From a bacterium (GTDB lineage: Bacteria > Hydrothermota > Tepidihabitantia > Tepidihabitantales > Tepidihabitantaceae): a stretch of DNA of 64,000 bases. Numbering within the stretch: position 1 is the stretch's first letter; the number at the start of each line of letters is the position of its first letter. The notes below the pieces were generated by a model that was not told the origin of the DNA, did no database searches, and saw only the letters and a program-made list of their open reading frames with translations. This document shows positions 1-64,000 of the stretch, in pieces. Location: assembly GCA_035505375.1 (NCBI GenBank), contig DATJQV010000004.1, positions 32,236 to 96,235 on the forward strand, given 5' to 3'. Both the position numbers and the translations under genes were made by a program.

Positions 1-459
1 GACGCCGACAAGGACAAAGGCGTCGGCAAGGTTGAACACCGGCCACGGAACAATTGGAAAGCGCCCGAACAGGACAACCGGATGGCCGGGTATGTCGAAA
101 AGCAGGAAGTCAATCACGTAGCTCAGCCCCACTCGATCAATCACGTTGCCGAGCGCGCCGCTCAGAACCAGGCCGAACGCGGTGGAAGACCAGATGTCAT
201 TCGCCCGGAGACCGTACCACGCTACAAGCCCCGCCGCCGACAGCGGCAGTACGAAGTACATGAACGGCGGCCCGTAGTTCAGGCTGAACAGGCCTTGATG
301 GTTCATCGCGTACGTGACCTTGAGCACGTTGCCGATGAGACGTAGCTCGCGCCCGTCGCTGAGCACGCCACTGATGAACATCCCATGCACGATAAGCTTC
401 GGAATCCGGTCGAGGACCAGACCGACAATCGCGGCCCAGATAAAGAAACGACGACTCAT
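1..459 (-). CDS. lspA: Signal peptidase II (lipoprotein signal peptidase), C-terminal end cut by window edge
   Basis: Inner-membrane aspartyl peptidase that removes the signal peptide from diacylglyceryl-modified prolipoproteins. The frame opens at the ATG at 459 and runs off the left edge after 153 codons, close to the usual family length of about 160 residues, so little is missing. Seen directly: several hydrophobic segments, the GNVIDR motif (residues 104-109) and the FNLADA motif (142-147), which carry the two catalytic aspartates of the family. There is no Shine-Dalgarno before the ATG; instead a TTGACA promoter ends 6 nt upstream, so the mRNA is probably leaderless or nearly so. A lipobox protein at 11863-12501 is a plausible substrate. 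The product call is secure. Confidence 0.93.
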   Translation of the reverse strand, partial: MSRRFFIWAAIVGLVLDRIPKLIVHGMFISGVLSDGRELRLIGNVLKVTYAMNHQGLFSLNYGPPFMYFVLPLSAAGLVAWYGLRANDIWSSTAFGLVLSGALGNVIDRVGLSYVIDFLLFDIPGHPVVLFGRFPIVPWPVFNLADAFVLVGV

Positions 460-465
460 CAGGAA

Positions 466-493
466 AGCGTAGCCCTGACTGCGCTGGTGTCAA
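466..493 (-). promoter_or_regulatory. Sigma-70-type promoter of lspA
   Basis: Reading on the minus strand, TTGACA (493-488) is followed after 16 bp by TACGCT (471-466). The lspA ATG at 459 lies 6 nt beyond the -10 hexamer. The -35 is perfect and the -10 weak. The spacing matches several other promoters in this window. Confidence 0.55.
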
Positions 494-497
494 GCAA

Positions 498-623
498 CGG
501 AAATGACCAAGTACCAGGTTCCAATGACCAATCAAGCCTCGATTCCGGAATGGTCTCGAACGCCCCGCCGTTCCTGCTTTGGGCATTTAATTATCATTGA
601 CGCTTGGCCATTGGTGCTTGGTC
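498..623. repeat. Dispersed intergenic repeat, family a (CCAATGACCAA / TTGGTCATTGG)
   Basis: The left part carries AATGACCAA words and the right part TTGGCCATTGGTGCTTGG, so the ends are roughly inverted around a spacer. Related copies lie at 2326-2442, 28979-29065 and 39908-40062. It fills the gap between the divergent lspA and NAD(P)H-hydrate genes. Confidence 0.75.
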
Positions 624-664
624 CGACGGCCCACCGGACGTCTTCCATTGCGTCTTCCATTGCG

Positions 665-692
665 TTGACACTCACCAGCCCGCTTCTATAAT
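665..692 (+). promoter_or_regulatory. Consensus sigma-70 promoter of the NAD(P)H-hydrate repair gene
   Basis: TTGACA at 665-670 and TATAAT at 687-692 with a 16-bp spacer, both hexamers perfect. The start codon at 704 begins 12 nt after the -10, giving a 5' leader of about five bases, and there is no Shine-Dalgarno. Confidence 0.8.
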
Positions 693-703
693 CACTAACC
701 GCC

Positions 704-2371
704 ATGCAGCGTCTTGTGACCGCAGCCCAGATGCAGGACCTCGACCGTCGCGCGACCGCGGAGCACGGCATCCCGGGCTTGACGCTGATGGAGAACGCCG
801 GTCAGGCCGTAATCAAGTTCATGGAAAAACACCTTGGCAGCCTCGCCGGCACTCAGCCGCTCGTCGTCTGCGGCAAGGGCAACAACGGTGGTGACGGCTT
901 CGTGGTCACTCGGCTGCTGCTCGACAATGGCGCGAAGCCCGATTGCGTCCTTTTGGGAAGCTCAGCCGACCTCGCGGGTGATGCCCTCGCCAACTGCAAC
1001 CGACTCAAGGACGGCGGTCTCTCGGTCCGCGAAGTTTCGAAGGCCGCAGACGTCGCACCGCTTCTCCAAGACAGGAAGGTAATCATCGATGCGATCTTCG
1101 GCACAGGCCTGACCCGCAGGCCTGCCGGGCTCGCCGCCCAGGCCATTACGCTCATCAACCAGTCCGGCGCATACGTGGTGGCCATCGACCTGCCCTCCGG
1201 GCTTCAATCCGACACCGGCGTGCCGTACGAACCGTGCGTCCGCGCCGACCTGACCGTGACCATGGCCATGCCGAAGGTCGGCCTCTGGCTCTACCCTGGC
1301 CGTGTCTGCGTGGGCACCGCAGAAATCGGCGACATCGGTATGCCAGAGATAGGAACTAGGGACGAGGGACTAGGGACGAGGGCTCGGACCCTAATCCCCA
1401 ATCCCCAGCCCCTAATCCCTGGTGATCAGGCCTTCCTGCTCGATGCCGAACACGTCCGCTCGATTCTGCCCGGGCGCAGACCCGATGGCCACAAGGGAAC
1501 ATTCGGCACCACGCTCATCATCGCCGGGTCGCGGAATTTCTCCGGCGCGGCCGTCCTCGCCGGTTCGGCTGCGGTCCGTTCCGGGTGCGGTCTGATACGG
1601 ATCGCCATTCCTGCCGGCATCGCCGATGTCGTGTCATCCGACGTAGTCGAGGCGGTGAAAATCCCGCTGCCGCAGACGGATACCGAGACACTGTCCCCGG
1701 CCGCCACCGAGAGCCTGCTTGAACTGGCCGGCGACGCTCAGGCAGTCGCGCTCGGCCCCGGCATCGGCACCGACCCCCGCACGCGAGAACTCGAGCTCGA
1801 CTTCCTCGCCGAGGTCGAACGGCCGACCGTGATTGACGCGGACGGCATCAACAACCTCGCCGGTCGCATCGACCTGCTCTCGCGCGTCAAGGCTCCACTC
1901 GTGCTTACGCCTCACCCGGGCGAGTTCGCACGCCTGACCGGGCTGAAGGCGGGTGACGTCAACGCCGACCGCGTCGGCATCTCGCGTAAATTCGCGACTG
2001 AGCGTAAGGTGGTGCTCGTGCTCAAAGGCGCCTCGACCGTGGTCGCCGCTCCGGACGGCACCATCTTCGTCAACCCGACCGGCAATTCAGGCCTGGCCAA
2101 GGGCGGAACCGGCGACGTCCTCACCGGTCTGATCGCTGGCCTGATCGCTCAGGGCATGTCGCCGCTGGACGGCGCTTGTGCGGGCGTGTTCCTCCACGGT
2201 CTCGCCGCCGACATTGCCGTGCGGACGTTCACCGAGTATTGCCTCGCCGCCGGTGACCTGCCCCACTTCCTGCCGCAGGCGTTCGCGGCAGTGCTCAATG
2301 GAGATGCCCAGGCTTCGATGCGTCGGAATGACCAATTGTCAAGTGCCAATTCCCAATCAAACCCCAGGTAA
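704..2371 (+). CDS. nnr: Bifunctional NAD(P)H-hydrate epimerase / ADP-dependent NAD(P)H-hydrate dehydratase
   Basis: Metabolite-repair enzyme. The N-terminal YjeF_N domain (about residues 1-213) interconverts R and S forms of hydrated NAD(P)H, and the C-terminal ribokinase-like domain (about 245-545) dehydrates the S form with ADP. Seen: the glycine-rich loop GKGNNGGDGF (57-66), the FGTGL and DLPSG segments of the epimerase half, and the GGTGDVLTG nucleotide-binding segment (about residue 467) of the dehydratase half. At 555 residues it is slightly longer than usual. The excess is a 27-residue linker (about 214-241) made entirely of a dispersed repeat read in frame, plus a C-terminal tail of some 15 residues that runs into a family a repeat. 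The start at 704 fits the promoter directly upstream. Function is secure; tolerance of the inserted linker is inference from the intact flanking domains. Confidence 0.95.
   Translation: MQRLVTAAQMQDLDRRATAEHGIPGLTLMENAGQAVIKFMEKHLGSLAGTQPLVVCGKGNNGGDGFVVTRLLLDNGAKPDCVLLGSSADLAGDALANCNRLKDGGLSVREVSKAADVAPLLQDRKVIIDAIFGTGLTRRPAGLAAQAITLINQSGAYVVAIDLPSGLQSDTGVPYEPCVRADLTVTMAMPKVGLWLYPGRVCVGTAEIGDIGMPEIGTRDEGLGTRARTLIPNPQPLIPGDQAFLLDAEHVRSILPGRRPDGHKGTFGTTLIIAGSRNFSGAAVLAGSAAVRSGCGLIRIAIPAGIADVVSSDVVEAVKIPLPQTDTETLSPAATESLLELAGDAQAVALGPGIGTDPRTRELELDFLAEVERPTVIDADGINNLAGRIDLLSRVKAPLVLTPHPGEFARLTGLKAGDVNADRVGISRKFATERKVVLVLKGASTVVAAPDGTIFVNPTGNSGLAKGGTGDVLTGLIAGLIAQGMSPLDGACAGVFLHGLAADIAVRTFTEYCLAAGDLPHFLPQAFAAVLNGDAQASMRRNDQLSSANSQSNPR
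1346..1428. repeat. Dispersed repeat inserted in frame in the nnr linker
   Basis: Iterated GGGAC-type words (GGAACTAGGGACGAGGG, then the complementary AATCCCCAGCCCCTAATCCC) lie exactly between the two enzyme domains and keep the frame open. The same wording occurs in non-coding DNA and in the 5' end of the dCMP deaminase gene near 8596-8640. Confidence 0.75.
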
Positions 2372-2442
2372 GGAAATGACCAATCGGGCATTCGGCATTC
2401 CGGCATTGATTGGTCATTGGGACTTGGTCATTGGGGTTTGTG
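2326..2442. repeat. Dispersed repeat, family a, with inverted ends
   Basis: AATGACCAATTG near the left end and GATTGGTCATTGG near the right end can pair. The left part supplies the last codons and the stop of nnr; the right part reaches the 5' end of the next gene, which therefore has no visible promoter or Shine-Dalgarno of its own. Confidence 0.75.
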
Positions 2443-2449
2443 GTACCTG

Positions 2450-3904
2450 ATGGTTTCCCTGCTTCTCCTCGCCCTGCTCGGCATGTACCATCCCGAGAAC
2501 TGGCAGTTCTTTCCCTCGATGGACGAGGTCCGCTGCATCTCCGCGTCCGTCTCCGAAGTGTACGTCGCGGTACCAACCGGCGTCTGTGTCTTTGACCGCC
2601 CGCGGCTGCGTTTCGTCCGCGCCCTGACCGTGGCCGATGGTCTCACCGGCGAAGTTCGCCTCTGCGCCCACAACCCGTCGCGCGGCGACGTCTTCATCGC
2701 AACCGACGGCCACATCCACCGCTATGTCCCGGCCACCGGGCTGGTCGAGGAACTCACGGCACCGTTCAAGAACGTCTCATCCATCGGCATTGCCGAAAAC
2801 GGCGCTTACTTCGAAACCGACGCCGGTCCCTACTTCCGTGCGAGCAACGCGCTCGACTTCAACCGGGTCTCTGAATTCCCGTCCGACCTTACCTGGTACG
2901 GAGGAAGGGACACGCTCAAACCCCGCAACTTCCCCTTCCTCACGCCGTACTTCGTCACGGACGAGCAGCTCATCAACCACCCGATTACGCTCGTGCGGCC
3001 GGACAAAAGCAACAAACGGCTGTTTGCCGCTGTTCAGGGCTATGGCATCGTCGTATACAACCCCCGCTCCGGGTTCAGTGAAGGGCACATCCGCTTCGGC
3101 CCATCAACTTCCGGCTCCGGTCTCCCGTCTTCCGTCTCCCACATCGCCCGCGTCGACAACCGGCTCTGGTTCATCGGCGGCTCGACCGCAATATCGCTCG
3201 ACTCGACCGGTGACTGGTACTACTTCCTCACCCGGCCCGGCGACCTTGTCACCGGCGGCTTCCAGCTCCTCTACGGCAACGTCACGTCGCTTGAACGTGA
3301 CCACGGCCTCACCGCGATTTCGGCCGACTCGAGCGGACTGCTGCTCGGCACCACGGACGGCATCTACTCGCTGGGCTCGAACAAGAAGCTCGTGCAACTG
3401 CTCAGCCTGCCGCGCCAGGCGAACGGACTGCTCCGGCTTCACGACTCGCTCATCTTCGGCACCGACCAGGGGCTATTTCTCTCCACCCGCGACAGCGCCG
3501 CCGAGTACACCGACCCGTACGGCGCGACCAACTTCGGCGTGTTCGACATCGCCAGCGCGGGCAACGGCACCGCCTACTTCGGCGCCATCGGAGGAATCGT
3601 CTCGCGCACTGCCGACGGCCGGTGGTTCCACTACGTCCCGCCCGGGTTTGACTTGAAACAGCCCATCCGTACCCTTGCCGCGGCCGGCACCCGCGTCTTC
3701 ATGGCCACTCCGTCACCCGTCCCCGGTCTCCCGTCCTCCGTCATCACAGTGCTCGACACCAAAGACGGCTCATACACCACAATTGATGCGTCCCGCGGCC
3801 TGCCGGTCGCGAAAATCAACTCACTCTACGCCGACGACCACTACCTCTGGATCGCCTCGCCCGGTCTGATTTCTCGCTTGGACTACACCAAAGAACTCCG
3901 CTAG
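2450..3904 (+). CDS. Secreted beta-propeller-like protein of unknown function
   Basis: I do not recognise a named family. The ATG at 2450 gives 484 residues opening with a short hydrophobic segment that looks like a signal peptide. The frame also stays open upstream to a TTG at 2417, but those codons are family a repeat, so the ATG is preferred. The body has repeating units typical of two-component-regulator-like or WD-type propellers: an aromatic/Asp-rich strand followed by TxDGI, GTDQG or ATDGH turns (for example LLGTTDGIYSLG and IFGTDQGLFLS). Two short Pro/Ser loops (near residues 222 and 423) coincide with GGTCTCCCGTCCTCCG-type repeat DNA. No catalytic motif and no sorting tail are visible. 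It probably acts in the periplasm or at the surface. Confidence 0.6.
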   Translation: MVSLLLLALLGMYHPENWQFFPSMDEVRCISASVSEVYVAVPTGVCVFDRPRLRFVRALTVADGLTGEVRLCAHNPSRGDVFIATDGHIHRYVPATGLVEELTAPFKNVSSIGIAENGAYFETDAGPYFRASNALDFNRVSEFPSDLTWYGGRDTLKPRNFPFLTPYFVTDEQLINHPITLVRPDKSNKRLFAAVQGYGIVVYNPRSGFSEGHIRFGPSTSGSGLPSSVSHIARVDNRLWFIGGSTAISLDSTGDWYYFLTRPGDLVTGGFQLLYGNVTSLERDHGLTAISADSSGLLLGTTDGIYSLGSNKKLVQLLSLPRQANGLLRLHDSLIFGTDQGLFLSTRDSAAEYTDPYGATNFGVFDIASAGNGTAYFGAIGGIVSRTADGRWFHYVPPGFDLKQPIRTLAAAGTRVFMATPSPVPGLPSSVITVLDTKDGSYTTIDASRGLPVAKINSLYADDHYLWIASPGLISRLDYTKELR

Positions 3905-4163
3905 CCGCCTCTGTCCGTCCCTTCACTTCTGACATCTCGCATCCAGCTTCTGACATCTGACTTCGTTCCATCCCTGAAGTATGGATTGCCGGAGGAGGCA
4001 AGAGACAAGGAGAACCGCAGATTACGCAGATGACGCAGATGGCTCACATTTGGGCCCGCTCCTCTGCTCTCACGCCAACCTCAACCTCTTCCTCATTCTC
4101 AACCTCAACCTCAACCTGTTCCTAGAACTGATTCCTGGCAAATGTGACCTCACGTCAGACGCG
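3905..4163. repeat. Non-coding stretch of dispersed repeats (families d and e)
   Basis: Holds TCTGACATCTGACTTC words, an ACGCAGATGACGCAGATG stretch (family e, about 4020-4040) and AACCTCAACCTCAACC runs (family d, 4077-4127). No open frame here resembles a protein. Related words recur at 7680, 16849, 17036, 21051, 21600, 30958, 44133 and 47365. Confidence 0.7.
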
Positions 4164-4403
4164 CGATTTGGTCCTTCAAAGCACCTGTCATTGCTCGTCG
4201 GAAAGCTCGGACCAAAGTATCCTTCACTGCGCACTGCACTGCGTCGGCCAGCGCGTCGTGAACTGCGTGAGCAACTGCACACGGAATTCCTCGGCGAACT
4301 GCACGCGACATTGCTCAGGACATTGCTCGAAACAAAGCTCGCAGCATTGCTCGGCTCGTTGCTCGACTCAAAGCTCGGGTCATTGCAGGCTACAAAGTAC
4401 CTC
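4164..4403. repeat. 12-bp-period degenerate tandem array A1
   Basis: Twenty consecutive 12-bp units without a single insertion or deletion: unit starts fall at 4164, 4176, 4188 and so on to 4392. The typical unit is xCATTGCTCGxx, alternating with xCAAAGCTCGxx or xCACTGCGTxxx. The core stays similar while the last bases vary freely. On the opposite strand the core is GAGCTTTG, the same as in array A5. It lies in non-coding DNA. Confidence 0.88.
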
Positions 4404-4518
4404 GCGCTGCATCGGCAAGGGCTGCGGGGTGGGCAGTCTCCGGACTGAGGGGTGGGCGGCAGAATTGTGGTCCGAGAACGGTTACGCCACTACATATAGT
4501 ATGCCGGCCACTGAGCCC

Positions 4519-4650
4519 AAGATGGGGACTGTCCCTTCGCAGGGCCTTGTGCGACTTCCAGGGACTGTCCCCATCTTGGCGACGGCACGTCAACGTATCA
4601 CCGGTATTAGAGCGTCCGCGCGCTCCTTGGGACTGTCCCCATTTTCGATC
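4519..4650. repeat. Inverted repeat of the GGGGACTGTCCCC family (family f)
   Basis: CAAGATGGGGACTGTCCC at about 4519 is followed about 25 bp on by GGGACTGTCCCCATCTTG, an 18-bp inverted repeat with one mismatch. A further GGGACTGTCCCC stands near 4630. Similar elements lie at 16868-17008, 41368-41452 and, in coding DNA, 8798-8855 and 43385-43530. Such sequences resemble REP-type elements mobilised in trans; no transposase is in this window. Confidence 0.7.
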
Positions 4651-4745
4651 TTGCATCGCGTCAAAGCGCCTTCTGGGGCATTGGGATCGTGTCCAAGTCC
4701 GGGTTGAGTCAAAGCGCTCGCATCAGGATTCCGCGGTTCGATGCC

Positions 4746-5057
4746 GTCCTGAACTCGGCAGTGGCATAGGCGCTGACGGCGTGACTGGCCGCCGCGGTGG
4801 CCTCACGGCTGAGCGCGCAGGTCAGGCCCGAACTCGCGGCTGGGCTCGCCGCGCGGCCGATGGCCGGGCTGAGGCTGGCGTTGACGTCCCCACTCAGAGT
4901 GGCGCTGAATTCCCCAGTCTGGTCGCGATTGCCCGCGGCCTTGAACTCTGAACTCGTCGCGCTACAGACAACCGCCCTAAATCCTTGACTGACGGCCACA
5001 TTGAGCACCGCATCGTGTGCGGCCTTTAATGCCGCAGTCACCCCCGGATTGACTCCC
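4746..5057. repeat. 12-bp-period degenerate tandem array A2
   Basis: About 26 units in strict 12-bp phase, for example GCGCTGACGGCG, GCGCTGAATTCC, GCCTTGAACTCT, ACATTGAGCACC, GCCTTTAATGCC. The conserved part is a TGA or TTGA core four to five bases into the unit. The minus strand reads as an open frame with a four-residue period ending mostly in Ala, but this follows from the DNA period and does not show that it is translated. Confidence 0.82.
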
Positions 5058-5131
5058 CTCTTGGCAACGCCACCGCCGGCTCAGGTCGCAGACCGCAGGC
5101 AGCCGCCGCCTTGATTGAGCTGCTGAAGAAG

Positions 5132-5225
5132 GCCTCCTTTCGTCATTCTGAGCGCGGCGAAGAGTCTTCGAGAGGACGATTCTACGGCAGTTAGAAGACC
5201 CTTCGCTTCGCTCAGGGTGACATGA
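5132..5225. repeat. Dispersed hairpin repeat with TCTGAGCG / CGCTCAGGGTGAC arms
   Basis: GTCATTCTGAGCGCGGCGAAG on the left and CTTCGCTTCGCTCAGGGTGAC on the right are near-complementary arms. This word pair is a repeat known from many unrelated bacterial genomes. No gene is visible between 5058 and 5330. Confidence 0.7.
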
Positions 5226-5330
5226 ACGGGGGTTTCAACGGCCTCAGTGTTCCTGTTTTCTGTGGTTCAATTTCGGATTCAGAGGGTGTCTATCGACTTG
5301 ATGCGGAAAGGCGCGCCGATAAACTGAGAC

Positions 5331-5582
5331 ATGGAGATTCGTCACTACCGATTCAGCCGCATTACTCTTGACCCCGACAAGTGCTTCGGCAAGCCCTGCA
5401 TCAGGGGCCTGAGGATGCCGGTTGCCTCTATCCTCAGCTACCTGGCCTCCGGTATGACAGTCGATGAGATTCTCCGCGAGTGGCCGGAGCTTGAGCGAGA
5501 AGACGTACAACAGGCGCTGGCGTACGCCTCGTGGGCGAAGGAAGAACGCGTGGTCTCGCTGGAGCCGGCGAGCACCGCTTGA
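5331..5582 (+). CDS. DUF433 family antitoxin
   Basis: Small DNA-binding antitoxin of the VapB-like DUF433 type that normally represses its operon and neutralises a DUF5615 (Mut7-C/PIN-like) toxin encoded just downstream. The 83-residue protein shows the family pattern: an early [18 protein letters not shown] segment (residues 11-28), then a helix-turn-helix-like stretch with [10 protein letters not shown] and a [10 protein letters not shown] helix. Full length for the family. The toxin frame overlaps its stop codon by 4 nt, as usual for such pairs, but that toxin is truncated, so the antitoxin is probably an orphan. Confidence 0.85.
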
Positions 5583-5776
5583 AGTTCCTCCTCAACATGA
5601 ACCTGCCGCGCGAACTCGGCAGGCGACTGTCGTCGAGAGGGCACTCTTGTCGCCACGTCGGTGACATCGGACTTGCTTCGGCATCGGACGAACGCATCGT
5701 TGCCGAAGCCAGGCGCACGCGAGAGGTCATCATGCTGCGGGGCGGGCCTTCGCCGGCCCCAACTCCTGACTCTTGA
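5579..5776 (+). pseudogene. Truncated DUF5615 (PIN-like) toxin, partner of the DUF433 antitoxin
   Basis: A TTG at 5579 overlaps the antitoxin stop. The frame begins with the typical DUF5615 start [16 protein letters not shown] (family: an Asn/Asp near residue 6 and a Pro after it), continues through GHSCRHVGDIGLASASDERI to EVIMLRG, and then changes abruptly into a Pro/Ser tail and a stop. The family normally continues with an acidic TxDxDF strand and another 40 or so residues, which are missing. Sequence after the break is repeat-like and leads into a fragment of another gene, so this is a remnant. Confidence 0.75.
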
Positions 5777-5807
5777 CTGCTACCTGCTAACTCTCCACCT
5801 ACCTCAT

Positions 5808-6240
5808 CACCACCGCCTTCTTCACCGCCCGGAACCCCGGCGCGGAGCCGGCAGCGCTTGATCAGGCATTAGGTGCCACAGGACATCCCGCAAAGACGAC
5901 CGGACGACGGCCATTGACGCGCCCGACATCATCGCTAAACTTGGCTCGAAAGGAAGGCGCATGAATGACCGCAGGTTCGCGGCCGTTGTTACCAAGGAAG
6001 AGAACTGGTACGTGGGCCGTTGTCTGGAGCTCGAAGTGGTCAGCCAAGGCAAGACGATTGAAGAGACACAGGCGAACCTCAAAGAAGCGGTCAAGCTGTA
6101 CCTCGAAAGCTTCGGCTCCGACGACCAGCCGCAGAGCCTCGGCACGACGCGCCCGCGGTCATCCGTGCCATCCCAGCGCACTGAGTAGAGACCCGCCCGC
6201 CGGAATCCGCTCGCCAGCGTGCGCGCGGCCCGGCCTTGAC
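5808..6240 (-). pseudogene. FlgD-like sorting tail of a lost secreted protein, split by a hicB-type gene
   Basis: On the minus strand, 6240 to about 6145 reads GRAARTLASGFRRAGLYSVR then WDGTDDRGRVVP, the middle of a FlgD Ig-like C-terminal domain. Its expected end, APGFRAVKKAVVMR and a stop, is found at about 5850-5808. The roughly 280 bp between the two pieces hold the plus-strand hicB-like gene. The rest of the parent protein is absent. The closest in-window relative is the orphan tail at 7711-7985. Confidence 0.65.
5961..6188 (+). CDS. HicB-family antitoxin-like protein
   Basis: 75-residue protein with the partial RNase H-like fold of HicB antitoxins: a FAAVVTKEENWYVGRCLEL strand pair, the VVSQGKTIEETQANLKEAV segment and a LYLES helix. 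HicB normally binds and inhibits the HicA ribonuclease. No HicA-like frame is recognisable on either side, so it may be an orphan. The Shine-Dalgarno AAGGAAGG precedes the ATG. The last 15 or so residues are read through antisense FlgD-tail DNA, so the original C-terminus has probably been replaced. Confidence 0.78.
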   Translation: MNDRRFAAVVTKEENWYVGRCLELEVVSQGKTIEETQANLKEAVKLYLESFGSDDQPQSLGTTRPRSSVPSQRTE

Positions 6241-6281
6241 TCATGGTTCAGCCAGCCTAGAATCACGAAGAGGAGCTACAT

Positions 6282-6542
6282 GTGCCCGAGGTGAAGAATG
6301 AAGCCATCGAGATGATTGAGCGGCTCCCCGACGACGCCAGCATGACGGACATCATGGCCGAGATCTACTTCAGACTCAAAGTCGAAACCGGCCTGAAGGA
6401 GCTGGACGAAGGCAAGGGCATCACGCAGACCGTTGCACGCGACCGACTCAAGAAGTGGCTCAGCTGGTTTGGTCTCCGTCCGCGCCTTCTCAGTGTCCGC
6501 CCACTAACCGGTCCGTATCGGCCCATCCTGATCGCCCCTTGA
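6282..6542 (+). CDS. Small antitoxin-like protein, partner toxin not seen
   Basis: 86 residues from a GTG preceded by AAGAGGAG. The first 60 residues (IEMIERLPDDASMTDIMAEI and then a helix ending DRLKKWL) match a common family of small predicted antitoxins encoded next to RelE/ParE-type toxins. The remaining 26 residues, rich in Arg and Pro, look like read-through into unrelated DNA, and no toxin follows. The assignment rests on overall pattern and is moderate. Confidence 0.55.
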   Translation: MPEVKNEAIEMIERLPDDASMTDIMAEIYFRLKVETGLKELDEGKGITQTVARDRLKKWLSWFGLRPRLLSVRPLTGPYRPILIAP

Positions 6543-6600
6543 CTCCCGAGAGCTAGTTCATTATGATGAACTTGAGTTCACCATGAAGTACGTGAGTTCA
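6539..6600 (+). promoter_or_regulatory. Promoter and probable operator of the MntA/HepT-like operon
   Basis: TTGACT (6539-6544), 17-bp spacer, TATGAT (6562-6567). The -10 lies inside the perfect palindrome GTTCATTATGATGAAC (6556-6571). The word TGAGTTCA occurs at 6573-6580 and again at 6593-6600, exactly 20 bp apart, flanking the ATG at 6583. This layout suits autorepression by the winged-helix part of the first gene product. There is no Shine-Dalgarno. Confidence 0.75.
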
Positions 6601-7143
6601 GGCCGGCGCCAGGGCGACTCGGGTCGATTGTTTGTTGCGTCGCTGGAGCAAGCCGTGCTGGCGTTTCTCTGCGCCCACGCTGACCGGAGTTTCTACGGCG
6701 TCGAAGTGGCGGGCGAAGCCGGCCTCTCACGCGGCGGGGTGAACCGCGTGCTCCGTGAACTGGCCGAAGCCGGTCTGGTTGAAGCCGAGGATCGCGGCCG
6801 GATGCGATTCTACCGCGCGCGTCTTGGCGACCCGCGAGTCCGATCGTTCAAGATGCTGCTGAACATCGACGCTCTCGCCCCTCTGCTTGACCGCCTGTCC
6901 AGACTGGCGCTGCGAGTTGTGCTGTTCGGCAGCGCCGCCGAGGGAACGAACATTCCCGACAGCGATATTGACCTGTTGGTGGTGACCAATTCGCCGGACC
7001 GGGTGCGGAAGATCGTCTCCGCCGGCGGCGACGCGTTGCAGACCGTCATCGTGACGCCGGTCGGGCTTGCCGACCTGGAGCGCGCCAACCCCGTATTCGG
7101 CGCCGAACTCAGGCGGGGCATCGAGCTATGGAAAGAAAGCTAG
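6583..7143 (+). CDS. MntA-like nucleotidyltransferase antitoxin with N-terminal winged helix
   Basis: Probable antitoxin of a type VII (HEPN/MNT) module, in which the nucleotidyltransferase inactivates the HEPN ribonuclease by transferring AMP to it. The N-terminal 80 residues form a winged helix-turn-helix (SLEQAVLAFLC through GGVNRVLRELAEAGLVE). The C-terminal domain has the minimal nucleotidyltransferase signature GS at 116-117 and SDID at 127-130, giving catalytic Asp128 and Asp130. At 186 residues it is longer than stand-alone MNT proteins because of the DNA-binding part, which probably acts on the palindrome at 6556-6571. It overlaps the HEPN gene by 16 nt. AMPylation is known for the family, not shown here. 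Confidence 0.85.
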   Translation: MKYVSSGRRQGDSGRLFVASLEQAVLAFLCAHADRSFYGVEVAGEAGLSRGGVNRVLRELAEAGLVEAEDRGRMRFYRARLGDPRVRSFKMLLNIDALAPLLDRLSRLALRVVLFGSAAEGTNIPDSDIDLLVVTNSPDRVRKIVSAGGDALQTVIVTPVGLADLERANPVFGAELRRGIELWKES

Positions 7144-7583
7144 GCCCGGAGTTCGAGTCATGTCTGAAGTCGGGCAGGATTCGGCGGTTTTCGCCTGGTC
7201 CGACCCTTGTCGCGGGCGAACTGGCGGCAGCGGGCCAGGACCTCGATGAGGCCCGCCGGACCTTGGTCGCAGGCGGGCTCAAATGGGCGACCATCCAAGC
7301 CTACTACTCCATGTTTCACAGTGCGCGGGCGCTCTTGTACGCCCGGGGATACCGTGAACGCAGCCACCGTTGTCTCGTCATCGCGCTGCGTGAACTCTAC
7401 GTCGGATCCCGACTACTCGAGTTGGAGTTTGTCGAAGGGCTTGAGGCAGGGAAGACGCTGCGGGAGAACGCTGACTACTACAGTCGCTTCTCCGAAGCCG
7501 GCTCTCGCCAGGCAGTTGAGCTGGCCGCTTCGTTCCTTGCCCGGGCGCGCACGCTCACCAGTAAGCCGGTAGGACCGACATAG
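7128..7583 (+). CDS. HEPN-domain toxin (HepT-like)
   Basis: 151-residue helical protein, second gene of the MNT/HEPN pair. HEPN toxins are metal-independent RNases with a conserved R-x4-6-H motif; here R73 and H80 in ARGYRERSH fit R-x6-H. The AYYSMFHSARALLYARG helix is typical of the family, and the C-terminal helix with ADYYSRF is also characteristic. It starts inside the upstream gene, which implies translational coupling. A hairpin at 7627-7648 follows. Confidence 0.85.
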   Translation: MERKLGPEFESCLKSGRIRRFSPGPTLVAGELAAAGQDLDEARRTLVAGGLKWATIQAYYSMFHSARALLYARGYRERSHRCLVIALRELYVGSRLLELEFVEGLEAGKTLRENADYYSRFSEAGSRQAVELAASFLARARTLTSKPVGPT

Positions 7584-7626
7584 CGTCCCGGCCTGCAGCC
7601 GACGACTGAGGCCGGTTCAGGGGATT

Positions 7627-7648
7627 GGGGCGGGCTTGCGCCCGCCCC
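7627..7648 (+). terminator. GC-rich hairpin after the MntA/HepT-like operon
   Basis: GGGGCGGG and CCCGCCCC form an 8-bp perfect stem with a 6-nt loop. Only a weak pyrimidine run (TTCTGGTTTCTC) follows, so it may be a terminator or a repeat hairpin. Confidence 0.5.
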
Positions 7649-7710
7649 TTCTGGTTTCTCTATACCGCTCTCTGCGCCTCTACCTTAACCTCAGCCTTAA
7701 CCTCTTCTCC

Positions 7711-7985
7711 CTACCTCGTCACTACCACCTTCTTCGTATCCTGGAATCCCGGCGCGTCGAGACGAAGGAAGTAGATTCCGGCAGGAAGAGCACCCGAAGG
7801 AAACCTGGCCTCGTACCGGCCCGGCGCAGCGTCGCCCTCACGAAGCGACCGAACCAGCCTGCCATCGACGTCGTAGACGCCGACTGATACGTTGGCCTGA
7901 TCCGGCACCTCGTAGCGCACCGAGAACGCGCCGCGGGCAGGGTTCGGGCTGAAGGATAGCGACCATTGCTGCGGTGCGCGGGGAA
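7711..7985 (-). pseudogene. Orphan C-terminal sorting tail (FlgD/type IX-like) of a lost secreted protein
   Basis: The minus-strand frame reads from about 7985 through SLSFSPNPARGAFSVRYEVP and VGVYDVDGRLVRSL to APGFQDTKKVVVTR and a stop: a complete FlgD-like sorting domain of about 90 residues. Upstream (7986-8110) the sequence turns into repeat words (CTTGCAGCTTGAGGCTTG) with no start codon or preceding domain. Inferred to be the 3' remnant of a deleted gene. Confidence 0.7.
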
Positions 7986-8114
7986 AAGAGTGACACTTCC
8001 AAATTTACACATCCCAAGCGCGTCAATGGTATGTGACTTCGTCACGGCTGCAAGCCTCAAGCTGCAAGCTTCAATCCGTGAGCCACGGCCGTAGACCGTC
8101 TTCCTAGAACCGGA

Positions 8115-8142
8115 GGCCGCCGGGCCCCGAGGCCCGGCGGCC
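8115..8142 (-). terminator. Hairpin after the dCMP deaminase gene
   Basis: GGCCGCCGGGC and GCCCGGCGGCC form an 11-bp perfect stem with a 6-nt loop, 17 nt beyond the stop of the deaminase gene. There is no clear U-run. Terminator-like. Confidence 0.6.
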
Positions 8143-8158
8143 GATTGCGTGTAGCCGG

Positions 8159-8683
8159 CTAGACCGGCTTGCGGACTTTGACTTGCGCCTGGGCCAGCAT
8201 CTGGCGGCCGAGTTCGTCCGGGTACGGGTGCTCCACCACGAACTCTCTGATGCCCGCGTTCAGGAGCATCTTGGCGCAGGTGATGCACGGTTCGTGGGTG
8301 CAGTAGAGCATCGCACCAGTGACGTTGATGCCGAAGGCAGCAGCCTGGACGAGCGCGTTCTGTTCCGCGTGGATTCCCCGGCAGATCTCGATACGTTCGC
8401 CGGATGGGATGTGCAGCTTCTCACGAAGACAACCGGCTTCGTCGCAGTGGGGAAGGCCGCGCGCCGCTCCGTTGTATCCGGTGCAGAGTATCCTGCGCTC
8501 GCGCACGAGCACCGCGCCGACCTTGCGCCGGAGGCAGGTGGAACGCTCGCTCACCAGTTGTGCGATGTCCATGAAATAGTGGTCCCAACTCTTTCTAGGG
8601 ACTAGGGACGGACTACGGACCTTGGACTTTGGACTTCGGGCTTGCTTTGTCCCTTGCGCTTTGTCCTTTTTCCTTGGTCTCAT
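8159..8683 (-). CDS. dCMP deaminase family protein with a repeat-derived N-terminus
   Basis: Zinc-dependent deaminase converting dCMP to dUMP for thymidylate synthesis. The family core (about 140 residues) has WDHYFMDIA, STCLRRKVGAV, GYNG, the zinc and proton-shuttle motif HAEQ, and the zinc pair PCITCAK. The ATG at 8683 overlaps the stop of the M14 peptidase gene (ATGA), so translation is coupled. Codons 5-32 between this ATG and the conserved WDHYF are made of family b and h repeat DNA read in frame, adding a Lys/Ser-rich arm absent from normal homologues. An internal start at MDIAQ would drop conserved residues, so the coupled start is preferred. Confidence 0.88.
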   Translation of the reverse strand: MRPRKKDKAQGTKQARSPKSKVRSPSLVPRKSWDHYFMDIAQLVSERSTCLRRKVGAVLVRERRILCTGYNGAARGLPHCDEAGCLREKLHIPSGERIEICRGIHAEQNALVQAAAFGINVTGAMLYCTHEPCITCAKMLLNAGIREFVVEHPYPDELGRQMLAQAQVKVRKPV

Positions 8684-11600
8684 CTTACGACCGTTGTCTT
8701 TGCCACAACTGACTTGTCGCCCGCGACCAGCCGCACGAGGTAGACTCCTGCCCCGACCTTGCGGCCCATGGCGTCGGTGCCGTCCCAGGTGAGAACCGAC
8801 TTGGGACACGATCCCAAATCTCGGAGATTTGGGTCATGTCCCGCGTCCAGGTCCCAATGTCTGACCAGCCGGCCGGTGCGGTCGTAGACGCAGAGCCTTG
8901 CTTTGTCTGCAATCGGCAGAGTGTAGGCGAGCGTGATGCGGCCCCGGCTCGGGTTGCCAAGGGCCTTCAACGTCAGCCGTCCGACAGGGGTCAGGCTGGA
9001 CAGTCGCTCGGCGATGCCGGTCGGCGCAGTGGTCGTGTATTTGATAGCCCGGCCCGGAACAATCGGCGCCGCGCCGTCGGCGTAGGTGCCGTTGAACAGG
9101 TCCTGAATCGCAATGGCCCTGGTCGGGTCCTGAATGCCGAGGGTCGAGCTGGTAAACCCGGCCGCAGTCTTGTACTGAACCACGATCACGTTGTCCCCCG
9201 AGGGTGAGGCAACGGTGGTGTCGTAGTAGATGACTTCGAACTTGTCGCGCGTCGAGGTGTTGCTCACGTAGGCCACCGAATCGTATTCGACGATGAAGCG
9301 GTGATTGGCCGTGTCGGGGTAGTAGTAGACGTACCCCGAGCCTTCGACTTTCGGGTAGAGGTCATCCCAGTTGGCGAAGACTGTGGCGCGCGGGGCCGAA
9401 GCGTTGGGGAGGTTGGTGTTCGTGTAGTTAGACGTGGTGTAGTTACCGCAGGCAATCCAGCCGTCGGCCGAGATGGACAACTGCGTGTAGCGCTGGCCGT
9501 AGAACTTCAGCGGCCCGAACGCGGCCGGAATGCTTGTCAGGTTGACGGCGTCGTTATTGGAGAAGCTCATCTGGGTCCCGACGCCGTTCACTTCGACCCA
9601 GTTGTAGGTCGGGTGTTCATCGTATAGGGTGTCGATGTCATCGTACGCCCAATACGAAGGCGGCGTCCGCGGCCCGTCCGGGACCGGGTCGGTCACGAAC
9701 CGTTTGCCAACCGTGATGGTGAACGACGTGCTGTCCGAGTAGCCCATGCCGGTCAGGTACAGCTTCATCTGGGCCAGGTGCTCCAGCGGTGTGTTGGCTG
9801 CCGCCGCAACGTGGAATCGGTCGGCGTTGTTGTCCCGCGTCGATTCCGACAGAACAGTACCGTAGTAGGCGGTCGAGTCGGAAACCGAGACGTACGAGTC
9901 GGTGGTCCTGAGCACGGCCCTGAGGCTGTCGACGCCGCGCCGGCCTGCGTTCTTGAGCGCGACCACGAGGTCAGCATTCTCGCCCGGGTCCAGTCGGTTG
10001 TTGGCGTTGCCTCCCGGCGGGGAGTCAATCACCGTCTGCGCCTGATAGCCGACAGCCGGTGCGTTGACCGGCACCGCCTCAATCGCGTCGAGGTCGAACC
10101 CGGCGTAGGGGCCGGAACTTCCGTTCCCGACGTCCGCAATCCGAACGTACCGGGCGCTGGACAGGCCGGCCACGGCCAGGTCATAGCTCTGCGTGCCCGT
10201 ACCGACTCCACAGAGGCGCCACGACCCGTTCCAGTCGTTCGAAACACACACGCTGCAAGCCTCCGGGCTGGAGTCGCCCTCGTAGACGGTGAAATCGCTG
10301 CCCGGTCCATTGATGATCGGCGTCTTCCGGCCCATGTCGAAGCTGCACCACCCGGAGTCGCCGATTGAGAATCGGACACCGTCGTGCCGGCCGAGCGCGT
10401 AGCAGGCGAAGGTCGGGTTGATGTTGGCCGGTTTCTCGTTCATGTCGCAGGTGATGACCTTGTACGCGCAGATCGGGCCCGCCGTGTCCGGAGCGAGCGC
10501 AACGTTCACGACCGTGAAAGTGTCGGCCGAGACCGCCACGTTGTTGACGGTCTTGACATGGTACCCGTTGGCCTCGACGGTGACTGCGTAGGTGCCGACG
10601 CGGAGGCTCTTGCTGTAGTAGCCCATCGAGTCGGTGTAGGTGAACCAGTTGGGCGGGTTCACGGTGATGCGCGCGTCAACCGGCTTGCCCGTGACTGAAT
10701 CCAGCACCCTGCCCCGGATGCCCCACATCACTCGTTCAATCTCCCCCTTCATCGCCGTCCAGTTGGAATGGTTGATGGTGTCAATCTGCGACGGGTCGCT
10801 GGGTTGACCCGTACACACCTCGACCGCGTAGCCCATGGCCCCGAGCGCACCCTGGTACCAGTCGGTCGAGCCGCCGGACACCGAATACAGGATGCGCGAT
10901 ATCTGGCCCGCGGTAAGCCCGCATATCTGACCATAGCGCGTCATCTCGGAATCGACCAGGACCGAGTCCATTGCCGCCTTGGTCGTGTATCCCCAGCACC
11001 ACATTGCGTCGGTCGCTCCGCTGTGGTACTGGCTCCATGCCTGCATCGGATGGTTCTCAGCCAGGTGGTATAGCGCCTGATCCTCCGGCTCGGAAAATGG
11101 CCCGGTGCCGCCGTTCGCGTTCGGACCCCAGGCGTAGCCGTAGTTCCGGTTACAGTCGTAGCCGTGTCCGTTCTCGCGCGTGCGCGCAATCAGGCCGTCC
11201 GGGTTGGTCATCGGGATAATCCAGATTTCCCGCTCCTTCACCCAGCGCGTGATGTCCTGGTCCACGTTGTAGCCGCTGACAAGCTGAATAATCGCATAGA
11301 GACCGATCTCGCAGCCGTTATTCTCGATGCCGTGAATCGAGCAGTCGAAGCAGATGCGCGGCTTACCACGAAATACGTTCACGCTTTCCGCTATCTTCAT
11401 CGCCAGCATCAGGTTGCCGTTGGCCGAATAGCCGATCGTATCCAGCCGGCAGATGTCCGGATGGTTCTGAGCGATGATGGCCAGGGTATCGCGGATTTGC
11501 TCATAGGTATGGAAAGCGGCAGTGTTCCGCAGCGCCGCGGCACGCACATCCGGCACGAGCACATCGATCTTGAACCCTTCCTTCACCAGCTTCTCGTAGA

Positions 11601-11790
11601 CCGGCTCCTTCACCGCGCCGATGAACCAGCCCTCACCTTTGCCGTAGAACTCGAGCACGTCCGGCGCGATGCGGGCGAGCTGGTCCGGCGTTGCGTAGAC
11701 CTTGACCTTCTTCTCGACGACATAGCGAGAACTCGCCGCCGACGCGACCGCGGCAAGGGCAACAAGACAGAACAACAGGAACTTATTCAT
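8680..11790 (-). CDS. Secreted M14-family zinc carboxypeptidase with C-terminal sorting domain
   Basis: 1036-residue exoprotein. The ATG at 11790 has an excellent Shine-Dalgarno (CGGAGGCACC) and opens a signal peptide of about 19 residues. The M14 catalytic domain spans roughly 90-375: zinc ligands in HGIE (H153, E156) and YHSG (H256), substrate Arg/Asn in CNRN, and probable catalytic E324 in YAVEVCTG. A carboxypeptidase-regulatory-like beta-sandwich follows (about 378-455), then discoidin-like and propeller-like regions, and a FlgD-like sorting tail from about 940 ending in a basic TTVVR. The tail carries a short insert (residues about 978-997) derived from a GGGACACGATCCC repeat. It probably cleaves extracellular peptides. 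The downstream deaminase is coupled through ATGA. Confidence 0.9.
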   Translation of the reverse strand: MNKFLLFCLVALAAVASAASSRYVVEKKVKVYATPDQLARIAPDVLEFYGKGEGWFIGAVKEPVYEKLVKEGFKIDVLVPDVRAAALRNTAAFHTYEQIRDTLAIIAQNHPDICRLDTIGYSANGNLMLAMKIAESVNVFRGKPRICFDCSIHGIENNGCEIGLYAIIQLVSGYNVDQDITRWVKEREIWIIPMTNPDGLIARTRENGHGYDCNRNYGYAWGPNANGGTGPFSEPEDQALYHLAENHPMQAWSQYHSGATDAMWCWGYTTKAAMDSVLVDSEMTRYGQICGLTAGQISRILYSVSGGSTDWYQGALGAMGYAVEVCTGQPSDPSQIDTINHSNWTAMKGEIERVMWGIRGRVLDSVTGKPVDARITVNPPNWFTYTDSMGYYSKSLRVGTYAVTVEANGYHVKTVNNVAVSADTFTVVNVALAPDTAGPICAYKVITCDMNEKPANINPTFACYALGRHDGVRFSIGDSGWCSFDMGRKTPIINGPGSDFTVYEGDSSPEACSVCVSNDWNGSWRLCGVGTGTQSYDLAVAGLSSARYVRIADVGNGSSGPYAGFDLDAIEAVPVNAPAVGYQAQTVIDSPPGGNANNRLDPGENADLVVALKNAGRRGVDSLRAVLRTTDSYVSVSDSTAYYGTVLSESTRDNNADRFHVAAAANTPLEHLAQMKLYLTGMGYSDSTSFTITVGKRFVTDPVPDGPRTPPSYWAYDDIDTLYDEHPTYNWVEVNGVGTQMSFSNNDAVNLTSIPAAFGPLKFYGQRYTQLSISADGWIACGNYTTSNYTNTNLPNASAPRATVFANWDDLYPKVEGSGYVYYYPDTANHRFIVEYDSVAYVSNTSTRDKFEVIYYDTTVASPSGDNVIVVQYKTAAGFTSSTLGIQDPTRAIAIQDLFNGTYADGAAPIVPGRAIKYTTTAPTGIAERLSSLTPVGRLTLKALGNPSRGRITLAYTLPIADKARLCVYDRTGRLVRHWDLDAGHDPNLRDLGSCPKSVLTWDGTDAMGRKVGAGVYLVRLVAGDKSVVAKTTVVR

Positions 11791-11862
11791 GGTGCCTCCG
11801 GGAAAGAGTCCGGCATAGGACGAATGGACCAATAGGACGAACGGCCTGAAGGCTGAGCCTCA

Positions 11863-12501
11863 TCATGGCACCACCGTGACCGACTCCGGTCTGGACCAGT
11901 CGGACACGTGGTCAAGGCTGTCTTTGGCGCGCGCCCGCACCGGCATGATTCCGGAGCGAGAGAATGCGTGCCGCGCGTAGTAGGATGCGCTTGGAGCCAT
12001 GAACTCGCTCCAGTCGCCCAGGGTGTCGCCCCAATCGAACTGAATGGAAACTCGTCGGTAAAGAGGATGTCCGGCCGACGTGAAGTAGTCCACCGAATCT
12101 GCGACCTTTACTGTATCCGGGCCTGAAGGTCGGTTCGGAACAAACGGCCCGAATTCGCCGATATGGATGAAAGAAGTGTCGGACCAGCCGGTTTCACTGG
12201 TTGAGTCCTTCGCCTTTGCCAGGACGCCAAAGACCCCGGTGTCGGTGTAGACATGCGGGACGGCGTACGCTGTGACGGACGGCACCGGTCCGACCCAGCC
12301 TGACTGGGTTCCGTCGCCCCAGTCAATCAGGAAGTACATCAGGTGGCCGCCCCGGTCGTACGATTGCACCTGGGCCCAGACTGAGTCGCCGCGCTGGGCC
12401 ATATCGGGAACCAGCAGCGACGGCACAATCGGCGCGTGGTTGTTCGAGCAGGCGGCCAGAACCAACAGGCAGGCAATCGGAACCACTCGGCAGATACGCA
12501 T
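11863..12501 (-). CDS. Lipoprotein with two PKD-like domains
   Basis: 212 residues. The signal peptide ends in the lipobox LAAC (residues 15-18), so C18 should be lipidated and the signal removed by LspA. Two immunoglobulin/PKD-like repeats follow, each with a W/YxxDWGDG or FDWGD turn and a VxHxYxxxGxF-like strand (VPHVYTDTGVFGV; ARHAFSRSGIMPV). The function is probably structural or ligand binding at the cell surface. It has no Shine-Dalgarno but a TTGACA/TAAGCT promoter 6 nt upstream. Divergent from the CPBP protease gene. Confidence 0.8.
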   Translation of the reverse strand: MRICRVVPIACLLVLAACSNNHAPIVPSLLVPDMAQRGDSVWAQVQSYDRGGHLMYFLIDWGDGTQSGWVGPVPSVTAYAVPHVYTDTGVFGVLAKAKDSTSETGWSDTSFIHIGEFGPFVPNRPSGPDTVKVADSVDYFTSAGHPLYRRVSIQFDWGDTLGDWSEFMAPSASYYARHAFSRSGIMPVRARAKDSLDHVSDWSRPESVTVVP

Positions 12502-12507
12502 GATTGA

Positions 12508-12535
12508 AGCTTATGCCGGGAGTTCGCCTTGTCAA
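12508..12535 (-). promoter_or_regulatory. Near-leaderless promoter of the PKD lipoprotein
   Basis: Minus strand: TTGACA (12535-12530), 16-bp spacer, TAAGCT (12513-12508), then 6 nt to the ATG at 12501. Same geometry as the promoters at 466-493, 19933-19960 and 39803-39830. Confidence 0.7.
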
Positions 12536-12548
12536 TTCCTCGCCCGAC

Positions 12549-12577
12549 TTGACCGCCAGGCCGACCCTGCCTATCTT
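12549..12577 (+). promoter_or_regulatory. Promoter reading towards the CPBP protease gene
   Basis: TTGACC (12549-12554), 17-bp spacer, TATCTT (12572-12577). An ATG at 12583 sits where transcription should begin. That ATG opens a frame that stops within a family b repeat at about 12668 and is out of frame with the protease body. Confidence 0.6.
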
Positions 12578-12673
12578 CACCCATGGACGACCGCAGGTCG
12601 CCGGCTCTGCGCAGCTTTGCCCGCCCTCCTCGCTTTGTCATTTGTCCTTTGTACTTCGTCCTTCCCTAGAACA

Positions 12674-13360
12674 GTGGACTATCTCCGCGGTCTGTGGACC
12701 GATGCACGCAGGAACATCTCGGCCGCGCCCGACCTGCTCCTGCTGAGCGCGACCTTCGCGCTGGCCGCGCTGCTCCCCCCGTATCTCCGACCGCGCACGC
12801 CCCATCTCTGGCCGGGATGGCAGGGCGCGGTCACGGTGCTCTGGCGCAGCGCTTTCTACCTGGTATTGCCGTTGCTGTCGCTCATCCCGCTGCGGCTGCC
12901 TCTCGGGAAGGTCGGTTTCCGTTTGGAGAAACACGGCCGCTGGATTCGCGACATCGGACTGCTCTACCTGGTGATGCTGCCCATCGTCTATCTTGCCTCT
13001 CGCCGTCCCGATTTCCAGCATGCCTATCCCTACTTCGCTTTTGAGCGTCTCGGCGCCGGCAGTCTGCTGCTGGGGCTCGGCATCAAGGCGGTCGAGATGT
13101 TCATCTGGGAGTTCTTCTTCCGCGGCTACCTGCTGTTCGGGTTCGAGCGCCGGGTCGGCGGGCCTGCGGCCATCGCAATTCAGACCATCCCATTTGCCAT
13201 AATGCACGCGGGCAAGCCCGGTCTCGAGGCTGTCGGTTCCATCGTCGCCGGCATCGCCCTCGGCATCATCGCCCTCAGGAGCCGCAGCTTCATTCCCGGC
13301 ACGATCCTGCACTGGTCGGTCGCGGCGACCATGGACATTCTCGCCGTCGTCCACGTCTAG
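12674..13360 (+). CDS. CPBP-family intramembrane metalloprotease, 5' end altered by a repeat
   Basis: Membrane-embedded protease of the Abi/Rce1-like CPBP family. Seen: six or so hydrophobic segments, motif 1 as WEFFFRGYL (about residue 146, with the EExxxR glutamate pair reduced to E-F), motif 2 as FAIMHAGKP (His about 178), and motif 3 as GTILHWSVAATMD. The start is uncertain. The GTG at 12674 gives 228 residues but has no Shine-Dalgarno, while the promoter upstream points to an ATG at 12583 in another frame. Family b repeat DNA (12630-12668) lies between, so the original N-terminus may have been frameshifted by it. Loss of the second Glu of motif 1 could lower activity. Confidence 0.72.
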   Translation: MDYLRGLWTDARRNISAAPDLLLLSATFALAALLPPYLRPRTPHLWPGWQGAVTVLWRSAFYLVLPLLSLIPLRLPLGKVGFRLEKHGRWIRDIGLLYLVMLPIVYLASRRPDFQHAYPYFAFERLGAGSLLLGLGIKAVEMFIWEFFFRGYLLFGFERRVGGPAAIAIQTIPFAIMHAGKPGLEAVGSIVAGIALGIIALRSRSFIPGTILHWSVAATMDILAVVHV

Positions 13361-13564
13361 CGCGGTTCGTTCGGATTGGTCACTTGTGCATCCTGACTTC
13401 TGCCTTCGTTTGACATCCTTGGCGCGCGGCCTATCCTGAATCGCGTGGGTACTCGTACTCCCGACACGGCAGTAGCCTCGCGCCCGCTGGTAGGATTCCC
13501 GTATTCAGGTTCGGAACCGTGGTCATGGATTCCGGGAATCTGGGTCCAGCCGGGGACCGTTTTC

Positions 13565-14185
13565 GTGACCGTCAATGGTCGCTTCTACCGGTTGGTGACG
13601 CGCACCGACGAGGGCTGGAACGCGGAGGAAGTCGAGCAGACCCAGATCGGCGACCCCTTACGCGTCGCCGAGATAATGGGGTTGAAAACCCGCTACGACC
13701 AGGGGCTTGCCGCGCACGACGAGCTCGACCAGAAGCTGCGTGAGGGCAACGACACGCCCGAGGGCCGCGCGCTGCTCCACGCCCGCGCCGAGGAACTTCA
13801 CGAACTGCGCGACCGGCTCATCCTGCTCTGCAACGGCCGCACGCCCGAGGCACGGACGGTCAAGTCCGACCCGGACCGATGGATGAAGATGCTGGTCATC
13901 GTGCTCGCCATCGGCTTCGTAGCATCGGTCGCGTACTGCTACCGACGGCTGGCGGAACTGATACCGGAACAGATGGGCAAAGTTGCCGCGAGCACGGCCT
14001 TCTTCCTTGCCAGTGCGGCCCTCCTCGTCATCGGCGCCCGGCAGCTTGCCAAACACAAGAAGCGACTCGTCACGGCCAACCTCGTCGGGTGCTATACGCT
14101 GCTCGTTATTGCCGTCGCGGTCGCTGCCTTTGCCATCATGTTCGTCGCGGCGTTTCTTCACTACGCAGGAGCCTACAACCAATAG
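13565..14185 (+). CDS. Membrane protein of unknown function with cytosolic helical domain
   Basis: No family recognised. From the GTG at 13565 (weak GGGGA Shine-Dalgarno 8 nt upstream) it has 206 residues. The frame stays open upstream to a GTG at 13445, but those 40 codons look non-coding in composition. Residues 1-20 form short strands (VNGRFYRLVTR). Residues 40-95 are a charged helical stretch with a probable coiled coil (HDELDQKLREGNDTPEGR to AEELHELRDRL). Three transmembrane segments follow (about 108-128, 137-155 and 173-200), the last ending near the C-terminus. No catalytic motif is visible. It is convergent with the gene at 14209. Confidence 0.55.
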   Translation: MTVNGRFYRLVTRTDEGWNAEEVEQTQIGDPLRVAEIMGLKTRYDQGLAAHDELDQKLREGNDTPEGRALLHARAEELHELRDRLILLCNGRTPEARTVKSDPDRWMKMLVIVLAIGFVASVAYCYRRLAELIPEQMGKVAASTAFFLASAALLVIGARQLAKHKKRLVTANLVGCYTLLVIAVAVAAFAIMFVAAFLHYAGAYNQ

Positions 14186-14208
14186 CAGCCGATGCCGGAG
14201 CGCGGCGA

Positions 14209-15060
14209 CTACCTGCCGGGTCCGGCTTGCGAAGGCGACTGCCGCAGTTGAAGGTCCACCGTAACTGCCCAGTCTTTCACCAGCCTGACAATTGTGTAGG
14301 CCTTGAGGTAGCCCTCGCAGTTGACCAGAACCTTGTTCATGCCGACCGGCACGTCTCCGATTGAGTAGTGTCCGATTGAGTCGGTGACCGCCTCGCAGCC
14401 GGTCCCCTCCACACTGATTCGCGCACCGGCTACAGGCCTACCGGTGCCGGCATCGAACACCGTCCCCTCCGCTCTGCCGACATTCGTTGTGTCCATCAGG
14501 TACAGCTCAACGGTGTCCGTCTCTCCGCTCCTGACCTGAACCGCGACGGACTTCGCAGGATACCCGAGGCAAGACGCTTCCAGTGTCTGCGGGCCGGGCG
14601 GGAAACCGCTCAATAGAAATCCACCATCCGCGCGTGTCGATTCTGCCAACCTGGCCCCGGCAACTGAAACCAGCGCTCCGGCGATGGCCAGCTTGGTCGC
14701 GGCGTCAGAAACCCGGCCCACGACCACGCGCGGCCCGCTCGTGTAGAGCGTCAGCGCGACAGTCAGCGTGTCCGGACCCGGCCTGGCGGGCGGCGACCAA
14801 GGAAACCGCAGGTCGGAATAGCCGCTGCGCGAGGCCACGAGCATCCCACCCTTCCTTGGCAGAGACACGACCATGCACTGCCCGGCCGAATCGGTCACTG
14901 CCATGATGTCGCTGCCCGCACTCATCACCATCGCCCCGGCCAACGGCTGCCTAGTCTCGCCGTCCTGCACTCGCGTAATCAAGACCGGTGCGGCGCTGCC
15001 TGCAAAGAAGCAGGCGCACAGAATCATCGCCGCGCGGATTCCTGCTCCTGCTTTCAACAT
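14209..15060 (-). CDS. Secreted protein with three carboxypeptidase-regulatory-like domains
   Basis: 283 residues from the ATG at 15060, chosen over an ATG five codons upstream because GGAGGT lies 7 nt before it. A signal peptide (about 1-25) is followed by three CarboxypepD_reg-like beta-sandwich repeats, each with the pattern G(x)VxDAxTxxPxAGAxVS, then TDSxGxY/F and a GYxxxxxxVxV strand. Such domains occur in outer-surface and TonB-linked proteins and bind or space other modules. No enzyme domain and no sorting tail are present, so its role is unknown. It sits beside the beta-helix gene in the same direction. Confidence 0.72.
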   Translation of the reverse strand: MLKAGAGIRAAMILCACFFAGSAAPVLITRVQDGETRQPLAGAMVMSAGSDIMAVTDSAGQCMVVSLPRKGGMLVASRSGYSDLRFPWSPPARPGPDTLTVALTLYTSGPRVVVGRVSDAATKLAIAGALVSVAGARLAESTRADGGFLLSGFPPGPQTLEASCLGYPAKSVAVQVRSGETDTVELYLMDTTNVGRAEGTVFDAGTGRPVAGARISVEGTGCEAVTDSIGHYSIGDVPVGMNKVLVNCEGYLKAYTIVRLVKDWAVTVDLQLRQSPSQAGPGR

Positions 15061-15098
15061 TCCATTGACCTCCACAACAGCAATGCAGCACTCTGCCC

Positions 15099-15223
15099 CC
15101 TCCCTTCTATTCCCTCCCCCTTGAGGGGGAGGGAAGGGTGAGGGTGACGCAGGTGAGCTACAACCTGTGCGAGGCCCAGCAGTTTCTGCACTCTGACTTC
15201 GCCTCTCTTCTCTGACCGCTCCC
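15099..15223. repeat. Intergenic repeat with CCCTCCCCCTTGAGGGGGAGGG hairpin
   Basis: A CCCTCCCCC / GGGGGAGGG inverted repeat is followed by AAGGGTGAGGGTGA. A longer relative is inserted in frame in the res gene at 48585-48690. Nothing else is seen before 15224. Confidence 0.65.
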
Positions 15224-16741
15224 CTACTCGGCCACGACGCAGCGAGCCGTAGCCCGGAGCGCGCCGGACTTGAGCGTAACCAGATACACGCCCGGGGTCA
15301 GTCGCCCGCCCAAAGGCAGCGAGTGGTCGCCGGCCGGCTGCCACCGGTCCAGCAGAATCGCCCGCACCCGACCCGCCACGTCCACGACCGTGACCTCGAC
15401 CCGCCCGGCGTGAACAGTCGAGTACTCGACCGCCGCGCGCAGGCGCACGGGATTGGGCCGCACCTTCAGGCGCGCCAGACTCGCGTTCGCAAGACGTCCG
15501 TCGAGCCCGACGACCATCGGCTCCAGTGGATAGTGGTAACCCATGTCTATCGCGCCGGCATCGGGCACCGAATCGGTGCGCGTCGTCCACGCGTGCACCA
15601 GCGAATCGAGCCGGAGCGGGGCAGTCGCGAGCAGCGTGTCCCCGGCATCAATGCACGGACTGCTTGAATCCTGCCCGGCCGCGACGCAGCCAAGATAGAA
15701 GTCGCCTTTCGAGCCTGTGGCGTATAGCGGATCCAGCGATAACGCATTGGAGCCGGGAAAGCAGGCATAGTAGTTGTCCGGCGAATTGCCCCAGACATCG
15801 TTGTAGTCGAAAACGGGGGGCTGGTGAGCCGTATCGGTGTAACACGCGATACCGCCGCCCATGTGCCCGATTCCCTCGGCCGCGTTCCCGCTGATGATGT
15901 TGTTCTTGATCGTCGAGGTCCACGACTGGTCGACGTAGATGCCGCCGCCATACGTTACGCCGGTTGAGCACCGATTGCCGAAGAAGGTATTGTTCGCGAC
16001 GTACGCCGAGCCCGCACCGATGTACAGACCGCCTCCGTACGCGAAGCCGCCGGCGGTCGAGCCAACCCGGTTATTCAGGAACAGGTTCGAGAAGACCAGC
16101 GGCTCGCCGCCCGCGAGAGCCAGCCCGCCGCCGTACCAGAAGCCTCCCGCGCCGCCCAGCGCCGCATTCTCTTCAAACACATTCTGGTAGAACACACCCG
16201 ACCCGGCGCAATGCACGCCCGGCCCGTACCGCCAGCCCCCTCCGCCCTGATTGATAATCGTATCCCACGCAATGAGGTTGTAGCTCAGCACCGGCCCACC
16301 AGACGCATACACGCCGGCGCCGTATCCGAACTCGGTCAGCTTGTTGCAGACGATGCGGTTGCGGGATATCACCGGCGAACCCGTGCACTTGATGCCCGCA
16401 CCTCCGTCGTCCACGATCGCAACCAGGCCGTGCGCAATCGTGAACCCCTCCAGCACGGTCGCATTAGTGTAGCTCGCGTCGGTCATGTTCACTACCCGGC
16501 CCGAATCACTGCCGTCAATCACGGTCGAGTCCGCACCGGACTCACCTAAGAGCACAATGCTGTCACGGGCCGGCCAGACAATCCTCTCATAATAAGTGTC
16601 CGGCGCTACCAGCACCGTGTCCCCGGCCAGCGCCCCTCTAAGCCCGCGCTGAATCGTGGCCGAATCGCCCGGCACGTGAATTACCACTGCACCGGCTAAC
16701 GCAACCAGCGCTGCCGGCGCGAACAACAGTCTCAACTCCAT
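15224..16741 (-). CDS. Secreted right-handed parallel beta-helix protein with sorting tail
   Basis: 505 residues. The ATG at 16741 is preceded by AAAGGAGGCC, and the product opens with a signal peptide. Residues 25-60 (DSATIQRGLRGALAGDTVLV) are the typical cap of right-handed beta-helix proteins. Repeated coils follow, with NxIxxNxAxxGGG and YGGGLYIG patterns ending in PxVxYNxxxxN, as in polysaccharide-binding or lyase-like surface proteins. The last 90 residues form a FlgD/type IX-like tail (RPNPVRLRAAVEYS; TVVDVAGRVRAILL; TPGVYLVTLKSG). No catalytic residues can be assigned. A TTGACT/TAGGAT promoter lies about 50 nt upstream, so this mRNA has a normal leader. Confidence 0.8.
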   Translation of the reverse strand: MELRLLFAPAALVALAGAVVIHVPGDSATIQRGLRGALAGDTVLVAPDTYYERIVWPARDSIVLLGESGADSTVIDGSDSGRVVNMTDASYTNATVLEGFTIAHGLVAIVDDGGAGIKCTGSPVISRNRIVCNKLTEFGYGAGVYASGGPVLSYNLIAWDTIINQGGGGWRYGPGVHCAGSGVFYQNVFEENAALGGAGGFWYGGGLALAGGEPLVFSNLFLNNRVGSTAGGFAYGGGLYIGAGSAYVANNTFFGNRCSTGVTYGGGIYVDQSWTSTIKNNIISGNAAEGIGHMGGGIACYTDTAHQPPVFDYNDVWGNSPDNYYACFPGSNALSLDPLYATGSKGDFYLGCVAAGQDSSSPCIDAGDTLLATAPLRLDSLVHAWTTRTDSVPDAGAIDMGYHYPLEPMVVGLDGRLANASLARLKVRPNPVRLRAAVEYSTVHAGRVEVTVVDVAGRVRAILLDRWQPAGDHSLPLGGRLTPGVYLVTLKSGALRATARCVVAE

Positions 16742-17257
16742 CTGGCCTCCTTTAAGGCGCAAGGCTCAACTGCATCTCTCACCTGAGCTAATCCTATGCC
16801 CCGACCTCGCCCCAGTCAAGCGCCATGTTAGCCCAACCCGGAGAACATCAACCGTAGATGACGCAGATGTCCCGAGGGCGGGGACATGACCCAATTCCGC
16901 TGAAGAATTGGGATCGGCCCAAATGGGGACTGTACCGCGCTGAGTCCGACGCAAGCGCTCCGTGGGACTGTCCCCATTTGGCGTTCGCGCGCAATCGTGT
17001 CCCAAGCCCGACCCGAAGGAGACTATCCACAGATTTCGCAGATCACACAGATTACATCCACTCTTCCTCCGCCACTAGATCACTAGACCACTTGACCACT
17101 GCTCCCCCGCAGATGACGCAGACGTGAAAACCACCAAGGGCCCCAAGAACGCCAAGACCGGACCGCCCACAGATTGTCGGAGTGAACGCAGATTCCACTC
17201 CCACACAAGTGCCGTCAGTATGTGTCACCAGGAAGCCAGACCCAGGAAGCTTGGGGA
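16742..17257. repeat. Non-coding repeat cluster (families e and f)
   Basis: Contains the GACATGACCCAATTC / GAATTGGGATCGG hairpin, AAATGGGGACTGT and GGGACTGTCCCCATTT words (16868-17008), and several CAGATTxCGCAGAT stretches (16849, 17036-17062, 17110). No protein-like frame. Confidence 0.7.
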
Positions 17258-17537
17258 CTTGCCCCGCGAATCGCCCCGCAAGTTATCCTCCGGGTCACGC
17301 CGCGAGTGGCAGTGCAGGTCATCTCGCGAATGACGCCGCGGGTCACGTCGCGAATTGCCGTCCGAGAGATGCCGACAATCACGCGCCGAGTCATGGTGCA
17401 GGTCGCACTCCAAACCGCAGCACAGGTCACCCTGAACATCGCCCGCCAAGTCTCTCCGAGAGTCCCCCTCCAAGTCCTGAGCCGAATCACCATCGGAACC
17501 ACTCTGGGAACCGTTCCCGGGGTGACCCCCAAGGCGA
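17258..17537. repeat. 12-bp-period degenerate tandem array A3
   Basis: About 23 units in exact 12-bp phase, with GTC, GTG or ATC recurring at 17270, 17282, 17294 and onward to 17522. Typical units are GTCACGCCGCGA, GTGGCAGTGCAG and GTCGCACTCCAA. At least four reading frames, two on each strand, stay open across it, so openness is a by-product of the period and not evidence of coding. 17538-17703 shows nothing recognisable. Confidence 0.85.
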
Positions 17538-17703
17538 GTCGCCCAGCGTCCCAAACCGCCACTAATACAAGGACTTATCCCCCATCTTAGCCATCGATCC
17601 GCGTGAGTCTTATTGGACTCATGCGAAGAGACGCGCCCGGCAGTATTGCGGGCGGCCCCAAGGCCGCCCCGCTTGATCTGCCGTCTACTGCAAACTGTCT
17701 TCT

Positions 17704-19926
17704 CTACCGCCTACCGGTCAGCACGACCTTGCGGACCGCTTGTGCTTGCGCTTGGGCCTCTCTCACAAAGTACACGCCCGGCGCCAGCGCCCGCACGTCA
17801 TTCGCGCCCGGTTTCAGGTCCATCACCTTCCGCCCGCTGACGTCCAGTAGTTCCGCCCGGTCTCCCGTCTTCTGTCCCCGGTCTCCTATCATCAGCACTC
17901 CCCTGACCACGGTCGCCCCCTTCCGCGTACGCACTGATTCGACTTGCTTGGGCTCGGCAACGCCTGTCGCCGTCGTCTCAAGCACGCAGACACCTGCGTC
18001 ACTGCACGCAACATAGAGATAAGGCGCCACGTAACTAAGATGAGGCGAACCGCCGCTCGGCGTGCTCCATCGGCAGACTTCTCGCGGGCTCAGCGGGTCC
18101 CTGACGTTCACCAGGTGCACGTAGTTGCCGCTTACCGCCGCGAGGGTGTCGTCCATTAGTTCGACGTCGTATACGCCTTGATGACCACCAGACAGGGCTA
18201 AGCTCGCGATAGGGTAGGGCACGGACGGAACGGAGACGTTGTACACGACAATCGAGTCGTATCCCGGTGTCGTGACAGCATACGTATCCCTGATGACCGC
18301 AATACCATATGTTCCGCTGCTGATGTTCCCCACGATGAAGGGGTTGGTTGGGTTCGCAACGTTGATGATGTAGCTGGGGACACTCGATACGTACGCCAAT
18401 GAATCCTTGAGCCACAAGTCCATGACGTCATTCTGCAGCACGCAGCTCCCGACAAGCACCGGCTGACGCGGCCGGGCAACGTTGACGACTTGGAAGCGAT
18501 AGGCCTCGGCGCAGTAAAGGAAGCTATCCCGAAGCACCATATCCTTCGGGGGGTCGAAGAGCGAGCAGGCACCAGCCATAGAGGGCCGGGCCGGGTCGGT
18601 AACGTCTATGGTCCGCAAGGGCGGTGGCTGCGACCAGCTCATGAACGCAAAACTGTCTTGTCCAACGGCTGACCGCGTCTCGAACGCATGGATGTTGGCT
18701 GTGTCAATGCCACCAAGGTCAATCGGGTTGGCTGGGTTCGTCACGTCCAGAATCCGCAGTCCCGCGCCGCCATCAGCAACGTATGCTCGGCATCCGTCCA
18801 ACCAGACATCCCAAGCATCATGGGCCGGCAGTACGGTCGTGTCATAAACGGGATGGTTGATATCATGGATGTCCATCACAGCAAGGCCCATTGCGTCGGC
18901 AACATATGCGTGGTTGGAAGTCCAATCGGCCCACACGGCGAAGCCATCGTTCGGTGTCTTTATTTGCGAGACGTCGTGCGGCCGGGTCGAGTCGCTGATG
19001 TCGATGATGGCGAAACCCCAACCGTAGTAATATCCGGATGTGAAAGCCAATGGCCCGCTCAGGTGAACATCGTATCCACCAACGCTATCAACCTCGCCCA
19101 GCAAACGAGGGTTGGTCGGGTCCGAAATATCGAGCACGTCCACCCAGAGCCTGTCTTGATCCCCGTTCTGGTACCCGTTGGCAACGCAGATGTTCCCTCG
19201 CGCGTCAACACCGAGGGCACCAATACCATAGGTGCCGACCCGTTCGGGTGCAGCCGGATTCGACACGTCGATGAATGCCAGGCCACCCGGTTCTTTCGCT
19301 ACGACTACCTTCTTCGTGGCCGCAGTGACACCTCCGTTTTCCGCACACGTGCCGAGCGGTCTGGGATTGGCCGTGTTGGCGATGCTATAGGAGTAGAACG
19401 TGCCGGAACTGGCGAAATACAGGAAGGTGTCGAAGATGGCGAAGTCACCGACCGCGTAGGGTATCACGTTGCGGTAGACCGGATGCGTCGAGTCGACGAT
19501 GTTCCAGATCTCGATACCGTTCCCGCAGGTCAAGAGAAAGGAATCGTGCAAAGCGCTCTGAGCGGGGGTGAAGTCGAGTTGTATCTCGGAAAGCACAACC
19601 GGGCTATCCGGCTTGGCGAAGTTGAGGAGCGCCACCTCGCTGCCGAGAGTCAGCGCCACGAGGCTCCCCCTGCCGGTCACCGCGTTCGACTCGCCACGAC
19701 CGTACTTGCCGACGAGCTTCAATCCCGTAGACGCAGACTCGGGCTTGTGGTACTCGGTGTAGCGCGACGCATCAAGCCCGTGCTTCTGCAGCCACTCCGC
19801 CCTGTACCTCGCTGGCATTCGCGCCAGCGACTCCTGCACGGCGCGATACGGCACGAACCCCGGCTCACGGCCGAGGACCGCAGCCGCGAGGGCCGCGCAA
19901 AGGAGAACGGCCACCGGTCTGTTCAC
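17704..19926 (-). CDS. Secreted LVIVD-repeat beta-propeller protein with sorting tail
   Basis: 740 residues from a GTG at 19926. Signal peptide about 1-19. The body is built of LVIVD-type propeller repeats with the pattern GxVxVxxxYAYVADxxxGLxIIDVSNPxxPxxVG (for example LAFIDVSNPAAPERVGTYG, LDISDPTNPRLLGEV, FAIIDISDSTRP, LRILDVTNPANPIDLGGID). Such proteins are thought to be surface or extracellular scaffolds. The C-terminus is a short FlgD-like tail (LLDVSGRKVMDLKPG; APGVYFVRE) ending in basic residues. A GDRGQKTGDR stretch (about 679-687) is repeat DNA read in frame. No Shine-Dalgarno; promoter at 19933-19960. Confidence 0.82.
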   Translation of the reverse strand: MNRPVAVLLCAALAAAVLGREPGFVPYRAVQESLARMPARYRAEWLQKHGLDASRYTEYHKPESASTGLKLVGKYGRGESNAVTGRGSLVALTLGSEVALLNFAKPDSPVVLSEIQLDFTPAQSALHDSFLLTCGNGIEIWNIVDSTHPVYRNVIPYAVGDFAIFDTFLYFASSGTFYSYSIANTANPRPLGTCAENGGVTAATKKVVVAKEPGGLAFIDVSNPAAPERVGTYGIGALGVDARGNICVANGYQNGDQDRLWVDVLDISDPTNPRLLGEVDSVGGYDVHLSGPLAFTSGYYYGWGFAIIDISDSTRPHDVSQIKTPNDGFAVWADWTSNHAYVADAMGLAVMDIHDINHPVYDTTVLPAHDAWDVWLDGCRAYVADGGAGLRILDVTNPANPIDLGGIDTANIHAFETRSAVGQDSFAFMSWSQPPPLRTIDVTDPARPSMAGACSLFDPPKDMVLRDSFLYCAEAYRFQVVNVARPRQPVLVGSCVLQNDVMDLWLKDSLAYVSSVPSYIINVANPTNPFIVGNISSGTYGIAVIRDTYAVTTPGYDSIVVYNVSVPSVPYPIASLALSGGHQGVYDVELMDDTLAAVSGNYVHLVNVRDPLSPREVCRWSTPSGGSPHLSYVAPYLYVACSDAGVCVLETTATGVAEPKQVESVRTRKGATVVRGVLMIGDRGQKTGDRAELLDVSGRKVMDLKPGANDVRALAPGVYFVREAQAQAQAVRKVVLTGRR

Positions 19927-19932
19927 GCGACC

Positions 19933-19960
19933 AGTCTATGCCGGATTCCAGTCAAGTCAA
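19933..19960 (-). promoter_or_regulatory. Near-leaderless promoter of the LVIVD protein
   Basis: Minus strand: TTGACT (19960-19955), 16-bp spacer, TAGACT (19938-19933), 6 nt to the GTG at 19926. Confidence 0.7.
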
Positions 19961-19999
19961 GCAGCCGTAGCCTGCCATGCCGACATGGCCGGCCCGCGG

Positions 20000-20980
20000 C
20001 TAGGCGAACAGGTAGCGGAACGTCTCGCGGATGCGATCAACGCCCTGGATTTCGTGCTCGAGGCGCGGGACGACCGCGCGGACGTGCGGGAACGAGCTCC
20101 GGATGTCCTCCATGTACTTCTCCTGCGAGGCAATCCGGTTGAGGACGAACTCGTGGGTCTGGTCCGTGACCAGCGCCCGGTCAATCAAGCCGTTGACGAT
20201 GACGCCGCCGACCGGGATGCCGAAGTCCTTAAACCAGCCGATGAACCGTTTGATGACCGCTATCGGCAGCGCCTCCGGCAGAGTGACGAAGAAGAACGAG
20301 GTCAGTTGCTCATCGGTCAGCAGCTTGTGCACCTTGTCTATCCGGTCGCGGAAGGTCAGGAGGTAGTCGAGCAGCGGGTCCTTTTCTTCCTTCTTGGAGA
20401 ATGAGAGCGTCTTGGCCAGCGACGCAGCCTCGTTCCGGCTGGCGAGCATCTTCTCGACCCAGAGCCCGTAGACCTTTGACATGCCGAGCAGACGTCGCGC
20501 GTTCGCGGTCGGAGCCGTGTCGAACACGTAGACGTCGTAGCGGTTCTCGAACATCAGGTCCACCATCCGCTCGAACATGGCGGATTCCTCGAACGCCGGG
20601 TTCATGGTCGCCGACTCGACGAAGTCCTCGGTCTTCTGACCGGACAGGTCCGCGTACTTCAGGAACCACTCGATCTTACCCTTGATCTCCTGCTTCTTCT
20701 TGAGAATCGTATCCTTGGTGTCGATCTCGACGGCGATGAGCGGCGTGCCTGCGACCTGGGTCTCGTTGCCGAACACATCCTGCTTCAAGAGCCCGCTCAG
20801 GCTGTGAACCGGGTTGGTCGAGGCAAGAAGCACCTTCCGCCCTTGCTCCGCCAAATAGAGCGCCGTCGCCCCGGCGAACGCGGTCTTGCCCACGCCGCCC
20901 TTCCCACCGAAGTAGATGTACTTCAGAGTCGGGTGCTCCGCAAAGAAAGTCCGCAGATTCTCGGACTCGGATATAGACAT
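20000..20980 (-). CDS. ArsA/GET3-family ATPase, copy 1
   Basis: 326-residue single-domain P-loop ATPase of the ArsA/GET3 family (deviant Walker A FGGKGGVGKT near residues 25-34, switch-I-like NPVHSLSG, Walker B region YDVYVFDTAPTANARRLL). In other bacteria such proteins act in arsenite efflux or in handling membrane proteins; single-domain copies without ArsB have no settled role. No arsenite permease or metal-cysteine cluster is visible here. The ATG at 20980 has GGAG 7 nt upstream and is preferred over a GTG two codons earlier. A second, divergent copy lies at 21705-22679. Confidence 0.85.
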   Translation of the reverse strand: MSISESENLRTFFAEHPTLKYIYFGGKGGVGKTAFAGATALYLAEQGRKVLLASTNPVHSLSGLLKQDVFGNETQVAGTPLIAVEIDTKDTILKKKQEIKGKIEWFLKYADLSGQKTEDFVESATMNPAFEESAMFERMVDLMFENRYDVYVFDTAPTANARRLLGMSKVYGLWVEKMLASRNEAASLAKTLSFSKKEEKDPLLDYLLTFRDRIDKVHKLLTDEQLTSFFFVTLPEALPIAVIKRFIGWFKDFGIPVGGVIVNGLIDRALVTDQTHEFVLNRIASQEKYMEDIRSSFPHVRAVVPRLEHEIQGVDRIRETFRYLFA

Positions 20981-21142
20981 AGTCACACTCCAGTTCTAAC
21001 CGCAGACTGCAGCAGGTCCAAGGTGCAAGGTCCCGAACAGGACCCGAGATTAACCGCAGATGTCGCAGATGACGCAGATGGCTCGAAACAGAACAGAGGG
21101 AGCATCTTCCGGGCCGCAGTTCCCGACGGAGACTGAACGGCC

Positions 21143-21586
21143 TCACGGTACGCGGTCCTTGGGATACGGATCCCCGTCAGGACTAGCCGCAGATGACGCT
21201 GACTTGGTCAGGGCGAAGCGGCGATACTCGAGACGCTCTGCGGCGAAGTTCAACAGCAAGCCGGTCTCGATGCTTGATGCGTTCAGGTAATTGATGACTT
21301 GTGCTTCCTCCACCTTCGTCAGCTTCGCGATCGCCTTCAACTCCACAATCACCTCCCCAAAGCAGACGAAGTCTGCCTTGTACGATGTCCGCAGTCTCTC
21401 ACCCTTGTAGGACACGGGCAACTCCACTTCCCGTTCATGGGGAATGCCGCGAGCCCGCAGCTCAATCTCCAGCGCCTCCTGATAGACCGCCTCAGGGAAA
21501 CCACTTCCCAGCACCCGGTGTACTTCCATGGCGGCACCAATGATAGCGTAGGTTCTCGGGTCCTTCTTTGTATCCTCGGCTGTCAT
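21143..21586 (-). CDS. GxxExxY family protein
   Basis: 147 residues with the family name motif [11 protein letters not shown] (GxxExxY, residues about 28-34) and the nuclease-like core [18 protein letters not shown], which resembles a PD-(D/E)xK fold (D-x(n)-ExK). The biological role is unknown; the family is common in Bacteroidetes and candidate phyla, usually as solitary genes among repeats. It lies between the two ArsA-like genes, flanked on both sides by family e repeats, so it looks like a separate insertion. The last 15 or so residues are low-complexity and may be repeat-derived. Confidence 0.8.
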
Positions 21587-21599
21587 GTCCGTTCAGACC

Positions 21600-21704
21600 A
21601 TCTGCGACATCTGCGTAATCTGCGGTTCACTTCCGTCCGTCGGGTTTCTTGCCATCTTTGACATCTGCATCATCTGCGGTTCTCCTCTGTCCGTAGTCTG
21701 TGGT
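21600..21704. repeat. Family e repeat (CTGCGxxATCTGCG words)
   Basis: Iterated ATCTGCGACATCTGCGTAATC and TTTGACATCTGCATCATCTG words between the GxxExxY gene and the second ArsA-like gene. Complementary CAGATGACGCAGATG words stand at 21051-21084, on the other side of the GxxExxY gene. Confidence 0.7.
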
Positions 21705-22679
21705 TCACGGGCCGAAGAGCTGGTCGGCTACCTTGGCAATCATGTCCAGACCCGTAATGTCGCGCTCGAACTCGGGCACGTTCCCGACCACCCGGTCGCC
21801 GAACGTCTCGGCGATTCGTGCCATCGGCTGGCGCTGCAACTCGATGCGGTGCCGCAGGTAGTCCGGTATCGCTTCACCGAGCAGACTCTCCGGGATGACT
21901 CGGTTCACGATGAAACCTCCAATCGGGACACCGAACTTGGAGAAGAGGCCCTCGGCCTTCTTGGTATCGAGAATCGTCATCTCCTCGGGTGTGACCACAA
22001 AGAAGAAACCGGTCTTCTCCTTGTCGGTGAAGATGGACGACGAGAGGTTGATGCGCCGGCGGATCTCTTCGAGCTCGGTCAGGATTTCGTCCTCCTCGGA
22101 TTTCTCCTCGGACTTGAGCTTGGACGCAACCCTGTCGTACTTCTGCATCTCGGACCGCAGCTCGGTCACCTTGTTTATCCACTCGTCGTAGATACTGCTC
22201 ATCGAGAGGTAGTAGAGCGCGTGTCCCAGCGGCACCAGGTCGTAGATGTAGTAGTCGTACTGGCCCTGAAACACGATATCCACGACCGCGTCGAATATGG
22301 CACTCTCCTCCATCGCCGGCTCGCTCGACGCCGCGGCGATGTACGACTCTATTTCCTCCGGCACCTTGTCGAACCCGTACCGGTCGAGAATCTTCTTGCG
22401 GATCTCATTCTGGAAGTCGTGGATCCGGCGGTCCGCGTCTATCTCCTGCGCGAACAGGTTAGGCATGATCTCAGTCGCGCCCTTGCCGAAGATGTCGCGC
22501 TGGAAGATATCGGAGAGCGATGCCTGCGGGTCAACCGAGAAGACCAGCACCTTATGGCCCTGCCTGGCCAGATGGTACGCGGCCGCGGCTGAGAACGTCG
22601 TCTTCCCGAGGCCGCCCTTGCCCCCGAACATGAGATACTTCATGCGGGGGTTGTTCGTGAGGACTTGGCTCAAGTTCAT
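21705..22679 (-). CDS. ArsA/GET3-family ATPase, copy 2
   Basis: 324 residues. Walker A FGGKGGLGKTT at about 19-29, then FSVDPQASLSDIF (switch I), YYIYDLVPLGHALYYL (Walker B region) and a charged helical insert at about 185-215 (LKSEEKSEEDEI). The start at 22679 follows GAGGAG by 7 nt; the frame is open further upstream only through repeat DNA. About the same length as copy 1 but clearly diverged, so the two may form a heterodimer, by analogy with the two-domain ArsA. No arsenic genes nearby. Substrate unknown. Confidence 0.85.
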   Translation of the reverse strand: MNLSQVLTNNPRMKYLMFGGKGGLGKTTFSAAAAYHLARQGHKVLVFSVDPQASLSDIFQRDIFGKGATEIMPNLFAQEIDADRRIHDFQNEIRKKILDRYGFDKVPEEIESYIAAASSEPAMEESAIFDAVVDIVFQGQYDYYIYDLVPLGHALYYLSMSSIYDEWINKVTELRSEMQKYDRVASKLKSEEKSEEDEILTELEEIRRRINLSSSIFTDKEKTGFFFVVTPEEMTILDTKKAEGLFSKFGVPIGGFIVNRVIPESLLGEAIPDYLRHRIELQRQPMARIAETFGDRVVGNVPEFERDITGLDMIAKVADQLFGP

Positions 22680-22715
22680 AGTAACTCCTCTGCACTCGAC
22701 CACTGCGAGGCCGTG

Positions 22716-22842
22716 AAGTAGTAAGGACAAAGGACTAAGGACAAAGCAAGACGAAAAGGACAAAGTAACAAGTACGGACCGGACCGGGGCTTCTCACTTG
22801 TCACTTGCTTTGTCCTTACCACTTTGTCCTTTGTACTTTCCT
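22716..22842. repeat. Family b repeat with inverted arms (AAGGACAAAGCAAG / CTTGCTTTGTCCTT)
   Basis: AAGGACAAAGGACTAAGG words on the left and TTTGTCCTTxxxACTTTGTCC words on the right flank a short GC-rich centre. It starts within a few bases of the stop codon of the 93-residue protein gene. Copies: 24817-24941, 25360-25401, 25765-25851, 12630-12668, 8590-8676. Confidence 0.75.
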
Positions 22843-23124
22843 TCATGCTAGCGTATCGGTAAAGTCTTTCTCGCGCAGCATCCGGCGCTTCCAGGTGGAG
22901 ATCTGCGGCACCACGTAGGGCAGCAGCCGGAGCGAGTAGTACGGCGGCAGAATCGGGATGCCGAGCATGTCGCCCATGGTTATCAGGATGAAAAGATGCT
23001 CCATGCTGCCGCGCGTCTTCAATGCGAACCGGGCCGTGTCGTGCGCGGCCATGCCGTACACGAACTCCCTCAGATTCTTCCCTAGCCCGAAACCCTTCTT
23101 CTTGTCCTTCTTGTCGTCGCCCAC
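22843..23124 (-). CDS. Small membrane-associated protein of unknown function
   Basis: 93 residues. The GTG at 23124 shares a base with the CstA stop codon, and AAAGGAG in the CstA 3' end serves as Shine-Dalgarno. A Lys/Asp-rich start (about 1-12) is followed by an amphipathic segment, then a hydrophobic stretch around MEHLFILITMGDMLGIPIL and LRLLPYVV (about 41-72), and a basic C-terminal part. I do not recognise a family. Coupling to CstA suggests a joint role at the membrane; position next to the ArsA-like gene may also matter. Confidence 0.6.
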   Translation of the reverse strand: MGDDKKDKKKGFGLGKNLREFVYGMAAHDTARFALKTRGSMEHLFILITMGDMLGIPILPPYYSLRLLPYVVPQISTWKRRMLREKDFTDTLA

Positions 23125-24797
23125 TAGGCAACTCCTTTCGCAGTCTCTCGCTTCTTGCTGCCGAATCGGAACAGCGCGCTCGCTCCATCGTAGGCCAGCA
23201 CCAACGCCGCAATGAACAGCGCCACGCCGATGACGCCTGCTATCCAATTGCCCGCAATCTGTCCTGCGGGCAGTTTCGCCCCGGCCAGACTCAGGCCGGT
23301 CGCTGCCTGCCGCAACAACTGCCAGCAGGTCAACACCAATGCGGCCATCGTTGTCAAATACATGAAGACCATGGGCACGAGCGCAAATCCGGCCTTCTTC
23401 TTCTCAGATACCAGCCAGATGCTCCCGATCATCAAAGCCAGGCTGGCCATGAGCTGGTTGGCCGAGCCGAACAGCACCCAGATGTATTTGAACGTACCGG
23501 TAGTCACGAGCGCAAAGGTCAGGATGAGCGCCGCGACCGTGCCGATTACGGGCACGCGCATCACCGGCAGGACCCGCCCCAGCAGTTCGTTGGTCGCAAT
23601 ACGCATGAACCTGACCACGAGGTGCAGAATCGTGATCGCCAGAATCGCGATGAGTACCGGGCCGTATGCCAGGCCCCATTTCGCCGGCAGGTGCAGGAAC
23701 CCGAATATGCTCCCGAGGCCGGAAGCGAAGAGCTGGTCCGGCGAACCCGTGGTGCCCGCGGCCGTGATGCCGACGATCGCCAGCGCAATCAGCGCCAGTA
23801 TCATCTCGAGGAACATGGCGCCGGCCGTAACCGGTCGCGCGTCGGTCTCGCTCTGCAACTGGCGGGACGTTCCGGTCGAAGAAACCACGCCGTGCCAGCC
23901 GGAAATAGCGCCGCAGGCGATGGTCACAAAGAGCATGGGCCAGAGCGGCAGGTTATCCGCAGTGAAGCCCGTGAACATCGGCCGTTGCATGACCGGGTGC
24001 TTGACGATGAGGCCCGCGACCGCGATCGCCATGCCGATGAGCACGATGTAGAATGAAAGATAGTTGATGGGCTGGACGAAGCTCCATATCGGTAGCAGCG
24101 AGCCGAAGAGCGAGAAGACCAGCGCGAAGACGACCCAGACCAGCCAATTGGTGTGGACTGAGCCGAACCTGATGTCAAACTGCCCGTTCAGGACCAGCGC
24201 GCCATAGAACAGGACGAGCCCGATGACGGTGACGACGGCAAGGTGCATCCGGCCATGGTAAATGAGATATCCGACAATCACGCCGGCCACGGCGAGCATG
24301 AGGATTGCAAGAGGTATCCTCGGGGCGTTGGCCAGCGCGGTCGCAACGATGTTGGCGAACGCGGCCGCAATCAGCAGCAGGTAGAGGTAGATGAACGTCA
24401 TCAGGATGGTGCGCGCCCGTGGCGAGATGAGCGAGAACGAGATGCCGCCGAAGGTCTTGCCGTCGTTGCGCACCGAGACGATGGCGCTGGTGTAGTCCTG
24501 CACCCACCCGATGAAGAACGTACCCAGAAGAATCCAGACGAGGCCTGGTAGCCAGCCCCACTTGATGGCGATAATAGGCCCAAGCACCGGCGCGGCACCG
24601 GCGATGGACTTGAACTGATAGCCGAACAGGATGCTGCGCGAGGTCGGCATGAAGTCCACGCCGTCAGCGTACATCCGCGCCGGGGTAGCCCTCTTCGGGT
24701 CAGCCCCGATGACCTTGCGGTCTACATACGCAGCATACACCCTCATGCCAACGAGGTACACCACCGCACCCAGCACCGGAAGGACGACCGAGTTCAT
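23124..24797 (-). CDS. cstA: Carbon starvation protein A (CstA-type peptide/pyruvate transporter)
   Basis: 557-residue polytopic membrane protein of the CstA family, which imports peptides or pyruvate in characterised bacteria. Family features: the N-terminal DGVDFMPTSRSILFGYQFKS segment (about 46-65) with AGAAPVLGPIIA, the GWVQDYTSAIVSVRNDGKT stretch, and about 14 hydrophobic segments, including TIACGAISGWHGVVSSTGTS in the second half. Shorter than the E. coli protein (about 700) but normal for the short subfamily. AGGAGGCTCTGA precedes the ATG. It is followed by a coupled 93-residue gene. Confidence 0.92.
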   Translation of the reverse strand: MNSVVLPVLGAVVYLVGMRVYAAYVDRKVIGADPKRATPARMYADGVDFMPTSRSILFGYQFKSIAGAAPVLGPIIAIKWGWLPGLVWILLGTFFIGWVQDYTSAIVSVRNDGKTFGGISFSLISPRARTILMTFIYLYLLLIAAAFANIVATALANAPRIPLAILMLAVAGVIVGYLIYHGRMHLAVVTVIGLVLFYGALVLNGQFDIRFGSVHTNWLVWVVFALVFSLFGSLLPIWSFVQPINYLSFYIVLIGMAIAVAGLIVKHPVMQRPMFTGFTADNLPLWPMLFVTIACGAISGWHGVVSSTGTSRQLQSETDARPVTAGAMFLEMILALIALAIVGITAAGTTGSPDQLFASGLGSIFGFLHLPAKWGLAYGPVLIAILAITILHLVVRFMRIATNELLGRVLPVMRVPVIGTVAALILTFALVTTGTFKYIWVLFGSANQLMASLALMIGSIWLVSEKKKAGFALVPMVFMYLTTMAALVLTCWQLLRQAATGLSLAGAKLPAGQIAGNWIAGVIGVALFIAALVLAYDGASALFRFGSKKRETAKGVA

Positions 24798-24816
24798 TCA
24801 GAGCCTCCTAGCGAGG

Positions 24817-24941
24817 AAAATCCAAAGTCCAAAGGACAAAGGACAAACCAACGTGGAAAGGACAAAGTACCAAGTCCGGACGCGACTCGGCTTTTCACTT
24901 CGTACTTGCTTTGTCCTTCGTACTTTGTCCTTTGTACTTTT
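24817..24941. repeat. Family b repeat with inverted arms
   Basis: AAAGTCCAAAGGACAAAGGACAAA on the left, complementary TTTGTCCTTCGTACTTTGTCC on the right. It abuts the TAG stop of the cobalamin-binding subunit gene directly. Confidence 0.75.
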
Positions 24942-25343
24942 CTAGACGCGATCTGGGAACTTCTCTTTCAGGTAGGTGACGATGTCGGTAGTCGGTGTGC
25001 CAGGGCCGAAGAGCCGACCGCAGCCTTGCTTGTACAGCTCCTCCATGTCCTCGCGCGGGATGATTCCGCCGCCGAACACGAGGATGTCCCCAGCGCCCTT
25101 TTCTTTGAGCAGGCGCAACGTCTCGGGGAAGAGCGTCATGTGCGCGCCGGACAGTACTGACAGCCCAACGACGTCAACGTCCTCCTGCAACGCCGCCTCG
25201 GCAATCATCTCCGGGGTCTGGTGCAGCCCGGTGTAAATCACCTCGAACCCGGCGTCACGCAAGGCGCGGGCAACGACCTTTGCCCCACGGTCATGACCAT
25301 CCAAGCCGGGCTTCGCAACTAGAACTCGCAACTTCTTACCCAT
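24942..25343 (-). CDS. Methylmalonyl-CoA mutase, small cobalamin-binding subunit
   Basis: 133 residues forming the B12-binding Rossmann domain that partners the catalytic subunit encoded at 25852-27507. The motif DGHDRG (15-20) carries the His (H17) that replaces dimethylbenzimidazole as the cobalt ligand. [10 protein letters not shown] and VFGGGIIP complete the DxHxxG-SxL-GG signature. The start at 25343 is set by GGAGG 6 nt upstream. The mutase interconverts methylmalonyl-CoA and succinyl-CoA in propionate metabolism. Split two-subunit mutases are common in archaea and some anaerobes. A four-helix-bundle gene separates it from the large subunit. Confidence 0.93.
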
Positions 25344-25398
25344 CAGTCCTCCATCACTGCCAAGTCCAAAGTCCGAAGTACAAAGGACAAAGCAAGTA

Positions 25399-25833
25399 TC
25401 AAGTCTCAACTCCAGCACGGCGCTTCTTGAGAATAGCTGAGAAGATCATGGTCAGTTCGTGGGCTTCCCGCCACATCGTGCGGCACTCCTGCTTCGACGA
25501 CTCATCGGCGACCGCGAGCATTCTCAGCCAGTGCATTGTCTCACGAGCCTCTCTCTTGCAGATGCCAATCTTGTGGTCAAAATCCTTGCCCGATTGCGCA
25601 GCCCCGGCTTCCATGTAGTTCGCCCCGACACTCGTGCTGGACCGCACAAACTGGCTGATCAAGGGCATGCTGACCGGAGTACGCAACAGGCCATTGGCCA
25701 GCTTGATTGCGGCCTCGCCAAATAGCGCAGTCCGCTCGCCCAGCTCGAACACTTTCCCGGACTCTGTGGCTTGCTTAGTCTTTTCGACTTTGTCCTTTGT
25801 ACTTTCTTCAGAACCTTGCTTAGTCCTTACCAC
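25399..25833 (-). CDS. Four-helix bundle protein (23S rRNA intervening-sequence family)
   Basis: About 144 residues; the conserved part begins at [13 protein letters not shown] and shows the helices [20 protein letters not shown] and [14 protein letters not shown] typical of the IVS-type four-helix bundle family, whose function is unknown. The first 25 or so codons (Lys/Thr/Glu-rich) are family b repeat DNA. That repeat also supplies both the GTG at 25833 and an AAGGA Shine-Dalgarno, so the repeat appears to provide the translation start. An alternative GTG just before FELGERT lacks a Shine-Dalgarno. It interrupts the two mutase genes. Confidence 0.78.
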
Positions 25834-25851
25834 TTTGTCCTTCGTACTTTC

Positions 25852-27507
25852 CTAGAACATCGGCGGTTCTTCGTAGGAGCCGAAGACTTCTTTCATCGTG
25901 CCGCAGATCTCGCCGAGCGTGGCATAGGCGCGCACCGCTTCCAGGATGGGATACATGACATTATCCTTGCCCGTGCACGCCGCTTTGAGTTCAGCCTGAC
26001 ACTTCTTCACCTTGGCGTTGTCCCGCTTCCTGCGCAGGCCTGCCAAGCGCTGGTGCTGCTCCTGCTCGACGGTCGGATCGATTCTGAGCAGGGGAATCTC
26101 AAGCTTCTCACCATCCAGTACGTGCTTGTTCACGCCGACTACGGTCCGCTTGCCCTGCTCGACCTGCTTCTGATATCGGTACGCCGCGTCGGCGATCTCC
26201 CGCTGCGGGAAGCCGTGCTCGATGGCCTTCACCATCCCGCCGAGTGCATCTATCTTCCGGAAGTAATCGTACGCCTGCTTCTCAAGCTCATTGGTCAGCG
26301 CCTCAACGAAGTAGGAGCCGCCCAACGGGTCGATGGTATTCGTGACGCCGGTCTCCTCGGCGATGAGTTGTTGGGTACGCAAGGCGATCAGCACCGCCTT
26401 CTCGGTCGGCAGGGCCCACGTCTCATCCATCGAGTTCGTATGCAGGCTCTGTGTCCCGCCTAGGACGGCAGCCAAAGCCTGGAATGCCGTACGCACGATG
26501 TTGTTTTCCGGTTGCTGGGCGGTAAGGCTACAACCAGCCGTCTGCGTGTGGAACCGGAGCAGCCACGACTCGGGCTTCTTCGCCCTGAACGTTTCCTTCA
26601 TCTCCCGCGCCCAGATGCGCCGAGCGGCCCGGAACTTGGCGATCTCCTCAAAGAAGTCGAGGTGGGAGTTGAAGAAATAGGATAGCCGCGGGGCGAAGAG
26701 GTCGACATCAAGCCCGGCCTTCACACCGGCTTCCACGTAGGTCAGCCCGTCCTTCAGGGTGAACGCAAGCTCCTGCGCCGCGGTCGAGCCGGCCTCGCGG
26801 ATGTGGTAGCCGGATATGGAAATCGTGTTCCACTTGGGCACGTGCTTGGCCGCGTAGGCCATGATATCCGTGATGACGCGCATCGAAGGCTCGGGCGGGA
26901 AGAGCCACGACTTCTGGGCGATGTACTCCTTCAGGATGTCGTTCTGAATCGTGCCGCGCAGCTTCTCGCTCGGCACGCCCTGCTTCTCGGCCGCCGCGAT
27001 GTAGAATGCCCAGACCACCGCGGCCGGACCATTGATGGTCATCGAGGTCGACACATCCTGCATCGGGATGCCGTCAAACAGCGTCTCCATGTCGGCGAGC
27101 GACGCGATGGCCACTCCGCACTTGCCGACCTCACCGCGCGAGATGGACTCGTCCGAATCCCGGCCATAGAGAGTCGGGAAGTCGAACGCGACCGACAGCC
27201 CGGTTTCGCCATGTGCGAGCAGGAACTTGTAGCGGCCGTTGGTGTCCTTGGCCGTGCCGAAACCGGAGAACTCGCGCATCGTCCAATGCCTGCCCCGGTA
27301 CATGTTGTTCCTGACGCCACGGGTGAATGGATACTGCCCGGGCAATCCCAAGTCTCTCAGGTAGTCGAACTCGGCGACTTCGGCCGGCGTGTATAGAATG
27401 TCCACCGGCACTCCGGAGAGTGTCTGGAACTGACCGGGTTCGGCCTGCCCGACGCCCAACTGCCACATCCGCCGCTCTTCGGCAATCTTCTTCAAATCAT
27501 CTGCCAT
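25852..27507 (-). CDS. Methylmalonyl-CoA mutase, large catalytic subunit
   Basis: 551-residue TIM-barrel subunit without its own B12 domain. Visible family segments: [20 protein letters not shown] (substrate-binding Tyr/Arg), [17 protein letters not shown], the [13 protein letters not shown] strand ([17 protein letters not shown]), [28 protein letters not shown] and [13 protein letters not shown]. All are as in active mutases, so the enzyme is probably functional with the small subunit at 24942-25343. GAGAGGAGATTTCG precedes the ATG. MeaB and CobO follow upstream on the same strand. An epimerase and propionyl-CoA carboxylase are not in this window. Confidence 0.95.
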
Positions 27508-27519
27508 CGAAATCTCCTC

Positions 27520-28473
27520 TCAACTCGCGGCAAGAACATCTTTCAGTATCGCCTCGGCCGCCTTATAGGGTGTCGTGCCTCCATCCATCACCTGCTGCAC
27601 CAACTCGTCCAGCCGGACCGTCGTGTCCGGCCGGCGCCACACGTCGCGCCTCAACCACTCCTCGGTCAGTTCCACAATCTCAGATCTGACGCTTTCGCGC
27701 TTCCGGTCCAGGAGCACGCCGGAGCTTTCAAGGTGCTTTCGGTGCGCCTCGAGTTGGTCCAGCAGCGAAGGCACGCCGAGCCCGGTCGTCGCAACGGTCT
27801 TGACCACCGGTGGCACCCAGCCATTGGTCTTGGTCTTCATCTCTACCATGGCTTCAACTTCCATGGCCACCCGGTCCGCGCCCTCCCGGTCCGACTTGTT
27901 CACGCAGAAGAGGTCGCCGATTTCCATCAACCCGGCCTTCATCGTCTGGATTCCGTCTCCCGACTCCGGCACCAGCACAACGACGGTAGAATGCGCGGCG
28001 CCGGCGATGTCGAGCTCGACCTGTCCCACGCCGACTGTCTCGATAATTACGCAGTCCCGGCCAAAAGCATCCAGCACATCGCAGACCTCTTTGGTTCGCG
28101 CGGCCAAGCCGCCGACGCCGCCCCGCGTCGCCATCGAACGGATGAACACGCCGGGGTCGGTGAACAGCGAGGGCATCCGCACGCGGTCGCCAAGCAGAGC
28201 TCCGCCCGAAAAGGGCGAAGTCGGGTCCACGGCCACGATACCCACGGTCCGGTTGCGGTTCCGGCATTCTCGCCCGAGCTTCTCGACCAGTGTGCTCTTA
28301 CCCGCGCCGGGCGGCCCGGTGATTCCGATACGGAAAGCCCTGCCCATAAGCGGGTAAAGCTCGTCGAGAACCGTCGTAGCGACATCCGGCTCGTCCTCAA
28401 CGATGCTCATCAGCCGGGCGCACGCCCGCTTGCTGCCAGCCCGGAACTCCGCCAGCAAGTCGCTAGTAGTCAA
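27520..28473 (-). CDS. meaB: MeaB/ArgK-family GTPase chaperone of methylmalonyl-CoA mutase
   Basis: 317-residue G3E GTPase that loads and protects the adenosylcobalamin of the mutase. Seen: Walker A GPPGAGKST (about 53-61), VDPTSPFSGGALLGDRVRM (switch region), the ETVGVGQ segment and NKSD (G4). Length and motifs are normal. The TTG at 28473 overlaps the 3' end of cobO by 11 nt and implies coupling; no strong Shine-Dalgarno. It lies 12 nt upstream of the mutase large-subunit gene. Confidence 0.93.
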   Translation of the reverse strand: MTTSDLLAEFRAGSKRACARLMSIVEDEPDVATTVLDELYPLMGRAFRIGITGPPGAGKSTLVEKLGRECRNRNRTVGIVAVDPTSPFSGGALLGDRVRMPSLFTDPGVFIRSMATRGGVGGLAARTKEVCDVLDAFGRDCVIIETVGVGQVELDIAGAAHSTVVVLVPESGDGIQTMKAGLMEIGDLFCVNKSDREGADRVAMEVEAMVEMKTKTNGWVPPVVKTVATTGLGVPSLLDQLEAHRKHLESSGVLLDRKRESVRSEIVELTEEWLRRDVWRRPDTTVRLDELVQQVMDGGTTPYKAAEAILKDVLAAS

Positions 28474-28972
28474 TCCCGACCCGATTGACGAATCCTTTCT
28501 GGTAGGGGTGCTTCACTTCATGGACTTCACTGACCAGGTCGGCTCGTTCCAGCACTGCCCGCTTTACGGCACGGCCGGTGAACACCAATTCGACGTTTTC
28601 CGGGCAGGCGTCGATCAACGCCAGCCCGTCGTCGAGTTTCACCAATCCGTAGTCGATGGCCACGTTGATCTCATCGAGGATGATGAGCCGGTACTTGCCC
28701 GACTCCAACGCCTCGCGGGCGAGCTTGAGCCCTCGCGCGGCCTCAGCGAGGTCCTCAGCGCTCGGGTTGCCCTTCTCGACAAACGTCGGCAGGCCGGTTT
28801 GCACCACCATCAGCCCCTTGACTTCCCTGGCCGCCGTTATCTCGCCATATTCCGGGCTGCCCTTCATGAACTGAATCATCAGCACGTTCCAGCCGTGCCC
28901 CGTCGCCCGCAAAGCGAGACCGAACGCAGCTGTGGTCTTACCCTTGCCGTCGCCGGTGTAGACCTCTACCAT
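28463..28972 (-). CDS. cobO: Cob(I)yrinic acid a,c-diamide adenosyltransferase (CobO/BtuR type)
   Basis: 169 residues; transfers adenosyl from ATP to cobalt(I) corrinoids, here probably to make the mutase cofactor. The P-loop TGDGKGKTTAAFG opens at residue 6; DEINVAIDYGL and VFTGR are family segments. The ATG at 28972 is the only sensible start, but the sequence upstream is family a repeat with no Shine-Dalgarno and no clear promoter, so the original control region seems to have been replaced. Overlaps meaB. Confidence 0.93.
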   Translation of the reverse strand: MVEVYTGDGKGKTTAAFGLALRATGHGWNVLMIQFMKGSPEYGEITAAREVKGLMVVQTGLPTFVEKGNPSAEDLAEAARGLKLAREALESGKYRLIILDEINVAIDYGLVKLDDGLALIDACPENVELVFTGRAVKRAVLERADLVSEVHEVKHPYQKGFVNRVGIDY

Positions 28973-28978
28973 GTCAGT

Positions 28979-29065
28979 AAATGACCAATGACCAATTGCC
29001 AATGACCCACACGGACGAGGCCGAAACCCCGCCCGGCAATCGACATTCGACAATCGTCAATTGTA
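28979..29065. repeat. Family a repeat plus TCGACATTCGACAATCGTC words, directly before cobO
   Basis: AATGACCAATGACCAATTGCC lies 7 nt upstream of the cobO ATG. The second half has CGACAATCGTCAATTG wording that also appears inside the GTPase gene at about 33790 and near 45760-45790. Confidence 0.72.
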
Positions 29066-29071
29066 GATTCC

Positions 29072-29578
29072 CTATCCTACGTCCGGATTCATGTCCGGTG
29101 AGAGCTTCGCTCTGAACAACAGCCGCATCAGAGCATTCCAGGTACGGAACTCGAAAACCTCGCGCACGACAGACAAAGTGGCCATGTTGGTCGCGATCTC
29201 ACCGTCAAGGCCCTGCGATGAAATCATGATTCTCAAGAACATGTGAGCCATGGTCCACGCCATGACCAGGCCAAACATGCAACTGAAGAACCCGTCGAGC
29301 GACTGGGACGAAAAGGTAGTGACGGTGAACAGCCAGCGTGCGACCATGAATGCAACGACTGCGAGTGCGATGAACAACGCCAGCATCACCGTGCTTTCCC
29401 GGACGTGGATCTCACCGGCAAGCCCCGGTGAAAACGACGTTGACGCCACGGCTGCCACGACCACGCCGATGGCCTCAAACAGCGGCAACCCCATGCCGCC
29501 CGCCTTGATGCCTCGCACGGTCTGGATAATGGTCACCGTCACAATGATTGCCAGGGTCATCCACTCATACCAGTGCAT
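29072..29578 (-). CDS. CvpA-like membrane protein
   Basis: 168 residues, start at 29578 with CGGAGGCG. Four hydrophobic segments (about 7-25, 30-48, 62-84 and 95-118) and the topology GIKAGGMGLPLFEAIGVVVA and SLDGFFSCMFGLVMAW resemble CvpA-family proteins (colicin V production / envelope maintenance). The C-terminal 40 residues are soluble and helical. The family call rests on topology and a few residues; envelope-related role inferred. Confidence 0.6.
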   Translation of the reverse strand: MHWYEWMTLAIIVTVTIIQTVRGIKAGGMGLPLFEAIGVVVAAVASTSFSPGLAGEIHVRESTVMLALFIALAVVAFMVARWLFTVTTFSSQSLDGFFSCMFGLVMAWTMAHMFLRIMISSQGLDGEIATNMATLSVVREVFEFRTWNALMRLLFRAKLSPDMNPDVG

Positions 29579-29613
29579 CGTCGCCTCCGGTCGAGTCTGA
29601 GCGAGATTCTGCC

Positions 29614-29913
29614 CTAGTCGAGGTCATCGAGGCCGCCGGCGTCACCCGAACTCAGGTCGTCGCCGAGGTCATCCATACCCATGTCGTCGGGAAGCCCGGA
29701 CTCACCGCCAGGGCCCATGTCGTCAAGCCCTTCGTCGAAATCATCATCGGTCTTCGACCCGGTGAGCAGCGTAAAACGGCTGAACACCTGCCGGGCTCGT
29801 TTCCGACCGCACTTGGGACACGTCGGGTCCAGCCCGACCTCTTTCTCGGCCAGTGTGGCGACAACATCGAACTTCTTTCCGCAGTCCTGACATTGAAACT
29901 CGTATACAGGCAC
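29614..29913 (-). CDS. FmdB-family zinc ribbon regulatory protein
   Basis: 99 residues from a GTG with CTGGAGGTG upstream. The N-terminal zinc ribbon MPVYEFQCQDCGKKFDV ... CPKCG has the two CxxC knuckles (C8/C11 and C32/C35) of the FmdB/CxxC_CXXC_SSSS family. The rest is an acidic Asp/Gly-rich tail with no fold. Proposed regulatory role is known only from one methylotroph; here unknown. Confidence 0.82.
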   Translation of the reverse strand: MPVYEFQCQDCGKKFDVVATLAEKEVGLDPTCPKCGRKRARQVFSRFTLLTGSKTDDDFDEGLDDMGPGGESGLPDDMGMDDLGDDLSSGDAGGLDDLD

Positions 29914-29988
29914 AGTGCACCTCCAGTCAAAACCAGTATAATCACTACCAAAAGCTGCTGATAAGTCAATGAGGAAGAGGCCACGAGG

Positions 29989-30016
29989 TTGACTTTACCG
30001 CCGGCTCGGCTACCAT
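29989..30016 (+). promoter_or_regulatory. Promoter of the phosphoglycerate dehydrogenase gene
   Basis: TTGACT (29989-29994), 16-bp spacer, TACCAT (30011-30016). The start codon is 38 nt further on with AAGGAG in place, so this transcript has a normal leader. Confidence 0.6.
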
Positions 30017-30053
30017 GAGCTGCAGTCCGCACGACAAGGAAAAGGAGCTTTTC

Positions 30054-30956
30054 GTGAAAGTAATCATCACTGACCCGATCGCCAAGACCGGCGTCAAGAT
30101 ACTCGTGGATGCCGGCATCGACGTCGACGAACGCCCGGGCCTTCCGCCCGCCGAACTGATTCAGGCCATACCCGCGTACGATGCCATAATCGTACGTAGC
30201 GCGACCAAGGTCACGGCCGACGTCATCAACGCCGGCAAGAACCTGAAGGTCGTCGGCCGCGCCGGTGTCGGGCTCGACAACGTCGACAAGAAGGCCGCCG
30301 ATGCCCGCGGGATCAAGGTTGTGAACACGCCGGCCGCGACGTCGGTCACGGTCGCCGAGTTAGCACTCGGCATGATGCTTGCCTGCGCCCGTTCAATCCC
30401 GCAGGCAACCCAATCCCTGCGCGAGGGCAAGTGGGAGAAGAAGGCGTTCAAGGGCACCGAACTCTACGGCAAGACCCTCGGACTCATCGGTTCCGGCCGC
30501 ATTGGGACCGAACTGGGCAAACGGGCAATCGCCATGGGCATGAGCGTCCTCGTCTTCGACCCGTTCATCAAGACCTGCGAGGCGGGCAAGCTGTGCGATT
30601 TCCCCGAGATGTTGAAGAACGCCGACTATATCTCGCTGCACGTGCCCAAGACCGATCAGACCAAGCATATCATCAACAAAGAGAGCATCGCCCAGATGAA
30701 GAAGGGCGTGGTCATCGTTAACTGCGCGCGCGGCGGTGTCATTGATGAGGAAGCCCTTTACGAAGCGCTCAAGAGCGGGCAGGTCGGCGCGGCCGCGCTC
30801 GACGTATTTGAAACCGAGCCCCCCAAGGACTTCAAGCTCTTCTCGCTGCCCAACGTCATCGGTACGCCCCACGTCGGCGCTCAAACCAAAGAAGGCCAGG
30901 AGCGTGCGGGCATCGGCATCGCGGAGGAAGTCCGCAAGGTCCTGCTGGGAAAGTAG
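30054..30956 (+). CDS. serA: D-3-phosphoglycerate dehydrogenase-like 2-hydroxyacid dehydrogenase
   Basis: 300 residues, the short form without the regulatory ACT domain. Catalyses NAD-dependent oxidation of 3-phosphoglycerate, the first step of serine synthesis. Seen: VGRAGVGLDNVD, the nucleotide-binding GLIGSGRIG (about 142-150), and the catalytic triad segments NCARGG (Arg), ETEP (Glu) and TPHVGA (His). The GTG at 30054 has AAGGAG 7 nt upstream; 13 upstream codons are open but lack support. The DUF1015 gene that follows is a frequent neighbour of serA in other bacteria, which supports the assignment. Confidence 0.88.
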   Translation: MKVIITDPIAKTGVKILVDAGIDVDERPGLPPAELIQAIPAYDAIIVRSATKVTADVINAGKNLKVVGRAGVGLDNVDKKAADARGIKVVNTPAATSVTVAELALGMMLACARSIPQATQSLREGKWEKKAFKGTELYGKTLGLIGSGRIGTELGKRAIAMGMSVLVFDPFIKTCEAGKLCDFPEMLKNADYISLHVPKTDQTKHIINKESIAQMKKGVVIVNCARGGVIDEEALYEALKSGQVGAAALDVFETEPPKDFKLFSLPNVIGTPHVGAQTKEGQERAGIGIAEEVRKVLLGK

Positions 30957-30957
30957 A

Positions 30958-31049
30958 ACCGGACATAGGTTGAGGCACAGGTTCAGGTTGAGATTCGGGA
31001 AAGACTCGTGTCCCATTCTCAACCTCGACCTCAGCCTAAACCTGTCCTT
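30958..31049. repeat. Family d repeat with inverted arms (GGTTCAGGTTGAG / CTCAACCTCGACC)
   Basis: AGGTTGAGGCACAGGTTCAGG on the left can pair with CCTCAGCCTAAACCTG on the right around GGGAAAGACTCG. It lies between serA and DUF1015. A second inverted copy cuts the res gene at 47365-47412. Confidence 0.75.
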
Positions 31050-31061
31050 AAAGGAGTTCAG

Positions 31062-32336
31062 TTGGCTGACATTAGACCGTTCCGTGGCTGGCACTACAAC
31101 TCGTCGAAGATCCCCGACCTGTCGCGGGTCATAACCCAGCCCTACGACAAGATATCCAAGGAACTGCAGCAGACCTACGTCGCCCGACATCCCAATAGCT
31201 TTGTGAACCTCATACTCCCGGCAGCGCCGGACCCCTATAACTACTCGGCCACCTCGTTCAAACTCTGGTCATCACAGTTCGTCCTGATCCGCGACATCAA
31301 GCCGGCCATCTACATCCTGCATCAGGAATTCGAAGTCGGAGGCCAGAAGAAGACCCGCAAGTCGTTCATCGCCGCCATCCGAGTCGATGAGTTCGAGAAG
31401 GGCACCGTGCTGCCGCACGAACGGACTCTGTCCAAGCCCAAGGCCGACCGCCTGAACCTGCTCCGAACCACCCGCGAGGACTACGAGCAGATATTCATGC
31501 TCTACGATGACCCCAAGGGGATTGTCGAGCAGGCGCTGGCTCCGACTGGCGAACCGGCCATGAAGGCGACCGACGACTACGGCGTTGTCCAGAAGGTGTG
31601 GGCGATCACCGATCCGGCCAAGCTCGCCATCGCGCGCCGCGAGCTGTCCGACAAGGTCGTTCTGATTGCCGACGGCCACCATCGGTATGAGACCGCGCTC
31701 AACTTCCGGCAGGAAATGGAACAGGCCGGCCGAGTACCAGAGGACGCGGCGCTGCGCTTCAAGTCCACGGCCTTCGTGAACATCGCCGACCCGGGTCTCG
31801 TGATTCTGCCCACGCACCGACTATTGCATGGTCTCCACGACCTCAAGTGGGACGATGTCCTCGCCCGGATTGGCAAGTGGTTCGAGGTCAAACCGATAAG
31901 AGATGCTGAAGTGGAGACCGAATTGTCCAAGGCCGGAGCCGACCACCTCTTTGCGCTGCACACCGGCAAGAACAAGACCTGGCTGCTGCGGCTCACCGAC
32001 AAGTCGGCGCTCGACCAGCTGATCAAGGACCACACCGCCGACTTCCGCGACCTCGACGTAGTCGTCCTCCACACGCTGCTCATCGAGCAGGTATTCGGGG
32101 TCAAACCGGAGCAGATCGAAGAGCACGTCGCGTACGAGCGAAACCTGAAAGAAACTCTGGCCAAGGTGGACTCATTCAAGTACGAGGCTGCGTTGATCAT
32201 AAATCCAACCCGGGCCGACCAGGTGCAGAAGGTCGCGGCGCACGGGGAACGGATGCCCCAGAAGTCGACCGACTTCTACCCGAAGTTCGTGTCCGGCCTG
32301 GTATTCATGGATATAGGAGACAACGAACGGCTCTAG
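31062..32336 (+). CDS. DUF1015 family protein
   Basis: 424 residues from a TTG preceded by AAAGGAG. Typical DUF1015 features: the N-terminal IRPFRGWHYNSSK and ITQPYDKIS, LPHERTLSKPKADRLNLL (about 126-143), and ADGHHRYETAL (about 207-217). The biochemical role is unsettled; the ADGHHRYxTA motif suggests a nucleotide or acid-binding pocket. Frequent linkage to serA in many phyla suggests a role in serine or one-carbon metabolism (inference). Confidence 0.88.
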   Translation: MADIRPFRGWHYNSSKIPDLSRVITQPYDKISKELQQTYVARHPNSFVNLILPAAPDPYNYSATSFKLWSSQFVLIRDIKPAIYILHQEFEVGGQKKTRKSFIAAIRVDEFEKGTVLPHERTLSKPKADRLNLLRTTREDYEQIFMLYDDPKGIVEQALAPTGEPAMKATDDYGVVQKVWAITDPAKLAIARRELSDKVVLIADGHHRYETALNFRQEMEQAGRVPEDAALRFKSTAFVNIADPGLVILPTHRLLHGLHDLKWDDVLARIGKWFEVKPIRDAEVETELSKAGADHLFALHTGKNKTWLLRLTDKSALDQLIKDHTADFRDLDVVVLHTLLIEQVFGVKPEQIEEHVAYERNLKETLAKVDSFKYEAALIINPTRADQVQKVAAHGERMPQKSTDFYPKFVSGLVFMDIGDNERL

Positions 32337-32369
32337 CCGCGACAGAAGGACCGATAGTCAGTACGCCGG

Positions 32370-32387
32370 ATCCCGGTCTGCCGGGAT
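32370..32387 (+). terminator. Short hairpin after the DUF1015 gene
   Basis: ATCCCGG and CCGGGAT, 7-bp stem with TCTG loop, 34 nt past the stop. No U-run. Weak terminator-like signal. Confidence 0.4.
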
Positions 32388-32412
32388 TCGGCCCGTGAAA
32401 GGGAGGCCCCGG

Positions 32413-33102
32413 ATGATGCGTCAGGCTAACGGTCTGTTGCTGCTCGCGCTGATGACCGCGACTGCCGTCGCGGTGCCGGCGGTGAACGGCGGATTCGGCT
32501 GTTTCGGTCCCACTGTGGGAGTTGTCAAGTTCGATGGCTTGAATCATGCCCTTGCCAACGGCGGTATCACCCAGGAACTTGGCTCGATGCAATGGGGATT
32601 CGGCGGCGCCGCCTTCGCCCTCATTGACCGGGTCGTCATCGGCGGTTCCGGTTGGGGCAGTTCCCAGACCGTCGGTTCGGACAGCCTGCGGGCCACCGTT
32701 GAAATCGCCGGTGGCGAGTTCGACCTCGGCTATCAGCTCTTGTCGCTGCAGCATCTTCTGGTTGCGCCGGTACTCGGCGTCGGCGGAGGCGGGTACACGG
32801 TCGAGCTGCAGAAGCTCCCAGGCACGCCGCTGACATTCGACTCGCTGCTCAGTAATCCGGGCTACACCAGCGAGGTGTCATTCTCCGGTCTCACCCTCTC
32901 CCCTCAGCTGATGGTGACTGTCCCAATCAGCTTCGTCGGGCTCCAGCTCCGCGGCGGCTACTGCTACACTGCGAGCACCCCGGAATGGGGACTCAGAGAC
33001 GGCAGCATGCTCTCTTCGGGACCGGCCGTCAGCAAAGGCATGCCCTTTGCTACGCTCAACGTCGTGTTCGGCGGATTCGAAGGCGGCGAGCGCCGCAGGT
33101 AG
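32413..33102 (+). CDS. Secreted or outer-membrane glycine-rich protein of unknown function
   Basis: 229 residues from the ATG at 32413 (GGGAGG 6 nt upstream; a GTG at 32395 lies before this site and is rejected). Signal peptide about 1-22 (GLLLLALMTATAVAV). The remainder alternates short hydrophobic strands with Gly/Ser turns (GGFGCFGPTVGVVKF; LVAPVLGVGGGGYTVEL; SFVGLQLRGGYCY), which fits a small beta-barrel or beta-sandwich in the envelope. Not a family I can name. Ends in Arg-Arg-Arg. Confidence 0.6.
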   Translation: MMRQANGLLLLALMTATAVAVPAVNGGFGCFGPTVGVVKFDGLNHALANGGITQELGSMQWGFGGAAFALIDRVVIGGSGWGSSQTVGSDSLRATVEIAGGEFDLGYQLLSLQHLLVAPVLGVGGGGYTVELQKLPGTPLTFDSLLSNPGYTSEVSFSGLTLSPQLMVTVPISFVGLQLRGGYCYTASTPEWGLRDGSMLSSGPAVSKGMPFATLNVVFGGFEGGERRR

Positions 33103-33127
33103 TGCGGATGCTCCTTCCCGTGTTATC

Positions 33128-33172
33128 AACTCCGGATTCTGGTCTCTGGATTCTGAATTCTAAATTCCCCGG
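33128..33172. repeat. Family c repeat (TCTGGTCTCTGGATTCTGAATTC)
   Basis: Sits just before the TTG start of the TGS GTPase, which has no Shine-Dalgarno. Other copies: 44305-44705, 61905-61935 and, in coding DNA, 63541-63582. Confidence 0.65.
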
Positions 33173-33181
33173 GGCCTGAGC

Positions 33182-34213
33182 TTGCCGGCAAATCTCTCCG
33201 CCGACTACCTGAAGGCCGAGGAACGGTACCGGGCCGCGACGACTAACGAAGAGAAGCTGGCCTGCCTCGAAGAGATGTTCACCACGCTGCCCAAGCACAA
33301 AGGAACCGAAAAGATGCAGGCCGACATCAAGACCCGCATCTCCAAGCTCAAGAAGGAGATGAGCTCCTCGTCGAAAGGCGGGGCCAAGCGCGCCGACTGG
33401 TTCCATGTCGAGAAACAGGGCGCGGGACAGGTTGTGGTCTTCGGCTCACCCAACTGCGGCAAGTCGGCACTCGTCAAGGAACTGACCGGTTTGCACACCG
33501 AGGTCGCGGCCTACCCGTTCACCACGACCCAGCCCGCGGCCGGAATGATCGAGTTCGAGGACATCCAGATACAACTCGTGGACACGCCGCCGGTATCACC
33601 TGACTCTCCGGCCTGGCTCTTTCACATAATGCGCACTTCGGACATCCTGGTCTGGATTCTCGACATGTCCGATGACGGCCTGCTGGAGACCACCGAGCAA
33701 ACCCAGGCCCTGCTCGACAAGGCGAACATAGCTCTCGCAAATCCAAAGTCCAACGTCGAAAATCTCAAGTCCGAAGTCGGACCGACGCCGGGAATCGACA
33801 ACCGTCAATCGGAAATCGTAAGTGCCAAGAAGTGCCTCCGCCTCGGCTCCAAGGTCGACGACCCGCAGGCCATGGACCGGCTGGCGATACTGCGGGAACT
33901 GATTGGCGACGTCGAGGTGCTCCCAGTCTCAGCCGAGCATCACACCGGGCTTGAAGAACTCAAGCGTCGCTTGTTCGCCATGCTGGGAATCATCCGGGTC
34001 TATACCAAGAAGCCGGGCAAGCCGGTCGAGATGCGCGACCCGGTGATCCTGCCCATCGGCGCCACGGTGACGGAAGCGGCCTATCACCTGCACAAGGACT
34101 TCGCCCAGAACCTCCAATTCGCCCGACTCTGGAACAACGCTGGGTACGACGGCCAGCGCGTCGAACGCGGCCACGTCCTGCTGGACAAAGACATCCTCGA
34201 ATTCCACGTGTAG
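33182..34213 (+). CDS. DRG/Obg-related GTPase with C-terminal TGS domain
   Basis: 343 residues. An N-terminal helical part (about 1-70) is followed by the G domain: G1 GSPNCGKSALV (about 87-97), G2-like YPFTTTQPAAGM, G3 DTPP (the usual DTPG Gly is Pro), and G4-like SKVDD (about 224-228). The TGS domain covers about 273-343 (IRVYTKKPGKPVEMRDP ... RGHVLLDKDILEFHV). Such GTPases bind RNA or ribosomes. Between G3 and G4 a 30-residue stretch (about 184-214) is made of repeat words (TCCAAAGTCC, CAACCGTCAATCGGAAATCG) read in frame. TTG start without Shine-Dalgarno; a repeat precedes it. Confidence 0.85.
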   Translation: MPANLSADYLKAEERYRAATTNEEKLACLEEMFTTLPKHKGTEKMQADIKTRISKLKKEMSSSSKGGAKRADWFHVEKQGAGQVVVFGSPNCGKSALVKELTGLHTEVAAYPFTTTQPAAGMIEFEDIQIQLVDTPPVSPDSPAWLFHIMRTSDILVWILDMSDDGLLETTEQTQALLDKANIALANPKSNVENLKSEVGPTPGIDNRQSEIVSAKKCLRLGSKVDDPQAMDRLAILRELIGDVEVLPVSAEHHTGLEELKRRLFAMLGIIRVYTKKPGKPVEMRDPVILPIGATVTEAAYHLHKDFAQNLQFARLWNNAGYDGQRVERGHVLLDKDILEFHV

Positions 34214-34505
34214 CTCCTCTCACTCCCTCCCCTCTGTGGAGTGATGTCCGAAGCCAGGATTGACGGACGGAGCACCGTCCGGCGCCGCGCGTTTCCACAC
34301 GGCCCGGGCACGCCTGACGTGTCTGCTCTGAGCGACCACCCCAATTCCGGAACGTCGGCCATCGCTGTGAACCGCAGACCGGCATCGTGTAGCCCGCGGC
34401 GAGGACGGACTCTCAAGCGGGCGGCCAGCAGGTTGACGGACGATACGGAAACACATTCCGCGGCCGGTCAAGATCGGAGAGAGCGACGGCCACGCCGGTT
34501 GGGTC

Positions 34506-34534
34506 TGGACAAGCTCGGGGCTGCGGTCTATTAT
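34506..34534 (+). promoter_or_regulatory. Promoter of the threonine dehydratase-like gene
   Basis: TGGACA (34506-34511), 17-bp spacer, TATTAT (34529-34534), 8 nt to the ATG at 34543. No Shine-Dalgarno. The -35 has one mismatch. Confidence 0.5.
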
Positions 34535-34542
34535 CTCACGCC

Positions 34543-35541
34543 ATGCAGCATGAACCGGGCCCGCAGCCCACGGGCTGGGGCGACCCACCGGTGAGCGCCC
34601 CGGCGATTGACGCCATCCGGAAGGCCGGTGAGCGGATTCGGGGCGTCGCCGAACGAACGCCGCTGCTCGCCTTCGGGGGCAAGGAGAGCGGCATCTTGCT
34701 GAAGTCCGAAATCGGACAGCCGACCGGGTCGTTCAAGATCCGCGGCGTCTACAACTGGGCGGCAGAACTCCCGCCCGAAGTGGTGCGGCGCGGATTCTCG
34801 ACGTTCAGCGCCGGGAACACCGCGCTGGCCCTCGCCCACTGCGCCCGGGTCTTCGGCACGAGCTGCCGCAGCATCCTGCCCGACTACGCACCTGAGAACA
34901 AGGTGCGGGCACTGCGCGACCGGGGAGTCGAGACCGTTCTCGTCCCTTTCCCGGACATGGCGGACTACATCTTCCGCGCCGGATGGCGGGAGGAACCGTA
35001 TGCCTTCCTGCATCCGTGGACCGAGCCGGCGATGATCGCCGGGCACGCGACCATCGGACTGGAGATCGTGGAAGACCTGCCCGACGTCGAAACCGTCTAT
35101 GTCCCGGTCGGCGGCGGAGCACTGGCCGCAGGCGTGGGCTGCGCGGTCGGAATGTTCAATCCCGCAACACGGATTGTCGGCGTGCAGACCGAATCGTACC
35201 CGTCGCTGGCGCAGAGCTTCCACGCGGGCAGGCCGGTCTGGATCGAGCCCCGCCCGACCATCTGTGACGGTGTCGCCGTGCCGTTTGCCACCGACCAGCT
35301 TTTCCCACTGCTGCAAGAGACCATCGATAGCATCTCGGTGGTATCGGAGACGCGAGTTCGGGAAGCCATCCGCCTCCTGGCGCAAAACCCAGGGCTGGCG
35401 GCGGAAGGCGCAGGCGCGCTCGCGCTGGCCGCTGCCCTTGACACGCCCCGGGAGGAACGCGGCACGACGGTCTGCCTGGTCACCGGCGGCAATATCCCCG
35501 CGCCCCTGCTCGACGAGATACTGGCCGCAGCGCCGGCGTGA
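34543..35541 (+). CDS. PLP-dependent threonine dehydratase-like enzyme (fold type II)
   Basis: 332 residues related to IlvA/TdcB catalytic domains and serine racemase; no regulatory ACT domain. Seen: the PLP lysine in GSFKIRG (about residue 65), SAGNTALALAHCARVFG (normally SAGNHAQG, so the usual His is Thr), VPVGGGALAAG (phosphate-binding tetraglycine-like loop) and CLVTGGN near the C-terminus. It probably deaminates or racemises a hydroxy amino acid; the altered SAGN(H) motif leaves the substrate open. Long antisense frames exist over this gene but are shadows. Confidence 0.82.
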   Translation: MQHEPGPQPTGWGDPPVSAPAIDAIRKAGERIRGVAERTPLLAFGGKESGILLKSEIGQPTGSFKIRGVYNWAAELPPEVVRRGFSTFSAGNTALALAHCARVFGTSCRSILPDYAPENKVRALRDRGVETVLVPFPDMADYIFRAGWREEPYAFLHPWTEPAMIAGHATIGLEIVEDLPDVETVYVPVGGGALAAGVGCAVGMFNPATRIVGVQTESYPSLAQSFHAGRPVWIEPRPTICDGVAVPFATDQLFPLLQETIDSISVVSETRVREAIRLLAQNPGLAAEGAGALALAAALDTPREERGTTVCLVTGGNIPAPLLDEILAAAPA

Positions 35542-36135
35542 GGCCGGAACAAGCAAGAGCAGAGAGGTCCGAAGCCGGACGACAGAAGACAGAAGCGACC
35601 GAAGGAGATCAACCTGCCGCCCGGTGGTACTGCAACGCTCGGGGATGGCGCGGGCGGTGAGAATCGGCCCTGAGTTCCTCATTCTTGATTCACTGTTGGC
35701 TCTTGCCCACAATGACTCCCCGGCCTCTGGACAGTCCCCGACATCGTCTACTGAATAGTCCATGAGATTGTCCGCTTGATTCCTTCGTCCATCGTCACGT
35801 TGGTAGTCTGGAGCACAGCATGGGGCATCGGTCATTTGCCCCCCGGCAAACCTTCGAGCAACGGACGACTTTGTCCCGCACATCGTTGGGACCTGGAGCC
35901 CGGCAGTTGCCGGGCAGGTTCCGGCCGAGGTGGCAGGACTGATTGCCGGCCGGCTGCTGCTCAGGTCACGTTCCGGGAGAACTCCGGCCGCAGTTCCGCA
36001 GATTGTCGCGGGCGCGGCTCGTCGAGCAACCTGTGTCAAGATCGCAGGTAGCCGTCTCGTCGGCATGGAACGATGCCGGGTCCGCATCCCGCGAAACGCT
36101 CTTCTCGGTCCCTGCTTCGGGTTGCCGGAAAACGG
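35542..36135. other. Intergenic region without recognisable gene
   Basis: About 590 bp. Short open frames are present on both strands, but none has a start with Shine-Dalgarno or promoter or a recognisable domain. A plus-strand stretch near 35870-35960 reads in a protein-like manner (PHIVGTWSPAVAGQVPAEV) but is interrupted, so it may be a decayed gene. Confidence 0.4.
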
Positions 36136-36163
36136 CCGCCCCGGCCGAAGCTGGCCGGGGCGG
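36136..36163 (-). terminator. Strong hairpin terminator between convergent genes
   Basis: CCGCCCCGGCC / GGCCGGGGCGG, 11-bp perfect stem with 6-nt loop. On the minus strand it follows the C39-like peptidase gene by 18 nt and is succeeded by CCGTTTTCC. Likely stops minus-strand transcription, possibly both directions. Confidence 0.7.
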
Positions 36164-36181
36164 TAGAAAGTCAGAGAAGCG

Positions 36182-38350
36182 CTAGTCGAGCAGGACCAGC
36201 TTGCAGGTCGGCTCGCTCGCGCCGCCGGCGAGGCGGGCGAAGTATAGCCCGGCCGCGACCTTCCTGCCGGACGCGTCGGTCATGTCCCACGTCATCTGGC
36301 TCGGTCGCGCCACGGTCAGTTCGCGGACAACGTTGCCGAGGGCGTCGTAGACCATCAGCCTGCTGTCCGGAGCGGCCACGCGGACGTCGAACCGGACGCT
36401 CCCCTCGTTGAGGCGGCTGACTGCCGGCACCGAGAACACAGGCAAGATGCTCGGCTGTTTCGCTTCCTCGACGCCGGAGAACATGGTGCGGAATGACCAG
36501 GTCGTGCTCCACGGACCCCAGCCGAACTGGTTGTGCCCGCGCACGAGCCACTTGTAGGTCTTGTTGTACGCGAAGAAGGAGTCCGGCAGAGGGCAGTGCG
36601 CCATGAGGCCGTTCTGCTGCAGCAGCGTGTCCGTGCCCTGCACAAACTTAAAGTGGAAGCTGTCACAGAGCGCGCTGCCGGAATCCACCACGAGAACGAT
36701 CGGCGGGCTCGTTATCAGTTGCCCGTTGGCCGGTGAGAGCTGTCTCACCTGCGGTTCGCGCACCGTGTGGAGGTTGCCGAACGTGCCGTCACCCGAGGTC
36801 ACGGTTGCGCCGTTGTACTGGGTCAGCCGGAGCCGCACCGAGTCACAAGTCGGTATGGACCCCGGGACGTACCAATGGTAGGCACCACTGTCGGCCACGC
36901 CCACGGCCGCGGACGTCCAGTTGTGTCCCTCGTCGGTTGACACATCGATGTCAACCTTCGTGCCCGGCGTGCCGCTCACCCAGGTGATGCGGCAGGTGTC
37001 ACCGTCGTAGAGCACTTCGCCCGAACCGTCGTGGTTATACTGGGTATCGCCGAGCGGGTAGGTGAGCCGGATGTCGTGCGCGTCCCCCACGCCCGGCGTC
37101 ACCGCCACGACGTGCGCGTTGCCGTAGCTCGCATGCTCCCACCACTCACCGGGTTCGTACCACGTATTGTGGACGTACACGTACTTGTCGGACCGATATC
37201 CGAATGCGGCAAGTGAGTGACCTTCCGGGGGCGTTCCAACAGCGTCCACCGACCAGACCATGGCATGGCCCGCGTTGACTGCGGAGGTGATTGTGGACCA
37301 GCAGTAGTCGTTACCCGAGCCGCCGTTGACGTTGGTCAGCGACCAGTCGTCGTAGTTGTTGTCCAGCGCGACCTGGTTCAGGCCGGGTTCTATCTGGTTG
37401 TACTGAGTGCCGCCGTAGGAAGTATCCGTGTGCATGTCGATGGCGCACTCGTACTGCACGTCCGGGATCTGATAGTCCTGCTCTCCCTCGACCGCGTCGT
37501 GACGCTGGAAGTAGTAGTTGACCAAACGGCCGGCCTTCTGGAACCGGTCAACGTATCCGCAGACCATCGCGCCCGAAGTCGGCGAGCAGCCGTAGCTCCA
37601 GTCATAGAACGGCGCGAGCAGGTAGTTCGGTACGAACGTCGAATCGGCAGGCAGAGAGGCGACCTTGGCGTCGAACATGTGGGCCCAGCGGCCTTCCGCC
37701 ATCTTTGCTACCGCCTCCTCGTTGCCGGGACACTGCCGGCGCAGTTCGGCCCGTCCCTGCGTCACGCAGCCGGCGAACGCCTCGCGCGAATCCCATTTCT
37801 TCTCAAAGTGCTCGCTCATCACCACGCGCCTGCCGGATGCGTCTTCAACCTCGAGATAGGTGCTCGGGTTAATGAAGTAGATGCGCGACAGGCGGACGCC
37901 CGCTCCGAGCGACGGCTGGGCGCGCTCCAGAGCGTTGGCCGCGATCGCGTAGTAGACGGAAGTGCCGTATCCAAAGGAGATAACCGGAGCCTGGTCCCGG
38001 CGTGCCGAAACCAGGATGTGGCCGTACTTCGAGTGCCAGCGCGACAGGTCGTGATTGACGGTCAGCGTCTTGCGCTCGGCCTGCACGTCGGCCGCGACCT
38101 GGTCGTATGCGGGGAACGACTTGCCGTCGATGCGGAAGTGAAACATCCACGCGACCGTGTTGCCGTTCTCATCGACGTACGGAATCGCCGCGCCGAGCTT
38201 TGCTCCGGGAAACTCGGCCGCGGCCCAGTTCAGGGCGACTGCCCGAACCGTGTCGAACGAAACGGCGTTGGGCGGAGTGGAGCCGGTCTCCGGCATCGAC
38301 ATCGCCGCAGAAAGAGCAAAAAGGACAAATAGCCCTGCCATCATCTTCAT
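36182..38350 (-). CDS. Secreted C39-like cysteine peptidase with sorting tail
   Basis: 722 residues. The ATG at 38350 is chosen for AGGAG 8 nt upstream. Signal peptide about 1-19, a pro-region with PepSY/FTP-like character (SFDTVRAVALNWAAAEFPG; GKSFPAYDQVAADVQ), then a papain-like C39-type domain: catalytic Cys in WSYGCSPTSGAMV (about 259), His in GHSLAAFGYRSD (about 375) and Asn in VHNTW. Fibronectin-like and binding segments follow (about 420-610). The last 85 residues are a FlgD-like tail (VYDALGNVVRELT; MTWDMTDASGRKVAAG) ending KLVLLD. Probably an extracellular or surface peptidase. Confidence 0.82.
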   Translation of the reverse strand: MKMMAGLFVLFALSAAMSMPETGSTPPNAVSFDTVRAVALNWAAAEFPGAKLGAAIPYVDENGNTVAWMFHFRIDGKSFPAYDQVAADVQAERKTLTVNHDLSRWHSKYGHILVSARRDQAPVISFGYGTSVYYAIAANALERAQPSLGAGVRLSRIYFINPSTYLEVEDASGRRVVMSEHFEKKWDSREAFAGCVTQGRAELRRQCPGNEEAVAKMAEGRWAHMFDAKVASLPADSTFVPNYLLAPFYDWSYGCSPTSGAMVCGYVDRFQKAGRLVNYYFQRHDAVEGEQDYQIPDVQYECAIDMHTDTSYGGTQYNQIEPGLNQVALDNNYDDWSLTNVNGGSGNDYCWSTITSAVNAGHAMVWSVDAVGTPPEGHSLAAFGYRSDKYVYVHNTWYEPGEWWEHASYGNAHVVAVTPGVGDAHDIRLTYPLGDTQYNHDGSGEVLYDGDTCRITWVSGTPGTKVDIDVSTDEGHNWTSAAVGVADSGAYHWYVPGSIPTCDSVRLRLTQYNGATVTSGDGTFGNLHTVREPQVRQLSPANGQLITSPPIVLVVDSGSALCDSFHFKFVQGTDTLLQQNGLMAHCPLPDSFFAYNKTYKWLVRGHNQFGWGPWSTTWSFRTMFSGVEEAKQPSILPVFSVPAVSRLNEGSVRFDVRVAAPDSRLMVYDALGNVVRELTVARPSQMTWDMTDASGRKVAAGLYFARLAGGASEPTCKLVLLD

Positions 38351-38491
38351 TAAGGCATTCTCCTGTTCATCAGGTTTACCATACAATCTACAATTCTAGA
38401 CGAGCCTTAGGCGGCAGTCAAACCACGGATCGGCAGCTCCGCCACCGCTGGCCTCTCTGATTCCTTCTAATCCTTTGACGCTGGAACGCAG

Positions 38492-39796
38492 CTAAGGAGT
38501 CAGCCGGAACCGGTCGCGCGGGAAGAAACTCGCCTCCCGCACGTTACCCAGGTTCAGAACCTGCTGGGTCAGCCGCTCGGCCCCGATTGCCAGGCCGCCG
38601 TGCGGCGGCATCGCATATCGGAATATCTCGAGGTAGAAGTCGAAGTTGGCCGGGTCGCCCCCGATGCGCTTGATGCTCTCGACCAGCATGCGGTAGTCGT
38701 GGATGCGCTGGCTCCCGGTTGTCACCTCAAGGCCTCGGAATAGACAGTCGAACCCGAGCGTAGACTCCTCATCCTCCGGGTCCGGCATCGTGTAGAACGG
38801 CCGTGCCTTGCGCGGGTAGCGGCTGACGAACACGAACTCGCTACCGTGGGTCTTGAGCGCGTAGTCGCAGATCTGTCGCTCGCCCTCCGGGTCGAGGTCA
38901 ACCATGTCCTTGGTGTCGCGCTTGTAGTCCTTGGCCAGGATCGCGAGCGCGTCCTTGAGGCGGATCTCGGGGAACTCGCCGGTCTTCGGCAGCTCGGCCT
39001 TGAGCAGGGCCAGTTCGTCCGCGCACGTCTTGCCGATGTTCTCAACCATCTGCTTCAGGAAGCCCCGCTCGACGTCAATCACGTCGGTGTACGACTCGAT
39101 GAACCCCATCTCGAAGTCGAGCGAAAGGTACTCGTTGATGTGCCGCGAGGTCGCGTGGTCTTCGGCCCGGTAGACGAAACCCGTCTCGAATACGCGCTCG
39201 AACCCGGCCCCGACGAGCATCTGCTTGTAGAACTGCGGGCTTTGGGCCAGGTAGGCAGTCTGCTCGAAGTACTTTATCGGGAACAAGGCGGTCCCGCCCT
39301 CAGTCCCGGCCGAGACAATCTTCGACGTGTGGATCTCGATGAAACCCAGCCCGCGCAGGTAGTCCGCAAACGTCCGCACGATCTCCGCCTGCACCTTGAA
39401 CGGCGCCGATATCTCCGGATTGCGCAGGCTGAATGCCCGGTGGTCCAGCACGGAGTCAATCTTCAGGTTCAGCTTCTTCTTGGAGCGGTTCACCTCGAAC
39501 GGCAGCTCGGCCACCGGCTCGGCCAGCACCTTCACTTCCTTGAACAGCAGCTCCGCCCCGCGCTTGGCCTGCGGCTCGGCTTTCACCGTGCCGTAGACCT
39601 CGACCAGGCTCTCGCGCTTCAGGTGCGACAGGTCGTATTTCGACGGGTCGAGAATGACCGCCTGTGCGATGCCGGTCCGGTCCCGGACTACGACGAAGGA
39701 GATTGAGCCGAGTTCGCGGACCTGGAACAGCCAGCCCACGAGCTTGACGTCTTCACCGATGTGCTTGGCGATGTCTGCCGCTAAGGTACGCTGCAT
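38492..39796 (-). CDS. aspS: Aspartyl-tRNA synthetase, archaeal/eukaryotic-like type
   Basis: 434-residue class II synthetase charging tRNA-Asp (possibly also tRNA-Asn). The N-terminal OB fold is followed by motif 1 (about 135-165), motif 2 with FVYRAEDHATSRHINEY (about 213-229) and motif 3 GGLAIGAERLTQQ (about 406-418). YLAQSPQFYKQ is the aspartate-binding loop. The length and absence of the bacterial GAD insertion domain place it in the archaeal-type group, which in bacteria is often non-discriminating and works with GatCAB. No Shine-Dalgarno; near-leaderless promoter upstream. Confidence 0.93.
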   Translation of the reverse strand: MQRTLAADIAKHIGEDVKLVGWLFQVRELGSISFVVVRDRTGIAQAVILDPSKYDLSHLKRESLVEVYGTVKAEPQAKRGAELLFKEVKVLAEPVAELPFEVNRSKKKLNLKIDSVLDHRAFSLRNPEISAPFKVQAEIVRTFADYLRGLGFIEIHTSKIVSAGTEGGTALFPIKYFEQTAYLAQSPQFYKQMLVGAGFERVFETGFVYRAEDHATSRHINEYLSLDFEMGFIESYTDVIDVERGFLKQMVENIGKTCADELALLKAELPKTGEFPEIRLKDALAILAKDYKRDTKDMVDLDPEGERQICDYALKTHGSEFVFVSRYPRKARPFYTMPDPEDEESTLGFDCLFRGLEVTTGSQRIHDYRMLVESIKRIGGDPANFDFYLEIFRYAMPPHGGLAIGAERLTQQVLNLGNVREASFFPRDRFRLTP

Positions 39797-39802
39797 GGCG
39801 CC

Positions 39803-39830
39803 AGTCTAGCCGGGTTTGCTGATGGGTCAA
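39803..39830 (-). promoter_or_regulatory. Near-leaderless promoter of aspS
   Basis: Minus strand: TTGACC (39830-39825), 16-bp spacer, TAGACT (39808-39803), 6 nt to the ATG at 39796. Confidence 0.7.
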
Positions 39831-39907
39831 GAAATCACCTCCGCCTGATAGACGAAGTGAGAGTTAGCCACCGCATAAATGGACACGAGGCGGCCCTTGG
39901 TGAAAGA

Positions 39908-40062
39908 CCCAATGTCCAAGCGCCAATTCCCAATCAATGCTCAGTCCACGAATGTCCAAGGCCTGACTACGTACCGAAGTTCCTGCATTGACTGGTCAGT
40001 AGGGCTTGGGGATTGGGGCTTTCCTCGTTGAATGGTCATTGGTGCTTGGGAATTGGTCATTC
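39908..40062. repeat. Family a repeat with inverted arms
   Basis: CCCAATGTCCAAGCGCCAATTCCC on the left, TGGTCATTGGTGCTTGGGAATTGG on the right, flanking a short unique centre. It occupies most of the gap between aspS and the YchF-like GTPase. Confidence 0.72.
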
Positions 40063-40075
40063 ACCCGAGCGCTGC

Positions 40076-40103
40076 TTGACTGCGCTCGGGTTGCTGCTAT
40101 ACT
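40076..40103 (+). promoter_or_regulatory. Promoter of the YchF-like GTPase gene
   Basis: TTGACT (40076-40081), 16-bp spacer, TATACT (40098-40103). The start codon is 93 nt further on, so a leader of about 87 nt is expected. I could not find a known riboswitch fold in it. Confidence 0.65.
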
Positions 40104-40196
40104 TCCCTCGCTCTGCCTGCGTCGGCGACCAAACCGAATCCGGCAGGCAGTAGTCCGCAAAGGCAAAACCGTACGTAGGAAAGCGAGACCTCTTCG

Positions 40197-41282
40197 ATGG
40201 TAATCGGCGTATTCGGCTTGTCGACCAGTGGGAAGACGACGCTCTTCTCGCTCCTGACCGGCATGCAGTTCGACCCGGCTATCCGGCGCAAGGACGGTGT
40301 AACCGGCACGGCGCTGGTCCACGACCCGCGCGTGGATGAGCTGGCGCTGATCTTCAACCCGAAGAAGGTCACGATGGCCAGCCTGACCTTTGCCGACATG
40401 CCGGGCTTCGACATCGATGCAACGCGCGGCGACAAGAACCGGGTGATGCAGTTCATTCAGACGTCAGACGCCCTGCTCTGCGTGGTCCGCGCCTTCGACA
40501 ACCCTGCGGTCGCCTGGCCGGCGAACTGCGAGACCCCGGCCCGCCAGCTGGATACCATTCGCACGGAACTGCTGCTGCGCGACCTCGCGGTGGTCGAGAA
40601 CCGGCTGGAGCGGATTACCGAGACCGAGAACAAACGCCACCGCCTGACCGACGAAGAGCAGAAGGAACGGAAGCTCCTGACCACGGTTCGCGAGAAGCTG
40701 GAGAACGAGCAGCTCGTCAACCGTCAGGAACTGACCCCGCTGGAACTGAAGACAATCGGCACGCTCGGCCTTTTCACAGCCAAGCCGATAATCATCGCGG
40801 TCAACATCGACGAGCACCAACTTGCGCGGAAGTCATACCCGGACCAAGACTACGTCCGGGAGCAGTGCGCCGCGAACGGATTTGCCTACATCGAGTTATC
40901 CGGGAAGATCGAATCGGAAATCAGCCAGTTCGACGAGGCCGACCGCGAGCTCTTCCTGCAAGAGTACGGCTTCACCGAGAGTGGCATCCAGCGCCTGTCA
41001 CGGGTCGTCTACGAACACGTCGGGCTGATATCATTCCTCACCGTGGGCGAGGACGAGGTGAAGGCCTGGACCATCAAACGGAACACGTGCGCCCGCGACG
41101 CGGCGGGCGCGATTCACACTCGGCTGGCCGAGACATTTGTCCGCGCCGAAGTCATCCCGCACAAGACTTTCATGACCGTCCGCAGCCTGAAGCTGGCCAA
41201 CGCACAGAACCTTGTCCGCCTCGCCGGCAAAGATGAGATAGTGAACGACGGCGACATCTTCCACGTCCGCGCCAGCGGCTGA
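40197..41282 (+). CDS. YchF/Obg-type GTPase or ATPase with TGS-like C-terminus
   Basis: 361 residues. G1 FGLSTSGKTT (about 6-15; YchF proteins usually have LPNVGKST), G3 DMPGFD (about 66-71), a long helical insert between about 115 and 190 (ENRLERITETENKRHRL to REKLENEQL), NID (G4-like, where YchF-type proteins have NxxE and prefer ATP), and a C-terminal YchF domain (RAEVIPHKTFMTVRSLKLA ... DGDIFHVR). The family acts on ribosomes and in stress responses. Divergent from typical YchF, so a specialised relative is possible. Terminator at 41307. Confidence 0.85.
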   Translation: MVIGVFGLSTSGKTTLFSLLTGMQFDPAIRRKDGVTGTALVHDPRVDELALIFNPKKVTMASLTFADMPGFDIDATRGDKNRVMQFIQTSDALLCVVRAFDNPAVAWPANCETPARQLDTIRTELLLRDLAVVENRLERITETENKRHRLTDEEQKERKLLTTVREKLENEQLVNRQELTPLELKTIGTLGLFTAKPIIIAVNIDEHQLARKSYPDQDYVREQCAANGFAYIELSGKIESEISQFDEADRELFLQEYGFTESGIQRLSRVVYEHVGLISFLTVGEDEVKAWTIKRNTCARDAAGAIHTRLAETFVRAEVIPHKTFMTVRSLKLANAQNLVRLAGKDEIVNDGDIFHVRASG

Positions 41283-41306
41283 CACCGAGGAAGCGATCTG
41301 TGGATT

Positions 41307-41334
41307 GCGGGAGCGCAGCTCCCGCTTCTCTTTG
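41307..41334 (+). terminator. Intrinsic terminator after the YchF-like gene
   Basis: GCGGGAGC / GCTCCCGC, 8-bp stem with GCA loop, directly followed by TTCTCTTTG, 25 nt after the stop codon. Confidence 0.75.
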
Positions 41335-41367
41335 ACGAGCAGGGCTCCCCCCCTGACCCTTGCGGGC

Positions 41368-41452
41368 CGACGGGGACACGTCCACGGAGCGACGCGAGTG
41401 ACGCGTCGCGGATGTGTCCCCAGTCTCACTGCCAGGGGACAGTCCCCGTTTT
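41368..41452. repeat. Family f repeat (GGGGACACGTCC / GGGACAGTCCCC)
   Basis: GGGGACACGTCCACGGAGCG and ATGTGTCCCCAGTC words form near-palindromes, with GGGGACAGTCCCC at the end. A relative is inside the permease gene at 43385-43530. Confidence 0.68.
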
Positions 41453-41485
41453 CCTCGCTTGGGCTTGAGCTTGTGCCTGAGCTTC

Positions 41486-42667
41486 CTACTCGGCCCGGAA
41501 ACGCCAGACCGCGACCGCGAAGAAGAGCACGGCGTACCCGGTGATGACTGCGGCCGGGACCAGGGTCGAGCCGAATTCCAGCCCGCGCAGCACGACGTTC
41601 TGGAACCCGTCCATCGCCCACGCGCTCGGCAGCAGGTGGCCGATGAAAGAGAACGTGCGGCCGGTCAGCTCCAGCGGGAACCACGCGCCGCCGCCCGCTG
41701 CGAACAGGAACATGGATACCATCGAGAGTACGCTCACCTGTTCCTGGGTCTTGGCAATCACGCCGATGAATAACCCCAGGCTCGCGACCCAGAGTGACAG
41801 CGCCGCCAGCACGAGAAGAACCCCGGCCGGCGCTCGGACATAGTCCACACCGAAGACGAGTTGCCCGAGGATGATGAGCAACAGGCCCTGAAGGAAAGTG
41901 ACGACGAACATTGCCAGCACATGTCCGGCGATGACCTGCGCGCGGGTGACCGGGGCTGAGAGCATCCGGCCCAAAGTCCGACTGCGACGTTCGAGCACCA
42001 GCAGCATCGCGGCCGTCATTACGCCGAAGATGGCAAACTGAACCAGCGTGCCGGGCGACGACTGCCCGAACCCGTTGGCAACGATGCGCTTCTTGGCCGG
42101 GGCCGGGCCGGTTGTCTCCCGCCGGATGGATAGCGCCGGCTCCTGCCAACCCGCGACTGCCTGCTCAGCGAGGACGGCCGCATTCGCGCCCGGCCCGATA
42201 GTTCCGGCTACCAGACGACCAACCCGCGCCGATATTTCGGCCCGCGCGCCGGCCGCCTCAACCGCCTGCAAGGCAACCTGCGCCTGCGGCTCGGTCTGGT
42301 CGCACACGACCTCCGGCGGAAGACCTGCGCCTGCGCTTTCAGCGTATCCCGCAGGCACGACCAGCACGAGGTCATAGCGACCTCGCCGGACCAGCTCGTC
42401 GGCCTTCCCTGACACGGCGCGGCCGAGTTGTTCCACCCGCACCAGCCCGCCTGAGTCAAGCAGCGCGGACACCTGCCCGCTCAGGGTGGTCGAATCGAGG
42501 TCACAGACTCCTACTACTGGCCGCGGGTCGTCATGACTGGGCCAGCGGAACGCGATGCCAAGGAAGGCGGTGAACGCTACTGGCATCAGCACAAGGAAGA
42601 TGGCCGAACGCCGGTCGAGCAGTAACTGCTTCAGGTCCTTGGCCGCGATTGCGAGAGTGCGCATCAT
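41486..42667 (-). CDS. ABC-2 type transporter permease, subunit 2
   Basis: 393 residues. An N-terminal transmembrane segment (about 18-38), a large extracytoplasmic domain (about 45-205), then five membrane segments (about 210-390) with the ABC-2 motif region RRSRTLGRMLSAPVTRAQVI. Typical of NatB/YhaP/YhfP-like exporters of antibiotics, lipids or ions. It lies 3 nt after the first permease gene and forms an export system with the ATPase at 44750-45691. GAAGG precedes the ATG. Substrate unknown. Confidence 0.85.
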   Translation of the reverse strand: MMRTLAIAAKDLKQLLLDRRSAIFLVLMPVAFTAFLGIAFRWPSHDDPRPVVGVCDLDSTTLSGQVSALLDSGGLVRVEQLGRAVSGKADELVRRGRYDLVLVVPAGYAESAGAGLPPEVVCDQTEPQAQVALQAVEAAGARAEISARVGRLVAGTIGPGANAAVLAEQAVAGWQEPALSIRRETTGPAPAKKRIVANGFGQSSPGTLVQFAIFGVMTAAMLLVLERRSRTLGRMLSAPVTRAQVIAGHVLAMFVVTFLQGLLLIILGQLVFGVDYVRAPAGVLLVLAALSLWVASLGLFIGVIAKTQEQVSVLSMVSMFLFAAGGGAWFPLELTGRTFSFIGHLLPSAWAMDGFQNVVLRGLEFGSTLVPAAVITGYAVLFFAVAVWRFRAE

Positions 42668-42670
42668 CCT

Positions 42671-44044
42671 TCAGGCGAACCTTCGCCGGAACACGAGGAC
42701 GCCGATTGCGAAGCAGAGCGCGCCCCAGGCAAACGTCACCCCGAACGGCACGAGCATCTCCATCGCCGGTCGTCCCGCGATCGACATGTTCCAGATCCTC
42801 ATCACCCAGCCCTGCGGCAAGACGAGCGCTATCTTGTTGAACGCTGCCGGCATGTTGGGCACGGCCTGCGTGAATAGACCGCCGAGCATCCCGGCCACGG
42901 AGAGGCCGCCACCGAGAACGGGCCCGCCCTGGCGCGAGGTCTTGATGAACGATGCGAGCATCACGCCGAAGCCGGACGACGCTGCGACCGTGCCCACGAG
43001 CGCAAGCGCGGTGCTGCCGGCCTGCCCCCAGCGCAGGCCGAAGAGCAATGTCGAAGCCACGACCAGCGTGATAGCCTGCAGTGCGACGGTGCCAAACACC
43101 GACAGAATCTTGCCGCCGAGTATCCTCGCGCGGCCGACCGGCACCGTGAACAGCCGCGCCAGGGTGCCGTCCTCGTGCTCGCGCACCAGCGACAGGGCCG
43201 TGTAGGCGCCGGTGTAGAACGCGAAGAAGACCATCAGCCCGCAGAAGATGCTCGCCATCATCCGGCGGAACAGGGCCGAGACGTTCTCTCCGGCCCCGGG
43301 CGCGCGCACCTTCACCGCCTCGCTGCCGCCCTGTGCCGCTGCCTGGTACTGCTGCATCAGATGGGCGATTGTCTGTTGATCGGTGGAAAACTGGGGACGG
43401 TCCCTCGGAGCGCCTGCGTCGCTGCTTTGCGGAGCCGAAGCGGGGACAGGTCCACGGAGCGCCTGCGTAGGACGTGCCCGGGGCACCGTAGGAACGAGCG
43501 GCGCGGATCTGTCCCCGATTCGGCTCGACTCGGCGCGCACCGCGCTGCGATAGGTATTCAGGAGAATCTTCGAACCGGACAGCCCGTCGAGCAGCCGCTG
43601 CAGCACTGCCTGTACCACTGCCGGCCCGATGGTCTTCACCGGGTCGGCCATCAACACGACTTCGGCGCGGCTCGCGCCATCGAGCACGGCAGCACTGAAC
43701 CCGCCCGGGATTACGACCGCCACGTCCGCCTGTTGCCGGACCAGCGCGCGCCGCGCCAGCGCAGTATCGCTCAGTTCGGAGCAACTCACTATGCTCCGTA
43801 GTTGAGGGCTCGAGAGCGTATTGACGACGAGCCGGCCGAGCTGCATCTGGCCTTCGTCCATGTTGACTACTACTGTACGCACCGGCGCCATGCCCGGCCC
43901 CTTCCCGGTCTCTCTAACCTGGCCGCCAAAGGCGAAGAAGAACAACGCGGTGACGAGCAAAGGTACGAACAGGGCCATGCCGATGATGAACCGGCTGCGC
44001 AGTGCCCCGCGCAGGTCCTTGGCGGCGATGCAGACTTCAGTCAT
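42671..44044 (-). CDS. ABC-2 type transporter permease, subunit 1
   Basis: 457 residues from the ATG at 44044; the frame is open upstream only through GGGTCCAAGGGTCCC-type repeats. The architecture is as in the neighbour: N-terminal TM (about 20-42), external domain, five C-terminal TMs with EHEDGTLARLFTVPVGRARILGGK (about 268-291). In the external domain about 45 residues (roughly 172-220) are encoded by a GGGGACAGGTCC-type repeat read in frame, giving a Pro/Arg-rich loop. The flanking parts are intact, so the insert is probably tolerated. Confidence 0.84.
   Translation of the reverse strand: MTEVCIAAKDLRGALRSRFIIGMALFVPLLVTALFFFAFGGQVRETGKGPGMAPVRTVVVNMDEGQMQLGRLVVNTLSSPQLRSIVSCSELSDTALARRALVRQQADVAVVIPGGFSAAVLDGASRAEVVLMADPVKTIGPAVVQAVLQRLLDGLSGSKILLNTYRSAVRAESSRIGDRSAPLVPTVPRARPTQALRGPVPASAPQSSDAGAPRDRPQFSTDQQTIAHLMQQYQAAAQGGSEAVKVRAPGAGENVSALFRRMMASIFCGLMVFFAFYTGAYTALSLVREHEDGTLARLFTVPVGRARILGGKILSVFGTVALQAITLVVASTLLFGLRWGQAGSTALALVGTVAASSGFGVMLASFIKTSRQGGPVLGGGLSVAGMLGGLFTQAVPNMPAAFNKIALVLPQGWVMRIWNMSIAGRPAMEMLVPFGVTFAWGALCFAIGVLVFRRRFA
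43385..43530. repeat. Family f repeat inserted in frame in the permease gene
   Basis: GGGGACGGTCCCTCGGAGCG, GGGGACAGGTCCACGGAGCG and GATCTGTCCCCGATTC words stand in the part encoding the external loop. The same words are intergenic at 41368-41452. Confidence 0.72.
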
Positions 44045-44749
44045 GGGAAACGGGTTCCAGGGCTCCGGGGTCCAAGGGTCCCAGGGTCCGGTCCTGGCTT
44101 GGGACACGATCCGTATCGGTCACCAAGGACAAACACACTATCAACCACAGATAAACACAGATGGACACAGATTGGGTTCGGAAGGCACGCCGACCTTTGG
44201 CGTCTGTCTTCAGCCCGGATGACATTCGCCATTATCATTTTTGAATGCTGCTCTATCTGAATCCCCATCTGTGTAATCTGCTAGGTAATCTGCGGATGTC
44301 CCATCCTAAATTCTGCACTCTGGTTTCTGGACTCTGAATTCTGGTCTATCCGAATCCTCATCTGTGTTTATCCGTGTACATCCGTGGTTACTGACAGCTC
44401 CCGGTCCCGGCAACTCTGAATTCTCGTTTCTGGTTTCTGAATTCTGATCTATCCGAGTCCACATCTGTGTCTATCCGTGTTCATCCGTGGATATTGGCAG
44501 CTCCCGGTCCCGGCAACTCTGAATTCTGGTTTCTGGCTTCTGAATTCTGGCCTATCCGAGTCCCCCATCTGCGTCATCTGCGGTTGTTCCCGTCAGGTCC
44601 TGGTCCTCTTCGTGTCTTGGTGTCTTTGTGGTGAGCTCCGTTCCGCACCCGTCACTTCTGAATTCTGGTTTCTGGTTTCTGAATTCTGGTTTATCCGAGT
44701 CCTCATCTGTGTTCATCCGTGTTCATCTGTGGTTTCACCAACTCCGAGC
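44045..44749. repeat. Repeat-only intergenic region with about 103-bp tandem units
   Basis: CAGCTCCCGGTCCCGGCAAC recurs at 44395 and 44498, 103 bp apart. Each unit combines a family c part (TCTGAATTCTGGTTTCTGG) with ATCTGTGTTxATCCGTGTxCATCCGTGG words. Diverged further units run from about 44305 to 44705. 44100-44240 holds ACAGATAAACACAGATGGACACAG words. No gene is seen. The region splits the ATPase from the permeases of one ABC exporter. Confidence 0.78.
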
Positions 44750-45691
44750 TCAGTCGCGCAGCGCTCGCCCGGTGAGCGACAGGAATACCGTCTCGAGGTT
44801 CGGTTCTTGAATATCCACGGAACCGATGCGGAACCCGAGCTGGGCAGCCCGCTCGAACAACAGTGGCACGACCGCGTTGGAGTCCCCGGCAAGCACCAGG
44901 ACGCGGCCCTGCTCCACCGTTACCCGGGAAACGCCTGCGACCGCGCGCCAAGCCTCGGCCGCCTTGTCCGGCTCGCCGGTCACTGCCAGGTCAACGCGCG
45001 CCAGCTCGCCGACCAGCCGTACCAACTCGTCCCGGGTGCCGCACGCGATAATCTTGCCCTTGTCCATGATGGCGAGGCGGTTCGACAGCTCCTCCGCCTC
45101 CTCCATGTAATGGGTGGTATAGAGCACGCTCATACCCTGCCGATTCAGCTCCTTGACATAGTCGAGGATATGGCGCCGGCTCTGCGGGTCGATGCCAACC
45201 GTGGGTTCGTCCATGATGACGACCTGCGGCGTGTGCAGCAGCGCGGCCGCGATGTTCACCCGGCGTTTCATACCGCCCGAGTAGGTCGCAACGCGCCCCT
45301 TCTGCCGCTCGACCAGCCCGACCGCCGCGAGCATCTCGTCTACCCGATGCTCAAGATTGCTGCCTGAAAGCCCGTACATCCGCCCCCAGAACACCAGGTT
45401 CTCACGCGCCGACATGTCGTTGTACAGCGCAACCTCCTGCGGAACCACACCGAGGCAGCGTCGTGCGGCCATGCTCTCTTTCGTGACCGAGTGGCCCATC
45501 ACGCTCGCGTCGCCCGAGTCCGGCTTGAGCAAACCCGAGATGACCGAAATCGCCGTGCTCTTGCCCGCGCCGTTCGGCCCGAGCAGACTGAACACCTCGC
45601 CCCGGCGCACCTCGAAGCTAATGCCGCCCACCGCGGCCACCTCGCGGAAGGCCTTGGTCAGGTCCCGGACCTCGATTGCATTATCAGGCAT
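44750..45691 (-). CDS. ABC-2 exporter ATP-binding protein
   Basis: 313 residues. Walker [10 protein letters not shown] (38-46), Q-loop in VVPQEVALY, signature YSGGMKRR (about 139-146), Walker [13 protein letters not shown] (about 158-169) and the H-loop in TTHYMEEAE. The C-terminal 90 residues form the regulatory extension common in NatA/DrrA-like ATPases. It should energise the two permeases at 41486-44044, although about 700 bp of repeats lie between. Confidence 0.9.
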
Positions 45692-45886
45692 AGGTGAGCA
45701 TCATAGGCTGCGGACACCGGAAGTCCAGTTACAACGCAGGGCCGCGCCCCGCGGCCACGTCAATCCACAATCGACAATCTCGAATCGGAAATGGGTTGCC
45801 CGTTTGGCCGAGTCCGGTCAGTAAGTTGTGGAAACGCCCTTGCGGACCCTCGCGCGAGGAGTCGCCTGCTTCGTGACAGGGAACTT

Positions 45887-47203
45887 CTACGCGCCGACCT
45901 TTTGCAGCAACTCGGCAACGCTGCCAACCCAGAACCGCCGGTGCAGTTCGCTCGCCTTGGCGGCGTCGCTGTTGTAGCAGAAGGCTTGCACGCTGGCCGT
46001 TGCCCCCTCGTGAGCAATGCGGCGAGGCTTCCCTTTCTCTTCGAAGATGTGCCGGTAGCCATCCAGCTTCCAGTAGGTCTTCGTGTGCGCCATGCCCTTG
46101 GGGTCTACGAAGACTATGCGGTAGTCATCGCCTTTGATGAGCCAGAACACAAAGTCGGGCAGGAACCACGCGACCCGATTCTCCTCCGGGTTGTAGTAGG
46201 GAATACGCACTTCGTCTAATGACTCGTCTACCTTGCTGAACATCCACCAGTCGTACTCGTCGAAGCCGGTCCCGCCGTCGGCCAGATACTTCTCAAGCTC
46301 GCGGACGAACCGCACTTCGCTCGGCGTGCGAATCACGTGTTTGATGTAGTCGGCCCGCTCCTGCTCATCCAGCAAGACCGGCAGGTAGTAGTGATTCGGC
46401 ACAAGCTCAATACTGAGCTTCCGGCCCTCGTGGTCGAACTCGACCCTCTCCTTCATCCGCTCCAGAGCTTTCAGCCCAGCCTTGTACTGCGCCCTGGTAA
46501 TCTCGCCACGGTCGAGCTTCTCATCCAACTCGCGCTCTCGGTCCGGCTTTCGGGCAGCGTCGTGAACCGCGTCCACGTCGCCTTGGAGTTCGCTGACATC
46601 CTTGAGCGTCACCTGGACATTCAGGTAATGGCAGATCTCCTTGTCCAGCTCCTTCAGCCGGTCGAACTCCTGTGGCGCAATTCCGAAGTAGGCCAACACG
46701 CGCCGGGTCAGCATGTCCGGGTTCCGGTACTCGCGCGCGCCCTCCTTGAAGAACGTGCCCATCGGCGCGTTCACGCTCTCCTTGAGCATTCCCAGCAGCT
46801 TCGGTTCGGCCTCGTAGTTCGCCAGCAGCACGCGGTCGTCACCCAGATAGCCGACATACCGCTGCAGCAGGTCAAACTCGGGCCGCGTTACCTCGAACCC
46901 CGGCAACTCGCGCTGCTCTGCCATCAACCCGCTTGCGGTTCGATAGACCGGGATAAGCAACTGCCGCTTCCCGGCTTCCTCATTCCGGAACAGGGTCAAA
47001 GTCTGTCGTTCGCCGGCTCTGGCCTCATTCTTCAGGTGCTCAATCGCCTGCTGCAGGGCATCCCGGTTCGTACCCATCACAAACAGAGTCTCCAGCGCCT
47101 GCGCGTCATCCTGAATCTGCCCATAGACGCCTTCTGCAAGCAGTCCGGCGTTGTTGAGGAACTTCAGCCGCTGGCGTCTGCCTTGAAGCGGCTCAATCCT
47201 CAC
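45887..47203 (-). pseudogene. C-terminal half of a split Res-type restriction helicase-nuclease
   Basis: Starts abruptly at the helicase motif VI remnant: the codons before 47203 read VGRG, then VRIEPLQGRRQRL, with a stop four codons upstream inside repeat DNA. The rest is the C-terminal domain of large Res/DEAD subunits, including a probable PD-(D/E)xK nuclease site in LPDFVFWLIKGDDYRIVFVDPKG. About 438 residues from a GTG. Together with 47413-49023 it once formed one protein of about 1,000 residues; the motif V region and the residues before VGRG are missing. Unlikely to be active. Confidence 0.8.
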
Positions 47204-47412
47204 GCCCCGGCCGACCTACAAAGAGCATGCAGCAGGCAGTACACAGCATACAGGGCCGACCGCACCCGAAGATCCAGGAATCGCCTGTGTGCTGCATTCT
47301 GTATGCTGTCTGCTGTTCGCCGAGTCCCAGCCCTCATAGAAGCTGCGAGACCCCATGAGGAAAGGCTAAGGTTAAGGCTAAGGCCGAGCCGGTCTCAACC
47401 TCAACCTTGACC
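47204..47412. repeat. Repeat insert that cuts the res gene
   Basis: About 210 bp: an inverted family d element (AAGGCTAAGGTTAAGG / CTCAACCTTGACCTC) next to GCATACAGAATGCAGCACACAG and GCAGTACACAGCATACAGG words. It replaces about 50 codons of the helicase and introduces stops in both flanking frames. Confidence 0.8.
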
Positions 47413-49023
47413 TCAACCTGGCTCGTGGTGGCGCTCGTTCACCTCGTACCCGGCCAGCTCGTCCTTGAGCCAGCCCGAGACGTCGCCAATCTTAATCAGG
47501 GCAAACGGCCGCTCGCTGGTCTTGAGCTTGAACGCCAGTTCCTGCCGGTTCGAGGGCCTGACCAGGACCTCAATCTCACCCGGAGAACTCGCGTTGAACA
47601 CGAGCTTCAGCATGTCCTTCGGCTTCAGCCCGCGCAGCACGTCTTCCTGTACCGAAACCACGCTGTCGCTCTCGAACACCGGCGCAGGCCGCCGGCTCAG
47701 TTCGTCCAAGAGCTCCTTCTTCGCCGTCTGCCAGATGCTGTCCGCCACTTCGCCCTTTCCGGCCCGCTCCAGTTCCCGGAAGAACCGCTTCAGGTCCGCG
47801 TCCTCGGTATTCACGGAGTTGACCAGCGTCAGGAGCAGCGGCCGATGATACATCTTCGGTTGCTTCGTCCTCAACCGCTCGGCCAGCTTCGTGACATAGG
47901 CCAACAGCATCAGCGACTTGAGCACAATCTTCTGCTTCTCTTCGCCGGTATAGTCGTCCTGGTCCCGGAACGCTCGGAACTCCTGCTCAAGGATGGCGAT
48001 ATGCTTGCCGTACCCGGCCTGCGTGAACCGGGCCAGGTTAAAGTCACAGACCGTGGTCACGATGTCGCGTTCGTCGGTGAACGTGGCCGAGAAGTTGAAC
48101 AGAAAGCCATTGCGGGCGAGAATCGAATAGATGTGCTGGCGCTTGGAGTCTTCCTTGTCGCCCTTGTGCGCCTCGTCGAGCAGGACGTACCACTTCCCGT
48201 TGTCGTCGTAGTTGCGGAAGTCGATGATGCGTTCCTTCTGCTCGTCGCTCAGATTGTCCGACCGATAGTAGAAGACGGTCATCTCCCGCGCGCCAAACAG
48301 CGACGGGTTCTCGCGCTTCGCCTCAGCGTATTCCTTCAGTTCCCGCAGACGGATGTACAGGTCATTGCGCGAGGAGTTGAACTCCTGCACGTGGCGCTTG
48401 AGCTGCTCAATCAGGTCTTCCCGATGCGTCAGCACAAGGATATCATTTGGCGGAATCTCACCCGCCAGAATCAACCCGCGCAGGACCTCGATGAGCTTGA
48501 CCAGCACCAAGGTCTTGCCCGACCCGGTGGCCATCCAGAAGCACATCCGGTTGACGATGCTCTCAAACGTAATCTCGCCCGCTGTTCCGGTTCCCCCTCC
48601 AATTCTCCCTCTCCCTTGAGCCACATTCCCCCTCGCCCCGCTTGCGGGGAGAGGGTTGGGGTGAGGGGTTTCCAAGGGTGAGGGTGAGTTCAGGTCGTAG
48701 TACTCCTCAAGCAGCGCCCGGAGCTTCCGGACGAGCTTACCCACCTGCAGGTTCATCCCTGCCGGCAGCTCGTTCTCCTGATACCACTCGAAGAATCGCC
48801 GCTTCCGCTCCAGGTTCGCATCAAGGTTCTCGCCGCGCTGAAAGTCGCCGAAGTCCTCATAGTACTTCCACAAAGCAACCACCGCCGATGCGACGGCCTG
48901 CTGCTGGTAGTCCCAGAGCCGCTTCTGCCGCGAGAAGCTCTTCAGGTCAAACGAACTCCAGTTGGCGGGAAGGGATTGAAAGGCCTTGCCTTCGACCATC
49001 TCCTGAAGCAGAGTCCGAGCCAC
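47413..49023 (-). pseudogene. N-terminal half of a split Res-type restriction helicase
   Basis: 536 residues. An N-terminal region (MARTLLQEMVEG ... WSSFDLKSFSRQK) is followed by a helicase core: Walker A in WMATGSGKT (about 163-171), motif Ia VLTHREDLIEQL, DEAH box LLDEAHKG and motif III FSATF. It ends at EVNERHHEPG followed by a stop created by the repeat. Residues about 111-147 are a second, in-frame repeat insertion. The reading frame is otherwise intact, but without motif VI the ATPase should be dead. Its methyltransferase partner is also lost. Confidence 0.82.
48585..48690. repeat. CCCCTCACCC-type repeat inserted in frame in res
   Basis: CTCCCTCTCCCTTGAGCC, then CCCCGCTTGCGGGG (hairpin) and GAGAGGGTTGGGGTGAGG. 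The frame stays open, adding about 36 Gly/Pro/Ala-rich residues before the helicase core. A related hairpin stands at 15099-15146. Confidence 0.75.
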
Positions 49024-49026
49024 GGG

Positions 49027-50649
49027 CTAGTTCCTAGGCCGAGCCTTACGGCTGGGTCGGAGCTTGACGGTCTTGGCGTACTCTTCGAGTACTGGTATCT
49101 TTAGTAGTTCAACTCCGTATCCGAACCCCTTCAGTAGCCTCGCGGTGTTGTTCAGATTGACGCGTGAGAAGAACGGGAGCCGTGGCCTGCCTTCTGGAGC
49201 TTCGCTGATGATGGCATATACGATGGTGAAATCCGTCGGCCTTCCTTCTCCACTGAACATGTCGGCAAAGGGACCCGCAAGTTGCTTCCGCACTTTCTCC
49301 CTGAACGTCGAGTCCGTGCGAATGAGCTGGCCAGATACAAATCCTTGCGAGAACAGGTGGCTAAACACACTGGACTTCCCGTACAACTTCACGTGTACCA
49401 GTTCGCGGTCGATGGTGAGTAGATCGCAGACCTCAACCTGGCCGTGGCCTCCTCCGTGCGCGATCTTCTTCTTGTCGTCGAGCAGAACATAGCGTTTGGG
49501 ATCAGCAACCGCGACGCTTTCATTATAGGCACCTTCTCCGCCACCTTTGTACGGAGGAAGTGTGAGCTTCGACAACGGCAGACGGGAGTATGCGTCGTCC
49601 GTCCTGCTGACAAAGTCCTTCGCGACGCGGAACCACCGACCGTCATTGAGTATGTACTTGCCTCCCTGATGGTCTACCTCGGCGTAAAGGCACTTGAGTA
49701 CCGGCCAGCTCTTGAACACGCAGTTGTGGTCGGTGTCCGCACAAAAGACTCTTCTGCTGCGCATCAAGTCTAGTGTTACTGGCGGTTCAATCGCGGCGAG
49801 GAACCCCTGCATGGTTATGTCCGGCCGGATCGCCCCGTGGCTGCCGGAGAAAATGAAGCCAACCACGCTCGACCAATCGATGATCTCGGGAATCGATAAC
49901 CAAGCGTCTTCGTAGTCCCCTGCGGACAGTTTCGCGTCCAGAGTGGCTTCGAGGTCGCCAATTAGGGCCGCGCTCCTGACGAGCGAGATGTTGTTCACCC
50001 ACTGATGTTCCGTAGCACTCAGGTCTTCTTCGGACTTCTTGCGGTACTCGTTCAGCAAGTGGGGCAGGTCGGACAGGTCCGCTCTGACTTCAACAGACAG
50101 CGCATCGCTCCCAGTCATTCGACTGCCTAGGCCCGGATTCAGAGGTGTGCCAACGATCGCCTTCAGCATGTCTTGTTCAACGTCCAATCCGAATTGGTCC
50201 GCCGTCGTGGCTTGCCCTGCCTGGATACGCTTGTGACTCTGAATGGCATCCAAGGATTGTACGTCCACGCATCGAAAGGTGTTCTGATCGACGGCGTTGA
50301 GCGCGCATAGGAGACCGAACCGGTCCTCATGCACATCATCTCTCAGGAGGAATCGGCCTCCCTGGCCGAAAGTCAGCACGAACCACCTGCCCGCTGTCCT
50401 TGCCACGAAGGCCGCCGCAATGCTGGGAACCTTCAATGACTTGACATCCAAATGCTCCCGGAATAGCTTCGCCCATCTCGGAGGTTTCGCAGGCATGCGC
50501 TTGATGAAGAGTTGCCCCACATCCAGACCCGTCACACGCACATCAATGGGCGGCTCACATGACGCCACGTTCACGATCTGGTCTACTGCTTCGTGCGGGT
50601 GCTTCACCAGAAAGACGCTGAAATGATTCAGATCCTTTTCGGGTGCCAA
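49027..50649 (-). CDS. DUF6119 (TIGR04141) family sporadically distributed protein
   Basis: 540 residues matching the TIGR04141/DUF6119 family in size and pattern: HFSVFLVKHPHEAVD at the start, FVARTAGRWFVLTFGQG (about 82-98), RYVLLDDKKKI and a central HGGGHGQVEVCDLLT (about 381-395), and KLYGKSSVFSHLFSQGFVSGQLI (about 407-429). The function is unknown; the family is patchy and often found in defence islands. It sits 4 nt upstream of the res N-terminal half, with another res head just beyond its own 5' end, so it appears to have entered a res locus. Confidence 0.8.
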   Translation of the reverse strand: MAPEKDLNHFSVFLVKHPHEAVDQIVNVASCEPPIDVRVTGLDVGQLFIKRMPAKPPRWAKLFREHLDVKSLKVPSIAAAFVARTAGRWFVLTFGQGGRFLLRDDVHEDRFGLLCALNAVDQNTFRCVDVQSLDAIQSHKRIQAGQATTADQFGLDVEQDMLKAIVGTPLNPGLGSRMTGSDALSVEVRADLSDLPHLLNEYRKKSEEDLSATEHQWVNNISLVRSAALIGDLEATLDAKLSAGDYEDAWLSIPEIIDWSSVVGFIFSGSHGAIRPDITMQGFLAAIEPPVTLDLMRSRRVFCADTDHNCVFKSWPVLKCLYAEVDHQGGKYILNDGRWFRVAKDFVSRTDDAYSRLPLSKLTLPPYKGGGEGAYNESVAVADPKRYVLLDDKKKIAHGGGHGQVEVCDLLTIDRELVHVKLYGKSSVFSHLFSQGFVSGQLIRTDSTFREKVRKQLAGPFADMFSGEGRPTDFTIVYAIISEAPEGRPRLPFFSRVNLNNTARLLKGFGYGVELLKIPVLEEYAKTVKLRPSRKARPRN

Positions 50650-50696
50650 CCTACTCTACCCCCGAGACGTCCTCATCTTCATCTGCCACCTGCGGG

Positions 50697-50801
50697 TTTC
50701 TGCCGCGAGAGGCTCTTCAGGTCAAACGAACTCCATTTGGCCGTAAAGGGTTCGTAGGGCTTGGACTCAGCGACCATCCCCTGAAGCAGCGCCCGTGCCA
50801 T
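50697..50801 (-). pseudogene. Second, isolated res 5' fragment
   Basis: From the ATG at 50801 it reads MARALLQGMVAESKPYEPF then AKWSSFDLKSLSRQK, about 35 codons matching the start of the res gene at 49023 but with many differences. Then homology stops and stop codons follow. It is the head of a different res allele, not a recent copy. Confidence 0.75.
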
Positions 50802-50866
50802 TCACTACCGATTGCCGACTGCGCGCTTGCGGAGCCTACGCTCCTCCAACCTACTTGTCCGCATTC

Positions 50867-51589
50867 TCATGCTCCCGCTGTATCACGTCTTAGCAGTCGG
50901 TCTTGATGGCTCCTAATAGTCTCAGTGTTCGGTGCGGACCACCCGAAGTTCTGAAACAGGTAGACCGTAGCTGCGACAGCGTCCGCCTTCGAAGCCTGGA
51001 GAAGCTTGTCCGGCATATACTCCCGAGACTGAAAGTCAACTCGTTCTTGATTGCATCGATAGGTGCGCATGAAGGGAAGTCCGAGAGGTTCCTCAAGCCA
51101 CAGGACTCGATTCGCCGTATGACGCAGGCTTACGCTGATTCTGACGCCATTCGCGTAGATTCCTTCGCTGTCACGAGCGAGCCGGGAAGCGAACTCAAAG
51201 ATCTCGGTGAGTCTGTAGACCGCTCCAACGACGCTTAGGCGGCTTGCCTTTCCGTCTCCTCCAGTGGCAACTGCTGTGTCTGGTCTCCAATCCTCCCAGA
51301 GAGCAACGTAGTGGACGAACTGCCCGCTTTCGTACATTCGCCAGAACTCCTTGAACTCAAGCCAGTCTATCCAAGCTTCGCAGTAGGTCTTCTCAAGGCG
51401 AATTCCGGTGTCAGTATCCGTGTCCAACGGGTAGTGAGGATAATCCCACCCTCGCAAGTTGAGTGCATTCCTACGCACAATATCTTGGCAGTCACCAAGC
51501 GACTTGAGCTTTCGGGTCGCGGTCATCGGCTGGAAGTTCACGCGCCAATAGCCATGCGACTTGATTCTCTCGATCACTTGCCGATTCAC
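50867..51589 (-). CDS. Unknown protein, last gene of the ThiC-like operon
   Basis: 240 residues; the start overlaps the stop of the AlbA_2 gene by 4 nt. Mixed alpha/beta composition with many aromatic residues: DYPHYPLDTDTD, a WIDWLEFKEFWRMYESGQFVHY segment (about 74-95), a central helix (VYRLTEIFEFASRLARD) and a strand-rich C-terminal part. No transmembrane segment and no motif I can name. Its position directly behind an AlbA_2/Schlafen protein suggests the two proteins act together. It may be a sensor or effector of the system. Confidence 0.6.
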   Translation of the reverse strand: MNRQVIERIKSHGYWRVNFQPMTATRKLKSLGDCQDIVRRNALNLRGWDYPHYPLDTDTDTGIRLEKTYCEAWIDWLEFKEFWRMYESGQFVHYVALWEDWRPDTAVATGGDGKASRLSVVGAVYRLTEIFEFASRLARDSEGIYANGVRISVSLRHTANRVLWLEEPLGLPFMRTYRCNQERVDFQSREYMPDKLLQASKADAVAATVYLFQNFGWSAPNTETIRSHQDRLLRRDTAGA

Positions 51590-52155
51590 AAACCCTCCAA
51601 CTCATCATCCAGCATCTTCTTGGCACTCGGTTCTACGGCAAGGCCAAGCCCTTGAAGCCGATGCCACGATCGAATTGCGGCTCTCTCGACTACGTCGCGC
51701 ATATCATTGGAATTGGAGATCGGGGCACTCTCGACTCGCCGATCTCTGGTGCGGTAATATATGGATCCCACATGCGTCTTAGCGGACTCTTTGCAGCAGA
51801 TTACAGGTACTTCGTCAAAAGGCAGCACTTCGATGACGACATACTCTAGGCCTCCAGCGTCTTTCACACAATCAACTCGGAAACTGACGTGTGGGTCAGC
51901 GAAGGGGGAGATCTGGTCCCTCATCTCGTCCAGGACATAGCTCGCACTTTGATCTGGCGTCACTCCCTTGCGTACGAAATGACCTCTAGCATCCTGCTCG
52001 ACGCCGACAATGAGGAATCCACCGTCCTGCACGTTAGACAGCGCTAGTATATGCCTCACAAAGGTCAACACATTCCATTCAATAGGGGCCTTGAAGTCGA
52101 CGTGTTGCGTCTCTACTCCGCCCTCCAATATCCTCTCCAGTTCTCTGCTATTCAT
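51586..52155 (-). CDS. AlbA_2/Schlafen-type putative DNA-binding protein
   Basis: 189 residues from the ATG at 52155 (AGGAGCACG upstream; an open frame extends further but lies antisense to no support). The family pattern is clear: ETQHVDFKAPIEW (E-x-DFK), ALSNVQDGGFLIVGVEQD, and YYRTRDRRVESA with conserved Arg. AlbA_2 domains occur in Schlafen-like proteins, some of which are RNases and many of which belong to defence or regulatory loci. The C-terminal 40 residues are helical. It overlaps both neighbours. Confidence 0.78.
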   Translation of the reverse strand: MNSRELERILEGGVETQHVDFKAPIEWNVLTFVRHILALSNVQDGGFLIVGVEQDARGHFVRKGVTPDQSASYVLDEMRDQISPFADPHVSFRVDCVKDAGGLEYVVIEVLPFDEVPVICCKESAKTHVGSIYYRTRDRRVESAPISNSNDMRDVVERAAIRSWHRLQGLGLAVEPSAKKMLDDELEGL

Positions 52156-52828
52156 CGTGCTCCTTCGAGGCTGCTTGCCGACGCTTCGCCTTCCGCTTCT
52201 TCCCCGCGCGCGAGTCACCCTGCTTCTGAGAATCGGGCTCAGTACACTGGCCCTTCTTCTCCAGTGCCTCCACGCGCTCGCGCAGCGCCTGGATCTCATG
52301 GCTGAGTACACCCAAGTCAGCTTGGATGATGTTCGCGGTTGCATAGAGCGCTGGCAGAAGGGAATCGAACGTCGCGTACGCACCGAAAGGTGGATTGTGG
52401 ATTCTCTCCTCAGTCAGTCGTCCAGAGGCATCTAGACGGCGGACCTCTATCCCGTGATCGAGGCCGATATCCCTGTGCGGCAGATGCGCATGAAGGGCGC
52501 GCCAGCCCTGCAACACCATTGGCACCAGGCCGATCAACGAGGCGACTGCGCCCGCGATGTAGAGAATCTCCAACCCAGTCTCGTGTTCGACGACTATCAC
52601 ACTGGTCTTCCCCCGACCGAGAATGTAGCCCTTTTCGTACTGGTCGAGCTTGACTTCTGTGCAGTCCAGCCCGGCTTCGCGCTTCAGGACGTCAACCAGT
52701 TCCTGGTAGTCGCGATAAGCACCCGCAAACCCACGGAGCTTCAATGACACGACTTGCTCGGGCATCGCCGAGAGTTGCTGCGCGGCCGCCGCAAACCTGC
52801 GCTTGAATTGTTCTTCTCTGTGGTTCAT
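52148..52828 (-). CDS. Unknown protein with one hydrophobic segment and a coiled-coil tail
   Basis: 226 residues; the ATG overlaps the previous stop by 4 nt and has AAGGAACAGGA upstream. A soluble N-terminal domain (about 1-85; LKREAGLDCTEVKLDQYEKG) leads to a hydrophobic segment ILYIAGAVASLIGLVPMVL (about 89-107), then a strand-rich part and a coiled coil (about 162-193) with a strongly basic C-terminus (KKRKAKRRQ). It could anchor the complex at the membrane and bind nucleic acid through the tail. No family recognised. Confidence 0.58.
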   Translation of the reverse strand: MNHREEQFKRRFAAAAQQLSAMPEQVVSLKLRGFAGAYRDYQELVDVLKREAGLDCTEVKLDQYEKGYILGRGKTSVIVVEHETGLEILYIAGAVASLIGLVPMVLQGWRALHAHLPHRDIGLDHGIEVRRLDASGRLTEERIHNPPFGAYATFDSLLPALYATANIIQADLGVLSHEIQALRERVEALEKKGQCTEPDSQKQGDSRAGKKRKAKRRQAASKEHDE

Positions 52829-53418
52829 TCCTGTTCCTTCTTGGTCCTTTTCCTCTGCCCGGCCGGCAAGGCTGCGTTCGTCGGCTTCTGATGATGACCC
52901 GGCGAAGTGCTTGGAATCTCGTCGCCACGAGGGCCGTCACAAGCAGTGGGACATCGGCCGTTCGCCTGGTGCATGGGCGCGGCCTTACTTCCGATGGAAG
53001 TAACCTCCAGCGGGAACTTGGCCCAGTAAGACTGGTCTACATCCGGATAGAACCTGGACATGACTTCAACGAAGTGCCTGAGAGACCTGCTACACCTGCC
53101 CGGCAGCCGCCAAGCAACGCCATTATTCTCCAATTCCTCTTTGACGCTGTCCCAGGTCTTGGCGCGATCCAACGCTATAGCCATGAACTCGCTCTGTAGA
53201 GGTGTGAGCAAGTCCACGACCTTCGCCGGGACGCCAAGATTGCGTAGGGCATAGCCAGTGCATTGTACCACCTGCTGCGCCTCAATCTTGGTATCGTACC
53301 AACTCCCTCTCAGCCCGGCCGCGATCATCTCCCCGCATTCCACAAGAATGAAGTGAAATTGATGGCTCAGAGTGTTTCTCTCAGATGGAAACTCCTTGAT
53401 AAACTCGCTCAGCTTCAC
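52825..53418 (-). CDS. Unknown helical protein of the ThiC-like operon
   Basis: 197 residues from a GTG at 53418, 24 nt after the deaminase-like gene; no Shine-Dalgarno seen. The first 120 residues look alpha-helical (FIKEFPSERNTLSHQFHFI; ALRNLGVPAKVVDLLTPLQS). The C-terminal 60 residues are unstructured, Pro/Lys-rich and basic (KRKRTKKEQE). No motif recognised. Confidence 0.55.
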   Translation of the reverse strand: MKLSEFIKEFPSERNTLSHQFHFILVECGEMIAAGLRGSWYDTKIEAQQVVQCTGYALRNLGVPAKVVDLLTPLQSEFMAIALDRAKTWDSVKEELENNGVAWRLPGRCSRSLRHFVEVMSRFYPDVDQSYWAKFPLEVTSIGSKAAPMHQANGRCPTACDGPRGDEIPSTSPGHHQKPTNAALPAGQRKRTKKEQE

Positions 53419-53442
53419 GGTCGCGCCAAAAGGAGACGATGC

Positions 53443-53949
53443 CTAGCCCCGGCCTCGCCGGTGTCGAAGAAAGGACCTCAACTTGTGCGTCACACCCAGA
53501 TCGCGAGGGCCGAACGCGTGAGGAAGAAGCTCGCTGATCGTGGTCCGAAGGACTTGTGTCATGTCCTTGTTGGAGCATATCACTTCAGCATCCGTTCCCG
53601 CTACTTGAGATGCCTCTAAAATAACTTGGCGACAACGGCCGCATGGGGTAACCACCGTCCCTCTCTTTGACTCTGGCTTCCCACCGATAATCGCGATCGA
53701 TTCTATTCCGGCTTCACCGTCAGTATTCGCGGCCAGAATGGCCGCAACCTCGGCACAGACGCCTAGTCCGAAGGAGGCGTTCTCCATGAACGTACCAAGG
53801 TAGACCTTCCCAGTGCTCGTACGCACGGCAGCCCCCACCTGAAAGCCTGAGTATATGTTGTAGGCGTTCTTCATCACAGACCGCGCGGCTTTCAGCAGTC
53901 GCAGCTCGGATTTTGATAATCGGTCACATGAAACGTAGCCTTCACTCAT
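53443..53949 (-). CDS. Cytidine-deaminase-like protein of the ThiC-like operon
   Basis: 168 residues with the zinc-deaminase fold of the cytidine deaminase family: substrate loop NIYSGFQVGAAV (31-42), ENASFG, the zinc/proton-shuttle motif CAE (65-67, the free-nucleoside CDA form rather than HAE) and PCGRC (C103, C106). All catalytic residues are present, so it is probably active on a nucleoside or base. About 30 residues longer at the C-terminus than housekeeping CDA. AGGAGGAGAC precedes the start, which overlaps the stop of the GAF gene. Context suggests a specialised substrate rather than pyrimidine salvage (inference). Confidence 0.85.
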   Translation of the reverse strand: MSEGYVSCDRLSKSELRLLKAARSVMKNAYNIYSGFQVGAAVRTSTGKVYLGTFMENASFGLGVCAEVAAILAANTDGEAGIESIAIIGGKPESKRGTVVTPCGRCRQVILEASQVAGTDAEVICSNKDMTQVLRTTISELLPHAFGPRDLGVTHKLRSFLRHRRGRG

Positions 53950-54671
53950 CAGTCTCCTCCTGTTGCGGTAAGTATGTTAGCAATAATGTCAGCCCACTTC
54001 TGCGCAATGTGGCGCATCTCTTCTTCATCCTTAACTAGCTTGTCGACCTCAAGGATGCTGTCAAAGGCTATTACTCCCATCGGCGGCGACTTGCGATCCA
54101 AGGATCGCATCAGTGGCGCGGCTATCACGGTTCGAAGTTCAGGCAGGATGCCATCCCTGATCTCCGGGGGATACTGTTCCGTGTGCGTCGGTGGTAGACC
54201 TTCTATCACCACGCAACGGTTCTTGAAAGCCTTGCCCGTAATACCGAAGTCGAATGGCACAACGAGAGTGCGTTCGGGATCCGGTTCTGTATTGTAGGAG
54301 TATCGTGTCCATCGGGTCTGCGTCTTGGGGTCGTACATCGTGATGATGGCTCGTATGTGATGACGAGAATGTGGGTAGATTATCGACCTGCATGCAGCGG
54401 CCAGGATTTCCTGAATAATACGATCCCGGCCCGCCCGGAAGAGGCCTTGCTGGACTCCACCCAAGTAGTAGATGGTGAAGACGAGTGCAATGTCTGCTGC
54501 GAGAAGCACATTCCACCAGCCTAGCGACCATGCGCACGACAGCAGATTTCCGGTCCCCGTCTGCAGCACTGCTGCCGTTAGCAGATTCACGTAGACTCCC
54601 GAGAGAAGCGCAATCCCAAGGCTCGCGGCACCGGTGAGGAATCGCCTACGTCGTATGAGCCAGCTCCTCAT
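53949..54671 (-). CDS. Membrane protein with two TM segments and a GAF-like sensor domain
   Basis: 240 residues; the ATG overlaps the ThiC-like stop (ATGA). A basic start is followed by two hydrophobic segments (about 12-36 and 47-70), then a cytosolic GAF-type domain (about 80-237): IIQEILAAACRSI, IRAIITMYDPKTQTRWTRYS, GITGKAFKNR and RTVIAAPLM...MGVIAFDSI. GAF domains bind small molecules such as cyclic nucleotides or modified bases. Here it could sense the product of the ThiC-like or deaminase-like enzyme (inference). Confidence 0.78.
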   Translation of the reverse strand: MRSWLIRRRRFLTGAASLGIALLSGVYVNLLTAAVLQTGTGNLLSCAWSLGWWNVLLAADIALVFTIYYLGGVQQGLFRAGRDRIIQEILAAACRSIIYPHSRHHIRAIITMYDPKTQTRWTRYSYNTEPDPERTLVVPFDFGITGKAFKNRCVVIEGLPPTHTEQYPPEIRDGILPELRTVIAAPLMRSLDRKSPPMGVIAFDSILEVDKLVKDEEEMRHIAQKWADIIANILTATGGD

Positions 54672-55843
54672 CCCGGACCACCCTCTGACTTAGCTTGTCT
54701 TCCCGCCTTGATGCCGCAATGGGCACCGCACATGCTACACTGAATAGCTCCGTCTTCGAACGGGCGCCTACTCTCGAGCGCTAGCTTCGCGCCCTCTGGA
54801 TACACGGCGGCTCTCCAGTCGCCTCGACATCCCGACTGCCATCTCGTTCTTGACATCCTTCGGTCGAGATCCATATTTCCGAGCTTTGCGATTTCTCCGC
54901 AATGCACCGCTATCTTGGTGGCCACTATGGCTTCCCTCAGATCATCTAGGCTCGGTAGCCCGATGTGCTCCGCTCTACTCATGCACGTGACGGCGTCTGC
55001 GCCCGAGGCAACGCACACCGCCGTGGCAATAGCGCCAGAGATGTGGTCAAAACCCAGCGCGGCGTCAGTGGCCATTGGTAGTACCCTGTATGGAACTCCA
55101 AAGCAGAGTTGCTTGGTCCTGCCGACGTGGTAGGGAATCCGGTTGATTGCCACATGTCCCACGCCTTCGATCATAACGCTCACGCCCGCGTGAGTGGCGC
55201 GATCTACAAGAGTACTCATGGTCTGTGCCTCGGCTTCGGACAAAGCATCCCAATCATCGCACACCGAAGCTGTCCTAAAACTCGTGCCCAAAGAGAGAGT
55301 GACACTGTACTTGACGAATGAGTCCAGTAGCCGGTCAAACTCCTGGTAGTAGGGATTCTGAAGGCCGGTCTGGCGCATGTACGAAGAGACGATGCCGCCT
55401 CCCTTGCTTGTCGTGGGGATGATCCGGCGACAACCCCTGAGTAGGCCGAGGTGTTCCTTCAGGAAGGACGCATGGATGGTAATCATGTCGATCCCACGAC
55501 GGACTTGGGCCTCAACAATAGCTGCCGGCTCATCTGGTCGAACACTGCTGAGGTCTCCATCAGGGTGGCGGGCCGCCAGTTCGTAGCATGTCACTACGGA
55601 AACTGGTATGCTCAACTTCTCTACAAGTCTCACGTGAAAACCGGCAATGTCTCCCTCGAAGCTGTGGTCCGTCACGGCATCGACACCCAAGTCCTGCGCG
55701 GCATACGCCTTCTCGAACTCTACCTGTAAGTCATCAGCCGGCGTGGAACTGCCAACGCTCGCAATGACAAAGGTAGGTTGACCTTCACCACAGATGCGAG
55801 GCTGTATACCTCGCAGCTTGTTGCGCACAGAAAACGTCCGCAT
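54668..55843 (-). CDS. Divergent ThiC/BzaF-like radical SAM protein
   Basis: 391 residues. ThiC makes HMP-P from aminoimidazole ribotide; its paralogue BzaF makes 5-hydroxybenzimidazole from the same substrate. Shared landmarks: GVDAVTDHSFEGDI (54-66), GIDMITIHAS, VTLSLGTSFR (181-190; ThiC has SLGDGLRPG), SVMIEGVGHVAINRIP (222-237; ThiC EGPGHVP), TDAALGFDHISGAI (259-272), SRAEHIGLP (289-297; ThiC PAEHLGLP) and a C-terminal cluster motif with Cys369, Cys372 and Cys376 (CX2CX3C). The probable metal ligands H230 and H293 are kept, while several substrate-loop residues differ. Probably an active AIR-type rearrangement enzyme with a changed substrate or product. Confidence 0.82.
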   Translation of the reverse strand: MRTFSVRNKLRGIQPRICGEGQPTFVIASVGSSTPADDLQVEFEKAYAAQDLGVDAVTDHSFEGDIAGFHVRLVEKLSIPVSVVTCYELAARHPDGDLSSVRPDEPAAIVEAQVRRGIDMITIHASFLKEHLGLLRGCRRIIPTTSKGGGIVSSYMRQTGLQNPYYQEFDRLLDSFVKYSVTLSLGTSFRTASVCDDWDALSEAEAQTMSTLVDRATHAGVSVMIEGVGHVAINRIPYHVGRTKQLCFGVPYRVLPMATDAALGFDHISGAIATAVCVASGADAVTCMSRAEHIGLPSLDDLREAIVATKIAVHCGEIAKLGNMDLDRRMSRTRWQSGCRGDWRAAVYPEGAKLALESRRPFEDGAIQCSMCGAHCGIKAGRQAKSEGGPG

Positions 55844-55899
55844 TAGGCGAGTCTCGTCCTCGTTCTAGCCACTGCTGCTAAGCGCGAAGAGTCGAAAAA

Positions 55900-56229
55900 C
55901 TACGCCAGCCGCTCGTTTGCCGGGTCGAACGGAGGTGCTGTGACTATCAGGTATTTCAGTGACCCCGAGACCGAGTGCACTGTCCCCTTGCCAATTGCCA
56001 CCAGGTCGTACTTACCCACGTCATAGGTTTCATCTGCAACTCGAACCTTGCCGTGTCCTTCGAGTATGAAGTAGATCCTGTCGCTCTTCGCATTTGTGAC
56101 AGAAGGGTGATCCCCTTCAAGATTGGCTATTACACAGTCGAAGTTGAACCCCTTCCCATCAAACAGGTCCACTATGGTTAGGGCCTTGTCAACCCGCCTT
56201 ACAGAGGCGGAAGCAGCTGTACGTTTCAT
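55900..56229 (-). CDS. Small single-domain cupin protein
   Basis: 109 residues; AAAGGAGATAGC precedes the ATG. The cupin barrel is visible from about 25-100: RIYFILEGHGKVRVADETYDV (strand pair after motif 1, whose HxH is degenerate: SVTNAKSD) and YDLVAIGKGTVHSVSG (motif 2, His kept). Metal binding is doubtful because of the degenerate motif 1; it may bind a small molecule. First gene of the ThiC-like operon, 56 nt upstream of the ThiC-like gene. Confidence 0.75.
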   Translation of the reverse strand: MKRTAASASVRRVDKALTIVDLFDGKGFNFDCVIANLEGDHPSVTNAKSDRIYFILEGHGKVRVADETYDVGKYDLVAIGKGTVHSVSGSLKYLIVTAPPFDPANERLA

Positions 56230-56278
56230 GTTAGCTATCTCCTTTCTTCACTTGTGTCTGCATCCTCTATACTATGCG

Positions 56279-56289
56279 TAGGTAACCTA
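56279..56289. promoter_or_regulatory. Small palindrome upstream of the cupin gene, possible operator
   Basis: TAGGT-A-ACCTA, a perfect 11-bp palindrome 50 nt upstream of the cupin start. No clear -35 was found; TATAGA/TAGTAT words lie between it and the gene. Suggestive only. Confidence 0.3.
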
Positions 56290-56331
56290 TCCACGATCCG
56301 TCGCTCGGAGCAAGTCTGCCATTCTCCGCAG

Positions 56332-56517
56332 TCACCACCACACCATCGGCTTGATGAGCTTGAAGAACTCGAAGTCTTGTTTGGTCAGGTCGATGATCGT
56401 GCCGTCTTCGAACTCGACTGAGTCGGGTTTGATTCGGCGGATGCGCTTGCCGAGCAGGTTCGTGAGCGTCTCGGGCAGGTCGATGCCCTTGTACAACCGC
56501 GATAGGTCAACCTGCAC
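56332..56517 (-). CDS. Small unknown protein downstream of the DUF3732 ATPase
   Basis: 61 residues from a GTG, 12 nt after the ATPase gene. Sequence: a short helix (SRLYKGIDLPETLTNLLGK), then a beta hairpin with RRIKPDSVEFEDGTIIDLTK and an aromatic tail ending in Trp-Trp. No family recognised. It may be a genuine small component of the ABC three-component system or a truncated gene. Confidence 0.45.
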   Translation of the reverse strand: MQVDLSRLYKGIDLPETLTNLLGKRIRRIKPDSVEFEDGTIIDLTKQDFEFFKLIKPMVWW

Positions 56518-56529
56518 GTTGTTCTCCCG

Positions 56530-58503
56530 CTAGTCCAGCCACTCTTGCGGAACGAGCTTTCGTCCCTCACGCCATTCTTCGAAGGCGACTACGTTGGGTA
56601 TGTTGCCCCACACTTCGCGCGGCGCGTGATCCAGCACTATTACCTGTAGCCGGCCACCGCCGCTTCCAACCACATCACCCAACACTCTGAAGGCCTTGTG
56701 GACTGCAGCTATGTCTTCATCGCGAAGCTGCGGCTCCTGTAACTCGTCGTCCTCACGCACGACCAACTTCCTTGGGAAGTAAACTTGGCTCGGCTGATCC
56801 ATCACGACAAATCCTGGAACTGGACTGTGCTTCAACGTCAGAAAGAACTGCTGGAGACCTAGGAAAACCGCAATGTGGTAGGAAAGCCAATTGGAGCCAC
56901 TCCCGATTTCCGAAAGGTAGTCTTCGCGACTTGCGCCCGTCACCTTCACCGTCAAGTCGTCAATGTCGAGTGAAACGGGGTCTTCCGGGCGTTCACAATC
57001 AAGCATTGGGATGAGCCGAGCTGCGTTGTTGTTCACTATTTTGAGGGCGCGCCGCTTCCTTGCCTCCAAGTTCTGCCCGGCCAGTTCCTCCTGCAGGGCC
57101 GTCACTCTGGCCCGCAGTCCGCTGACCTCAGCACGGAGTTCGGCGTCCTCCCCGAGGCGACGGTGGAGTTGCAGGGCGTTCTCCAGATTCCCGACGAAAC
57201 GTTCTACCTTCTTTGCCTGGAACTGCTGTGTTCTTGCTTCATCTGATCGCTGTGACAGTGCGTCCTTGCGGATACGGATGGCTTTCAGTCTTTCCGTTAC
57301 ATCGCTCAACGCCGCCTGTACCCGTTCCGTCTCTCGCTCAAACGCGGCGGGGATATCCTGACTAGTGCCTGCTTCTTTCTCGATCCTGTGCAACGAGTCC
57401 ACCATCTCCGCCAGTCTAGCGCTGCTCGACTCCATGCGAGCGCCACATATCGGACAGTCCTCCTCCCCCGACGCGTGCTGACCAAGCCAGTCCGCGATCT
57501 GCAGCCGATCACGTTGGATGCGCAATGCATCGCCGTAGCTTGACGCGCTCTCCCTAATCCTGGTCATCTCAGTCAGTCTGCGGCGCAGCGCGGTTAGTTC
57601 GTGCGACACCGCTGTCTCCTCGTCCTCAAGTCCATTGAGTTCCTTTATTGCCGCAGAAACGGTACTCTGGCTAACGGCAATCGTGGCGTCTGTCTTCTTC
57701 ACCAGACCATCGAGTGCGTCGAGCATCTGGTCACGACTCAGCTCGCCATTCTCAGGAGGAGGGAGCAGACCGAGCTCGCGGGCTTCACTGACCTTGGCGC
57801 GTAACTCGCCCGTCCATTCTGCAGAGACGGCCTCGGCCTTCGTCAATTCACTCTCCTTCCGCCGAAGCTCGCGTCTGAGTCGACCTAGCTCATGCTGCTT
57901 GGCGAGAAGCGCTGGTGTGATTGCTCCAAGCACGTACGGGAATATACGCCGCAGTTTCTCGCGATGTTCGTAGTGGTCTGTCTTGAAGAATAGAACTTCC
58001 GGATTAGCCACCACGTTCTGTGGCTGAAACACTAAGGCCATTAGATCCCGGAAGCTTGGGCGAGCTTCGAAACCACCGGACTCGCCGCGCTCGGAGAAAT
58101 CAAGGTTCGAGAGACCGGCCACCTCATCTAGCAGATGTCTAACATTGTCGGCGGTTGTATTCTTCGTAATCTCGTCAGGTATCGCAGTTATCTCAGGCGC
58201 TTCGAGCAGGAACATGTCATCGGTACAGCGGTGTTCGCCTGGCTCAAGCCTCGCGAGCAACTTCTCTCCTGACTCGGTCTTGACAACGATGCCGAACCAT
58301 TGACAGGCATCCCGTATTGTCTTCACTGGAATGGAGCAACTACCCGCGCCCAGGCAATAGTCAATAATCGGAATCACGGCGGACTTGCCTGTCCTGGATG
58401 CGCCGCTGATCACGGTCACTTTGCCGAGCCCAAAAGGCAACCGGCGTGGAGGAAGAGACGGTTTGCGCGGCCAAAGGATGAGTTCCTTGAGCTGGAAGTA
58501 CAT
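56530..58503 (-). CDS. DUF3732 SMC/Rad50-like ATPase of an ABC three-component system
   Basis: 657 residues. Walker A GASRTGKS (34-41) with IPIIDYCLG behind it; a long coiled coil (about 195-520) interrupted by a zinc-hook-like CPIC pair (about 349-352); the ABC signature region SEIGSGSNWLSYHIAVFLGL (about 543-562); Walker B FVVMDQPSQVYFP (about 579-591); and the H-loop in VIVLDHAP. This is the DUF3732 pattern of predicted ABC-3C defence ATPases. The gene follows the middle component by 1 nt. It probably senses DNA or infection and licenses the effector. Confidence 0.88.
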   Translation of the reverse strand: MYFQLKELILWPRKPSLPPRRLPFGLGKVTVISGASRTGKSAVIPIIDYCLGAGSCSIPVKTIRDACQWFGIVVKTESGEKLLARLEPGEHRCTDDMFLLEAPEITAIPDEITKNTTADNVRHLLDEVAGLSNLDFSERGESGGFEARPSFRDLMALVFQPQNVVANPEVLFFKTDHYEHREKLRRIFPYVLGAITPALLAKQHELGRLRRELRRKESELTKAEAVSAEWTGELRAKVSEARELGLLPPPENGELSRDQMLDALDGLVKKTDATIAVSQSTVSAAIKELNGLEDEETAVSHELTALRRRLTEMTRIRESASSYGDALRIQRDRLQIADWLGQHASGEEDCPICGARMESSSARLAEMVDSLHRIEKEAGTSQDIPAAFERETERVQAALSDVTERLKAIRIRKDALSQRSDEARTQQFQAKKVERFVGNLENALQLHRRLGEDAELRAEVSGLRARVTALQEELAGQNLEARKRRALKIVNNNAARLIPMLDCERPEDPVSLDIDDLTVKVTGASREDYLSEIGSGSNWLSYHIAVFLGLQQFFLTLKHSPVPGFVVMDQPSQVYFPRKLVVREDDELQEPQLRDEDIAAVHKAFRVLGDVVGSGGGRLQVIVLDHAPREVWGNIPNVVAFEEWREGRKLVPQEWLD

Positions 58504-58504
58504 G

Positions 58505-59008
58505 TCAGAACCTCACTTTCAGTGTCGCCGCAACTTCGTGAATCGTCAGTCTGCCGCACCAAGCTCCGAGTCGTTCCGCGCTCTTCATCAGTCGACGAGT
58601 CTCTGGGGGCATCCCCGCTCCAGCGGGCGTCCGAGAGAGCGGTATCGCGGCGGCATCTGTGCTCAGGCCAATGAGATGCGCCATGAGTGCAATTCTTAGA
58701 GATTCCCGGGTAAGGGTCCTGAGTGCCGCGGCTCGATCATGCACAGCTAGCAGGACATCCTGCATTGAGTTCTCGGATTTTCCGAACTTGGTGGCAAAGG
58801 CCCGCAGTCCGGAAGCCCCCTGAGTGCTAGCGACAATTGACTCGGTTTGCTCGTGCAGCACGATCGGCAGAACGACAAACAGAAGTGGAAGTGGCACTGG
58901 CTCATGCGTCGGGTGTTCCTGTGTGTAGCCGCAGGCGAACCGCCAGAGCAACCCCGCGCCCAATGCGGGATTCTGCACATTTCGGGTCTCCTGGGCGAGA
59001 GTCTTCAT
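58505..59008 (-). CDS. ABC three-component system middle component
   Basis: 167 residues from the ATG at 59008, which overlaps the effector stop (ATGA). All-helical: NPALGAGLLWRFACGYTQ, a LLFVVLPIVLHEQT segment (about 43-56) and SLRIALMAHLIGLS, as in the middle-component families that bridge ATPase and effector in ABC-3C systems. The assignment relies on the helical pattern and on the position between an effector and a DUF3732 ATPase. Confidence 0.78.
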   Translation of the reverse strand: MKTLAQETRNVQNPALGAGLLWRFACGYTQEHPTHEPVPLPLLFVVLPIVLHEQTESIVASTQGASGLRAFATKFGKSENSMQDVLLAVHDRAAALRTLTRESLRIALMAHLIGLSTDAAAIPLSRTPAGAGMPPETRRLMKSAERLGAWCGRLTIHEVAATLKVRF

Positions 59009-60225
59009 GGTTGTCCGCCGGTTCTCTTCCTTGCCAGGGCGTTGCGGTAGTCGGGATGCCACCCTATGGACATGTCATCCGCCAAGCGGTGGAAGCAACC
59101 TGGGATGAAGTGATCTGGTGGTACCATTCCTTGCACCTGTGTTCGGTGCTGCATACATCCGGTGTATACAAACTGCCCCTGTTCGACCGGCGCTCTGTCG
59201 CGATGCTCGAGCAGCTTCTCCTGTTTGACGTTGCGCCACGTGCGGTGCAAAGCGTCGTCGAGGTCAATGAATGACTCCTCATGCACTTCGCCTGTCTTGC
59301 TCCAGTACGTTCTGTCATAGCACGCGCGAAGGTAATCGCTGATGGCCCCGAGTTTGTCCTCGTACCCCAACTCGATCATTTCGAGCTGCTGCACGAAATC
59401 CCTGGACATCTCTGCATCCTTCTCGTCTTCGGAGAACCTCGGTGCGAAACTCCTCAGTATTGTGTCCCTGTCTATTCTGGTCACGTATGCCGTGTACTCG
59501 CGGTGAAAGTCGTCTCGACTGATGACTGCGGGAACAGCCTTCTCGAGCCGCGAGTCAACCTGATGTTTGACCCAGCCGCAGAGCTTGTCTCGAACGTCAT
59601 GTACCCGGTTCGGGGAGATCGGGGCATTGGTCAGTAAGCCCTGAAGGTCGGCACTCGGGCTCGTGCTCGCACATTCGAGCCGAAACCCAACGATCATGGG
59701 AATGACGAGTTCCTCAGGGGCCGACAATACCGGGTCTACGAAGCGAGCCAGACCTGCCGGCAAACGCCTCCGAATCTCCTGGGTGGGCGGAGTTCCCCAG
59801 AGGCGGGTGCGCGCCGAGTCCAGGGCCGATCTCGCTTTCTCTGTGCTATTCGCGGCATGAAAGGAATCCACAATGTCGCCGCCCACTTGCCTTGATACGT
59901 ATATCTCAAACACCGTCTTCTTAGGGTCGATGTCGCCACGTTCGATGAGCTTGAGCCAATTGCACAGGGTCTTCCAGAATGGAATAGCTCGGTCGGAGAC
60001 GGGATTGTCACCAAGTGAACTCTTGGTCTGGACGAGTCTAGTCTCGCCATCAACCGATTGTTGTGCAACGTCGTCGAGCACCTCAAGACTGCAGTATGTC
60101 CCTACACCTGCCTGCAGAAGCAGTGCGGTAAGGCGGGTGTACTGGAGGCTGAACCCAAGGGCCTGTGCCGGGGCGACCGCGGGCACTTGCGGTGTCGCAG
60201 AAGACAAAGAGGTAGAGCCCTTCAT
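59005..60225 (-). CDS. ABC three-component system effector with DUF4297-like nuclease domain
   Basis: 406 residues. The N-terminal part contains LEVLDDVAQQ and, 15 or so residues on, ETRLVQTKSS (about 49-73), the E-x(n)-D-x(n)-QxK pattern of DUF4297/Cap4-like restriction-endonuclease-fold effectors. A helical linker follows, then a C-terminal domain (about 270-400) with YLRACYDRTYWSKTGEVHEESF and HRTWRNVK, resembling ABC-3C C-terminal domains. First gene of a three-gene operon with tight overlaps. Presumably degrades DNA when released by the ATPase. Weak Shine-Dalgarno. Confidence 0.78.
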   Translation of the reverse strand: MKGSTSLSSATPQVPAVAPAQALGFSLQYTRLTALLLQAGVGTYCSLEVLDDVAQQSVDGETRLVQTKSSLGDNPVSDRAIPFWKTLCNWLKLIERGDIDPKKTVFEIYVSRQVGGDIVDSFHAANSTEKARSALDSARTRLWGTPPTQEIRRRLPAGLARFVDPVLSAPEELVIPMIVGFRLECASTSPSADLQGLLTNAPISPNRVHDVRDKLCGWVKHQVDSRLEKAVPAVISRDDFHREYTAYVTRIDRDTILRSFAPRFSEDEKDAEMSRDFVQQLEMIELGYEDKLGAISDYLRACYDRTYWSKTGEVHEESFIDLDDALHRTWRNVKQEKLLEHRDRAPVEQGQFVYTGCMQHRTQVQGMVPPDHFIPGCFHRLADDMSIGWHPDYRNALARKRTGGQP

Positions 60226-60298
60226 CTCTCAGGAAAGCCGATGATCCTGTACGGACGTGACAGACCAATCACCAGCGTGTTCATTCCCTGACTGTACC

Positions 60299-60490
60299 AG
60301 CGCGGACTCGATGTCCTTCTGGAGCTTCGGGAATACGCCATCGGTGTAGTACCGCGACTTAATCCGCATCAGGTTGATGAAGCCCGACTGCCCCTCAACC
60401 TTCGCCCCGACGAACAGCTCCCTCAGGGCGTCATAGAAACGCTCCTGGCTCTTGTCAGCCTTCGACTCTACATTTGCCGTAATTCCGCGC
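60299..60490 (-). pseudogene. 5' fragment of a Mod-type DNA methyltransferase, copy 2
   Basis: The minus frame reads NVESKADKSQERFYDALREL, VGAKVEGQSGFINLMRIKSR and GVFPKLQKDIESAL, the conserved start of the roughly 1,000-residue methyltransferase that normally pairs with this type of Res protein. Then homology ends and the effector operon begins. No catalytic domain is left. Confidence 0.78.
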
Positions 60491-60535
60491 CTCTAGTGTG
60501 CTTCAGCACAGGTCAGTATGCGGCCGGTTCTCCGC

Positions 60536-60739
60536 TCAGCATGGCTGAAGGGAGCGCCGCCCGGAGCGGCTGGACGGGTCCGAAACCCTGAGTCGCTTCG
60601 GTGGCAGGCGAACTACTTTGAACCCCGATGTCTTCTGCACCGACCGCAAGTCGGCGCAGATGGCTTTGAGGTCGCCGCGGAACTTCCGCGTATGTTCCGT
60701 TCTGTGCTTTCTGACTTCTTCAACAATCGGGTCCTTCAT
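60536..60739 (-). CDS. Antitoxin of the PIN toxin
   Basis: 67 residues. The ATG shares its A with the last base of the PIN stop (TGATG). The start MKDPIVEEVRKHR and ICADLRSVQKTSGFKVV are typical of the small antitoxins that follow this PIN subfamily. The last 15 residues (Ser/Arg-rich) pass into non-homologous sequence. Toxin-first order is unusual among toxin-antitoxin pairs but normal for this subfamily. Confidence 0.7.
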   Translation of the reverse strand: MKDPIVEEVRKHRTEHTRKFRGDLKAICADLRSVQKTSGFKVVRLPPKRLRVSDPSSRSGRRSLQPC

Positions 60740-61215
60740 CAATCTACCTCCAGCAACTCATCCGGCGAGCAGACTTCCGGACAACGGTATCCTTCATCTT
60801 CGACTACCTGACGCACCTTCTCGCGCGTAAATGGGTTGTTCAGATGGGCAAAGTTCCAGGTCAGGAAGACGTCCATGCCATTGATGGCGGCGATGGCAAG
60901 GTGGAGAGCATCCTCCGGGTTTGCTTTCGGCACTGACCCGCACGCGACCATCCGCTCGGCCAACTTGCGTGCGGCATCGTCAATGTCAAGCATCCTGAGC
61001 GGCTTGACGACGCCAAGCCTCACTCTGGCTTGCTCAAGGTCCCCTCTGCCCGCCTCCTCGTACACCAGCGCCGAGACGTAGACCTCGTAACGACCGGCCA
61101 GCCTGGACCAGAATTCGCGCGTGGCTTCCTGGTGCGCAGCAATGAGAAGGTCTCGGCTGGGTCGGGCAGCGAAGTAACTGACTACCGTCGTCTCGACGTA
61201 GACTCGCTTCTTCAT
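60739..61215 (-). CDS. PIN-domain (VapC-like) ribonuclease toxin
   Basis: 158 residues. PIN landmarks: VETTVVSYFAARPSRD (about 7-22), VSALVYEEAGRGD (acidic pair), PEDALHLAIAAINGMDVFLT (about 110-129) and WNFAHLNNP. Complete length for the family. TTGACT/TAACCT promoter 9 nt upstream of the ATG and no Shine-Dalgarno, so probably leaderless. It stands between two mod fragments. Confidence 0.88.
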   Translation of the reverse strand: MKKRVYVETTVVSYFAARPSRDLLIAAHQEATREFWSRLAGRYEVYVSALVYEEAGRGDLEQARVRLGVVKPLRMLDIDDAARKLAERMVACGSVPKANPEDALHLAIAAINGMDVFLTWNFAHLNNPFTREKVRQVVEDEGYRCPEVCSPDELLEVD

Positions 61216-61224
61216 TCTGCCGAC

Positions 61225-61252
61225 AGGTTAACGGGAGCCACCGGGAAGTCAA
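61225..61252 (-). promoter_or_regulatory. Near-leaderless promoter of the PIN toxin-antitoxin pair
   Basis: Minus strand: TTGACT (61252-61247), 16-bp spacer, TAACCT (61230-61225), 9 nt to the ATG at 61215. Confidence 0.68.
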
Positions 61253-61309
61253 GGTCGCTACGTAAGCCCCTGAATGCTGCATGCTGTGTGCTGTATGCTT
61301 GAGGCGGCC

Positions 61310-61394
61310 CCTCAACCTTCGCGCCGACGAACAGCTCCCTCAGGGCGTCATAGAAACGCTCCTGGCTCTTGTCAGCTTTGGATTCCGCGTTCAC
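61310..61394 (-). pseudogene. 5' fragment of a Mod-type DNA methyltransferase, copy 1
   Basis: From a GTG at 61394 (GGAGG upstream) it reads NAESKADKSQERFYDALREL then FVGAKVEG, after which TGTGTGCTGTATGC-type repeat DNA takes over. 61310-61376 matches 60393-60459 over 67 bp with one mismatch. Confidence 0.75.
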
Positions 61395-61512
61395 TGCGAT
61401 GGCAAGCCTCCAACGCTATGCGCCAACATGAGTCAGAATGTTAGTCTCGCGCCATCCATAGTCAAGCATGCGCAGCGCGCCTCGTCAGTAGCGATGGAAA
61501 GAAGGGGCCGGC

Positions 61513-61860
61513 GCAGGGCTGGATACCGTTGCAGAAGCAGGAACGGCGGCTGTTGCGAGTGCTGGAACGTGGGCCGGAACGGACGCTGTTTCGGAGCCGG
61601 GAATAGATGCTGTTGCGGGCGCAGGCACAAGAGCCGTTACGGTAGCAGGACCGGGTGTTGTTGCGGGTGCCGGGACAGGGGCTGGAATGGTGGCTGTTGC
61701 AGGTGCGGAAACGAGGGCTGGGACAGGTGCTGTAACAGATGCAGGAACGAGGGCAGAAACAGGCGCTGTAACAGGTGCGAGGACGAGGACCGGAACGGGT
61801 GCCGTGACAGGTGCGGAAACGAGGGCCGGGACGGGTGCCGCACAAGGGGCAAGGACTCCC
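61513..61860. repeat. 12-bp-period degenerate tandem array A4
   Basis: Twenty-nine units in strict 12-bp phase with consensus GCxGxxACxGGx, for example GCTGTAACAGGT, GCGGAAACGAGG, GCCGGGACGGGT. No indels. The plus strand reads as an Ala-x-Thr-x repeat, but no Shine-Dalgarno or promoter serves it. 61395-61512 holds nothing recognisable. Confidence 0.88.
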
Positions 61861-62169
61861 CCAACCGTCTAGGGGATGGTGAGAACTCGGACAAAGCGGA
61901 AACCAGAATTCAGAGACCAGAAACCAGAACTCTCAGCAGGAGAAGGACTTGGGACACGACGGCGCGGGCGAAGTCAGAAGGCAGAAGCCAAAGGCCGAAA
62001 GTCAAAACCGGGGACGTCGAATGACGAAAGGAGGGACGTCGGGTCCAGAGAGGGCAAAAAGAACTGGATGTCTCGTGACGCTCGCCAACCTAGCGTAACT
62101 CAATTACTCTCGGTCGGTTAAGCACTTTCGGGCCGCGGATAATCAGCATATAGGGGTCGCCTGGGGGCT
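61861..62169. repeat. Spacer between arrays A4 and A5 with family c words
   Basis: CCAGAATTCAGAGACCAGAAACCAG (family c) at about 61905-61935, then AGAAGGCAGAAGCCAAAGGCCG words. No gene seen. Confidence 0.55.
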
Positions 62170-62445
62170 AGCCTTTGAAGGAGCATTCGAAGAAGCTATG
62201 AAAGGAGCTTTGTAGCGAGCTTTGAATTGAGCTTTCAGAAGAGCTTTGACGCGAGCTTTCGACTGAGCTTTGCAGCGAGCGATGCGAGGAGCGATGCGCC
62301 GAGCTTTGAGACAAGCGATGCACGATGCGATGAAGTGAGCTTTGCAGTGAGCCATTGAAGAAGCTATGAAGTGAGCTTTCGAGTTTGCTTTCTAAGGTAC
62401 TTTCCAGCGAACTCTGAATCGAGCTTTCTGGCGAGCCTTCAAGGG
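62170..62445. repeat. 12-bp-period degenerate tandem array A5
   Basis: Twenty-three units; AGC (rarely TGC, TAC or AAC) recurs exactly every 12 bp from 62170 to 62434 without any indel. Typical units are AGCTTTGAATTG, AGCTTTCGACTG, AGCGATGCGAGG and AGCTATGAAGTG. Bases 1-7 are conserved (AGCTTTG) and 8-11 vary. On the minus strand the core is CAAAGCTC, as in array A1. Confidence 0.92.
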
Positions 62446-62552
62446 CATTCTAGATTCAAGATTGATGATTGCAGATTGCGGATTGGCGGGCAGGATGACG
62501 ATGTGTGTCGAGTTCCGGGCGGCGGGGCGGGCGCGGCCGGGTGTAAATACCA

Positions 62553-62577
62553 GCGGGCGCGTCAAGGACGCGCCCGC
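62553..62577. terminator. GC-rich hairpin in the gap before the radical SAM gene
   Basis: GCGGGCGCGTC / GACGCGCCCGC, 11-bp perfect stem, AAG loop. There is no gene directly upstream, so its role is unclear. 62446-62876 has no recognisable gene. Confidence 0.45.
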
Positions 62578-62876
62578 GGAATTGGGTCGTGCCGGACTAG
62601 GCTTCGGCTTTGGCCCTCGCCCTGGTCGCCGCCTCGGCGGATGCGGCAATGGCCCGAATCGTGGAGCACGAGCAGACGCCCGTCGCCCGGGACACGCCGG
62701 CGTCGAAGCCGCCTCGCCGTCGCCCGCGCAGACCATAGTCGCCAGTCGTCCGCCTCTCCGTGCCTGCTGACCGCCGGCAGTTTACCGCCGACGGCTGACA
62801 GCCTCCCCCCTGACCCTCGACACCCGACGTCGGCTGGCGGTTGAGGTCTGGACCTGCCTATCCGCACCCTGATTCC

Positions 62877-62904
62877 TTGACTTCGCTTGGTATCAGGCTA
62901 ACAT
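62877..62904 (+). promoter_or_regulatory. Promoter of the radical SAM gene
   Basis: TTGACT (62877-62882), 16-bp spacer, TAACAT (62899-62904), 16 nt to the ATG at 62921, no Shine-Dalgarno. Confidence 0.62.
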
Positions 62905-62920
62905 ACTCGCAGACAATTGA

Positions 62921-64000
62921 ATGGATGAACGAATCCGCGAGGTTCTACCCCTCGTAACCAAGCCGATACGCTACACCGGGGGCGAGTACAACGCCCTGTT
63001 GCGTGACCCTGATTCAGCGCGGGTAAGCTGGGTCCTGGCCATGCCCGAGGCCTATGAGCTGGGCATGTCCAATTACGGGCTCCGCATCCTCTATTCGATA
63101 ATCAACCGGATTCCCGACGCGGCCTGCGAGCGCTGTTATGCGCCGTGGCCCGACTTCGGCAAGGCGCTGCAGGACAGAAGCCTGCCGCTCTACGCGCTGG
63201 AGTCGAAGCGGCCGGTGTCGGAGTTCGACATCCTCGGCCTGTCGCTGCAGAGCGAGCTCTCCTACACGAATGTCCTGTACCTGCTTGACGTTTGCCGCAT
63301 CCCCTTGCGCCGCGCCGAGCGCAATACGTCTCATCCGCTGGTCGTCGCCGGCGGGCCGTGCACGGTGAACCCGCTGCCGATGGCCGATTTCATCGACGTC
63401 TTCGTGGTCGGCGATGGCGAAGAGCCGGTGCGCGAGATAACCGGGGTTGTCGCGAGCTGGGACGGACGCGACCGCGGCGAACTGCTCAAGCAACTCAGCC
63501 GGCTGGAAGGGCTGTTTGTGCCGGGGGTTACACCGACGGACAATTCAGAAACCAGAAACCAGAAACCAGAAACCAGAATTGCGGACGGATGGACGGTGCG
63601 GAGGCGAATGGTAAGCGAGCTGAAGGAAGAGGATTTTCCCTCCCCCCCGCTCGTGCCGATTTGCGAGATTACGCACGACCGCCTGACTATCGAAATGGCG
63701 CGCGGCTGCACTCGTGGCTGTCGCTTCTGCCAGGCCGGGATGATGAACCGGCCGGTGCGGCTCCGCTCGCAGGATTCGGTCGTGCGACTGGCCGAGCGGG
63801 GCATCCGCGCCTCGGGCTGGGATGAAGTGTCGCTGCTCTCGCTCTCCGCGCTCGACTACCCGGACCTGCCCGGACTCGTGACCAAGCTCAACTCGCGCCT
63901 GAAGGACCGCCGCGTGTCGATTTCACTCCCTTCGACCCGGGGCGAGGATTTTTCCAGCGAGCTGGCCCTGAGCCTGCAGGAGGTGAAGAAGGCCGGCCTG
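62921..64000 (+). CDS. B12-binding-like radical SAM protein (TIGR03960 type), cut by window edge
   Basis: 360 codons from the ATG at 62921 run off the right edge. The N-terminal part (about 35-190: VLAMPEAYELGMSNYGLRIL, ESKRPVSEFDILGLSLQSEL, VVAGGPCTVNPLPMADFIDV) is a cobalamin-binding-like Rossmann domain. The radical SAM core begins near 245 with the cluster motif CTRGCRFCQAG (CX3CX2C). This matches the uncharacterised fused family TIGR03960, often followed by a TIGR03936 domain. Residues about 205-220 are encoded by a family c repeat (ATTCAGAAACCAGAAACC) in frame. The repeat lies in the linker between the domains, so it may be tolerated. Confidence 0.88.
   Translation, partial: MDERIREVLPLVTKPIRYTGGEYNALLRDPDSARVSWVLAMPEAYELGMSNYGLRILYSIINRIPDAACERCYAPWPDFGKALQDRSLPLYALESKRPVSEFDILGLSLQSELSYTNVLYLLDVCRIPLRRAERNTSHPLVVAGGPCTVNPLPMADFIDVFVVGDGEEPVREITGVVASWDGRDRGELLKQLSRLEGLFVPGVTPTDNSETRNQKPETRIADGWTVRRRMVSELKEEDFPSPPLVPICEITHDRLTIEMARGCTRGCRFCQAGMMNRPVRLRSQDSVVRLAERGIRASGWDEVSLLSLSALDYPDLPGLVTKLNSRLKDRRVSISLPSTRGEDFSSELALSLQEVKKAGL

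Follow-up and report, generated by a model that had tools for sequence, protein, structure and literature searches.

Eight genes lie on the minus strand between 50867 and 56229 of the window, the 64,000-nucleotide stretch of DNA analysed here, and they are real and present as the initial annotation described (Table 1). An island with low GC3 surrounds the operon. The neighbours of the operon in the window are LmuA/B/C-like and ResIII defence genes. Promoter and terminator scans of the operon gave matches at the shuffle level. A search of the genome for SSU rRNA found none.

Table 1. Genes of the minus-strand operon in the window
Gene product	Position	Strand	Remarks
Cupin, 109 aa	55900..56229	-	Core cassette gene; Cupin_2, 2.5e-5
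ThiC-like radical SAM protein, 391 aa	54668..55843	-	Core cassette gene; PF01964, 2.2e-90; base/ribose pocket altered
Two-TM GAF protein (2TM-GAF), 240 aa	53949..54671	-	Core cassette gene; predicted sensor/effector
Cytidine-deaminase (CDA) relative, 168 aa	53443..53949	-	Core cassette gene; dCMP_cyt_deam
Helical unknown, 197 aa	52825..53418	-	In operon; no family match in profile scans
One-TM coiled-coil-like unknown, 226 aa	52148..52828	-	Hydrophobic stretch around residue 88
AlbA_2/Schlafen-type protein, 189 aa	51586..52155	-	First gene of a separate pair; SLFN_AlbA_2, 5.7e-10
AlbA_2 partner, 240 aa	50867..51589	-	Second gene of the AlbA_2 pair

The eight genes had been proposed to be a unit with the AlbA_2 protein as its output, but they are probably not one system. 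Relatives of the AlbA_2 gene and of the last gene are paired in three other places, the genomes G039 and G041 and the Rhizobium plasmid CP140797. In each case a relative of the 240-aa partner (33–38% identity) is located beside an AlbA_2 relative, and no counterpart of the remaining six operon proteins, the ThiC-like protein included, was found at these sites. A single eight-gene unit was therefore rejected. As the pair is independent elsewhere, the AlbA_2 protein is probably a neighbour of the other genes, and the proposed output role is unsupported. The AlbA_2 protein shows a weak PADLOC match to PDC-S50 (3.1e-4), and the predicted model of its partner has a pLDDT of 60.5. For the helical and coil genes, no relative was found in plasmids or in the other 146 of the 147 genomes of the phylum.

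The cupin, ThiC-like, 2TM-GAF and CDA genes are found together at a second locus. In a MAG recorded as Chloroflexi (locus L004), relatives of the cupin (41% identity), the ThiC-like protein (54%), the 2TM-GAF protein (41%) and the CDA (49%) are adjacent, accompanied by a NUDIX gene and without AlbA_2. The gene order differs from that of the window. Thus, the association of the ThiC-like gene with the 2TM-GAF and CDA-like genes is conserved, as claimed. The expected co-occurrence of ThiC-like, CDA and AlbA_2 genes in the same order held for the first two genes, and failed for AlbA_2 and for the order. Four of the eight genes, not all eight, are kept together in L004. Linkage between ThiC-like and CDA genes was also inferred indirectly, from equal contig sizes. 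Nine of the 85 ThiC-clade clusters (P0047, whose size is missing, was left out) have a contig of exactly the same size and from the same data source as one of 120 CDA relatives, and the nine include the L004 cassette itself. The control gave 0–2 matches per shift, 8 in total over 20 shifts. For ordinary ThiC there was one match in 34, with no common source, where P0094 was counted as ordinary, as in the residue table, although its residues and the tree place it in the divergent clade. A single 5,214-base contig is common to relatives of the ThiC-like, GAF and CDA proteins.

These results bear on the idea that chance brought the eight genes together as cargo in an acquired island, with the ThiC-like protein and the CDA acting unrelatedly. 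The mobility of the AlbA_2 pair on its own, the helical and coil genes without relatives found and the low GC3 of the island would fit such a chance assembly. However, the adjacency of four genes in L004 in another order, and the equal-size contig matches above the controls, are not what it predicts, and we consider it improbable. The four-gene cassette itself was likely acquired by horizontal transfer. Viral contigs gave no relative of the ThiC-clade protein or the GAF protein. No report of such a cassette was found in the literature searched, which is not proof of its absence from print.

The ThiC-like protein falls within a rare clade that has strong support (100/99). For the clade and residue signature, the motif filter yielded an ORF at 87 of 104 loci; 10 of 79 loci, matching at 29–37% identity, lie outside this ORF reading. 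The residue table covers rows longer than 360 aa (which removed P0054 among P0001–P0059), and the roles of residues in ThiC (SAM, metal, phosphate, base and ribose) were taken from excerpts of PMC4389238 and PMC11117688. G230, H322, S342, G344, R386, E422, H426, E489 and H490 are kept in all 58 clade rows, and Y286 is kept in 57 with one gap. At R343, which belongs with the SAM, metal and phosphate residues, Lys is present in 58/58. Y449 is replaced by Arg in 58/58, D383 by Thr in 52/58, N228 by Ser in 55/58 and L259 by His in 55/58, and Cys is present at position 483 in 0/58. None of N228, D383, Y449 and C483, which are contacts or catalytic residues of the AIR rearrangement, is kept in any clade row. 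In other words, the clade retains the residues with which ThiC holds SAM, the second metal and the phosphate of its substrate, but not those touching the base and the 3' hydroxyl. The enzyme is thus divergent, as the initial annotation proposed, in both its separate clade and its replaced base- and ribose-contact residues. The C-terminal cluster motif is CX2CX3C (CSMCGAHC), shared with ThiC together with the fold family. A damaged cluster motif was considered and rejected, as the ordinary ThiC proteins P0087–P0120 have CX2CX3C too.

Excerpts of PMC11117688 report no HMP-P from D383A, N228D or C474S (Caulobacter numbering, corresponding to the C483 site) as single mutants, and some remaining activity for D383N. 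The clade replacements (Thr, Asn or Ser at 383 and Ser at 228) differ from the published mutants. Besides the ThiC-like gene, two ordinary ThiC genes are present in the host genome. As mutants at three of the replaced sites gave no HMP-P and the host is so supplied, HMP-P synthesis by the ThiC-like protein appears unlikely. In the MAGs of L004 and L005 (G100 and G101), no second ThiC-family gene was found at E <= 1e-60; the redundancy argument against a thiamine role therefore does not apply there. The ThiC-like gene is located outside a thiamine operon in all three clade loci read (the window, L004 and L005), as had been claimed. No Rfam TPP riboswitch match was found at 49–61 kb of the window, and the fetched stretches of ordinary thiC genes were equally without a match. 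The NCBIfam ThiC scores of the protein are 310.5, 266.6 and 187.2 bits against cut-offs of 410, 460 and 650. BzaF and BzaB, the anaerobic B12 lower-ligand enzymes, are also ThiC-family paralogues, and BzaF acts on AIR (excerpts of PMC11117688). The BzaB model (TIGR04386), however, gives 252.1 bits, under its cut-off of 700. A spare enzyme for thiamine (HMP-P) or the B12 lower ligand would agree with the Pfam family, with the names of the relatives and with the finding of no second ThiC-family gene in G100 and G101 at that threshold. In view of the four cut-offs, the replaced sites and the two ordinary ThiC genes of the host, we regard it as very improbable. Clade proteins, where named by the sources, are labelled phosphomethylpyrimidine synthase, and are therefore hidden among thiamine genes.

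The CDA relative scores 114.9 bits with TIGR01354, just above the cut-off of 113.65. The motifs CAE and PCGxCRQ, for the zinc and the proton shuttle, are intact in 121 of 121 rows including that of the window (PCGRCRQ). In the CDA tree, the ThiC-linked CDAs are ungrouped (10 label changes against a shuffled mean of 9.8), indicating that the CDA is no cassette-specific type. A CDA relative in Sphingomonas adjoins ordinary genes. The 2TM-GAF family has 11 members including the window protein. Its GAF fold was confirmed by an AlphaFold model and fold match, and two membrane helices are predicted. The fold matches include cAMP/cGMP-binding GAF domains, and non-nucleotide GAF domains match equally well. 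A distant GAF relative in the genome G254 (E 1.5e-10) has no cassette around it. No PADLOC model matches any cassette gene.

The third clade locus, L005, has no CDA, GAF or cupin gene within its 12.9 kb. Its clade member shares a gene cluster with genes of the SHMT-like, carbamoyltransferase, PALP, SerRS, SPASM radical SAM and methyltransferase kinds. By description (excerpts of PMC9032320), these kinds resemble AbmH, AbmE, AbmD, AbmK, AbmJ and AbmI, and the cluster resembles that of the nucleoside antibiotic albomycin. AbmM of albomycin is likewise described as using radical SAM chemistry to remodel a furanose; the likeness is one of description, and no kinship is claimed. The cluster of L005, with a Streptomyces clade member (P0021, Streptomyces sp. 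NPDC005820), would fit a small nucleoside-antibiotic-like pathway serving competition, not phage defence. The ThiC-like enzyme would build a toxic nucleoside, the CDA (and the NUDIX protein in L004) would tailor or detoxify it, and the GAF protein would regulate its production. However, the window cassette has none of the albomycin partner genes among the genes scanned, no transporter, carrier or peptide-assembly gene is present among those scanned at the window and L004, and the conserved membrane GAF protein suits sensing better. We consider such a pathway possible but unlikely.

We prefer the reading that the four-gene cassette makes an unusual nucleotide and senses it at the membrane, and give it a probability of roughly 0.45. 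The ThiC-like enzyme would bind a 5'-phosphorylated nucleotide. The 5'-deoxyadenosyl radical would abstract H5', and the sugar would be opened or remodelled without the ring expansion to HMP-P. The deaminase may convert a 4-amino-pyrimidine form of the substrate or product to the 4-oxo form, and the cupin may assist or regulate. The GAF domain would bind the product, and the binding would be passed to the two membrane helices, resulting in membrane disturbance or an onward signal. Two-TM effectors act in this manner in nucleotide-signalling immunity. The AlbA_2 pair, as a separate neighbour, would take no part. CBASS and Pycsar would work alike, with an enzyme-made nucleotide and a two-TM effector; the window differs in having a ThiC-family enzyme and no nucleotide cyclase among the 16 genes scanned. 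Prokaryotic viperin likewise remodels nucleotides by radical SAM chemistry in immunity. Viperin has an N-terminal CX3CX2C radical SAM domain, whereas the window enzyme belongs to the ThiC family with its C-terminal motif and has no viperin match in Pfam or PADLOC.

A defence role, perhaps against viruses, is suggested by the gene neighbourhood only, namely the defence genes beside the window cassette and the toxin-antitoxin-type genes around L004. A more specific proposal, which we consider rather unlikely, is a new form of immune signalling: a third functional class of the ThiC family would make a non-cyclic, sugar-remodelled pyrimidine nucleotide as second messenger, the CDA would set or end the signal, and the two-TM GAF receptor would open or disrupt the membrane. 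In AvcID phage defence, a (deoxy)cytidine-type deaminase is also found in a defence setting (PMC10511110). AvcD, however, is a toxin that deaminates deoxycytidylate and is paired with an RNA antitoxin, whereas the window has a short CDA beside a ThiC-like enzyme. The CDA, NUDIX and cupin gene kinds would also suit a unit for detoxification or salvage, removing nucleosides that are damaged or foreign, in which the ThiC-like enzyme cleaves an odd nucleotide and the GAF protein senses. As a radical SAM enzyme is costly and unusual for clearance, and defence and toxin-antitoxin-type genes are nearby, such a unit is quite improbable. According to the authors of PMC11117688, no enzyme identified so far catalyses a more complex radical cascade than ThiC. 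A third conserved ThiC-family class, which has an altered substrate pocket, is linked to a deaminase and a membrane GAF protein, and also occurs in a cluster of the antibiotic type, points to a nucleotide from radical chemistry that is as yet undescribed. If the immune-signalling proposal is true, the radical chemistry used to make vitamin B1 would also underlie a signalling pathway. Among the other loci, Type I RM genes in L102 and a methylase in L103 were named by eye, without a family scan.

As the initial annotation had described, positions 50867-56229 are filled by eight intact minus-strand ORFs, which overlap by 1-8 nt or are separated by short gaps, here measured as 24 and 56 nt. One flank is an ABC-3C/Lamassu-like set (LmuA, MC3, LmuB), and the other consists of a DUF6119 gene and, beyond it, a ResIII protein; the string lies among defence-type genes, as first proposed. 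The 536-aa ResIII protein and the neighbouring 438-aa ORF may be two parts of a single Res gene. The GC3 of 12 genes at 49027-60225 is 0.58-0.70, below that of 23 outside ORFs of at least 300 aa (0.67-0.88; Mann-Whitney p 3.5e-6). Therefore, this stretch was probably acquired.

Table. Features located in the window and in outside loci
Feature	Position	Remarks
Complete ABC-3C/Lamassu-like set: LmuA with CTD7, MC3/LmuC, LmuB with DUF3732	window 56530-60225	family matches
ResIII protein (536 aa), adjoining 438-aa ORF without Pfam match, DUF6119 protein	window 45887-50649	
AlbA_2 and 240-aa unknown, recurring two-gene module	window 50867-52155; L102:8437-9707; L103:7494-8835; L101:8001-9276	
Group II intron domain RF02001	L002:2421-2560 (G000 contig C76)	beside second ordinary ThiC copy of host genome

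The ThiC-like protein of the string matches PF01964 at 2.2e-90, and is below all four NCBIfam cut-offs, ThiC and BzaB. In a 59-row tree, its clade (42 rows) is set apart from ordinary ThiC and the methanogen paralogues with support of 100/99; long branches are seen for three of its rows (P0085, P0086, P0094). Residues of 58 clade proteins were mapped onto the sites described for Arabidopsis ThiC (PMC4389238, PMC11117688). G230, H322, S342, G344, R386, E422, H426, E489 and H490 are kept in all 58 proteins, and Y286 in 57, with one gap. R343 is invariably replaced by Lys, and Y449, described in these papers as stacking against the amine of AIR, by Arg (58/58). C483 is Cys in none (Thr 53, Leu 4, Ser 1), and replacements are also found at D383 (Thr 52, Asn 3, Ser 3), N228 (Ser 55, Gly 2, Ala 1) and L259 (His 55, Asn 3). 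Among 87 ORFs from the genome loci, 7 rows belong to the clade and represent three genes, some of them present in more than one row. In the remaining 80, C483 is always conserved, and site 449 is occupied by Tyr (56) or Phe (24), never by Arg. These changed residues, the separate clade and the NCBIfam results uphold the earlier assignment of a divergent ThiC-like enzyme. According to PMC11117688, each of the substitutions D383A, N228D and C474S (Caulobacter numbering), made singly, abolished detectable HMP-P formation, and D383N left some activity. From the kept and replaced residues and these mutants, the enzyme is expected to retain the use of SAM and the binding of a 5'-phosphate, and HMP-P synthesis is unlikely.

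Two further ThiC genes of the host genome are of the ordinary kind, and their residues are canonical over the parts covered. Counting on the other side, no second ThiC-family gene was found at E <= 1e-60 in the MAGs of L004 and L005, the outside loci with a clade member; thus, thiamine redundancy is no argument there. Methanogen ThiC paralogues (L031, L041, L044, L050, L056 and others) show a second signature, K343, N383 and F449 with the Cys kept, and a further function within the family is possible.

Scanning genome contigs with a 41-row clade alignment gave 79 ThiC-family loci. Among the 69 readable by residue signature, only L004 and L005 have that of the clade; the remaining 10 are matches at 29-37% identity. 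In L004 (labelled a Chloroflexi MAG), the gene order is ThiC, GAF, CDA and cupin, then a NUDIX gene, and the identities to the window proteins are 54, 41, 49 and 41%, respectively. The cupin gene is first in the window and last of the four in L004, indicating that the order changed and the set was kept. Helical, coil, AlbA_2 and 240-aa proteins have no relative on the 10,988-base contig of L004. Thus, of the eight genes first taken as one unit, four are adjacent elsewhere, and we regard these four as a real and conserved cassette centred on a third class of the ThiC family. Upstream in L004, an HTH and peptidase M78 pair occurs twice, with PADLOC matches RmrA and PD-Lambda-2_B; these genes are of toxin-antitoxin or defence type.

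Linkage was also inferred indirectly, from exact matches in the length of the longest contig per protein cluster. Nine of 85 ThiC-clade clusters match one of the 120 CDA relatives listed, each pair also having a common data source. With the lengths offset by 1-10 bases in both directions, each of the 20 offsets produced 0-2 matches (8 in total), and rows taken as ordinary ThiC gave 1/34, without shared source. The 48,153-base match corresponds to the L004 cassette, as P0033 and L004 coincide in the tree. Two of 11 GAF family members (one being the window's own) match a ThiC-clade cluster, and a length of 5,214 bases is common to ThiC, GAF and CDA relatives. Equal lengths are good but indirect evidence for ThiC-CDA-GAF linkage. 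The ThiC-linked CDAs are scattered on a tree of 121 CDA rows, which counts against a tight ThiC-CDA partnership.

At E <= 1e-105, the clade was detected in 1/147 genomes of the host's phylum, 1/400 drawn from that of L004 and 1/45 of that of L005, in each case the known genome itself. No clade member was found in viral contigs; the best among the matches listed are 37% (plasmid) and 34% (phage) identical, the level of ordinary ThiC. The patchy spread across distant taxa fits horizontal transfer. One member, P0021, is on a 233-kb contig of Streptomyces sp. NPDC005820.

In L005 (labelled a delta proteobacterium MAG), the clade member is accompanied by GNAT, SHMT-like, carbamoyltransferase, PALP, esterase, SerRS, SPASM radical SAM, TauD and methyltransferase genes, and L005:973-12914 is likely a nucleoside-antibiotic cluster. 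Nearest in PDB are cytosylglucuronate decarboxylase (2.3e-8) for the radical SAM protein, and 7k34, named threonine aldolase, for the SHMT-like protein. The gene kinds match those described for albomycin (PMC9032320). In that pathway, AbmM swaps oxygen for sulfur in thiofuranose building (PMC12691670), and ThiC begins with H5' abstraction and C4'-O cleavage (PMC11117688). Because of these analogies, we guess that the clade enzyme might remodel the sugar of a pyrimidine nucleotide. The main rival for the window cassette is an antibiotic-like pathway. Our best reading is that the cassette makes and senses a nucleotide, and an antiviral function is plausible.

The co-occurrence expected of ThiC, CDA and AlbA_2 is supported for ThiC with CDA (by the nine length matches, one of which is L004); AlbA_2 has no relative on the L004 contig and recurs as a separate, adjacent pair with the 240-aa protein. 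For the helical and coil genes, searches of plasmids and of the remaining 146 of the phylum's 147 genomes yielded no relative. The AlbA_2 pair is accompanied in G039 by an AbiJ_NTD4 protein and type I RM genes (RM named by eye), follows an apparent DNA methylase in G041 (named by eye), and also occurs on Rhizobium beringeri plasmid CP140797; these stretches hold no relative of the other six window proteins. The module, near RM or methylase-like genes, is undescribed as far as family scans reach.
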